Below, in pieces: positions 1 to 37,900 of a stretch of 37,900 bases of DNA. Within the stretch, counting starts at the first letter, position 1. Every line of letters starts with the position of its first letter. The position numbers and the translations under genes were made by a program. Origin of the DNA: Chloroflexota bacterium (lineage in GTDB: Bacteria; Chloroflexota; Dehalococcoidia; Bin125); the NCBI GenBank assembly GCA_028875225.1, contig JAPPFB010000008.1, positions 1 to 37,900 on the forward strand, written 5' to 3'. Under the pieces are notes generated by a model. It was not told where the DNA came from, searched no databases, and was given only the letters and a program-made list of their open reading frames with translations.

Positions 1-2
1 GC

Positions 3-2426
3 GGCCCGATGACGGCGGCCGAGGCCCAGGACATGGCCGACAATCACAGCAGCCCCGTGTGGGACCTGGTGGTTGTCGAGCTGACCGCCCTGGAAGCGGC
101 GGCAGCGCAGACGCCGCCACCGCCGCCCACGCCCGAGGTGAGCATTTCCGCTGGAAGCGGGGTGACCGAGGGCGGCGACGCCAGCTTCACGGTGACGGCC
201 AGCCCGGCCCCGGCGTCCAACCTCGACGTGAGCGTCACGGTGTCCCAGAGCGGCGACTACGGCGCGGCCACGGGCCGGCGCACGGTGACCGTCCCCACCA
301 CGGGCAGCGTCACCCTCACCGTCGGCACCACGGACGACGACGCCGACGAGACCGACGGGTCGGTCACCGCCACGGTGAACGCCGGCAGCGGCTACACCGT
401 GTCCTCGTCCCAGGGCGCGGCCACGGAGGCCGTATCGGACAACGACGCCGCCTCCACGCCGGCGGTGAGCGTCACCGACGCCGCCGACGGCACGGAGGGC
501 GACTCTGTCAGCTTCACGGTGACGGCCAGCCCGGCCCCGGTGGCGGACCTGGCGGTGAGCGTGACGGTGGCCGCCACCGGCGACTTCGGCTTCGGCGCCC
601 TGCCGACCAGCGTCACGATCCCGACCAGCGGGTCGGCGACGGTCACGATCACCACCACGGACGACCAGACCGACGAGCCGGACGGCTCGGTCACGCTGAC
701 CGTGAACCCGGGCAGCGGTTACACCGTGGGCGCGCCGTCGTCCGAGACGGCGGATGTCGCCGACGATGACGATCCCGTCGTTGAACTGACGACGTACACG
801 GTCGATCCGGCGGTGGTCACGAAGGTCAAGACGCTCGCCGGTCAGACGCAACACGGCACGTCGCACGTCAATCGCTGGAACCGCGTCCTGGTCGCCTTCG
901 GCGAGCACGACGGCACCGGCGTCACGGGCGGTCCGATGACGGCTGCCGAGGCGCAGCAGATGGCCAACACCTACTCCAGCCCCGTCTGGGACGAGGTGGT
1001 GACCGAGCTGACCGCGCTCGAGGCCGCGTCGCAGCAGACGCCGCCGCCACCGCCACCGCCTCCGCCGCCGCCGACGCCAGAGGTCAACATCACCAGCGCC
1101 GCAGGCGGCGCCGAGGGCGGCAGCGTCAGCTTCACGCTGACCGCGACCCCCGCGCCCACGGCTGACCTGCCGGTCACGGTGACGATCAGCGTCACCGGCG
1201 ACTACGGCGTCACGGCCGGCTCGCGCACGGTCACGATCCCGAACTCGGGCAGCGCCACGCTGACGCTGGCCACGACGGACGACCAGACCGACGAGCCGGA
1301 CGGCACGGTCACGGCGACCCTGGCCACAGGCAGCGGCTACACGATCGGCTCGCAGAGCGCCCAGACCGCCGATGTCGACGACAACGACGACACGCCGGTC
1401 ATTGAGCTGGTCGCGACGCCGGTCGTCTCGATCACCGGCGGCAGCGGGATTACGGAAGGCGGCTCGGCCTCCTTCACGATCTCGGCCAACCCGTCGCCGA
1501 CGGCCGACGTTGACGTCACGGTCACGGTCTCTCAGAGCGGCGACTTCGGCGCCGCGACCGGTCAGCGCACGGTGCGGATCACCTCTGGTTCGACGACCGC
1601 GACGTTCACGGTGAGCACGACCGACGACTCGACCGACGAGTCCGACGGCTCGATCACGGTGACCATCAACACAGGCAGCGGCTACACCGGCAGCGGCTCC
1701 GCGACAGTAACCGTCTCGGACAACGACGATCCGCCGCCGACGCCGGTGGTCTCGATCACGGGCGGGAGCGCGGTGACCGAGGGCGGCGGCGTCAGGTTCA
1801 CGCTGACGGCGTCCCCCGCGCCCACGGCTGACCTGGATGTCACGGTCACGATCAGCGTGTCCGGCGACTACGGCGTCGCGGCCGGTGCGCGGACGGTCAC
1901 GATCCCGAGCTCGGGCAGCGCCACGCTAACGGTCGGCACGACCGACGACTCGGCCGATGAAGCCGACGGCTCCGTCACGGCGACGCTGGTTGACGGTGCC
2001 GCCTACGATCTCGGCTCGTCCAGGACGGCGACGGTCGCGGTCTCGGACGACGACGATCCGCCTCAGCCGATCGAGAACACCGACCCGCCGGTCGTTGATG
2101 ACGGTCTGCCCGATGTCTCGACGCTGACCGCCTGCCAGGGCGACCCGGAGCTGCTGATCAACAGTCCCGCGGCCAGCCGCTCGGACGCCTCGGTCGAGTT
2201 CACGGTCATGCTCAGCTGCCTGCCAAGCAGAGCCCCGACGATCCTGCTCGTGCCGGTGCGCGATGGCAACATCGGTCAGAACGTGCTCGTCTCCTTGACG
2301 CGCGACACCCCGTCCGCGACGGTCACGGTGAGCATCGGCGGCGAGACCGAGCTCGGTCTCGCGCACGCTTGGAGCATGGGCCTCAAGAACACCCAGCCGC
2401 AGGGAGACGTCGTCTTCAGCGACTAG
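3..2426 (+). CDS. Calx-beta repeat surface protein, 3' part (5' end outside window)
   Basis: About 800 residues are visible. Five repeats of roughly 100 residues each carry the Calx-beta pattern: VSI.GGS..TEGG, FT.TASP.P, then a TTDD..DE.DGSVT segment and a closing VSDND. They start near 132, 463, 1078, 1417 and 1741. Between repeats 2 and 3 lies a linker with HGTSHVNRW, MTAAEAQ and SSPVW, ending in an 11-proline run. The first ATG, at 9, is not the start: the same MTAAEAQ motif occurs inside the protein at 937, so the frame must enter from upstream. The last ~95 residues form a distinct C-terminal domain with a Cys pair and an ELGLAHAW...QGDVVFSD ending. Calx-beta repeats are typical of secreted adhesion or calcium-binding proteins; adhesion here is inferred. 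A perfect hairpin follows the stop. Confidence 0.85.
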   Translation, partial: GPMTAAEAQDMADNHSSPVWDLVVVELTALEAAAAQTPPPPPTPEVSISAGSGVTEGGDASFTVTASPAPASNLDVSVTVSQSGDYGAATGRRTVTVPTTGSVTLTVGTTDDDADETDGSVTATVNAGSGYTVSSSQGAATEAVSDNDAASTPAVSVTDAADGTEGDSVSFTVTASPAPVADLAVSVTVAATGDFGFGALPTSVTIPTSGSATVTITTTDDQTDEPDGSVTLTVNPGSGYTVGAPSSETADVADDDDPVVELTTYTVDPAVVTKVKTLAGQTQHGTSHVNRWNRVLVAFGEHDGTGVTGGPMTAAEAQQMANTYSSPVWDEVVTELTALEAASQQTPPPPPPPPPPPTPEVNITSAAGGAEGGSVSFTLTATPAPTADLPVTVTISVTGDYGVTAGSRTVTIPNSGSATLTLATTDDQTDEPDGTVTATLATGSGYTIGSQSAQTADVDDNDDTPVIELVATPVVSITGGSGITEGGSASFTISANPSPTADVDVTVTVSQSGDFGAATGQRTVRITSGSTTATFTVSTTDDSTDESDGSITVTINTGSGYTGSGSATVTVSDNDDPPPTPVVSITGGSAVTEGGGVRFTLTASPAPTADLDVTVTISVSGDYGVAAGARTVTIPSSGSATLTVGTTDDSADEADGSVTATLVDGAAYDLGSSRTATVAVSDDDDPPQPIENTDPPVVDDGLPDVSTLTACQGDPELLINSPAASRSDASVEFTVMLSCLPSRAPTILLVPVRDGNIGQNVLVSLTRDTPSATVTVSIGGETELGLAHAWSMGLKNTQPQGDVVFSD
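182..540 (+). repeat. Exact 32-nt direct repeat inside Calx-beta repeats 1 and 2
   Basis: The 32 bases at 182-213 recur without change at 509-540, both encoding the SFTVTASPAP stretch at the same place in two consecutive Calx-beta units. Flanking bases differ. Exact identity inside otherwise diverged repeats points to recent duplication or gene conversion within the gene. Confidence 0.85.
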
Positions 2427-2450
2427 CGTCGCGTTGCGGCAAGAACGCAA

Positions 2451-2478
2451 CGAGGGGCGGCCCGCGGGCCGCCCCTCG
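2451..2478 (+). terminator. Perfect palindromic hairpin after Calx-beta gene
   Basis: A 28-base perfect palindrome starts 25 bases after the stop codon at 2426. It can form a 12-bp, almost pure GC stem (CGAGGGGCGGCC arm) closed by a CGCG loop. There is no T-run after it, so it is either a GC-rich terminator that does not follow the classical rule or an mRNA-stabilising hairpin. Confidence 0.6.
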
Positions 2479-2655
2479 CCGTCTGCGCACGCATCAGCGA
2501 CGCGCGGATCACCGTCCTCGGCCGGCTGCTCGCATCGCCGCAGTTGAGCTGAGCGAGGTCGCTAACCTGCCCCTGAGGTTGACCGCTCCCTCGCGTCAGC
2601 CGGCCCACTGGAGCGATTGAGCCGCACCATCCCCTCCCCGAAAGAGAGACGCGCC

Positions 2656-3387
2656 ATGCCCGAGAGAACCGTCAGCATTGCGACCGGTAACGGCCAGCTG
2701 TCCGCCTACTGGGCGACGGGGGCGACCGCAGCGGGCGGCGGCGAGCCGCGGCCCGGCGTGCTCGTGCTGCACGAGCTGTTCGGCCTGACCGACGACATCC
2801 GCCGCATTGCGCGCCGCTTCGCCGAGCACGGCTACGTCGCGCTGGCGCCCGACCTCTACTCCGTTGACCGCGCCCCGCGGCCGATCTGCATGCGCCGCAC
2901 GATGCAGGCGCTGGGCGCCGGCGGCGGACGGCCGCTCGACGACATCGAGGCCGCCCGCGGGTGGCTGGCGGACCGTCCCGAGGTCGACGCCTCGCGCCTG
3001 GCCGTGGCCGGGTTCTGCATGGGCGGCGGCTTCGCGATCCTCTACGCCGCGCGCGCGCCGGTCGGCGCGGTCGCCGACTTCTACGGCGCCGTGCCCGACG
3101 AGGCCGCCGCGCTCGAGGGCATCTGCCCCGTGGTCGGCGCCTACGGCGGCCGCGACGCCGTCTTCGGGGGCCACGCCGAGCGCCTGCGCGGCCACCTCGA
3201 GCAGCTCGGCGTCGAGCACGAGGTCACACTCTACCCCGAAGCCGGCCACTCGTTCATGAGCGAGTACGGCCGCCTGCAGTCCCTCTTGGTTCGTTTCGGG
3301 CCGATGCAGGCCGGCGGCCACCAGCCCTCGGCCGATGCCGCCTGGACCCGGATGCTGGAGTTCTTCGAGCGCCAGCTCTCGGGCTGA
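2656..3387 (+). CDS. Dienelactone hydrolase family alpha/beta hydrolase
   Basis: This encodes 243 residues, the usual length for dienelactone hydrolase-like enzymes. The family features are in order: VLVLHELFGL with the conserved Glu40, the nucleophile motif GFCMGGG (Cys121), Asp167 in GGRDAVF, and His198 in AGHSFM. Together these make a complete Cys-Asp-His triad. Known members hydrolyse cyclic esters such as dienelactone in cytoplasmic chloroaromatic breakdown, but many relatives have other ester substrates, so the substrate here is open. I chose ATG 2656 because GAGAG lies 7 bases upstream; a TTG at 2617 in the same frame is less likely. It stands alone between two convergent Calx-beta gene ends, with no catabolic neighbours. 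Confidence 0.88.
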   Translation: MPERTVSIATGNGQLSAYWATGATAAGGGEPRPGVLVLHELFGLTDDIRRIARRFAEHGYVALAPDLYSVDRAPRPICMRRTMQALGAGGGRPLDDIEAARGWLADRPEVDASRLAVAGFCMGGGFAILYAARAPVGAVADFYGAVPDEAAALEGICPVVGAYGGRDAVFGGHAERLRGHLEQLGVEHEVTLYPEAGHSFMSEYGRLQSLLVRFGPMQAGGHQPSADAAWTRMLEFFERQLSG

Positions 3388-3417
3388 CGCCGCCGCGCGG
3401 CGCCCCCTCGCTAGTCG

Positions 3418-3797
3418 CTAGTCGCTGAACTGCACGTCGCCCTGCGCCTTGTCGTTCGCAAGACCGCTGCTCCAATGGAGCGCGAGACCCAGTTCATTCG
3501 AGCTGCGGACTGCCACCCGGACCGTGGTCGAAGGCTCGCTGCTGCTCAGCGAGCTGAAGATCAGGTCGTCCGAGTGGCTGCGGACCACGGACAGCAGAAC
3601 CGACTTGCTGCTGCTCGGCTTGCAGCTGAGGCTGACCTCAAATTCGACCCATGTGTCGCCGCGAACGCCATTGGGACTGCTGATCGACAGCGTCGGCAAG
3701 CCGCTGCAGTCGCTCAGCACCGGCGTCACTGGCTGAATCGCCACAGGCGGATCGTCGTCGTCGTCCGCGACCGTCACGGTCGCCGTCTTCGACGTGT
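3418..3797 (-). pseudogene. 3' remnant of a second Calx-beta gene
   Basis: Reading from ~3797 down to the stop at 3418, the frame gives TSKTATVTVADDDDD, then a domain with Cys pairs, and the ending ELGLALHWSS...QGDVQFSD. This matches the C-terminal domain of the gene ending at 2426 (ELGLAHAW...QGDVVFSD), so it is the tail of a paralogue in inverted orientation. Its upstream part is missing: it joins directly to transposase sequence near 3797. An uninterrupted frame from the ATG at 4314 runs through transposase code into this tail, but that 298-residue product is an accidental chimera. Confidence 0.75.
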
Positions 3798-4640
3798 GAA
3801 GAAGCGCTCGCGCACGTAGGGCACGCTGCGTTCGACCCGCGGCTTGTCGCGCGGCTGGCGCGGACGCGTCGGGTCGGCGATCAGGCCGCGCTGCTGGGCG
3901 TACTCGAGGAAGCCCCCGGGTCAGTCGGGGATGCAGCCGGTCCGCTCCCGCCACTGCGGCCGGGAAAATGTCCAAGACCAGGTGGCGAGGCACGCCCTCG
4001 AAGAACGCCCAGGCCGCCTCCAGACCCTCCAGCACCGCGTCCAGCTTCTGGCTCGTGGTTGGCCAGACGAAGCAGCGGCGCGAGTAACGCAAGACCACGA
4101 TCAGCGCCCAGACCGTACGCCGTCGCTCGCTCTCGGGATCCGGCACGAGGCCGAGCCGGCCGAAGTCGAGCTCCGCCACCTCGCCCGGCGCGCTCTCGGC
4201 CAGCCGCATCGTGACCAGACGCCGGCGCCAGCCGCGCCGCTGGATGAAGCGCCGCAGCGAGTTGTACGAGACCGCACAGCCGCGTTCTCCGAGCAGCTCG
4301 TGGATCCGCGTCATCTGCAGCCGTTCGGCCGTCAGCCAGACCTGGATCTGCTCCGCCCAGGGCGTCAGCTGCTCCTCGCTCGGCGCATCCGCCTGCCCCT
4401 GGCTTGACCAGGGGTTCGCCGCGGTCCGGCCAGACTCAGCGCCGCCAACCGGGCCAGTTGCGACTCATCCGGCTCGGGACCGTCGGCCCACAGCCCCAGT
4501 TCCACTGCCGCCGCTAGATAACGTCGCACCGTCGGACGGGACAGCCCCGTGCCGCGAGCGATCTGGCGCTGGCTCAGGCCCAGCTGCCAGCGCCGAATGA
4601 CTTCGTTGATCTCCACGCGAGTCACCTCCCGGTAGGCCAT
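3797..4640 (-). pseudogene. istA: IS21-family IstA transposase, frameshifted and 3'-truncated
   Basis: The N-terminus (from ATG 4640, with GAGAGGAG 5 bases upstream) has the IstA helix-turn-helix: LSQRQIARGTGLSRPTVRRYL. After a frameshift near 4405 the frame continues with AEQIQVWL, MTRIHELL and the DDE-domain start VAELDFGRLG, then WPTTSQKLDAVLEGLEAAW. A run of five G near 3917 causes a second shift; in the third frame RGFLEYAQQRG and DKPRVERSVPYVRERFF follow, which are typical of IstA. The C-terminus and the partner gene istB are gone, replaced by Calx-beta sequence at ~3797. The element cannot make active transposase. Confidence 0.82.
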
Positions 4641-4747
4641 CGCTGCTCCTCTCGGATGCAGCGATCGTCGTCTGGCCGGCAGCTGACCTGGTCAAGCGTC
4701 TATCGATCTGGTCATGACCCTGGAGAACTGGTCACGACCTTGACGAA

Positions 4748-4809
4748 GTGGTCAATAGTTCTTGGCGATCTCGCCGAAGAGTGGTCAATAGTTCCTGGCG
4801 ATTTACACA
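4748..4809 (-). repeat. IS21-type left end with repeated terminal motifs
   Basis: A 22-base motif with core GGTCAATAGTT occurs twice (4748-4769 and 4781-4802) with one mismatch and a 33-base period. Further imperfect CTGGTCA copies lie between 4690 and 4735. IS21 elements carry several transposase-binding repeats just inside each end. Read on the minus strand the outer copy starts with TGT at ~4807-4809, matching the usual TG...CA terminus. This marks the transposon boundary; the other end was not found. Confidence 0.6.
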
Positions 4810-5035
4810 CGCTGCTATCGAGAAGAGCCGACAGCTGCGACAGGCCGTCACCGATGCGGTCCACGAACTGTGCCGCTCGCTAGACGTGCGTCAATCTGGT
4901 GTTGACGAGGCCGTGGTGGAAGGAGTGGCTCAGTACCTGCGCGAGCGTGAACCAACAACGGCTGGGCGTCGGCAGGTACTTGATGAGTTCGTGCTCAACG
5001 TGAAAACGACGGCTCGCGACATCGACTTGGAGTGA
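4808..5035 (+). pseudogene. 3' fragment of an unidentified gene cut by the IS end
   Basis: Directly outside the IS21 end an open frame of about 75 codons runs to TGA at 5035. It is hydrophilic and helical-looking, with IEKSRQLRQAVTDAV, YLREREPT and DEFVLNVKTTARDID. The frame has no start of its own; the only in-frame ATG/GTG upstream lies in the transposon. I read it as the tail of a gene whose 5' part was removed. The family was not recognised. Confidence 0.4.
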
Positions 5036-5326
5036 CCCTCGGGGATCCCACCGCAGCGGCGGTCGAGCAGGGCGCGATTTCGACATGCAGGAGACGATGC
5101 TCGGCCCTTGAACTTGCGCTCGGCCTGCCCCGATCGGCGGGAGCGGCCACGCCGGCGGTCCGGTGGGTTGCTGCAACATTTGTCCCGCGATTGGCAAGGG
5201 AGCCCTGACAGGGTTTGCGACACTGCAATCGAGCGGCATCCGGGATGGCGCTCGATGCTCCGGCGGTATCCAGCACAGGTTTTGGTGGTGGCAACGGGCG
5301 GCGGGTGGCGTGGGATGGGGCTGCGC
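5036..5326. other. Non-coding gap with a 29-base imperfect palindrome
   Basis: No convincing gene is visible. At 5228-5256 two 14-base arms (ATCGAGCGGCATCC and its near complement) meet around one central base with a single mismatch. It lies just downstream of the replication-relaxation gene, so a terminator, cruciform or protein-binding site are all possible. Confidence 0.4.
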
Positions 5327-7348
5327 CTACCGGAACTGCTGGGCACGGGTGGTTGGGGCAGTCTGGGGCTGTCCGAGCAACTGTCCGTACTGCACCAGGC
5401 GGTGGCGGTCGGGGACCCGGGCGCCCCAGGCACGCCAGCTGCGGCCCAGCACGCCCTGTTCACGGATGGCGTCGAGGTTGCTGCTCAGGAAGGGCGCGGG
5501 GCTGACCTGCTCGGCGGTGTCGAGGAAGATGGACTCGGCCCGCTCGGTCTCGAACACGAAGAGCACCAGCGGCAGTTGCCCTCCATGGTCGGGCCGGACG
5601 TAGTCGCTGTGGAAGTAGCGGCGGTAGGCGCGCAGTCGTTCAGGGACGCGCCGGGGCGTCGTGGCGCGGCGTTCGAACTCGACCAGGCACCAGTGCCAGT
5701 CGTCGTGGGCGCCGAGCTGGAACGAGGCGTCGGGGTAGAGCGGGTACCGGGTCCAGTGGTGCTCGTAGCTGATCTGCGAGCGCTGGGTGGGCAGCAGGTC
5801 GAGCAGTTCGTGCTCGGGTGAGCTGGCGGCTTCGGCGCTGATCCGGGCGCAGAACTCGGTGACGCCAGCCTGGTGGCGGTGCTGGTTGGCGGCGGTCTGC
5901 ACGAGCGAGCCGATGTAGCCCTCTTCGTCGCGCACGGGCGTCCAGCGGTCCAGGGTGGGGCCGACGGCGGCGCGGTCGCGGCGGGCGAGATAGGTCAAGC
6001 CGGCGTCCGAGAGCAGGTAGCCCAGCTCCTCGCGCTGGACCAGACCCTGTTTGCGCAAGGCGCGGAGGAGCTGGTTGGCGCGGCGCTCCGAGACGCCATC
6101 CGTCAGTCCGGCCAGCTGAGCGGGCGAGCAGAACGGCCAGCCGGCGAGCAGGTCGAGCGCGCGTTTCTCGGCGCGGCTGAGCCTGAGGGATAGGGCCGAC
6201 GGTGCCTGGTCGAACTGCTCAGCCGGGTCGGGCAGGTCGCTGCGGGAGGCGCTTGACGGTCGCTGCATCGGTGCGCGGCTGAGGTTGGGATAGGCGTCGG
6301 ACAGCCGGCGCGCGTGGGCGACGATGGTGGACAACGGCACATCCGGCTCGAGTGTCGGCGTCGAGGCGAACCCGTAGCCGCCCTGCTGCCAGACCCGAGG
6401 CTCGCCCCTGCCTTCTCCTTGGCCGGCGATCACATCGCCCGTGACCGCGACGAGCATCTCCGTGTGCGCGGACGGGTCGGCAATGGCGCGCAGGACGCGG
6501 CGCATGTCCTGCTCCGAATCAGTCAGCAACAGAGTGAGCAGCGGTCGCTCGAGGGCGTTCATCCGCTCGATGGTGCGGATGCGGTAGCGCAGGCTGGCGT
6601 TGGTCAGCATCGGTCCCTGTCGAACCAGGCCGACCGTCCCCCCGCTGGGTAGACGCAGCAAGAGGTCATAGGGGCCCGTCCGGCAGTGGGTGACGACGAC
6701 CGGCGCGTCGCTCGTGTCCAGCGCCGCGATGATGGAGGCGACGCGGTACAGCGCGGCCACGGCGTCCAAACGCTCGGCCAGCACCCGGAACCACTGCCGC
6801 GAGACCGGGTAGAGCCGCAGCAGCCGCTCGATCCCCGCCCGTTCGCCAGAGGCCAGGGCGACGATGCCCTCCCGCGTCGGGAAGAACCGCCGCTGCGGCC
6901 GCGGACCCAGCAGCTGCAGGCGGTGCGGGCGCGAGTCGGCGAGTCCCCTTCGCGCGAGCCGCGCGAGGCGCTCCCGCAAGGTGTTAGCCGGCAGCCTGAT
7001 CAGCGCCGCCATCTCATCGACCGTGGCCAGTGGGGTGTGGCAGAGCAGTTCGATGGTCTGCTTGTCAGCGCCAGTCAGCCGCGGCCGCGGTCGGTTCGCC
7101 CCGGTCGCCCCGTTCAGCGGGCGCAATCGCTCGGCCGCCTGACGCAACTCCCAGGGTGAGCCGCCGACCTCGGCGGTCACGGTGGCGACCAGCTTCGGGC
7201 TGACGTGCTCCGTCCATAGGAACCGCCACAGCGTGGAGCGCGACACCCCGTACTGGTCGGCGGTGCGCTGCACGCCTCGCCGCCACGCGCGGGTGCCCAG
7301 GTACTCGCGCCCCGCTTCAATCTGTTCAGCCGATGGCCTGCGCCGCAC
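5327..7348 (-). CDS. Replication-relaxation family protein (plasmid/ICE type)
   Basis: This encodes 673 residues from a GTG start. The N-terminus has a helix-turn-helix (GVQRTADQYGVSRSTLWRFL, about residues 24-44), followed by a winged helix near 100-150 (VDEMAALIRLPANTLRERL) and a second near 400-470 (SPAQLAGLTDGVSERRANQLL). Residues ~533-583 contain YPDASFQL, WCLVEFERR and RLRAYRRYF, the pattern of the replication-relaxation family (Pfam Replic_Relax) found on plasmids and integrative elements, often beside coupling proteins. Known members are DNA-binding and linked to plasmid replication or mobilisation. No transfer gene survives next to it; the IS21 remnant lies where downstream genes would be. 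Its role here is therefore inferred as a leftover of a mobile element. Confidence 0.75.
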   Translation of the reverse strand: MRRRPSAEQIEAGREYLGTRAWRRGVQRTADQYGVSRSTLWRFLWTEHVSPKLVATVTAEVGGSPWELRQAAERLRPLNGATGANRPRPRLTGADKQTIELLCHTPLATVDEMAALIRLPANTLRERLARLARRGLADSRPHRLQLLGPRPQRRFFPTREGIVALASGERAGIERLLRLYPVSRQWFRVLAERLDAVAALYRVASIIAALDTSDAPVVVTHCRTGPYDLLLRLPSGGTVGLVRQGPMLTNASLRYRIRTIERMNALERPLLTLLLTDSEQDMRRVLRAIADPSAHTEMLVAVTGDVIAGQGEGRGEPRVWQQGGYGFASTPTLEPDVPLSTIVAHARRLSDAYPNLSRAPMQRPSSASRSDLPDPAEQFDQAPSALSLRLSRAEKRALDLLAGWPFCSPAQLAGLTDGVSERRANQLLRALRKQGLVQREELGYLLSDAGLTYLARRDRAAVGPTLDRWTPVRDEEGYIGSLVQTAANQHRHQAGVTEFCARISAEAASSPEHELLDLLPTQRSQISYEHHWTRYPLYPDASFQLGAHDDWHWCLVEFERRATTPRRVPERLRAYRRYFHSDYVRPDHGGQLPLVLFVFETERAESIFLDTAEQVSPAPFLSSNLDAIREQGVLGRSWRAWGARVPDRHRLVQYGQLLGQPQTAPTTRAQQFR

Positions 7349-7450
7349 GGTGGATCAAGCTTCTCTCTCGGGCGTACATCGGTTCCAGTGTGTCTGCCGT
7401 TCAGCCGGTTGACCATGGCACGGGCGTCGGGTTTGGTGCGTTCAGAGCGG

Positions 7451-7456
7451 TATCCT
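7451..7456 (+). promoter_or_regulatory. Putative -10 box (TATCCT)
   Basis: TATCCT lies 36 bases upstream of the ATG at 7493, in the divergent gap between the replication-relaxation gene and the small-protein/protease pair. It fits the TAnnnT pattern seen before several other genes here. No good -35 box was found. Confidence 0.35.
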
Positions 7457-7492
7457 GACACTGACGACACACTCACCGACGAGGACGCCGCC

Positions 7493-7762
7493 ATGACACT
7501 GACCAGGCCCGCCGACGAAGTCGCCCGGCTCGGCGACGAAATTTACGAGCGCGACATCCGCGCCCAGGTCGAGGCTGAGCACCACGGCGAGATCGTTGCC
7601 ATCGATGTCGAGAGCGGCTGCTGGGGACTCGGCAAGACGGCGACCGAGGCGCGGGCGCAGCTCGACCGGCAACGCGCCGGCGTCACAGACGTGTGGGGTG
7701 TACGAATCGGCCATCGCGCGCTCCACCACTTCGGCGGGCGTCCGATCTGGAGCGCTCGGTGA
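7493..7762 (+). CDS. Small protein preceding a retropepsin-like protease
   Basis: This encodes 89 residues, starting at ATG 7493 with GAGGA 7 bases upstream. It begins with a charged helix (DEIYERDIRAQVEAEHHG), then GEIVAIDVESGCWGLG, a helical ARAQLDRQR segment and VWGVRIGHR, ending in HFGGRP. Proteins of this pattern commonly sit directly before clan AA aspartic protease genes in Cyanobacteria and Chloroflexota; their function is not established. The stop overlaps the next gene's GTG start (GTGA), so the two are probably translationally coupled and may work as a pair, for example like toxin and antitoxin. That role is a guess. Confidence 0.7.
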   Translation: MTLTRPADEVARLGDEIYERDIRAQVEAEHHGEIVAIDVESGCWGLGKTATEARAQLDRQRAGVTDVWGVRIGHRALHHFGGRPIWSAR

Positions 7763-8130
7763 TCACCGGTCAGGTGAACGCCGACTACGAGGCGATCGTC
7801 GTTGTCAACCTGCAAGGGCGCAGGGGCGAGACGCGACGGCTTGAAGCAGTCGTCGACACGGGCTTCAGCGGGTTTCTGACCGTCACCCCCGCCATCGTCA
7901 CCGAGTTGGCGCTGCCGTTCCTGATGATGGGTCGCGCGCTTCTCGCGGATGGCAGCGAAGCCCAGTTTCCGGTCCATTCCGCCGTCGTGCTCTGGGACGA
8001 CCAACCCGTCTCCGTAGATGTGGAAGCTGCAGACACGACGCCACTGGTCGGGATGCGGCTGCTGGAGGGCTACCGACTCTGCGCCGACGTCCACGACGGG
8101 GGCGGCGTGACCATCCAGCGCCTGTCCTGA
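7759..8130 (+). CDS. Clan AA (retropepsin-like) aspartic protease
   Basis: This encodes 123 residues from a GTG start overlapping the previous stop by four bases. The VVDTGFSGFLTV motif (Asp33) is the single D-T-G active-site loop of retropepsin-like proteins, which act as dimers. LVGMRLLEGY is the conserved G-x-x-(L/I) segment near the C-terminus of this family. No signal peptide is visible, so it is likely cytoplasmic. Substrate and role are unknown; the coupled partner upstream is the obvious candidate. Confidence 0.75.
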   Translation: MITGQVNADYEAIVVVNLQGRRGETRRLEAVVDTGFSGFLTVTPAIVTELALPFLMMGRALLADGSEAQFPVHSAVVLWDDQPVSVDVEAADTTPLVGMRLLEGYRLCADVHDGGGVTIQRLS

Positions 8131-8166
8131 TCCCTCCAGCCGCCTCTTCCCTATCGGACCGCGACA

Positions 8167-8172
8167 TAGACT
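8167..8172 (+). promoter_or_regulatory. Putative -10 box for leaderless transcript (TAGACT)
   Basis: TAGACT ends five bases before the ATG at 8178 and no purine-rich ribosome-binding site lies between. This geometry would start transcription at or next to the ATG, that is, a leaderless mRNA. Confidence 0.4.
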
Positions 8173-8177
8173 CGGCC

Positions 8178-9044
8178 ATGCCGTTGATGCCCTCCGCCGC
8201 CGACTTCGCCGCCAAGTGGCGAGAAAACGCCAAGCGCGAGAGCGCCTCCTCCCAGGAACACTTCATCGACCTCTGCCGACTGCTCAGCGTGCCGACGCCA
8301 GCCGAGGCCGATCCCTCCGGCGAGTCCTACACCTTCGAGGCCGGCGCCGAGCGGCTGAGCACCGGCGGCCAGGGTTGGGCCGACGTCTGGAAGCGCGGAC
8401 ACTTCGGCTGGGAATACAAGGGCGACCGTGCCGACCTCGCCGCCGCCTACCGTCAGCTGCTCGACTACCGCGAAGACCTCGAGAACCCGCCCACCCTTGT
8501 CGTTAGCGACATGGACCGCATCGAGGTCCATACCAACTTCACCAACACCCGACCCCGCGTCCACGAAATCACGCTGGACGACCTCGCCGCTGGCGGCGAA
8601 AGGACCGCCGAGGCCCTACGCATCCTGCGCGCGGTGATGGTCGAGTCGGAGGACTTGCGCCCGCGCCAGACGCCGGACGAAGTCACCCAGGCCGCCGCCT
8701 CGCGCTTCGCCGACCTTGCCCGCTCGATGCAGGATCGCGAAAACGAGCCCGAAATCGTCGCCCACTTCCTCAACCGCGTCCTTTTCTGCCTCTTCGTCGA
8801 GGACGTGAGGCTGCTTCCCGACAACCTGGTGACCGAGTTCATTGCCTCACGCTCAAACGATCCGGAGGCGTTTACCAGGGGATTGTGCGAGGTCTTCCAC
8901 AAGATGTCGGACCGGGAACCGGATGGATACTTCGGCAATCTGCAAATCGATTGGTTCAACGGCGGACTGTTCAACGACGACTCAACCCTCGATTTCACCC
9001 GCGACGAACTGCGCACCGTGGCCGAGGCCTCGAAACTTGATTGA
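8178..9044 (+). pseudogene. N-terminal fragment of MmeI-like (type IIL) restriction-modification enzyme
   Basis: The 288 residues match only the first two parts of MmeI-type fused restriction-methylation enzymes, which are usually about 900-1200 residues. The N-terminal nuclease region has YTFEAG, WADVWKRGHFGWEYK (the PD-(D/E)XK-like D...ExK), AYRQLLDYR, LENPPTLVVSDMDRIEVHTNF. The helical spacer has VAHFLNRVLFCLFVEDVRLLPDN. The family then continues LDWS.(V/I).P before the methyltransferase domain; here the frame reads LD-TGA-SQVGP, so the stop replaces the expected Trp codon TGG. Sequence beyond SQVGP no longer resembles the family, so the methyltransferase and target-recognition domains are lost. 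A lone nuclease part without methylase would be dangerous or inactive; I call it a decayed gene. Confidence 0.72.
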
Positions 9045-9095
9045 TCCCAGGTCGGGCCCGACGCTCGGTGCCGCCATCGCGACCATAATCGGCCG

Positions 9096-9224
9096 GTGAC
9101 AATCGGTCTTGATATCCACGAGGGCTACATCCACGTCGCTCTCGAAGTCAACGACGGCCGCGGCGGGATCGACCAGATCGGCGTCGCGCTCAGGTACGAT
9201 TCCAGCGGGGGCAATGGCCAGTAA
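9096..9224 (+). CDS. Possible 42-residue hypothetical protein
   Basis: A GTG-started frame of 42 codons follows the truncated MmeI-like gene, with GLDIHEGYIHVALEVN and IDQIGVALRYDSS, a balanced composition that could be real. No ribosome-binding site is seen and no family was recognised. It may be a chance frame or residue of the lost methyltransferase region. Confidence 0.2.
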   Translation: MTIGLDIHEGYIHVALEVNDGRGGIDQIGVALRYDSSGGNGQ

Positions 9225-9274
9225 GCGGCCGCGCGCCATTGACGTCTTCCAGGCCCGCGGCTACCCTCCCCGAG

Positions 9275-9553
9275 ATGACGAACCAGCCGAAGTATCAGGC
9301 CACAATCGGCGAGCTCGTCGAGCTGCTGATCGCGGCTCGCACGCCCATCCCGTGGGACGAATTCTCGGAGGCGCATGCGATGAGTCTCATCGCTCAGCAC
9401 AGGGGGGTCGATATCGACCGCATACACCTGCCCCATCTCAGGCGCCAGATCGATGCGTTGCGCGAGTGGGTGGCGCGAGAGGCCGGGTTGGACGAGTTGC
9501 CGTACCCAGAGATGACGTACGAGGGGGGAAGGTGCCGGACCGTCTCACGCTGA
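9275..9553 (+). CDS. Hypothetical 92-residue protein
   Basis: It begins MTNQPKYQATIGELVELL and continues IPWDEFSEAHAMSLIAQHRG, RQIDALREWVAREAG and ELPYPEMTYEGG. The composition is that of a soluble helical protein rather than a shadow frame. An in-frame ATG at 9239 would add 12 residues of poorer quality, so 9275 is preferred, though no clear ribosome-binding site precedes either. The family was not recognised. It lies between the broken MmeI-like gene and a transposase remnant, so it may itself be incomplete. Confidence 0.4.
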   Translation: MTNQPKYQATIGELVELLIAARTPIPWDEFSEAHAMSLIAQHRGVDIDRIHLPHLRRQIDALREWVAREAGLDELPYPEMTYEGGRCRTVSR

Positions 9554-9672
9554 TCGACGCCCCGATCGCCCAAGAACCGGTCCGCTAGACGGATCGGAGA
9601 GTACGGCGATCATCCCGGGCTGGCCGGAACGCCGGTGGAGGCCCGGGCCCCGCACCAGAGCTACCGACCGCG

Positions 9673-9971
9673 CCTACGACACGCGGGACTTCGCCAGGAT
9701 CTGTGCGGCCCGGAGGTGACGCCGCACATCGCGCAGAACGAACAAGATAGTCGCAGCGCGATCAACGATCGGGCGACCGGGAACCCGGGCCACCACTGCA
9801 GCCAGCGCCGGCGCGTGCTGGTCGAGGACGCATTGGGCCGGTTCAAGCCGGTCGGCGCTGGCGGCAAGTTGCGCTACCTCAGGCGGGCCTGCAGCCAAAA
9901 GCTGGTTCGAACTGACCGCCGCCGCCTACAACCTCACCGGCGTGGCCAACATCGCGGCGGCCGCCGTGTAG
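9673..9971 (+). pseudogene. IS5-like DDE transposase, C-terminal remnant with frameshifts
   Basis: Three pieces in alternating frames match the C-terminal third of an IS5-like transposase. They are AYDTRDFARICAARR (from 9672), TPHIAQNEQDSRSAIND...HPGHH.SQRR and VEDALGRFKPVGAGGKLRYL (second frame), then WFELTAAAYNL.GVANIAA ending at the TAG at 9969-9971 (back in the first frame). Single-base changes near 9712 and 9895 account for the shifts. The N-terminal part and inverted repeats were not found. It is dead. Confidence 0.7.
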
Positions 9972-10675
9972 CTGAACTGCGCAGACGCGGCCTCAAACGC
10001 AGTCGCCGCGCTCAGGACTACACCCTCCGACCGTCCCCACCCTGACACAACTACGCCGTGATGTGAACAGGCCCTAATTTGGTTTGGTCGGCGAGCCTAT
10101 TGCCATTCTCTCCCTTGCCACCGCGGACGGGCTGACGAGCTCAACCGAACAGCCGGTGCACGTGATCGGGAAACTGCCGCTCATCCACGACCGTGCGGCC
10201 GATAGCAAGAACTGGATCTGCTCAGACCACGGCGTCAACCGCTCCTGCTCGGTGCCTCCGCGTGACGCGGGCTGGTGAGGTGCGCGAAGCCGGGCCGAGA
10301 CGCTCCGCTGGCAGGATAGCCGCCGCCGCGCGGTCGCCGCGAAGGTCAGGAGCATTGAACTGGAAGCCAGGTCGGGTACAGCCGCTGGTGGGTGGGGGCA
10401 GGCGAGCAAAACGACGCGCGCCTAGCGAGCGGAGATCAGAGGACCGCCTTACCTTATCTGTTGCGGCATCGGTGATGTCTAAGGCTGGTAAGACCGGTTA
10501 GCGTCAGCAACCCAAGGTCACGCCATATCATCGAGCAACCCGTGTACCGAGAGGTCTGGACTGCCGTAGCCGACCCGCGCTGCCCTGCCTTTTCGACGTC
10601 ATTACCTCCTCATCGAACGCGAGCCGGACCGCGATTGTCACACCAATCCAGAACTGCCCCGACAGGATCCAGACC
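9972..10675. other. Gene-poor stretch
   Basis: No supported gene, RNA or repeat is seen. Short frames (for example 10084-10278 from TTG) have no ribosome-binding site and no recognised motif. It separates the transposase remnant from the protease gene and probably holds further decayed sequence. Confidence 0.4.
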
Positions 10676-11955
10676 ATGAGCATTCTCACTACCCGCCCTG
10701 CCATCGTCGTCGCCGTAATCGCTGCCGTCATCGTGACCGGCGCCGTGCTGCTCGCCGCGAACGGCGACACGGTCACCACCGACGTGCGGATCAACGCCCG
10801 CCAGTTGGCCGACGGCCGCGTGGAGTTCGCCCTTGAACACCAGGGAGGGCATCCTGCCGCGCCAACGGTACTTCCCCGCTCAGGCCCCGGTCGACCGCTG
10901 GCTGCGCAGCTCGGCCGTGCCACTCGAGGTGGAGATACCCAAGGAGCCGAGCAGGGTCGACGATGCCATGACCCAGAGCGGCGGGACCCAGACGGAGGCG
11001 CAGCCTGAGAGCTGCGACATCACCCGGGCCTCGGTGGCCGTCAGCCGTTCGACCGTCAAGGTGGTGACCAATCAGGGCTCAGGGACGGCCTTCTATGTGG
11101 GAGGGGACGAGTACGTGACCGCTGCCCACGTGGTCCAAGGGCAGGCCGAGACGCCTCTCGTCGGCCCTGGTGCCCGCGACCGACGCAGAAGTTGTCGGTT
11201 ACCAACCGGGCGCCGACATCGCCATCCTCCGCGCACGCGGCCTGGTCCCAGCGCTGAGTTTGCGCACGACGGGGCCGCTCGCGGGCATGACCATCGGGGT
11301 CGCGGGCTACCCGGGCGGGCTCGGGCAAGAGGCCTCGATCACGCGCGGCGTGGTCTCGCGCGTGTTCTCCGAGGCCGGCGTCTCGTTCCTGCAGACTGAC
11401 GCAGCGGCCAGCCCGGGCAACTCGGGCGGCCCGTTGTTCGACGCCTGCGGACGCGTGCTCGGGGTGGTCTCGGCGAAGCTGGCCGGAGTCGCCTACGAGG
11501 GTGTGATCTTCGCAGTCATCGACCCCTCTCTGAGCCAAGCGCTGGAGGTGATCCGTAGCGGCCATGGCCAACGTGACGTTGATCCCTCGACGGCCGCAAC
11601 TGCAGATGTATGGCTCTACCTGCAGGACGGTGATCTGCGGTACGACGGCAGCCTCGGTTGGCTCGTGGTCTCGGCCCTGACGGAGTTCGATCTCGCCCAG
11701 GATTACTTCAACCGGCTGGAAGTGCTGATCTCGACCGACGGCGGACTAACCCACGACACGTACCAGAACCGTCAGGCGATCTTCGCCGGCGAGCCCCTTC
11801 AGCTGAGCGGTCTGTTCCGGGTTCGACACACCGAGGTCAACTACGTGCGCGCCTCGATCGGCCAGGGGCTCGGCGAGCCGGACTTTCAGCTGCGCTGCGG
11901 CAAGCACGAGAACAGCAACGCCGAACGCAGCATCTGGGCCTGTCTGCCTCGTTAG
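10676..11955 (+). pseudogene. Membrane-anchored trypsin-like serine protease, two frameshifts
   Basis: Three consecutive frames make one protein. Part 1 (from ATG 10676) has a signal anchor (VVAVIAAVIVTGAVLLAA) and TTDVRINARQLADGRVEFAL. Part 2, after a one-base shift near 10835, continues LPRQRYFPAQAPVDRWLRSS, then VKVVTNQGSGTAFYVGG and the catalytic His in VTAAHVVQG. Part 3, after a shift near 11165, has the Asp in GADIAILRA, GVAGYPGG and the Ser in SPGNSGGPLF, then a ~120-residue C-terminal domain. The triad order matches S1C/trypsin_2 proteases of the HtrA type, here tethered outside the membrane. The N-terminal module matches that of the gene at 25185. Either it is a real pseudogene or the assembly carries two indels. 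Confidence 0.75.
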
Positions 11956-12169
11956 CGGACAGCGCCGCTAATCTACGCCCCAGAGCGCGCCTGGATCGGG
12001 CTTGGACGGCACCAACGACGCGGACCCTGGGAGGCATCGCCATGGCTGCTGCCAACGGTCGCCCTCCAGCCGGCCGCTTACTGAACGGACATCTATCGCA
12101 GGAACCGGCCGTTACGATTCTCAAGTGGGTTCAACCCGGAGAATTGTGCACGAATGTCGGTCGCTTGGG

Positions 12170-12625
12170 TTACCAAGGCTCGGTGTTCCGTGGATTCCGG
12201 CCATTCGCCTCGGCAAGTAGGAAGCGCCGGACTCGATCCATAACCAAGTCGAGAGATCGCAGCTCACACTCCCAGACCACCAGCGTCCGCCAGCCAAACT
12301 CGCGCAGCTCAGACAAGTGCCTATGGTCGCGCTCCCGGGTCCGCGTCAGCTTCGGCGTCCAGTACTCGACGTTCGACTTGGGCAAGCCAGCAATCGGGCA
12401 GACCGGGTCCGGGTGCCAATGCCAGAAGCAGCCGTGCACGAAGATCACCGCGCGGTGCCGTGCGAAGGTCAGGTCGGGCCTCCCTGGCAAGTCCTTCCGA
12501 TGCAGCCGAAAGCGGAATCCCATTCGGTGCGTCATCGACCGCACGGCCATTTCCGGGGTCATATCCTTGGAGCGGATTCGGGACATGCAGTAAGAGCGTT
12601 GCTCGGGGGTCAGATTGTCGGTCAT
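12170..12625 (-). CDS. vsr: Very short patch repair (Vsr) endonuclease
   Basis: This encodes 151 residues, close to the 156 of E. coli Vsr. Family motifs are RSYCMSRIRSKDMTPE at the N-terminus, GFRFRLHRKDLPGRPDLTF with the metal-binding Asp, VIFVHGCFWHWHPDP with the zinc/active-site Cys and His residues, and RTLVVWECELR near the end. Known Vsr enzymes nick beside T:G mismatches left by deamination of 5-methylcytosine and accompany cytosine methyltransferases. I chose ATG 12625, whose ATGA overlaps the upstream gene's stop. It is the last gene of the operon headed by the methyltransferase at 17223. In MORC-type systems Vsr-like nucleases may also act as effectors; that is an inference. Confidence 0.92.
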   Translation of the reverse strand: MTDNLTPEQRSYCMSRIRSKDMTPEMAVRSMTHRMGFRFRLHRKDLPGRPDLTFARHRAVIFVHGCFWHWHPDPVCPIAGLPKSNVEYWTPKLTRTRERDHRHLSELREFGWRTLVVWECELRSLDLVMDRVRRFLLAEANGRNPRNTEPW

Positions 12626-13383
12626 GCCGTCGCCGAAAGGGCGCGCTCCGCCTCGGCCCGAATCAGCGCATCGAGGGTGGGAGGTGGCACCGCATCGAGC
12701 AGGATCACTCCGCCGCGCCGGTTGAGGTTCTTCATCCATTCTCGGAACGGACCGCGCTGAAACAGGGCCCTATCTTCTGTCTCGAAGTCCTCCTTCATCA
12801 CCGCATAGATCGCCTTCAGAACATCGAGATTCATCGACACGCTGGGCCGCTCGATCAGCGCGGATCTGACGTCCTGGCGGTAGAGCAGGATGTCCAGAAA
12901 CCGGCGCGGTTCGGCCGGATCCGCCTTGTGCGCGATTGAGCCCAGCCACCAGAGGCGCGACAGGCCGTTGTCCCGAATGAGCGATCGGTTCCCCCTCACG
13001 AAGAAGTGGTTGAGAACCCGCTCTATCGCGCCGGGCGAATCCGGGTCATAGCCGCGGAGCCAGCGGGCGGCGACGTAGGAGCGGCACTCGTTGTGGCAGA
13101 GATACGTCCAGACTCGTTGGTCTGAGGCTTGGTAGGGACTCAACTGCGAGAAGGATTCGAACAGGGCCAGCGCGTTCGCCGCGTCAGTCGACGCAGGCCG
13201 ATGCTCGTTGATGCTCAACAGATCCTGCCACTGCGGCAACTCCAGCTTCGTATCTCTTCTCGGGGTCTTGGCAGCCAGGATCGGCTCGGGGGCGCTCAGG
13301 TCGAAGTACCACCCAACGTTGGTCTGAACGAGCTGCCGCAACTCCGAAACAGCCTCCAGGGTGTAGTACTGGAGCGGGGCCAC
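12622..13383 (-). CDS. Protein of unknown function in MORC/Dcm/Vsr operon (DUF6339-like?)
   Basis: This encodes 253 residues. The start is GTG 13383, because AGGAGG lies 7 bases before it; a GTG at 13389 overlapping the upstream stop (GTGA) is too close to that site. Features include YYTLEAVSELRQLVQTNVGWY near the N-terminus, WTYLCHNECRSYVAARWL, NHFFVRGNRSLIRDNGLSRLWWLG, and a helical C-terminus. The N-terminal pattern and length recall DUF6339, but I could not verify this. There is no signal peptide or membrane segment. Its stop overlaps the vsr start by four bases (ATGA), implying coupled translation and a shared role. It could be a specificity or effector subunit. Confidence 0.8.
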   Translation of the reverse strand: MAPLQYYTLEAVSELRQLVQTNVGWYFDLSAPEPILAAKTPRRDTKLELPQWQDLLSINEHRPASTDAANALALFESFSQLSPYQASDQRVWTYLCHNECRSYVAARWLRGYDPDSPGAIERVLNHFFVRGNRSLIRDNGLSRLWWLGSIAHKADPAEPRRFLDILLYRQDVRSALIERPSVSMNLDVLKAIYAVMKEDFETEDRALFQRGPFREWMKNLNRRGGVILLDAVPPPTLDALIRAEAERALSATA

Positions 13384-13385
13384 GG

Positions 13386-14246
13386 TCACTCCTCCTGGTG
13401 CTGCAGAAGCGGAAGCCTGCCGAACGGCTGCCTGAGTATCTTCTGCGCGTCCAGCAAGCGATCCGAGTCGCGCTCTCCCAACGGGCGGCATTCCGCGCGC
13501 GCCAGTGCGGCGGTAAGTGCCTCGAACCAGCGGGCGCCCGACAGATCGTCCAGTTCTGCCCGGTCCGCCTCCGTCAACAGCCAGGCTAGGGCAGGCAGAT
13601 AGACTCCGTTCAGGATGTAAGCCGCGGTTTGACTCGCGGCCGCGCGGCTTCGCGCTTCTTGGAATCGTTCCAGTTCGGCGGGATGAAGCAGGATGGTCAC
13701 AAGGTCAGGATCCCGCTGCCAATCGCATCTCCAGGCACCCAGCGCCATATTCTCGTCGGCTGCAACCTGGAACACCGATGAGATCGGCGTTTCGTCCGCG
13801 GCCACGACCCAATAGCTCACCGACAGGTCAATGGCCAATACCGAACCCGGCTCGATGGTGAAGGAGCGGTTCGCGTAGTCGTCGTGCCAGTTCGACGCCT
13901 TGAAGTTGTCGATCCGGCGGTGCGCTACGACGAACGGCGTGATCTCTACTCGGCCCGCCAGTCGTCCGTCCTCCGCGTACCACTCGATGCGCGGCTCGGC
14001 GCATTCGAGGTACTTGCGGAAGTGGGTTGTCGAACAACTAACCAACAGGCCGTATCTCGCGTGGTCCTTTGCGATCAGATCGGTGAGATTTCTGTCGCCC
14101 AGGTAGAAGTCCGCCTCCAAATGCAGCTGCGTCGTGTTTTCGATCTTGTTCAGCTCCGGGGCGCACTGGAACTCGCTGCGCTTATAGTCGCTGCTGCCGT
14201 GCCTGAGGACCGGCCACGGCCAGGACTTCGATCTGACGTACTTCAC
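13386..14246 (-). CDS. Protein of unknown function in MORC/Dcm/Vsr operon
   Basis: This encodes 286 residues from GTG 14246, with GGAGGCGGAG directly upstream; the GTG shares one base with the TAG of the ATPase gene. It begins MKYVRSKSWPWPVLRHGSSD, then LHLEADFYLGDRNLTDLIAKDHARYGLLVSC, ITPFVVAHRRIDNF and LHPAELERFQEARS. The N-terminal half looks beta-rich and the C-terminal half helical. No nuclease motif is certain. The family was not recognised. Its tight placement between the ATPase and the next gene makes it very likely a component of the same complex. Confidence 0.8.
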   Translation of the reverse strand: MKYVRSKSWPWPVLRHGSSDYKRSEFQCAPELNKIENTTQLHLEADFYLGDRNLTDLIAKDHARYGLLVSCSTTHFRKYLECAEPRIEWYAEDGRLAGRVEITPFVVAHRRIDNFKASNWHDDYANRSFTIEPGSVLAIDLSVSYWVVAADETPISSVFQVAADENMALGAWRCDWQRDPDLVTILLHPAELERFQEARSRAAASQTAAYILNGVYLPALAWLLTEADRAELDDLSGARWFEALTAALARAECRPLGERDSDRLLDAQKILRQPFGRLPLLQHQEE

Positions 14247-16213
14247 TACTCCGCCTCCACGACCGCGCCCACCTGCCAGGCGGCGTCCGCGAGCGGCTCT
14301 TGGCCGGCAATCGTCAGCTCGTAGCGCACGCGCTCGATCATCTCGAATCGGCTCAGCGAGACTTGTTGGCCCTGTCCGTCAAGGACCGCGATATCTGTCC
14401 GCGCTATCGCGGCAGCGTCTCCGGCCTCGTCAATGGTCAGCGCGGCAACGGCCGTCTCAGGCGCAGTGAATGCGACGCGGCTTCGCAGTTCGTCAGTCGG
14501 ATCGTGCACGACTCGAACGTCTCCAAGTTCAAGAATCCGGCGGCCTTTTGAGCCTCCCCGGCTTCCCGCGCCGCCGCTGTTCTCGCCCTCGCCCCCGCCG
14601 CCTCCTGCACCACCTCCGCCGTTGCCCTCGCCGCCTCCGCCGCCAGAGCCGCCCTTGCCGGAGCCGTCCCCGCCCTCGCCGTCTACCGGCTCATCGTCTT
14701 CGAGCGTCACGCTTGGAGTCACGCGCAAGCGGGGCGGCTTCTTCTTCACGGCGCCGACTTGGCCGAACGCCGACTCCGCACCGTCTTTGGCAGCAGGGCC
14801 GTCGAGGGGACCCGGGTGATCGTCAAAGAGATACTCAGCGAGTTCATCGACGACATCGGTGACCTCCACCGCCAGCGGCGCGGCGTGGATTCTCAGCTGA
14901 GTTCGAAGAAAGTCCGCCAGCCGATCCAGTGCGCGCCGGCCCCGATCGCGCTCTTCCTCGCGCAGCCGCTCATACTGGAACTGGTCATGGGCTGGATTCT
15001 CCATCTCCCGCAGCAGCTTGTTCGCATGGTCGTCGTCGATCACGCAGACGGCGGCGTACTCGCGCAAGCGCCGAAACCGATGTTTCGCCTGCAGGTCTGT
15101 GACGATCATGCCGGTGCCGCGAATCAAAGCCACTCGGCTGGGCAGAATCTCGTTGGGGAAATCGTCCTCCGTGCCGATCCACAGTTTCACCCGCCCCAGG
15201 TCCTTGTCGGGAGGGTCCATGACGGCGGTCGGCGGCCCGCCGTTGACCAAGCGCCAGTAGAGTTGTGCGCGATCGATCGCGTCGTCGTCATCCTCGCTCT
15301 TGGTCTCGTTCGTCAACTGGCCGAAGAGCGCCGGCAGTGCGGCCTTGCGGACATCCCACAGCGCCTCACCGCCGCCGCTCTCATCGGGCTCCAGCAAGAT
15401 CTCCAAGTCGCCTTGTTGAATGCCGTAGAAGAAGCTCTCGACGACGCTGCGCGCAACGGCTCGCTGCCACCGCTCGCCGTGTTGGTCTGGATTGAACCCG
15501 ACGATCCACACGGCCGTGCCCGGTTCCGCCTTCCCGCCGGGCGTGCGACGGAAGACCTTGGGGATGTCGCCTCCTTCCAGCGCCTCGCAGCCGTCGGTGA
15601 GGCCGAAGAAACCCGTGCCGCTGGTTGTCTCGGGTCCTCTGCCGAAATCGTGCTTGTGCGAGACGAGCACCGCTTTGCCCTGGAACCTCTCCGTCAGGCT
15701 CCCTTCGTCCTCGAACGCGGACCAGTAGCAGACGGTCCGCAGCGGCGAGACGGTGAACGGGGCCGCCTTGCCGACGCCGAACGACCCGCCCGCGGACTCG
15801 CTGCGCTTGACGCTCGCTCCAGCCCACTTGACCAGGCCGCGCCATAAGGTGCCTTCAAGCCCGGTGGTATTGGTGTCGATCACCCCAAGGAGCTGGAGTC
15901 TCTCAGCGTTCAGTGCGTCCCGTGCAACGCGCAGCGTGGCGAGTGCTTTGGGATCACTGCCCCACTCGCTTATGCAGCTGTCAAGGTGCTCCGCGAGTTC
16001 TTCCCCCGCAATCTCGTTTGGCTCAATCTCCCGCAGCTCGAAGGTGATGTGGACGGGCCGCTCCGGGTCGGCGCGCGCATCGAGAGAATTCTGAATGATC
16101 TCGCGAGCCAGACTAGACAGCGGCGCGCCGTCGAATGTGACGATTCCAGCGTCATTGATCCCGGTCTCCACGCCGCCTCCGGTGGGCGGGAAGTTCCAGC
16201 CGATCTTGTTCAT
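14246..16213 (-). CDS. GHKL ATPase, MORC/MutL-like, of a restriction-modification system
   Basis: This encodes 655 residues from ATG 16213, whose ATGA overlaps the methyltransferase stop; an upstream in-frame start at 16243 would extend into that gene and is rejected. The GHKL nucleotide-binding motifs are visible: the N box AREIIQNSLDAR (Glu38, Asn42, Asp45), a loop LLGVIDTNTTGL, and the G box GGSFGVGKAAPF. A middle domain follows (LYWRLVNGG, VALIRGTGMIVT), then a long glycine/glutamate-rich linker (positions ~14580-14690) and a beta-rich C-terminal domain (VAFTAPETAVAALTIDEAG). Such ATPases beside cytosine methyltransferases and Vsr were described as the prokaryotic relatives of eukaryotic MORC proteins. 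ATP-driven clamping or DNA loading is likely; the trigger is unknown. Confidence 0.85.
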   Translation of the reverse strand: MNKIGWNFPPTGGGVETGINDAGIVTFDGAPLSSLAREIIQNSLDARADPERPVHITFELREIEPNEIAGEELAEHLDSCISEWGSDPKALATLRVARDALNAERLQLLGVIDTNTTGLEGTLWRGLVKWAGASVKRSESAGGSFGVGKAAPFTVSPLRTVCYWSAFEDEGSLTERFQGKAVLVSHKHDFGRGPETTSGTGFFGLTDGCEALEGGDIPKVFRRTPGGKAEPGTAVWIVGFNPDQHGERWQRAVARSVVESFFYGIQQGDLEILLEPDESGGGEALWDVRKAALPALFGQLTNETKSEDDDDAIDRAQLYWRLVNGGPPTAVMDPPDKDLGRVKLWIGTEDDFPNEILPSRVALIRGTGMIVTDLQAKHRFRRLREYAAVCVIDDDHANKLLREMENPAHDQFQYERLREEERDRGRRALDRLADFLRTQLRIHAAPLAVEVTDVVDELAEYLFDDHPGPLDGPAAKDGAESAFGQVGAVKKKPPRLRVTPSVTLEDDEPVDGEGGDGSGKGGSGGGGGEGNGGGGAGGGGGEGENSGGAGSRGGSKGRRILELGDVRVVHDPTDELRSRVAFTAPETAVAALTIDEAGDAAAIARTDIAVLDGQGQQVSLSRFEMIERVRYELTIAGQEPLADAAWQVGAVVEAE

Positions 16214-17223
16214 TCCAGACCCTCCGCAAGCGCTGCCAAACACTGTTCGCCCGCCAGCCGCGCCAACTCGGGGCAGGCGGCGTTCCCAAGAAGGCGGTAC
16301 CGCTCTGCGGTCGGCACCAGGTTGGGAAACAGTTCGGGCTCAGCGGCGTCGAAGCCCTGCAAATGCGCGACCTCGCCCACGCGCAACCGGCGTATTCCCC
16401 ATTCGTCGAGCAGGAACGGGACGTTGTGACCGCCGATACCCATGTTTGCGGTCAGGGTCGGGCAGAGTGCGCCCGGCTTCTCTCGGACGTAGCTGCGCCG
16501 GACCTGGTAGAGGTTGTCCTGCGACTGACCACTGGCCATCTCCGCCTCGATCATCTTTCGGTATGTGTTGCCGGCGGCGAGGTAGTCAGCGTCCTCAGAC
16601 CGAGTCCTCCGATCCACGATGTCATGAATGGTGCGCGTCCCAATACGGGATTCCGGGAGGGCGGGCGGCGTGAACGGGTTGTACGTGAAGTGCGTCCGGG
16701 ACGCAGCGACGAGGAACAGCCGCTCGCGGTCCTGCGGAATGCCGGTCCACTTCCTGACGTTGGCGACCCAGCAGGACTCGGCGCGGAACCAATAGCCCGC
16801 GCGACGCAATGATCGGCAGACGGCGTCGAACCACGCGCCTTCGTCGCCGTGGAGCAAGTGGGGGACATTCTCCAGGATCAAGAGCTTGGGGCGATTCCAT
16901 TCGGACCACTCTCCGAGCAGCCGGGGGATCTCGAAGAACAGGCGCCCCCGCTCGTCCTCGAAGCCGCCGCGGTTTCCCGCTTGGCTGAAACTCTGACACG
17001 GGAATCCGCCGGCCAGAACGTCGACTGCGGGCAGAGACGAAGCGCTCAACCCGCAGATGTCCCGCTCGTAGAAGTCCACATCGGGGAACCGGTGGCGGAA
17101 TGCCGCCGCCGCGTGGGGATCGTTGTCCGTAGCCCAGCGCAGAACGAAGCCCGCGTCAGTCAGGCCGGAGGCGAATCCGCCCATGCCGCTGAATAGGCAT
17201 CCAAGTGTCGGCGGACGGTCCAT
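16210..17223 (-). CDS. dcm: DNA (cytosine-5-)-methyltransferase
   Basis: This encodes 337 residues with the m5C methyltransferase motifs in order: motif I LFSGMGGFASG (SAM binding), motif II near TDNDPHA, motif IV GGFPCQSFSQAG with catalytic Cys76, motif VI ILENVPHLL, motif VIII IPQDRERLFLVA, and C-terminal motifs IX/X (RRLRVGEVAHLQGF, RLLGNA). The target-recognition region between VIII and IX includes the SRIGTRTIHDIVDRR and LYQVRRSYVREKPGALCPTL segments; the recognised sequence cannot be read off. It is complete and heads the operon. No ribosome-binding site precedes the ATG, but a -10-like box sits six bases before it. Confidence 0.95.
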   Translation of the reverse strand: MDRPPTLGCLFSGMGGFASGLTDAGFVLRWATDNDPHAAAAFRHRFPDVDFYERDICGLSASSLPAVDVLAGGFPCQSFSQAGNRGGFEDERGRLFFEIPRLLGEWSEWNRPKLLILENVPHLLHGDEGAWFDAVCRSLRRAGYWFRAESCWVANVRKWTGIPQDRERLFLVAASRTHFTYNPFTPPALPESRIGTRTIHDIVDRRTRSEDADYLAAGNTYRKMIEAEMASGQSQDNLYQVRRSYVREKPGALCPTLTANMGIGGHNVPFLLDEWGIRRLRVGEVAHLQGFDAAEPELFPNLVPTAERYRLLGNAACPELARLAGEQCLAALAEGLE

Positions 17224-17229
17224 TCGCGG

Positions 17230-17235
17230 ATTCTA
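17230..17235 (-). promoter_or_regulatory. Putative -10 box for leaderless dcm transcript (TAGAAT)
   Basis: On the minus strand TAGAAT (5 of 6 matches to the -10 consensus) lies six bases before the ATG of the methyltransferase. With no Shine-Dalgarno sequence in the 25 bases upstream, transcription would start about at the ATG. No good -35 box is seen. Confidence 0.45.
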
Positions 17236-17744
17236 TCGGCAGCCCCTCGATTTCTTGGAGAGAGTGCTCTCGGCGAACCGGTTCGGTGCTCCTGCTCTTC
17301 CCCGGTCACTGGAGGACGCTCTCACCACCCGGCGCAAGATGACCCTTCTCCCTTCGATTGGCGCAATCGCCGGCTGGTCAGGGCGGTAGGTGCGAACGGT
17401 CTCTTGTTCCGCCGATCGGAGCGGTTGCAAATCTCGGAGAACCTCCGTGACCCAGACGCCCACAGGTTGGAGCCCTACGTCCGGGACCAGCTGCGGGCGT
17501 AGCGGAGGCGACACCGAAGGGCCGCGCCAGTGGCTCCGGGCACACCGGTCCGTTTACACAGACAACGCAACTCGTCGGCGCATCGTAGTCGCTAAGTCCA
17601 TCCGATCCGGCCGCGCCGGACGAACGCAAGCTGACTCTTGGGGGCAAGTCGGTCGGGAAGTTTGCGGCGCAATGGCTGCAAGCTCGATACGACAGAGCAA
17701 AACGGTAGCAGAAGGCCCTCGCCTTTCGGGTAACGGCAGTTGCG
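17236..17744. other. Divergent intergenic region without a supported gene
   Basis: This lies between the minus-strand methyltransferase operon and the plus-strand NYN operon. Frames on both strands (for example 17233-17514 minus) have poor, arginine/serine-rich composition and no recognised motif. It may hold control sites for both operons. Confidence 0.4.
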
Positions 17745-17772
17745 TTGACACGAATGTGGAACTTGCTAATCT
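17745..17772 (+). promoter_or_regulatory. Sigma-70-type promoter with consensus -35
   Basis: A perfect TTGACA (17745-17750) is followed after 16 bases by TAATCT (17767-17772), preceded by TGC as in extended -10 promoters. A start near 17779 would give a leader of about 100 bases that meets the terminator-like hairpin at 17844. Confidence 0.55.
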
Positions 17773-17843
17773 GGCCTCATAGAACCCGCGGACGGTAAGC
17801 TCCTGCGCGATTTCAGGATGAACCCGACCGCCGCTTCGAACCC

Positions 17844-17876
17844 CGAGGGCCGCTTCAGTGGCCCTCGAATTCTTTT
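17844..17876 (+). terminator. Intrinsic terminator (sRNA end or attenuator)
   Basis: Two 10-base arms (CGAGGGCCGC and GTGGCCCTCG) pair with one G-T wobble around a TTCA loop, followed directly by AATTCTTTT. This is the best Rho-independent terminator in the window. It lies between the promoter at 17745 and the NYN gene, and it covers a possible GTG start at 17858, which argues for ATG 17903 as the true start. Confidence 0.75.
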
Positions 17877-17902
17877 CGGATTCCGAGGAGATTCGCAGCC
17901 CA

Positions 17903-18571
17903 ATGACGCCCATCTCCGGCGGACCGCAATCGGCTGCGAGTCCCGCAGGCAGTGCGCCGGCTCGCAGCGACCGAGTACGGATCTTCATTGACCAAGCGAA
18001 CCTCGATCTGACGATGAGGTCTCAGGCCAGGAGTCGTGGCGTAGCCTGGAACGGCTTCGACTGGACCAGGTTGATCGGCTGGCTCGTGCGTCAAACGGAG
18101 TCTGTGTGCCAGTTGAGCGCCGCCGTTCATGAGGGAACCAGGGTCTACGCCTCCTTTGATCAGAGCGATCCCGCCCACGCCAATCGACGAAAATGGCTTC
18201 AGTGGTTGGATCGTCAGCCTGGGATACAGGTCGTCACGAGCCAAATGCGTCCGCGGCCATCGCCGACATGCCAGCAATGCCATCGGAGGATCGACGACTG
18301 TCCCCACTGTGGCGCCAGGCTCAGGTTGCGTGTCGAGAAGGGCGTCGATACGGCAATCGTGACGGACATGGTCGCCCTTGCCTGGCAAGGCGCCTACGAC
18401 ATCGCGGTCCTCGCATCGTCCGACAGCGATTTCATTCCGGCCGTGCAACTGCTGGACCAGCGAGGGCTCAAGGTGGTTCAAGCTGGCTTTCCTCCGGTAG
18501 GCGATGAGCTTCGTCGGGCATGTTGGGGGCAGATCGATGTCTTCAAGGGGCATGCGGACCTAGCGCGCTGA
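17903..18571 (+). CDS. NYN-domain protein (LabA/PIN-like putative RNase) with zinc ribbon
   Basis: This encodes 222 residues from ATG 17903, with GAGGAG 12 bases upstream. The NYN (PIN-like) fold motifs are RIFIDQANLDL (first acidic residue, Asp30), EKGVDTAIVTDMV, and LASSDSDFIPAVQLLDQRG. Between them an inserted CQQC...CPHC zinc ribbon interrupts the domain, an arrangement known in some LabA/DUF88 proteins. Members are metal-dependent nucleases or RNA-binding proteins. The next gene starts 33 bases later on the same strand and encodes an Mrr-type nuclease, so the two likely form one defence or quality-control unit. The first ~20 residues are disordered and not needed for the fold. Confidence 0.85.
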   Translation: MTPISGGPQSAASPAGSAPARSDRVRIFIDQANLDLTMRSQARSRGVAWNGFDWTRLIGWLVRQTESVCQLSAAVHEGTRVYASFDQSDPAHANRRKWLQWLDRQPGIQVVTSQMRPRPSPTCQQCHRRIDDCPHCGARLRLRVEKGVDTAIVTDMVALAWQGAYDIAVLASSDSDFIPAVQLLDQRGLKVVQAGFPPVGDELRRACWGQIDVFKGHADLAR

Positions 18572-18604
18572 CCATTCGGGTCCGTTCGTCGAGGCCATAA
18601 CGAA

Positions 18605-20065
18605 ATGAAGGCAGAGTTCCGGAATTGGCGCGAGTACCAGGAAGCTGTGGCAGCGGTGTTCCGCGAACTCGACTGCCAGGTTGAGGTGGACAAGAAGGTG
18701 CACGGCACTCGTGGCACGCACGATGTCGATGTCTACGTGACTTTCCCGAAGTTCGGACAAGAGTGCCAGTGGCTCATCGAATGCAAGCTCTGGAACAGGG
18801 GCGTGGACAAATCCGCCGTCCTAAAGCTGCAGTCCATTGTCCAGAATGTCGGAGCGGATCGAGGAGTGATCTTCTCGGAAAGCGGCTTTCAGTCCGGCGC
18901 ACGCGAGGCCGCACACAGCTCAAACATTCTTCTACAAGATTCGCTTGGGGACTTTAGGCGGACGGCGAAACTGCACTTGCATCGGACTCCGCTGATTACC
19001 CTTGCATCCCCGGAGCCAGATGTCCCTCCGGTCTATGGCATTCCGGGCGGATATCAACCACACCACTTGCTCAAGCATGATGGGCGATTGTTCGTCAGCA
19101 ACTGGGGAACTCCTCAGAAGGGCAACATTGCGATCGTCGATCCTTTGGCGAGGACGCTCGACGGGATCATCGAGCTAGACAAGTACGAGGTTCGAACAGC
19201 GAGCGAGCGACGACCGCGCGTGGTTCAGCATTTGCCCGGCAATATCGCTTGCGCGAACGGCAAGCTATTCGTCGGACAGGTCTTCTCCGATTCCGTTCTG
19301 GTCATCGACATTGAGTCGCAGGCAATAGTCAAGCGAATATCGATCCCGGGCGGCGGCGAAGGAGCGGTCGCCGCATCGCCCGACGAGGGAACGGTCTACT
19401 TCGCCAGCAACAAGTTCCCGTCCTTCTTCGTCATTGACAGCGTGGAGTACGACTATTCCGAAGTCCCCTATCCCGAGGGCGCGCGAGGTTGCCTCTGCGT
19501 GCTCGCACATCCATCTAAGCCGCTCCTCTACATCGGAATCCAGAGAGGTGGCAGTTCACCTCCGATCGCTCCAACAGGAGGGGGCGCGTGTCTCGCCGTC
19601 TACGACCTCTCCGAGCGCCGATACCTGGCCAATCTGAATCTCGCCGAGGACAATGGCGGACGCGGCGATGACTCGATTCCGTTCTGCCTGAGCTTCGACG
19701 AGTCCGACCACAGCATCTATGTCGGCATGATGCAGTCGCTGCGCGGACTCCTGCGGCTGGACGAGCTAGGGCGTGAGGTCCTCGATGAAATCCGATTTGA
19801 GTCGAACGAGTGTAATCGACATTTCCCCTGGGTAGATCCGTTGTCGCAGGCCCTCTATCGCGACAGGCTCATCTCCGTGAACCGCAACAACTGTGAACTC
19901 GTCGCCATCGACAAGAAGACGGGGCGAGTCGAGCTCTCGTCTTATCTTGGAGACGCCCCAAATGGCCCGCACTCTGTTGCGATCTTCGGCGAAACGGCGG
20001 TCATTAGCTACCCGGAGCGTGGCGGACTCATCTTCCACAACCTTGCGAGCACAGCGTCTGACTAG
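18605..20065 (+). CDS. Mrr-type nuclease fused to a beta-propeller
   Basis: This encodes 486 residues. Residues 1-~110 form a PD-(D/E)XK nuclease of the Mrr_cat type: THDVDVYV (Asp40/Asp42), WLIECKLW (Glu59, Lys61), then VLKLQSIVQNVGADRGVIFSESGF. Residues ~150-480 contain repeated blade-like segments of a YncE-type propeller: GYQPHHLLKHDGRLFVSNWG, NIAIVDPLARTL, NGKLFVGQVFSDSVLVIDIE, GAVAASPDEGTVYFAS, FCLSFDESDHSIYVGM, LISVNRNNCELVAIDKKTG. There is no signal peptide, so it acts in the cytoplasm. Mrr nucleases cut modified or foreign DNA; the propeller would be a sensor or scaffold. I do not know a characterised protein of this architecture. It probably shares an mRNA with the NYN gene. Confidence 0.85.
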   Translation: MKAEFRNWREYQEAVAAVFRELDCQVEVDKKVHGTRGTHDVDVYVTFPKFGQECQWLIECKLWNRGVDKSAVLKLQSIVQNVGADRGVIFSESGFQSGAREAAHSSNILLQDSLGDFRRTAKLHLHRTPLITLASPEPDVPPVYGIPGGYQPHHLLKHDGRLFVSNWGTPQKGNIAIVDPLARTLDGIIELDKYEVRTASERRPRVVQHLPGNIACANGKLFVGQVFSDSVLVIDIESQAIVKRISIPGGGEGAVAASPDEGTVYFASNKFPSFFVIDSVEYDYSEVPYPEGARGCLCVLAHPSKPLLYIGIQRGGSSPPIAPTGGGACLAVYDLSERRYLANLNLAEDNGGRGDDSIPFCLSFDESDHSIYVGMMQSLRGLLRLDELGREVLDEIRFESNECNRHFPWVDPLSQALYRDRLISVNRNNCELVAIDKKTGRVELSSYLGDAPNGPHSVAIFGETAVISYPERGGLIFHNLASTASD

Positions 20066-20078
20066 ATGACCTGCCGAC

Positions 20079-20213
20079 ATGATTGACGCACCATCGTGGG
20101 CGCCGATCTACAGTGGAACGGACCAAGAGAAAGTTCGCAGTTCGGTATCGCTAGGCCCACCAAACTGGACAAAATCGAGAACCTTCGTGTTGCGGTTTAG
20201 ATTGGATGTCTAG
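20079..20213 (+). pseudogene. 44-codon remnant matching the 3' end of the gene at 23132
   Basis: A frame from ATG 20079 to TAG ends LGPPNWTKSRT..LRFRLDV. The gene ending at 23644 ends IGPTKLDKSRT..IRFRLEL, and the DNA around both ends is similar (AAATCGAG core). So 20140-20213 is probably the surviving tail of a duplicated copy. The first half of the small frame has no counterpart seen. Confidence 0.45.
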
Positions 20214-20669
20214 TTCCTCCGCCAGTCTCTTGGTCGCAGGGGGACATTCAATCGCCTATTCGACCAACCAGTTCGTGGTCCACCGACAGGAAAAACGGTT
20301 CGCTAAGGCCCCTAGCCTTGTCGACGGCGACAGTGGCGTGGTATCACCCGACGCCGCCAGATGAACTTGTAACGTCTCCTAGCGACTTGCGCCCACGCGC
20401 TCACTGGTTCGGAGCGCCTTGCTGTTGCGCCACTCAAGGAAACTGCGCGGCCTCGACGATCGAGGGTGCAACGCGGGCGCATCAGGTGCTGTCACCGTAG
20501 ATCGTTGGCTGCGGTGGCGCGACGCCGCCAGATTGTCGATACACTCTTACATGCCGTGAGGCTTCGCCGTCATCAATGCACTAGCAGTCTCTTCACCGAA
20601 CCCGCGGACCTCCCTCTGATCCACCAGAATGGGAGCAGTGCTCGGTCCGGGAGGGAATGAGGTGTTCAG
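20214..20669. other. Intergenic region before the two-TM protein
   Basis: No gene is supported. A possible -10 box (TACACT, 20540-20545) precedes the next gene. The gene's ribosome-binding site GAGG ends seven bases before ATG 20670. Confidence 0.35.
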
Positions 20670-22169
20670 ATGTGGACGTTGATGTTCACCTTGATCGGCG
20701 TGATCGGAGCGATCTTTGGCTTTCTGGTTCTCGTGATCAGTCATTGGCCATTCTCGCGAAGCGGGACGGAGACGGAAGAGCCGCTCCAACAGGTCCAATC
20801 CCGGCGTAGCAGCTTGACGTTTGGTTTCGCCGTAGTTCTCTTCACTGCGAGCTCGATTACGTTTGTCGTTTCCTTGGTCGCCTTCGACTTCCTCGATGAC
20901 ATTGAGCAGCTAGCTAAGCAGCTCGGAGTAAGGGAGTGTGTGCATAACGGGGAGAGCGACTCACCGGGCAATCCGTTGGTCACAGTCCCGCCCGATCATC
21001 GCTGCAAGGTCGAGGGTATCGGCACGTTCGAAGTCGACGATTCGGGAAGGGCGACTGTGGCCCCATATGTGCTAAGTCCTCGAGGTAGCGGCAAGAGCGA
21101 GGATATCGATGCGCAGATCAAGCTGGATCCTGAACCAGCCGGGCACCCGCACGGCTTTCACTCACGCGTCGCGAAAGACGGCATGAGCTGGGAGATCTGG
21201 CTCGCCGGCGAGTGGCAGTTGACGGGCGACAACGGAGCGTGCGGCAAGGATCTACATGTGTTCCCCGGACAGTATTGCATCTGGAATGGAGCTCAGTTCA
21301 GGGTGTACGCCGTTGACGCGCTCATTCCCTCCGACATTGGGTCAGGGTTGGACAAGGGCCGCCCGTACCTGAACGGCTACGCGGTGCTGATGAAACCTGG
21401 TCTCAGGATCAACGAGCAGATCGACGACCGGAACGTGAGGTGCGAAGTCAACAACGGCAAGTTTGCGGCCAGTCGATCCGAGAGCGATGGTGTCACTCCT
21501 GGAGACGCCTGGGTCATTCAAGAGGCAAGCCCGACTAGATTGGGCGACGCAGTGACCAGGGGAGCGGAATGTGAGCGACCGCCGGAAACCTCTAATTCCG
21601 CCGGTGACTCCGCTCCCGGCAATGCGTCTCAAGCGCGCGATGCTTCACCGCCAATGTGCAGTAGGGATCTGACACTAACCGTCGGTGGACTATGCGCGGT
21701 TCCAGGAGCAGGAACGTTCGAGGTGACTACCGGTGGCGCAACCTGGCCGTCTTCAGCCGGATTTCAACGTCGAGGATGGCTTCAGGCAGATGTTGTGACA
21801 GCAGGGAGGCATATCACATTGCAGGCGCTTGAGGCTGGCTCAACGAATACGTGGACAGTTGTGGCGGCCGGCGAGTGGCAGGACTTGGGCCAATGTTCGT
21901 CCGTGGTCGGCGAGGAGATACGGCCCGGCCAATTCTGTTTCTGGGGCAGCCAGCCGTTTCGCGTCTATGCAACAGGGGAGGTCGTCAACGAGCGGCACCG
22001 CGGGGACGACTTTTCCTCAGGTTTCGCAGAAGTCGAACGACCTAACGGCAAGAACGAATCAGATGCACATCGAATTGTGCTTGATGACACTGACCAGGAC
22101 AGGACCTTTAGCGCGCACCGCTCACCAGTTGAAGGATCAACAAGTTGGATCGTCGACCAGGCAGACTAG
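20670..22169 (+). CDS. Two-TM membrane protein with duplicated Cys-containing domain
   Basis: This encodes 499 residues. Two hydrophobic helices lie at about 1-25 and 50-75, then a long soluble part. That part contains one domain twice: C.V.G.GTFEV near the start, (E/T)W..(L/V)(A)AGEWQ, then PGQ(Y/F)C(I/F)W...FRVYA. Copy 1 spans about residues 111-215 and copy 2 about 345-460. Conserved cysteines at matching places suggest disulphides, so this part is probably outside the cell. The family was not recognised. It follows the Mrr/NYN genes after 600 bases with its own likely start region, so a functional link is uncertain. No enzyme motif is seen. Confidence 0.75.
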   Translation: MWTLMFTLIGVIGAIFGFLVLVISHWPFSRSGTETEEPLQQVQSRRSSLTFGFAVVLFTASSITFVVSLVAFDFLDDIEQLAKQLGVRECVHNGESDSPGNPLVTVPPDHRCKVEGIGTFEVDDSGRATVAPYVLSPRGSGKSEDIDAQIKLDPEPAGHPHGFHSRVAKDGMSWEIWLAGEWQLTGDNGACGKDLHVFPGQYCIWNGAQFRVYAVDALIPSDIGSGLDKGRPYLNGYAVLMKPGLRINEQIDDRNVRCEVNNGKFAASRSESDGVTPGDAWVIQEASPTRLGDAVTRGAECERPPETSNSAGDSAPGNASQARDASPPMCSRDLTLTVGGLCAVPGAGTFEVTTGGATWPSSAGFQRRGWLQADVVTAGRHITLQALEAGSTNTWTVVAAGEWQDLGQCSSVVGEEIRPGQFCFWGSQPFRVYATGEVVNERHRGDDFSSGFAEVERPNGKNESDAHRIVLDDTDQDRTFSAHRSPVEGSTSWIVDQAD

Positions 22170-22405
22170 GGCGATCCACGAGATGTGCCCCCATGGCTCC
22201 TCCTAGTGTCAGAATCGCCGGGGACCGACCTCCCTCTCGACCTTCACTGAGGTGGGCCGATCCGCCTTTTGTTGAAGGAAGCGCGCATGTTCGTCTGAAA
22301 TCGGGCGTTCGCCGTCGGCGGAAGGGTGCAAGCCCTTTGCGTCCCCGCCTCCGCGATGCGGCCCCCGCCTGCGCTGGGGCGACGCTAGCTGGGCGCGGGG
22401 GGGCA

Positions 22406-22899
22406 TCAGGCCGGGGTGGAGATGAGTCCGCGCACGATCTCCAGTAGACGGCGGGCCTGGTCGGCGCTGAAATCGGCGTCCTGCAGTCCGTGGACCAGCG
22501 CGTTGCGGGTCTGCTGCAGCTGAAGCAACTCTCGATACTCGCCCTCCAAGATCTCCCCGAGGGCGGCCGCCTGTCCAAGCATCTGACGCGTGTGGGAGTG
22601 ATCTCGCCGCCGCCATCCTGCTCTGCCGCGAGGAGGCGCAGCGCCGCCTCACAGGATGACCAGGCGAGCAGGAACGCCGGTTCGGCCTGGCCCGCCTCGA
22701 GTATGGACTGGGCTGGTTCGACTCGCGAGCGGAGGGCGCCGGAGTCGTACGGCTTCGCTCCCGGCGGCGGCTCCAACCGGTCCGGCTCGGCCACGAGTAC
22801 GAGTTCGAAGCTCCAGCCCGGCCGATGCTCGATCGCCTGGGCCAGCCGGTCCAGTTGCGAACTCGATGCCAGCGCGCTGCGCGTCTTGACTTCGATCAC
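22406..22899 (-). pseudogene. Nuclease-like protein (ExK plus RNALVHG), N-truncated and frameshifted
   Basis: From 22899 the minus frame reads VIEVKTRSALAS, where E-V-K fits the last two catalytic residues of a PD-(D/E)XK nuclease, then IEHRPGWSFELVLVAEP and EPAFLLAWSSCEAALRLL. Near 22590 a one-base shift moves the code to a second frame: QMLGQAAALGEILEGEYREL, RNALVHGLQDADFS, RRLLEIVRGLIST, ending at TGA 22406. The RNALVHG helix pair is typical of a family of restriction-like proteins. The upstream catalytic Asp region is missing; at 22899 the sequence turns into a RusA-like gene. It is inactive on both counts. Confidence 0.6.
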
Positions 22900-23105
22900 T
22901 TGGGGATGTTGTCCACGTCAAGCCCGCGGCCATAGAAGAAAGAGGTCAGGGTGATGGCGACGGCCCCGTGCACCGGCTGCGCGAAACTCCATGTGGCGCC
23001 TGCGGACGATCGAACCTTATCGATCCAGGCCTCCCGCCTGTGGCTGCGCCGGGTCTGCTGCGAAACAATCGGGGCATCCACGACAAACTCGAACGGTATC
23101 GACAT
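22896..23105 (-). pseudogene. 5' fragment of RusA-like Holliday junction endonuclease
   Basis: The 69 residues contain the start of a RusA-family protein: FEFVVDAPIVSQQTRR, a basic helix, VAITLTSFFYGRGLDVDNIPK. The family continues KP(I/V)xDAL...DD.(Q/R)V with more metal-binding Asp residues and runs to about 120-140 residues. Here the frame stops right after DNIPK, where sequence of the nuclease-like gene begins. The TGA overlaps a GTG (GTGA), but this is best explained by a deletion joining two neighbouring genes. Confidence 0.6.
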
Positions 23106-23131
23106 GCGATATCAAGGTCTACATCACCCGT

Positions 23132-23644
23132 GTGGAGAATCGCGCCAAGGTAGGCCACAACGGAATCCGGTCCTACGCCACAGACTTCCGCCCATTGTTC
23201 TCGACCGAGGACTTTGTCCACGCCAAATCGACCATCTCGTACCCGTGCGCCGGCCAGGTCGAGTTTCCCGCGTACGTGCCGATCCACTGGCTGAACGGCA
23301 GGAGGGTGTCCGACAACTGCTGGGACTCCTGGGACGGGAGGTGGGACTCGCACGAGCCGCGGGCGTGGACCGGCTCCAGCCAGAACGGGTACCGCAATTT
23401 TGCCGTCGGCAACGATTGGGTCCGCGCAGGCGTCCTCCGGAACAAATATGAAGTAGAGGAAGACACCCGCCGCAAGGAGGAGAGTCACCGCCTCTACGCC
23501 TTGTCCCAGGTCTTCACCGTGGACCACGTCAGGGCGCAGGCCACCTTCGGGCTGTGGGAGGAACTTGCCGGCTACAGCCCAATAGGGCCCACCAAATTGG
23601 ACAAATCGAGGACCGTCGAGATTCGCTTCCGACTGGAGCTGTAG
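23132..23644 (+). CDS. Hypothetical protein, possibly 5'-truncated
   Basis: About 170 residues have a convincing, aromatic-rich composition: DFRPLFSTEDFVHAKS, CAGQVEFPAYVPIHWLNG, DNCWDSWDGRWD, DWVRAGVLRNKYEVEEDTRRKE, and the ending KSRTVEIRFRLEL. The frame is open further upstream (to 22991), but that part overlaps the RusA-like fragment and is low quality, so GTG 23132 is a provisional start and the true one may be lost. No family was recognised. A decayed copy of its 3' end lies at 20140-20213, so this gene type exists more than once. Confidence 0.45.
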   Translation: MENRAKVGHNGIRSYATDFRPLFSTEDFVHAKSTISYPCAGQVEFPAYVPIHWLNGRRVSDNCWDSWDGRWDSHEPRAWTGSSQNGYRNFAVGNDWVRAGVLRNKYEVEEDTRRKEESHRLYALSQVFTVDHVRAQATFGLWEELAGYSPIGPTKLDKSRTVEIRFRLEL

Positions 23645-24076
23645 CTCCTCGATGAGCATCGGCTTGCGCTGCCTAGTGCCGCGTCTGCGAGCCACAATGT
23701 GGTGCGCAGCTCGGTGGCGACCACTGTGCTTGCGCACCGCGAAACAGGAGAGGCGCTGGTGTCGCGTCAACCGTCGAACAGGTCCAGCGTCTGTGGTAAC
23801 TGCAGGAGTACGGCGACTCGCTCGGGCTCCCCGATCTGAAGTTCAGACATGGTGACCAGCGCAGAAGGCAGCGCCAACCAGCGCCGCAATGAGCTGAGCC
23901 GAAGCAGGCGAAGCTCGTCGAGGCGGAGGAACAGATGCAACGTCACGAGCGACCAGGGATGTAGATGCCGTGCTTGAGCGTGGTGTTGAGGCGTCGCGCC
24001 TGCATGGCCACGTGCGCCATCAGCCATGAGCGGCCTATCGTGCGGGTGAGATGAGAGCTGCCGAGGGAATGAGAGC
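23645..24076. other. Intergenic region with a doubtful minus-strand frame
   Basis: A minus-strand frame at 23767-24027 has a plausible ending (LSSLRRWLALPSALVTMSEL, VAVLLQLPQTLDLFDG) but a poor N-terminus and no recognised family. It may be the 3' part of a decayed gene. Nothing else is seen. Confidence 0.25.
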
Positions 24077-25087
24077 GTGAATCGTCTGCTGGGACTGTTG
24101 GTCGTCGCTGTTGCTGGCGGCGCTGCCGCAGTTGGTTGTGTGAACGGCGACGAGCGATCTGAGGATTCGTCTCAGACAGCGAATGAAGCAAGCGCTGACG
24201 AGCTGCAGACGGCGAGCGAGGTGGGCGCTGACGAGACTCAGGCCGTCGAGTCGGATCACGAGGTTGAACCAATCCCGCCTCCGGACGCGGTCCCGCTGCC
24301 TCCGGTTACCTACGTTGCGATCTCGGTTGGGAGCGGGATTCATTGCGGCATCCTGGCGTCGGGCGATGTCGCGTGCGGAGGCAGGTACTGGCAGGCGGGG
24401 CGGCGGATTCCGCCCGGCCCCTACCGGTTCATCGAGGCGGGAGATCGGTCGGCATGCGGGGTGAGGCAAGACGGTGAGATTCGCTGTTGGGGAACGAGTC
24501 CGCCGTCACCGGTGGCGCTGCATCGGGGCGTCGAGTTCATTCAGCTCAGCTTCGACAGCGGCAGGGGTTGCGGGATCGACAAGGTCAGCGCCGTCCGCTG
24601 CTGGGGGCATGAGGAGGATCAGGAGAATCAGCCACCGGACGGCGTCTTCCGTCGGGTGAGCGCGAGTTGGGTGCACCGCTGCGCGATTGCTGAGGACACG
24701 CGGCTGGTGTGCTGGGGCGGGCGGTTCTATGGCCATGGCGCGCCGTCGGGAACAGGGTTCACCGATGTCGAGCTTGGCTCGGGAAATGGTTGCGTCCTGG
24801 CGAGCGACGGACGAGTGACGTGCTGGGGTGACCTTAGTTCCCGCAACCTGGAAGCGCCACCGATCGCATTTCGAAGCATCAGCGCCGGTCACGACCATGC
24901 CTGCGGGTTGACCCGTGCCGCAGAGGTCGTTTGTTGGGGCGCGAACGGCGATGGGCAGCTTGACGCGCCGGCGGGTGAGTACATCGAGGACGATGCCGGA
25001 GTCGACTTCAGCTGCGCGTTGACCGCTGGGGGCGACGTGATCTGTTGGGGCGACGATGAAGAGGCGTTCACGGAGTACGGCGCGTAG
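24077..25087 (+). CDS. RCC1-repeat lipoprotein
   Basis: This encodes 336 residues from GTG 24077; GAGGGA lies upstream. The N-terminus is a lipoprotein signal (RLLGLLVVAVAGGAAAVGC, with Cys as the lipid site), then an acidic linker to about residue 75. Seven RCC1-like repeats follow, each with a C.(I/L)....V.CWG pattern: CGILASGDVACGG, CGVRQDGEIRCWG, CGIDKVSAVRCWG, CAIAEDTRLVCWGG, CVLASDGRVTCWG, CGLTRAAEVVCWG, CALTAGGDVICWG. Seven blades would close one propeller, with a Cys pair in each blade probably forming a disulphide outside the cell. The role is likely binding at the surface; the ligand is unknown. Confidence 0.85.
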   Translation: MNRLLGLLVVAVAGGAAAVGCVNGDERSEDSSQTANEASADELQTASEVGADETQAVESDHEVEPIPPPDAVPLPPVTYVAISVGSGIHCGILASGDVACGGRYWQAGRRIPPGPYRFIEAGDRSACGVRQDGEIRCWGTSPPSPVALHRGVEFIQLSFDSGRGCGIDKVSAVRCWGHEEDQENQPPDGVFRRVSASWVHRCAIAEDTRLVCWGGRFYGHGAPSGTGFTDVELGSGNGCVLASDGRVTCWGDLSSRNLEAPPIAFRSISAGHDHACGLTRAAEVVCWGANGDGQLDAPAGEYIEDDAGVDFSCALTAGGDVICWGDDEEAFTEYGA

Positions 25088-25124
25088 ACGCTCCTTCAGC
25101 GCGTCATCGTGGACGCGATGCGCG

Positions 25125-25130
25125 TACCCT
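25125..25130 (+). promoter_or_regulatory. Putative -10 box (TACCCT)
   Basis: TACCCT lies 54 bases before ATG 25185 in the gap after the RCC1 gene. It fits the TAnnnT pattern and would give a short leader. No clear -35 is seen. Confidence 0.35.
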
Positions 25131-25184
25131 AGCCTCTAGCGACCGATCGAACGCGTCCGACAGTCGCGGGGGAGTGAGAGCCCA

Positions 25185-26087
25185 ATGCGCGCACCACGGT
25201 GGCTGCGAAGCGGAGCAAGCGGCTGGATCGCTGCGCTGGTGCTGTTGGCGGCGCTGGTCGGCGCGCTGACCACGCTCGGTGTCCAGGCGCTGACGCGCAC
25301 GGGAGAGATTGAGGTCAGGATCAACGCCATGCGCGAGAGCGATGGCGATGTCCAGTTCGCGCTCCAACAGCGACAGCCGGACGGCGATTGGGGAGCGCGG
25401 CAGGAGCCGCGCATCAATCGGCTGCCCGCGTCTCACTCGGGGCGCTGGGCGAACTCGTCGCCGGTCAGCGTGACGTGGGAGATCGAGATCGAGCAAGACG
25501 AGAAGGTCGTCGCGGTGGTCTCGCAGATCGAGGTCATCGGCGGCGTCCAGGTTGAGGTCGACCGCTACATGGAAGTCGAGACGGTCTCGACCGACTATCG
25601 GCAACAGACGACTGCGTCGACCGACTCCGGCGGCAGCATGGAGGCCGGCGATGCCGAGACTGACTATTGGTCCTTTTGCCGCAATCCCTTCAGTGTGGGC
25701 TGGTCCACGTTCGCCAGCATCGACGGGGGACCAGCTCGAGCGCTGAGCGAGGCCCTGTGGGAGGCCACCAAGCGGGAACTCAGCGCAGCAGACTGGTTGG
25801 ATCTGCTCGGTCTTGAGATCGCGATGTGGGAGGCGGTGACCCCGCCTGCCAGGTACCAGCTCTTCCATCAGGCGATGTTGGCCGGACTGCGGTCGGTCTA
25901 CGCATCCTGGTCGAGCGAGGGGACCGAGGGATGGGAGATCAGGACCGAGTACTCAGTCTGGCCGTTCCTCAGCGAGGAGCTGCGTACGCGCTGGGCCTCT
26001 GGATTCCCGGCCGAACAGATTCAGACGCTCAAGGTCGCGGGCTGCATCGCTGCACCCGAACTCGAAGGCGGGTTCATGGACGGGTAA
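25185..26087 (+). CDS. Membrane-anchored protein sharing the protease-linked RINA module
   Basis: This encodes 300 residues. A signal anchor (WIAALVLLAALVGALTTLGV) is followed by EIEVRINAMRESDGDVQFAL, a W-G-x-R segment, RINRLPA and RWANSSPVSVTWEIE. The same order (VRINA...DGRVEFAL...LPRQRYFPA...RWLRSS) occurs before the protease domain at 10676, so this is a shared extracytoplasmic module. A Ser/Thr-rich linker leads to a C-terminal ~150-residue helical domain (WSFCRNPFSVGW, LSEALWEATKRELSAADWLDLL, LFHQAMLAGLRSVYASW) ending with a Cys, which may pair with the earlier one. Function is unknown. It is complete and free-standing. Confidence 0.75.
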   Translation: MRAPRWLRSGASGWIAALVLLAALVGALTTLGVQALTRTGEIEVRINAMRESDGDVQFALQQRQPDGDWGARQEPRINRLPASHSGRWANSSPVSVTWEIEIEQDEKVVAVVSQIEVIGGVQVEVDRYMEVETVSTDYRQQTTASTDSGGSMEAGDAETDYWSFCRNPFSVGWSTFASIDGGPARALSEALWEATKRELSAADWLDLLGLEIAMWEAVTPPARYQLFHQAMLAGLRSVYASWSSEGTEGWEIRTEYSVWPFLSEELRTRWASGFPAEQIQTLKVAGCIAAPELEGGFMDG

Positions 26088-26196
26088 CTCTGGCCGGAGA
26101 TACACCCAGAGGCTGTGGGCGGCCTGAGGAGATGAGCAGACGATCGCCTTGATTCCAGAATCAGCCGGTGGAGGCTGGTCGGGAGGAGTATGCCGA

Positions 26197-26511
26197 ATGC
26201 TGGGTGGAGTGCATGAGCGTGACGATTGGGAGGCGGGCGTCACAGCACGGGGCGGCCCGGAGGAGTTGGTTCGTCTCGTCACCCAGAAGATGCTCGGCGT
26301 GACGCTGGAGGCAGAACGCCGTACGTACCTGGAGCGCCACACGGACGCGCTCACAACGACGGTCGTCGGATGGTTGTCGGCAGCGGCTGCCGCCAGGCGC
26401 GCGAGATCGCGACGGCAGGGAGCCCGGTCTCGGAGCGGGCGCCTGGGGTCGTCAACCGCCTCTTGGGGAGTTACTGAACGCTCGTTGTCAACCGAACGCC
26501 TGGCTGGGTGA
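26197..26511 (+). CDS. Hypothetical 104-residue protein
   Basis: ATG 26197 has an excellent GGGAGGAG eight bases upstream, and the first half looks real (HERDDWEAGV, GGPEELVRLVTQKMLGVTLEAERRTYLERH). The second half becomes Arg/Ser-rich (RRARSRRQGARSRSG), as expected if a frameshift had occurred; another frame there reads REIATAGSPVSERA. The stop overlaps a GTG at 26508. It may be a small real gene or a decayed one; the first half vaguely recalls transposase N-termini, without proof. Confidence 0.35.
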   Translation: MLGGVHERDDWEAGVTARGGPEELVRLVTQKMLGVTLEAERRTYLERHTDALTTTVVGWLSAAAAARRARSRRQGARSRSGRLGSSTASWGVTERSLSTERLAG

Positions 26512-26660
26512 GCAGCCGCGACGATTCGCTTCCTGACGTCTGCATGGTCTGGCACATTGGCGTGCCGCGTCTCGGACCCAGGGAGTACCTCGACCGCGTC
26601 TGCTTCAGCTCAGAGCAGCCGGAGTCGACGGTGGTCCAGCCTGTGCAGGCGCTCTCGTGA
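26508..26660 (+). CDS. Possible 50-residue coupled ORF
   Basis: GTG 26508 overlaps the preceding TGA (GTGA). The product is balanced in composition (SSRDDSLPDVCMVWHIGVPR, LGPREYLDRVCFSSEQPEST) and contains two Cys. No family was recognised. The overlap suggests translational coupling, but chance cannot be excluded. Confidence 0.3.
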   Translation: MSSRDDSLPDVCMVWHIGVPRLGPREYLDRVCFSSEQPESTVVQPVQALS

Positions 26661-27500
26661 GAGCAGAGGCCGCGCAAGGGCATCGGAGGAGAGCCGACCG
26701 CGGAGTGAAGACGGGCCGCAGGCGCTCAGCCTACGAACCGTGGTCTCCCCCCTGACGGCAGCGCTGCTGAGCCCAGTTGATCAGGCGGAGCACCCCGCGG
26801 TGATCCGCCGATGGCAGCGCATGGTCACTCACTAGTGCGAAGCCTTGCTGCCGGCCGAGGCGGAGTCGGACGGCAGGCTCTGCGGTGTGGATGCTTACCC
26901 GCCTGCGGGCGAGTCATCTTCCCTACGCGAGCGCCGAACGCGCTGTTCATTGAACAGCGGAGCTGCTGCTGCGTCCCCGAGGGAGAGCAACCGCCAACTC
27001 AAAATCGACCGCTAGTGGCCGGTGAGCCGCGCCGGCGGCAACGAACGCTCGAACCTGCAGCTGCTGTGCACCAGCAGAACCTGCGCGTAGGCACTCGGAC
27101 CGACGCGGAGCGTCGCGGTCGCTATCGACGATTGCCGCCGCCTGACGGGTCAATCCCCGACTTGTCCATCCGCTCGGAGCGATTCGCGGCCAAGACCCGG
27201 GCACCCGCGCCTCGCCGTTCGTTCGCGGCATGCGCCGGTAGCGCGTTGAGATGTCAGGACAGCAGAGGCGGCCGGAACGCGGTTGTCCAACGGGTGGTCT
27301 CTTCGTGCCGACATTGCCGATCCCGCTCGCGGCCCGTGCCGCCTCAGTGGGCGGTGGCACGACCGCGCTGGTTCTGCCGACACATCCGGTGCTGGCACCT
27401 CGTTACCCCTCTCTGGGGCGGGCATCGTGATCGTCTCTGGTCACGAACGCCCGCCGCGCGAGGAACTCTCGCTGTTGAGCTGGCCACAGGGCCGGAGCAC
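26661..27500. other. Gene-poor stretch with decayed fragments
   Basis: No intact gene is seen. The long plus frame 26811-27503 is Arg/Cys-rich and reads like a shadow. A recognisable HNH remnant lies at 27001-27069. The stretch lies between two groups of exported-protein genes. Confidence 0.4.
27001..27069 (+). pseudogene. HNH endonuclease remnant
   Basis: One frame reads KIDR-stop-WPVSRAGGNERSNLQLLC. HNH nucleases have (L/I)DH..P.S.GG.....NLQ.LC, so the core is recognisable, with the catalytic His codon changed to Arg (CAC to CGC) and a TAG two residues before WPVSR. Upstream and downstream parts are too worn to place. It is clearly dead. Confidence 0.5.
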
Positions 27501-27506
27501 TAACAT
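27501..27506 (+). promoter_or_regulatory. Putative -10 box for leaderless transcript (TAACAT)
   Basis: TAACAT ends six bases before ATG 27513, the same geometry as upstream of dcm, with no ribosome-binding site between. Confidence 0.35.
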
Positions 27507-27512
27507 GCGGCA

Positions 27513-29504
27513 ATGTTGGACTGGCGATCTGCGCGGGTCGTTGCGGCCTTGGTTGGGATGCTCGGCGTCATTGCTGCGCTCGGGGCCTGGACGACGAGCG
27601 CGCAGTCGCGGCTGAGCCTCACGCTCGACGCGCCTGACGTGTGTGAGTTCGAGCTGCCCGCGATCGGACCTGAAGATTCAATTGCGGTTGGTTCAGTCCA
27701 GGTCAGTTGGTCAATCAGCGGCGGGGCGGCACCGTACGAACTCGTGTTCAATGGCCAACCCCTAACGGGCGCAAACGGCCACGTCAACGTGCCCTGCGGT
27801 CCGACGGCGATCGATGTGCGTTCGAACAGCCGCACGCCGGGGATAGTCACGCTGCAGGCGATGGTCAGCGACGCCAACGGCGACCTCGCTGTGGCGCTGC
27901 ACGACCTGCACATCGTTCAGGTCATTCACGAACGCGGCACCTTTCCCTTCGGTCTGAAAGGTCCCGCCACGTACCGGGTGCACGGACATCTGCTGACGAT
28001 ACCTGCCGGCCATGGCATGGAGCTGGGCCGCTATATCTCCGCCGGCTGCGGGGCGCCGGGGCCGGATTGCGCCGACCGTTTCGAGTTGTACGCGCCCTAC
28101 GGTACGATCGTCCTCTATCGCTGGAGCGGAGCGGAGCACTCGAGAGTCCTTGACGGCTCGAGCGGTCGAGAGCCTGTCGAGATCTATGCCGACGATCAGA
28201 ACGCGGTCGTTCCGCGGCACCAGCAGTGGGCGAGCGACAGCTTCGACGAGTTGATGTCCAGCATTGGCGACCCACCGCGGTTGCGTCCTGATGTGCGGTC
28301 TGGCGGTCGCGCGGGTGGGGGCCTGCGGCTGAGCCTGACCGCACCCGCGATCTGCGAGCACGATCCCGGAGTGGCGCCGGTCCGCTGGAGCGTGCGCGGC
28401 GGACGGGGCCCCTACGAGGTCACGATTGGCGGGGACCGCTACCTGGGCCGCACGGGTGAGACTCCGATCCTCTGCTCCGCGCTCGGAGAGCCTCCCGGCC
28501 ATTCCGGCATCCAACGGATCCAGGCCACGGTCGTCGACGCGCGCGGCAACGTTGCGGTCGCCAGCGCCGATCAGTATGTGATCCGGCGGCTGTGGACCTG
28601 GACCTGGACCTTGCGCGCCGGTGAGACGTATCGCTACGGCAACCAGCTGTTCACGGTGCCCGATGGCGTGACGCTCGAGACCCGCCGCGGCACCGAGCAC
28701 TGCACCTCAGATCCTGACGACGAAGAGCAATCCTGCGAACCCAGCATGGTCCTGGTGCTGTCGGATGGGGATGCGGAGGCGACGCTGGAGATCGGTGAGG
28801 TCAGCGGTGGGGTGCTCAGCCGTTCAGCCTCAGCCGAGCCGCCGCCGACATTGCGGCTGAAGCAGCGGGCACTCGTTGCATCACTGGGTCAAGCGCCAAA
28901 CCTGCCTGCCGACTTCCTCGATCGCTCGGAGTCTCTCAGTCTGCAGGTCTTCACCACCTCGCCCGTCTGCACCGCGGGATGGGTTGACCTCTACCTCAAT
29001 GTCAAGGGTGGGCGATGGTGGCCGCTGCGGTTCACCATCGATGGCGAGCCGCGGCAGGTCTATGGCACGGGAAGCATGAAAAAATCGGCGCGTTGTCACT
29101 CCACCAACGACGACCAGCGACTGTCGCTTGAGGCTCGTGAGTCCGGGCCTGCTCCACAGCGCGTGACTCAAGAACTGCATCTGTCCGCGCCGCCCGCCGT
29201 AAACCGCCGCGCTCTCTATGTCCAATGGACGCTGCCGGAAGACCGTTCCTGCGTGATCGGTGAATCGTTCGAGCTGTCCTGGAGCACGTCGGTCCTGGCC
29301 TCCTACGACGAGGGCAGCCCAACGGCAGTTCGCTTCAACCTCGACGATCGCGTGTTCGGCCCGGTCGGCTCGGTGGCGATCCGCTGTCCGTCGACGCCGG
29401 GCTACCACCTGCTCGAAATGGGAGTCAGCGTCGAATCGAATCCGGACCTTGACGAGTACCGATACGCCGCGATCCGGGCGCAGCTCGCCCGTCCGCGGAG
29501 GTAG
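27513..29504 (+). CDS. Secreted repeat protein, SGG-PY / TYRV-LLTIP family (first of pair)
   Basis: This encodes 663 residues with a signal peptide (VVAALVGMLGVIAALGAW, cleavage near TSA-QS). It holds the family module twice. Module part A is Ig-like: WSISGGAAPYELVFNGQ with Cys before and after, and WSVRGGRGPYEVTIGGD, each closing with V.DA.GN.AVA. Part B is ATYRVHGHLLTIPAGHGMELG with a C...C pair, and ETYRYGNQLFTVPDGVTLE. Part C is a short helix such as ALVASLGQAPNLPADF. A third, degenerate A domain (VKGGRWWPLRFTIDGE) and a terminal domain follow. Function is unknown; the make-up suggests surface binding. Six bases after its stop the next family member starts, with the ribosome-binding site overlapping this stop. 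Confidence 0.8.
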   Translation: MLDWRSARVVAALVGMLGVIAALGAWTTSAQSRLSLTLDAPDVCEFELPAIGPEDSIAVGSVQVSWSISGGAAPYELVFNGQPLTGANGHVNVPCGPTAIDVRSNSRTPGIVTLQAMVSDANGDLAVALHDLHIVQVIHERGTFPFGLKGPATYRVHGHLLTIPAGHGMELGRYISAGCGAPGPDCADRFELYAPYGTIVLYRWSGAEHSRVLDGSSGREPVEIYADDQNAVVPRHQQWASDSFDELMSSIGDPPRLRPDVRSGGRAGGGLRLSLTAPAICEHDPGVAPVRWSVRGGRGPYEVTIGGDRYLGRTGETPILCSALGEPPGHSGIQRIQATVVDARGNVAVASADQYVIRRLWTWTWTLRAGETYRYGNQLFTVPDGVTLETRRGTEHCTSDPDDEEQSCEPSMVLVLSDGDAEATLEIGEVSGGVLSRSASAEPPPTLRLKQRALVASLGQAPNLPADFLDRSESLSLQVFTTSPVCTAGWVDLYLNVKGGRWWPLRFTIDGEPRQVYGTGSMKKSARCHSTNDDQRLSLEARESGPAPQRVTQELHLSAPPAVNRRALYVQWTLPEDRSCVIGESFELSWSTSVLASYDEGSPTAVRFNLDDRVFGPVGSVAIRCPSTPGYHLLEMGVSVESNPDLDEYRYAAIRAQLARPRR

Positions 29505-29509
29505 CGGCG

Positions 29510-31831
29510 ATGTCACGGCGTCGTCGCGGCGTCGCGCTCCTCGCCAGCCTGCTCCTGATGGCCGGGGCCGCGGCGAGCGCGTGGGCGGCGATCGATAGCG
29601 CGCAAGGGCTCAAGATCGTGCTCAGCGTCCCCCACACCTGCGACACCGAAGGTGACGAACGCGACGAAGAGCTCACATTGAGCGTCGAGTGGTCGGTTGT
29701 TGGTGGGGAAGCCCCCTACGAGGTGTTCGTTGACGGCTCGCGCGTTGGCCAGGCTCACGGCGTCACGGAGCTGCTCTGCGGAGTCTGGGCGGGACGCGAT
29801 GTGGACTCCGGCCTGTTCGCTGTCCAGGCGCATGTCCGCGATGCGACGGGAGCGACCGCCGGCGCGCTTTCCTACGTGAACGCGGTGCGTTCGATTCGCG
29901 CAGACAGTTATGGCGGACCCGGCGACACCGATCTGCAGGCCGGGCTGACCTACCGCGTGCACGGCATCTTGATCACCGTTCCCGAGGCCTTCGACCTGCA
30001 TCTCGGCGACTACACCTCAGCCGACTGCCGCGACCTCGATGCGCCCTGCGACGACCGGTTCCAGCTCTTCACTGGCAGCTGGAACAGTCGAGGCTCCAGC
30101 ATCTGGATCCGACGCTGGCCAGCCGAGGAGTTCAGTCGTGAAGTCTCCGCCTACGGTGCTCTCGATGCCGATGCAGTGAGCGCGGCATTCGATCAACTGG
30201 TCGCCTCGATCAATCAGCCTGCGTCTGACCTGGTCCCCCCGGGCGTCGCTGGCGGAGGTACGAACGCGCTCTTGCTGCGGATGATCGCGCCGGCGATCTG
30301 CGAGGAGACCGGCAGCTACTGGTCGCCGTCGCAGAGCGTTGTCGCCTGGGAGGTCAGCGGCGGCAGCGCGCCGTATCGGATCGTCATCGATGGGCAGATG
30401 TTCGGGGCCGCGTCGGGAGACCTGCACGTGCAATGCGGGCGCCTGACTCGCGGCGTCAGCGACTCCGGCCTGCACAGCGTGCACGGGATCGCGATCGACG
30501 CGAACGGCAGTGTCGCGTCCGGCGTCGTTCACACCTATGGGATCAAGAACGTTGTCGCCGCGGAACTGCGCGGCGGCGAGACCTATCGGGTGTCAGGTCA
30601 ACTGCTGACGATACCAGCAGGCGTCGTCGCGGAAGTGGGCGGGTATGAGCACTCCAGCTGCGATCCGCCCGAGGGCGACGACCGTCACGATCCGTACTAC
30701 TGCGAGGATGCGTTTGGGCTGTCGGTGCGGTCGGACGGAGTCTCCGCCTCCGTCTGGTTTGGCGCGGAGAGCGGCCGCGCCTACGGGGAGGAACCACGAG
30801 CAACGACGCCCGCAGTCGGCTCGGATCACCCGATCCACACGCAGCTCCGAGCGCTTGTGGCGTCGGTCGGCCAACCGCCAACGCTTCCTGCCGATCTCGC
30901 CGATCAGCTCGCGCCACTGCGCATCACGGCCGACGTTGACCCGATCGGTTGCCAGGTCGGCGGCTACAACATCCAAACAGCCCGAGAACGGAACGAAAAC
31001 TGGGGCAGGTTACACGACGGGGAATACACCACGGCGAACCCGATAGGCGGCCCTGCGGTCAATCTCAACTGGTCAGTGACCGGCGGTTACTGGACGCCAC
31101 TGACCATCACAGTCAACGGCCGCGACCCGTCCGCTCATCGTCTCGTGCTGAACTGCCCGCAACGAGATGGGACGCACGAGATCAGATTGACCGCCTCGGA
31201 CCGCAGCGATCCACCGCAGTCGGCTGAGTTGACGCTGAAGTACGAGTCTCTCGCGAGATCGGTTGAGGAACAACTGCCGTTCAGTGCCGCGGCTCTCCTG
31301 AGCAGCCATTGCCGACCGGGCGAGTCCGTGCTCATCGGCTGGAGGGCCTACAGCGAGCATGGACCAGTAGTCATCTCGATCGATGGCGTCGACGGTCAGT
31401 ATGATCCAGGCGGTGCAGCGATCGTCCGCTGTCAGCAGTCGATCGGGACTAAGACCGTCATGCTCCGCGCGACGGATCAGGCGCAACCTCCGCACCGATC
31501 GACGGCAGCCGTACGAATCAACGTCACCGATTCGCCGCCGCAGCGTGTTGGAATGCAGGTAACCGCAAACGCATCGCCGCGCGCAACCTGTACCACCGGC
31601 GAGCGTGTGCAAATTGTCTGGCGCGCGACTGGCGGCGTACCGCCGTATCAGGTCAGGGTGCCCGGAGACGAATCGGCCAGAGTGGACGGCTCCTTGATCG
31701 AGCTCGATTGCCCTCCCGGCTCTGACAACCCATATGTCACGATCGACATCACCGACTCCAATGTCAAACCGAACACCGTGCGGTTGCATGTGAGTCTCAA
31801 CGTGACATCCGACACGGTGGACGAGCCCTAG
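29510..31831 (+). CDS. Secreted repeat protein, SGG-PY / TYRV-LLTIP family (second of pair)
   Basis: This encodes 773 residues with a signal peptide (GVALLASLLLMAGAAASAWA). GGAGGT at 29497 sits in the end of the previous gene, 7 bases before ATG 29510, so both share an mRNA. It carries two full modules: WSVVGGEAPYEVFVDGS then LTYRVHGILITVPEAFDLHLG with FDQLVASINQP, and WEVSGGSAPYRIVIDGQ then ETYRVSGQLLTIPAGVVAEVG with ALVASVGQPPTLPADL. Three further A-type domains follow: WSVTGGYWTPLTITVNG, WRAYSEHGPVVISIDG and WRATGGVPPYQVRV. Each A domain has a Cys shortly before and one after. No catalytic motif is seen. It is probably an exported adhesin-like partner of the preceding protein. Confidence 0.8.
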   Translation: MSRRRRGVALLASLLLMAGAAASAWAAIDSAQGLKIVLSVPHTCDTEGDERDEELTLSVEWSVVGGEAPYEVFVDGSRVGQAHGVTELLCGVWAGRDVDSGLFAVQAHVRDATGATAGALSYVNAVRSIRADSYGGPGDTDLQAGLTYRVHGILITVPEAFDLHLGDYTSADCRDLDAPCDDRFQLFTGSWNSRGSSIWIRRWPAEEFSREVSAYGALDADAVSAAFDQLVASINQPASDLVPPGVAGGGTNALLLRMIAPAICEETGSYWSPSQSVVAWEVSGGSAPYRIVIDGQMFGAASGDLHVQCGRLTRGVSDSGLHSVHGIAIDANGSVASGVVHTYGIKNVVAAELRGGETYRVSGQLLTIPAGVVAEVGGYEHSSCDPPEGDDRHDPYYCEDAFGLSVRSDGVSASVWFGAESGRAYGEEPRATTPAVGSDHPIHTQLRALVASVGQPPTLPADLADQLAPLRITADVDPIGCQVGGYNIQTARERNENWGRLHDGEYTTANPIGGPAVNLNWSVTGGYWTPLTITVNGRDPSAHRLVLNCPQRDGTHEIRLTASDRSDPPQSAELTLKYESLARSVEEQLPFSAAALLSSHCRPGESVLIGWRAYSEHGPVVISIDGVDGQYDPGGAAIVRCQQSIGTKTVMLRATDQAQPPHRSTAAVRINVTDSPPQRVGMQVTANASPRATCTTGERVQIVWRATGGVPPYQVRVPGDESARVDGSLIELDCPPGSDNPYVTIDITDSNVKPNTVRLHVSLNVTSDTVDEP

Positions 31832-32261
31832 CGGATGCACGCGCTGCGCTCACCCAACAGAACGGGCGTAGCAGTGAGCGAGGAGCACCGCAGGGAGCTC
31901 TCGAGTGGGAGTGGTCGCTTGATTTGAGCCGGGGTGGGGCCAGATCCAGCGATCACTGCCGCGGGGCCGGGAACAGGACACTTGGTTGACCAGACGCGTT
32001 GGCGGAGGCGTGACAGCGTGGAGGTTCGTTTCGCTGAGGGAGATGGAGGCGTCCCCCGCGAACGGCGCTGCTGCGACGACCGAATGTCAAAGACCGAAGT
32101 TCGCCGGAGAGCGGCGAACGGTCCCGCTTGCGGAGGCTGTCGCACAGACCTCCTCGCGGGGCAGACAGAGGGCAATCTGTGTGCATTAGCGGAGCATGTG
32201 GGGGACGCGTCGGTTCGTGTCTCGGCGTTATCCGTCATGTAGAGGTGAGCAGCAATACGCG
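31832..32261. other. Intergenic region with a small hairpin
   Basis: No gene is supported. A perfect 8-bp hairpin (arms GTTCGCCG/CGGCGAAC, loop of five) lies at 32099-32119, without a T-run. The stretch probably holds the worn 5' flank of the transposase remnant that follows. Confidence 0.4.
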
Positions 32262-32772
32262 ATGCTGGCCAATCTGGGCGACGCGCTGCCGGAGGGCCAC
32301 CTGACCTGGTTCGCCGTGGTGGCCGTCGAACTGCGCGATCTCTCCGTCTTCCACACCTCTGACTGCGACGACGGTTAGGGACGGCGGGCCCAAGACCCAG
32401 AGATGATGGTGGCGCTTCCGCGAGGACATCGCCTACCGCCTACTGAGCGCGAACCATCAGCCGGACCGCGCGACGATTTGCCGGGTTCGCAAGCACCCAG
32501 CGCGGGCCCTGGTCTGCATGATCATCGACATCCTGCGGCCGTGTGCCGAGGGGGACTTGTTCACGGCCGGGATGGTGGCTCTGGATGGTGCCAGGCTGCG
32601 CGCTCAAGCGAGCCACGGTCGCAGCCGCGCCCCCTGGCAACTGGAGGCTGAGGTCGAGCGGACGCTGTCAGATACGGAGCGCGTAGAAGTCGAAAAGCAG
32701 CGGTGGGACGGCGGGTGGCAAGCGTTACTGGTGCCGAACACGGTGCGCGGTCGCGAGCAGCGTCACGCATAG
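32262..32772 (+). pseudogene. IS1182-like transposase remnant
   Basis: Pieces in different frames follow the N-terminal half of an IS1182-type transposase. First comes LANLGDALPEGHLTWFAVVA and VELRDLSVFH, then PEMMVALP after a TAG at 32376. After a gap equal to a lost ~20-residue stretch come REDIAYRLLSANHQPDRATICR and, after a shift, AGMVALDGARLRAQAS. The DDE core and C-terminus are missing. It separates the secreted-protein pair at 27513-31831 from the related genes at 32861-37900, so it may have inserted into, or helped to rearrange, that cluster. Confidence 0.65.
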
Positions 32773-32807
32773 TCCTTTGAGCGGGCACGGACAATACATC
32801 AGTCACT

Positions 32808-32834
32808 TTGACCGAGCCGAGATCGTGGTACGCT
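32808..32834 (+). promoter_or_regulatory. Putative promoter (TTGACC - 15 - TACGCT)
   Basis: TTGACC at 32808-32813 and TACGCT at 32829-32834 (preceded by TGG, extended -10 style) precede ATG 32861. The bases GTGGTACGCTC are conserved at 34053-34063 before the duplicate gene, which supports a functional role. Confidence 0.4.
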
Positions 32835-32860
32835 CGCTCGGCAGCGCGAAAGAGAACACA

Positions 32861-33799
32861 ATGCTGGCGAGATGGCGCAAGCTACGAGTGCGAGACGTTG
32901 CGACCTTCGTCTTCGTGGTCGCCGTGGTGGCAATCGTGGGCGTGGTCGTCGGGCGCGAGTTGGGCGTGGAGAGAGAGGCCAGGGCGGTTCTGGATGCGGC
33001 TGGTGGAGAGCAGTTGGCCGTGCCGGAGTTTAGGGAGAGCGACCTTGCCCTGACCATCTCCGCGCCACCGACCTGCGAAGTCAGTTCACCTAACGAGTAC
33101 TCCATCGGGTGGGTTGACGAAGATGAAGACGGCAACGCGATCTTCCGGGACATACCGACGGGTTGGGCGGGAGTCGCCGAAGTGCCAGTCAGCTGGACGG
33201 TCAAGGGCGGCAAAGCGCCGTATAAGTTGATGATCGACGGGGAGAGTCGTGACGCCTCGCAGGACTACAAGGGAGCCTCAGGCACGGCGTCAGTCAGTTG
33301 CGCACTGCGCTTCAAGGACTCCTTTATCGCTCACGAAAGCGAGCGTCGCTTTTGGACGATGCCGGTAGTTGACTCCGGTCTGAAGACGATTGTGGCGACG
33401 GTAACAGACGCCGCTGGTCGAACCGCGACGACCACAGCGAAGGTCTACATGATTCTCGCAGTGGGGAGTACCGGCGACCTCATGAAGCCCGGCGAAACCT
33501 ACCGGGTGGAGGGGCAGTTGTTGACGATCCCCAAGGGGCTGGAGTATGCCGTGATCGGAGGGTTCATCGAGGGCGAGGGAGGGGTCAGCGGTTTCAGTCT
33601 CAGCGTCAGGAAGAGCGGTGAGAACGGTTGGGTTTTTCTGAAGCTAGGGACGCTTGAAGAGGATGCGCGCAGCACGCGACCGACCTCAAGCAACGGAGAC
33701 GCGGTTGCTGCGCAGACACGAGATCCGCTTGATGCGGAGATCGATGCGCTGGTGGCTTCGCGGGGTAAGCTCCCGATCTCAGAGGCGAACACGCCTTGA
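32861..33799 (+). CDS. Membrane-anchored SGG-PY / TYRV-LLTIP family protein
   Basis: This encodes 312 residues from ATG 32861, with AAAGAGA upstream; an earlier in-frame GTG/ATG at 32777 would extend into promoter sequence. A signal anchor (FVFVVAVVAIVGVVVGREL) precedes one family module: TCEVSSPN, WTVKGGKAPYKLMIDGES, a Cys in SVSCAL, VDSGLKTIVATVTDAAG, then ETYRVEGQLLTIPKGLEYAVIG and ALVASRGKLP. It is a paralogue of the protein at 34089 and of the halves of those at 27513 and 29510. Its TGA overlaps the TTG start of the next gene. Function is unknown; the module would face the outside. Confidence 0.8.
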   Translation: MLARWRKLRVRDVATFVFVVAVVAIVGVVVGRELGVEREARAVLDAAGGEQLAVPEFRESDLALTISAPPTCEVSSPNEYSIGWVDEDEDGNAIFRDIPTGWAGVAEVPVSWTVKGGKAPYKLMIDGESRDASQDYKGASGTASVSCALRFKDSFIAHESERRFWTMPVVDSGLKTIVATVTDAAGRTATTTAKVYMILAVGSTGDLMKPGETYRVEGQLLTIPKGLEYAVIGGFIEGEGGVSGFSLSVRKSGENGWVFLKLGTLEEDARSTRPTSSNGDAVAAQTRDPLDAEIDALVASRGKLPISEANTP

Positions 33800-34077
33800 G
33801 CCTCAAACTCACGCTGACCGCAATGGTCGTCGGCACAGCGCTCGCCTGCGCGCTGCTGGGTTTGCAGGCGCCGTCGGCGGGCATGTTCGCAGGCCGACCA
33901 ATAGAACACGGTGTGGTTCAGCAGCCAGCGCCAGGGGTGCTCGTAGTCCCACTCGGCGTCGTGGCAGCGGGGGACTGGTGCATCACCTGGAATCGTTCTA
34001 CCGAATGCCGGACCACAGCGACTGAGCAAGTTGAGGCCCTGCTGTCTGGGTCGTGGTACGCTCCCTCGACAACGTGA
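33796..34077 (+). CDS. Small exported protein, coupled to upstream gene
   Basis: This encodes 93 residues from a TTG start that overlaps the preceding stop by four bases (TTGA), a strong sign of coupled translation. It opens with a signal-like helix (LTAMVVGTALACALLGLQA), then a Pro/Val-rich stretch and WCITWNRSTECRTT with two Cys. No family was recognised. At the same place after the paralogue at 34089 lies the N-terminus of the metalloprotease, so this may be the stub of a second, lost protease gene. Confidence 0.5.
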   Translation: MSLKLTLTAMVVGTALACALLGLQAPSAGMFAGRPIEHGVVQQPAPGVLVVPLGVVAAGDWCITWNRSTECRTTATEQVEALLSGSWYAPSTT

Positions 34078-34088
34078 AAGGGGAGACG

Positions 34089-35072
34089 ATGACGGCGAGA
34101 TGGCAACGGCTGCGACCCCGCGACATCACGCTTTTCGTGGTCGTCGCTGTGGCCGTGGCGGTGGCCGTCGTGATCGTCGGGAGGGAGCTGGGTATCGGAC
34201 AACAGACGGACGCGACTGCTGTCTCGACGCCTGCCGTCGCTTCCGCTTCCCACCCGGAGCCGGAGGCGGAAGAGGCAAGCCCGCTGACCCTGAGCCTCTG
34301 GGGGGCCGAGATCTGCGAGACAGAGCGCGGCCGGGGATATGCAGGCAGTGAGTTCATCTATGACGACGACGGCAAGGCGATAGGAACGCGATCTACCTAC
34401 AGAGGCTGGGACGGCTTCGCCGAGCTCCCGGTTCGGTGGGAGATCAGCGGCGGAACGCCGCCGTATGCCCTCGTGATAGACAACGAGACACGGGACGGCG
34501 ACGGACCATACGAAGGAGCGAGTGGAGTTGCGTACGCGAGTTGCGCCGTCACCTCCGCCGAGGTCTTCTACACGGAGTACGATGAACGACGCTACCGTAG
34601 CGACCCGCGGATCGACTCGGGGCCGAAGGCGATTCGCGCCACAGTAACGGATTCTACTGGCGCGACTGCGGTCGCGTCTCACGACATCTACGTGATTCTC
34701 AACGTCGAAGGTGATGTTTATCTCGACTCTAACGGAGCCCCTGTTTCTCATCGATTCGGCAAGGGGAAGACGTATCGTGTCAAGGGCTTCCTCTTGACGT
34801 TTCCTGCTGATGCGGAGTCCGGTGACACCTATGAATCACACGGAGAGAGTGGTTTCACGATCCTGTTTTCTCTCGAAGGATATCGAGGGTGGATCGCAAT
34901 CGCAAGCGACACTGGCACTGAACATAGCCGAGTCGTCGAGTTGTACTCAAGACCGGCGGACGCCGTACAAGGGAGCGGGAGTACAGACGAAGACGTCAAA
35001 GCTGCGTTGAACTCGCTGTTGACCGATCTGATGCGGTCTCTCGGGAAACCGCCCTCTGCGGGTGCTCAGTAG
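34089..35072 (+). CDS. Membrane-anchored SGG-PY / TYRV family protein (tandem paralogue)
   Basis: This encodes 327 residues from ATG 34089, with AAAGGGGAG upstream. The start region is near-identical in layout to the gene at 32861: the shared run GTGGTACGCTC before it, then RP(R)RD and a signal anchor (FVVVAVAVAVAVVIVGREL). One module follows: EICETERG, WEISGGTPPYALVIDNE, a Cys in YASCAV, RIDSGPKAIRATVTDSTG, KTYRVKGFLLTFPADAE, and a final LNSLLTDLMRSLGKPP helix. The metalloprotease gene begins directly after its stop, so the two are probably co-expressed and may form a complex at the cell surface. Confidence 0.8.
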   Translation: MTARWQRLRPRDITLFVVVAVAVAVAVVIVGRELGIGQQTDATAVSTPAVASASHPEPEAEEASPLTLSLWGAEICETERGRGYAGSEFIYDDDGKAIGTRSTYRGWDGFAELPVRWEISGGTPPYALVIDNETRDGDGPYEGASGVAYASCAVTSAEVFYTEYDERRYRSDPRIDSGPKAIRATVTDSTGATAVASHDIYVILNVEGDVYLDSNGAPVSHRFGKGKTYRVKGFLLTFPADAESGDTYESHGESGFTILFSLEGYRGWIAIASDTGTEHSRVVELYSRPADAVQGSGSTDEDVKAALNSLLTDLMRSLGKPPSAGAQ

Positions 35073-37900
35073 ATGCGGCGCGCGCTGAGTGCGATTGCGC
35101 TGGGCCTAGCGCTCGGCGCTGGCGTCCTGGGGTTCGCAATAGACGAATCCTCTGGCGCAAGCAGCACCACACCAACGCGAGTACAGTCTACGCTGGCTCC
35201 TTCCGGACGCCTTCCTACATCCTCTCCCTCTGCCGCAACGCCGGCTGCTCACGATGATAGCAACACAGATGACGACGAAGATGTCTTTCTGAACGAGAAT
35301 GTCATCGAGGGCAAGCCGACGACGATCTGTACCTGAAGCTCCAATCCCCGGCTGCTGCAAGTGCTGCAGGAAGCGATAGAGGTCTGGCACGATCGGCTGA
35401 GCCCGGACGCGGATGGCGACGGAAACATCGATGAGGGCGCGCTCTTCGACTATCGCGTCTTTCGACAAGTCACCACGCCCGCGTGCGCGGGCACAAACGT
35501 GGAGGTGGTGGAGAACACGCTCCTGATCAACGCATCTTCCATTCATGTTGAGTGCAGAGGTGGAACGTTCGACCCAGCCGTAAGTGGTAGCACGCGTGCC
35601 TGCTACAGATTCCGAGAACAGCAGTCTCCGCCTCGAAAGCTGTTTCAGTGGCGAATGGCTCCGGCTGGATCGGGCCTCCGCGATAGCGCCGTGCTGATCT
35701 ATCAGGCACTGTCACATCAGCCGAACAGCCCTGACCATGTGGGCACGATGGTGCATGAACTGGGCCATGTGCTGGGACTGTCCCACTACGACGATGCCGA
35801 TCACTGCGACCAGCTGAGAGATCCCACTGTCGATCCACTCCGTGATCATTTCACCGCCATGAGCTATCGGCCGCGAGCGGGAACCGCTGCTTGCGAAACC
35901 AACGGCGACATCACCGGCCGTGACCTGCGCGACCTGTACGAGGCGTATCACATCGGGCCATTGACCCGCGTGACGATGCACAAGGAAGTGCAGGCGACGT
36001 CAAACGGGCGCGTCAACGCCACCTTCTATTGGGGCGCTCAGGGCGCGCAGGAGCTAACTCACAATGCGATGCACGTGGTAGCTCAACGCAAGAGCGAACT
36101 CGGATGGGAATCGGTCGCGTCCACCAAGGCCTTCGATGGCGATGGTAATCCTGAGGAGATGATCAGCGTCATCCATTGCGGAGGCATTGCGAGCGAGTAT
36201 CGGTTGGTCGGCGCCTCTGCATTCCGCGTAGGACTGAACGCGTTTACCGAGGATGTCACACACTCTGCTCCGATGGCAATCCTGCCCGGAGATCCGCCAT
36301 CAACGTGCGGAGCCGTTCAAGGCTCCAGCAGCGGAACGCAGGTCGCGACAGGCGATCCCGCACACGTCGTTGGTGTCGCGCCCTGGGACGGTGAGGATGC
36401 AGATGACGACTGGTGTCAGGGAAAAGACGGCTGTCCAGAAGTGCTGAGCGCCAGTATCGTACCTGCCTATTGCTTCACGGGCTCGGTTACGCCGCCAATC
36501 ACGTATAGCGCGACAGGTGGAGGAGGGAACACCCCGATCGTGGCGATCATCGGCGGATACACTCCCCCGCCGACGCTGAAGGGTCCGCCGCCGTTGCCCC
36601 AGTGCCGACTGACAAAAGGCACAGACAACTTCACTGTGACGGCTCGTTGGGGGTCTGGAGCGGACGACCCATCACGATCGGTGTCACTACCCGTGCAGGT
36701 GGTTGCGAGGCCGAAGCCGGTCAAGTTCGCGATCGCGCCCAGTGCGGCGCCTGGAACGTGCAGTCCAGGTGGCACGGTGTCGATCGGCTGGCAGCTGGCG
36801 TCAGATTCGGGCGGTCCAGTGATGGTGCACGCGCACGGCCAGAGTTCGGCAACATCGCCGCTTGAGGTGGTTTGTCCTCCAGGCGTGGCAAGCGGGAGCT
36901 CGGTTGAGGTTTGGGCGCTGCGCCAGGACGGCGGCGGGCGCCAGGTCACGGCGACGGCGACGCAGCCGCTGGCCGTCGGTGGCTTAGGAACAACGCGCGA
37001 CTGTGTTGCCGGGCAGGCCACGGTTACCTATTTCGAGGTCTCCGGTGGGAGTGGGCCATACGGGTACACCGACCAGAACGGCACGTCGTACACCAAGACG
37101 AGTGCCGGCAGCAGTTGGAAGTACGGCTATCGCTGCCCATCGAGCTTTGGTCCCTCTGAGTTGAGCATTACGGTGACGGACGGCGTCGGCCGGACGGCGT
37201 CGGCGCCGCTCAAGCTCGATGTGACATGCACGTTGCCGCTGTCCGCGCCGTCGCTTCCTTACAGCGAGACGGGTGGGATCAGCTCCAGCGCGATCGACTT
37301 GACCTGGTCGGAAGTTTGCGCCGAGTCGTACCGCGTGAGCTACAGTCCGGCCGATCGTGACGGCAACACTACGAGGGAGACCGATCACCCACCGGTAACG
37401 ATTGACCGGTTGCAGCCGAACACGGTCTATCGCTTCACGGTGCAGGCGTTGGCGCAGGGCGCGTCGAGTCCGGAGAGCACGCCGGCCAGCACGAAAACTG
37501 CACCGCCGCCACCTCAGGCCGCGGTCCGGTTCGATGCCTGGGCGGGAGCGCCCGGCGGCCCGTACTCGGTGTTGGTGAGCTGGCCCCAGGCGGACGGCGC
37601 CGCGGATTACGAGGCTGAGATCATCGATGTCAGTCCGGGCGGCCCGATCGATGCTGCGGTGGTCGGAACGGCGGGAAACAAGGAGTGCGCGGCTCCAACG
37701 GACAAGCGCACCCGGCGGTTCTGTGATCTTACGGCCGCGGGGATCTACGAGATCGGGGTGGAGGCGCTGAACGGCGATGGAGAGGCCTCTGATCCGGGCA
37801 GCGCAGTCGCCTGTCTGGGTCCGTGCGCGGTGCGGGTGAGCGGGGTGACGACGAGCGGGCTGCGGCTGGAGTGGGAGGGGATGCGTCCGGGCGTGTTGAT
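35073..37900 (+). pseudogene. Secreted metzincin zinc protease with FnIII domains; in-frame TGA at codon 88; runs off window
   Basis: One frame runs from ATG 35073 to the window edge (about 942 codons) with a single stop, TGA at 35334-35336. Before it: a signal peptide (LSAIALGLALGAGVLGFA) and a Ser/Thr/Pro-rich linker. After it: IEVWHDRLSPDADGDGN, the zinc motif HELGHVLGLSH at 35754-35786 and a Met-turn TAMSYRP near 35850, as in metzincins. Then come an SGG-PY domain (FEVSGGSGPYGY) of the family encoded upstream and two fibronectin type III-like domains (IDLTWSEVCAESYRVSY and VLVSWPQADGAADYEAEI). If TGA stops translation, only an 87-residue stub is exported; a GTG at 35361 could restart but without a signal. 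It is a recent nonsense mutation, read-through, or a sequence error. The long intact frame beyond argues the break is recent. Confidence 0.75.

Follow-up and report, generated by a model that had tools for sequence, protein, structure and literature searches.

In the sponge-symbiont Chloroflexota bacterium analyzed here (genome 3.2 Mb, 29 contigs), the first 37,900 nucleotides of contig JAPPFB010000008.1, below called the window, hold a gene that joins an Mrr-type nuclease domain to a beta-propeller, and this gene follows one for an NYN-domain protein. The arrangement raises the question of what a propeller does on a nuclease, and whether the two genes work together, since the preliminary description of the locus had proposed a defence unit made of two nucleases. 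Both open reading frames were found at the positions given there and on the same (plus) strand, NYN at 17903..18571 and the 486-aa Mrr-propeller protein at 18605..20065, with 33 bases between the end of the former (18571) and the next ATG (18605). Our reading is that 18605-20065 encodes a defence nuclease acting as a single protein, with the propeller as its sensing or targeting part, and we give this a probability of about 0.6.

The nuclease domain spans residues 1-130 (18605..18994, plus strand). It matched the Pfam family Mrr_cat (PF04471, 2.6e-13) above the gathering score, with 50.6 bits against a cut-off of 21; a profile search of the PDB by sequence alone gave a spurious lectin as the sole match for this domain. 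Among the aligned Mrr homologues E13, D42, E59 and K61 were invariant, and the PD-(D/E)XK residues are thus conserved. The catalytic residues named in the preliminary description stand for D42, E59 and K61, but not for D40, which is replaced by lysine in two of the homologues, and this argues for D42 rather than D40 as the likely metal ligand. When the domain was folded alone in AlphaFold, from five Mrr sequences of which two came from IMG/VR, the model had a pLDDT of 84 and a restriction-endonuclease-like fold. Its closest solved structure was AF1548 (Z 15.5), and further matches were Can2 (Z 12.5), AspBHI (Z 10.5) and MspJI (Z 9.3), along with Can1 and Card1. In the full-length AlphaFold model, built from three sequences, the propeller was confident, while confidence was low for the Mrr part and for the way the domains are arranged; therefore gating of the nuclease by the propeller cannot be read from that model.

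Residues 143-480 (19031..20044, plus strand) were predicted by AlphaFold to form a propeller of four-stranded blades with pLDDT values mostly of 80-94. A strand count in the model gave seven blades, and the seventh is probably closed by the strand directly after the Mrr domain. At the sequence level a weak TIGR02276 beta_rpt_yvtn repeat was detected, and at the structural level the top match was E. coli YncE, aligned over 290 residues at 17% identity with a VIA-align Z of 32.4; the matching structures include its DNA complex (3vh0). The YncE-type propeller that had been suspected in the C-terminal part is thus predicted to be there, and its coupling to an intact Mrr nuclease is supported as well; the propeller shows no sign of export. 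YncE has the same seven-bladed fold but is itself periplasmic and lacks a nuclease domain.

Conservation differed between the two faces of the propeller. Residues identical in all four sequences made up 38 of 109 positions in the top-face loops as compared to 8 of 49 on the bottom face (p 0.009 by shuffling whole loops), a comparison that uses four sequences and takes its blade and loop limits from one AlphaFold model. Among the top-face loops are GGGEG (249-253), RDD (353-356), HFPWVDPLSQ (406-415) and NGP (453-455). That one face is conserved across phyla suggests that the top face binds a conserved ligand and not a fast-changing phage protein.

The relatives of the nuclease domain give a hint of how such a face may be used. 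In the type III CRISPR ancillary nucleases Can2, Can1 and Card1 (Z 8.8-12.6) the same nuclease fold is joined to an activating sensor, and in the modification-dependent endonucleases MspJI and AspBHI (Z 9.2-10.5) an Mrr-like nuclease fold is combined with a separate reading domain. Because several of the closest nuclease structures come with a domain for reading a signal or a DNA mark, we take the propeller as the sensing or targeting part. The kind of domain differs: the sensor of Can2, Can1 and Card1 is a CARF domain that binds cyclic oligoadenylate, and the reading domain of MspJI and AspBHI is SRA-like, whereas the window protein has a propeller instead. The propeller might read DNA directly, as could be suggested by the DNA complex of YncE, or it might read an infection signal. 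In such a scheme the loop-rich top face would bind a conserved ligand that appears during infection, possibly a DNA feature, a nucleic-acid end, a conserved protein or a metabolite, and binding would position or release the nuclease on the invading DNA. The Mrr-type PD-(D/E)XK domain would then cut this DNA, with D42, E59 and K61 binding metal and carrying out catalysis.

The same structural matches can be read in another way, as those of a type IV-like restriction enzyme whose propeller reads DNA (a modification, single strands or ends) and which cuts where it is bound, with no infection signal involved. Both the likeness of the Mrr domain to MspJI and AspBHI, whose separate domain recognizes modified cytosine, and the top propeller match to a protein solved with DNA point in this direction, as does a Dcm-type methyltransferase in the host, 1.4 kb away. 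However, the Mrr-propeller protein has no known modification-reading domain, and a 5mC cutter beside an active Dcm would attack the chromosome of its host if the two shared their sequence contexts. We consider this explanation unlikely.

Full-length homologues of the Mrr-propeller protein were found in another species of the same genus (67% identity), in Ca. Abyssobacteria (49%) and on 18 enterobacterial plasmids (47%), and a contig of the Chloroflexota metagenome bin RHO2_bin_60 carried a copy identical to the window locus. Identity was about equal in the two domains, 47-73% for Mrr and 47-65% for the propeller, and the conservation argument is carried by no more than four independent sequences of full length. 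Members of the family are rare: a full-length match was present in 2 of 400 Chloroflexota genomes, and of 5426 complete E. coli genomes 31 had full or nearly full copies, mostly chromosomal. Members are found in defence islands of E. coli and also on hospital plasmids. On plasmids the propeller family was fused to Mrr in 18 of 18 records and never occurred otherwise. Proteins of ~230-280 aa with different C-termini carry the Mrr domain too, which suggests that the propeller is one among several C-terminal additions to a shared nuclease module. In IMG/VR no relatives were found for the whole protein, for its E. coli homologue, for the propeller by itself or for the NYN protein, and the Mrr domain alone found two Mrr relatives with other C-termini; the phage genomes searched gave no match. 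One Chloroflexota locus with an Mrr-only gene (L006) has a gene for a PD-lambda-3B-like protein (TIGR02391) nearby on the opposite strand.

The preliminary description had regarded the fusion as unusual. Vassallo et al. 2022 describe a protein, validated as an anti-phage defence in E. coli, that begins with an Mrr domain and has a seven-bladed propeller in its C-terminal part (PMC9519451). On that account the architecture is already known, and the comparison with the window protein is one of described architecture. These authors left open what the propeller does (PMC9519451). Except for a weak match of the Mrr part to PDC-S02, PADLOC models did not match the Mrr-propeller family, and as far as the available description goes the Vassallo protein may therefore be a separate sequence family. 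Some names for it were tried. Accession order in PADLOC led to PDLC03978, 03980 and 03981, which are PD-Lambda-2_A, and to PDLC03973, which is UzuA, so a model of the Vassallo protein was not located in this way. PD-lambda-1 is SNIPE, a GIY-YIG nuclease, and was discarded as a name. PD-lambda-3 is an unlikely name because a PD-(D/E)XK-like motif (VFPDVIV...LEFKK) sits in its gene A. This fits a review that lists PD-lambda-3 among the systems with a PD-(D/E)XK nuclease (PMC10952713); the system has been described as abortive (PMC13190303).

A bolder reading is that the proteins form a distinct defence-nuclease family, independent of the described Mrr-propeller protein and spread horizontally between Chloroflexota, Abyssobacteria and enterobacterial plasmids, in which the top face of the YncE-like propeller would sense a conserved infection-linked ligand and switch on the Mrr domain. 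We put this forward tentatively, as somewhat doubtful when taken as a whole. What is new here is the spread of the family over phyla, the conservation of one propeller face and the position of an E. coli member, which begins 23 bases after PD-lambda-3. Since the conserved face has been mapped and four divergent homologues are at hand, the question of the propeller's role is opened to a test by mutation.

The E. coli member also directs attention to a gene that immediately follows PD-lambda-3, in E. coli as well as on plasmids of Enterobacteriaceae, and that is annotated just as 'restriction endonuclease' and apparently uncharacterised. It lies at 11995-13428 of locus L012 and at 11396-12829 of L023, in both 23 bases downstream of PD-lambda-3B, and PADLOC PD-Lambda-3 models matched both genes upstream of it. 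The E. coli homologue belongs to the locus of WP_040100796.1. In Enterobacteriaceae PD-lambda-3A and PD-lambda-3B come first, then the Mrr-propeller gene, a gene for a 1040-aa protein weakly similar to STAND NTPases, and genes for a metallophosphoesterase and a HAD hydrolase, with Hachiman after them; on one plasmid BREX lies on the other side. With such an operon-like row the Mrr-propeller protein may need partners in Enterobacteriaceae, and this order is also what speaks for taking it more generally as an accessory of a larger operon, working with PD-lambda-3A/B-like proteins and the NTPase-like 1040-aa protein. PD-lambda-3 itself consists of a PD-(D/E)XK-like A and an adjacent HEPN-like B (TIGR02391). 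Homologues of A and B, of the 1040-aa protein and of the metallophosphoesterase were absent from the window and from L003, L004 and L049, and at L021 PD-lambda-3A/B occur with no Mrr-propeller gene, which makes a general accessory role improbable. At L004 and L049 the Mrr-propeller gene stands alone, with no obvious operon partner on the same strand, in line with our preferred reading of a nuclease that acts by itself.

Defence genes were near the Mrr-propeller gene in all four lineages examined. On the opposite (minus) strand of the window, at 12622-17223, lie the Dcm-type cytosine methyltransferase and the complete PADLOC candidate PDC-M33A/B/C, assigned by PADLOC and Pfam, with DUF6339 (Pfam) as the last gene. 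At 8178-9044 an MmeI-like enzyme of type IIG is represented by an N-terminal fragment. The island of the same genus, L049, holds a full-length relative of this enzyme (983 aa, 81% identity to the fragment), an Eco57I-like methylase and a Replic_Relax protein with 57% identity to its window counterpart. At L004 the neighbours of the Mrr-propeller gene are GmrSD and an RtcR-CARF regulator.

Do the NYN and Mrr-propeller proteins belong together? The NYN protein was confirmed, and so was the zinc ribbon that the preliminary description had seen inserted in it. Its match to Pfam NYN (6.1e-16) exceeds the gathering score, and residues 38-214 match PADLOC HEC-09 (6e-14), a name for which our literature search found no paper. 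The ribbon, CxxC-x6-CxxC at 18269..18310 (plus strand), precedes the conserved acidic motifs VDT and SDSD, and its cysteines (138, 141, 148 and 151, numbered from the GTG) were kept in all aligned homologues, both from Chloroflexota and from plasmids. For the start the ATG at 17903 is to be preferred over the upstream GTG at 17858, because the GTG falls within a terminator-like hairpin (17844..17867, plus strand) and the homologues begin near the ATG. Counted from this ATG, D30, D174 and D176 are the putative catalytic residues of the NYN protein. The hairpin, directly before the NYN start, is weak on its own, as 4 terminator-like sites were found against 2.4 expected by shuffling.

If the NYN protein were an RNase and joined the Mrr-propeller DNase in one defence system, the shared strand and the 33-base gap would fit. 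In line with this, no promoter-like site was found at 17200-20800, a range that includes the gap between the genes; both genes have a low GC3 (70%) as compared to ~92% in the A2M-like gene, and the HEC-09 match would also fit. However, the linkage is not conserved. No NYN gene lies beside the Mrr-propeller gene in the same-genus (67%) orthologue, in the Abyssobacteria one or in any examined from Enterobacteriaceae, and none of the close relatives of the NYN gene, whether from Chloroflexota or from small plasmids, had an Mrr-propeller neighbour. Those from other Chloroflexota (44-52% identity over the aligned part) stand alone among unrelated genes. The genome with the 67% orthologue has no close NYN relative, its weak NYN match lying elsewhere in the genome, and the two same-genus islands have in common the type IIG gene, the Replic_Relax gene and the Mrr-propeller gene but not NYN. 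Further, NYN domains are common, with four in the host genome alone. The preliminary description had named two findings that would speak against its two-nuclease unit, a C-terminal part that does not fold as a propeller and genes that never co-occur elsewhere, and within the genomes searched the second was observed. Joint action is therefore very improbable, and the NYN gene is probably independent cargo, a chance neighbour and not a functional partner.

Other NYN relatives, at 32-39% identity, are found on plasmids of 6-12 kb. Zinc-ribbon NYN proteins on such plasmids from Alpha- and Gammaproteobacteria (L050-L054) are sometimes beside relaxase or replication genes, and a role in plasmid maintenance or RNA control is possible for them.

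The Mrr-propeller gene and its neighbours have a GC3 of 65-70%, lower than the ~92% of the A2M-like gene that lies at the edge of the window, which is consistent with a recent arrival of this gene and its neighbours. Two adjoining large open reading frames (663 and 773 aa) at 27513-31831 are without match in Pfam, NCBIfam or PADLOC. Downstream of the Mrr-propeller gene, at 20670-22169, a 499-aa protein without Pfam match seems to have a membrane anchor and is internally duplicated, the two halves being 28% identical.
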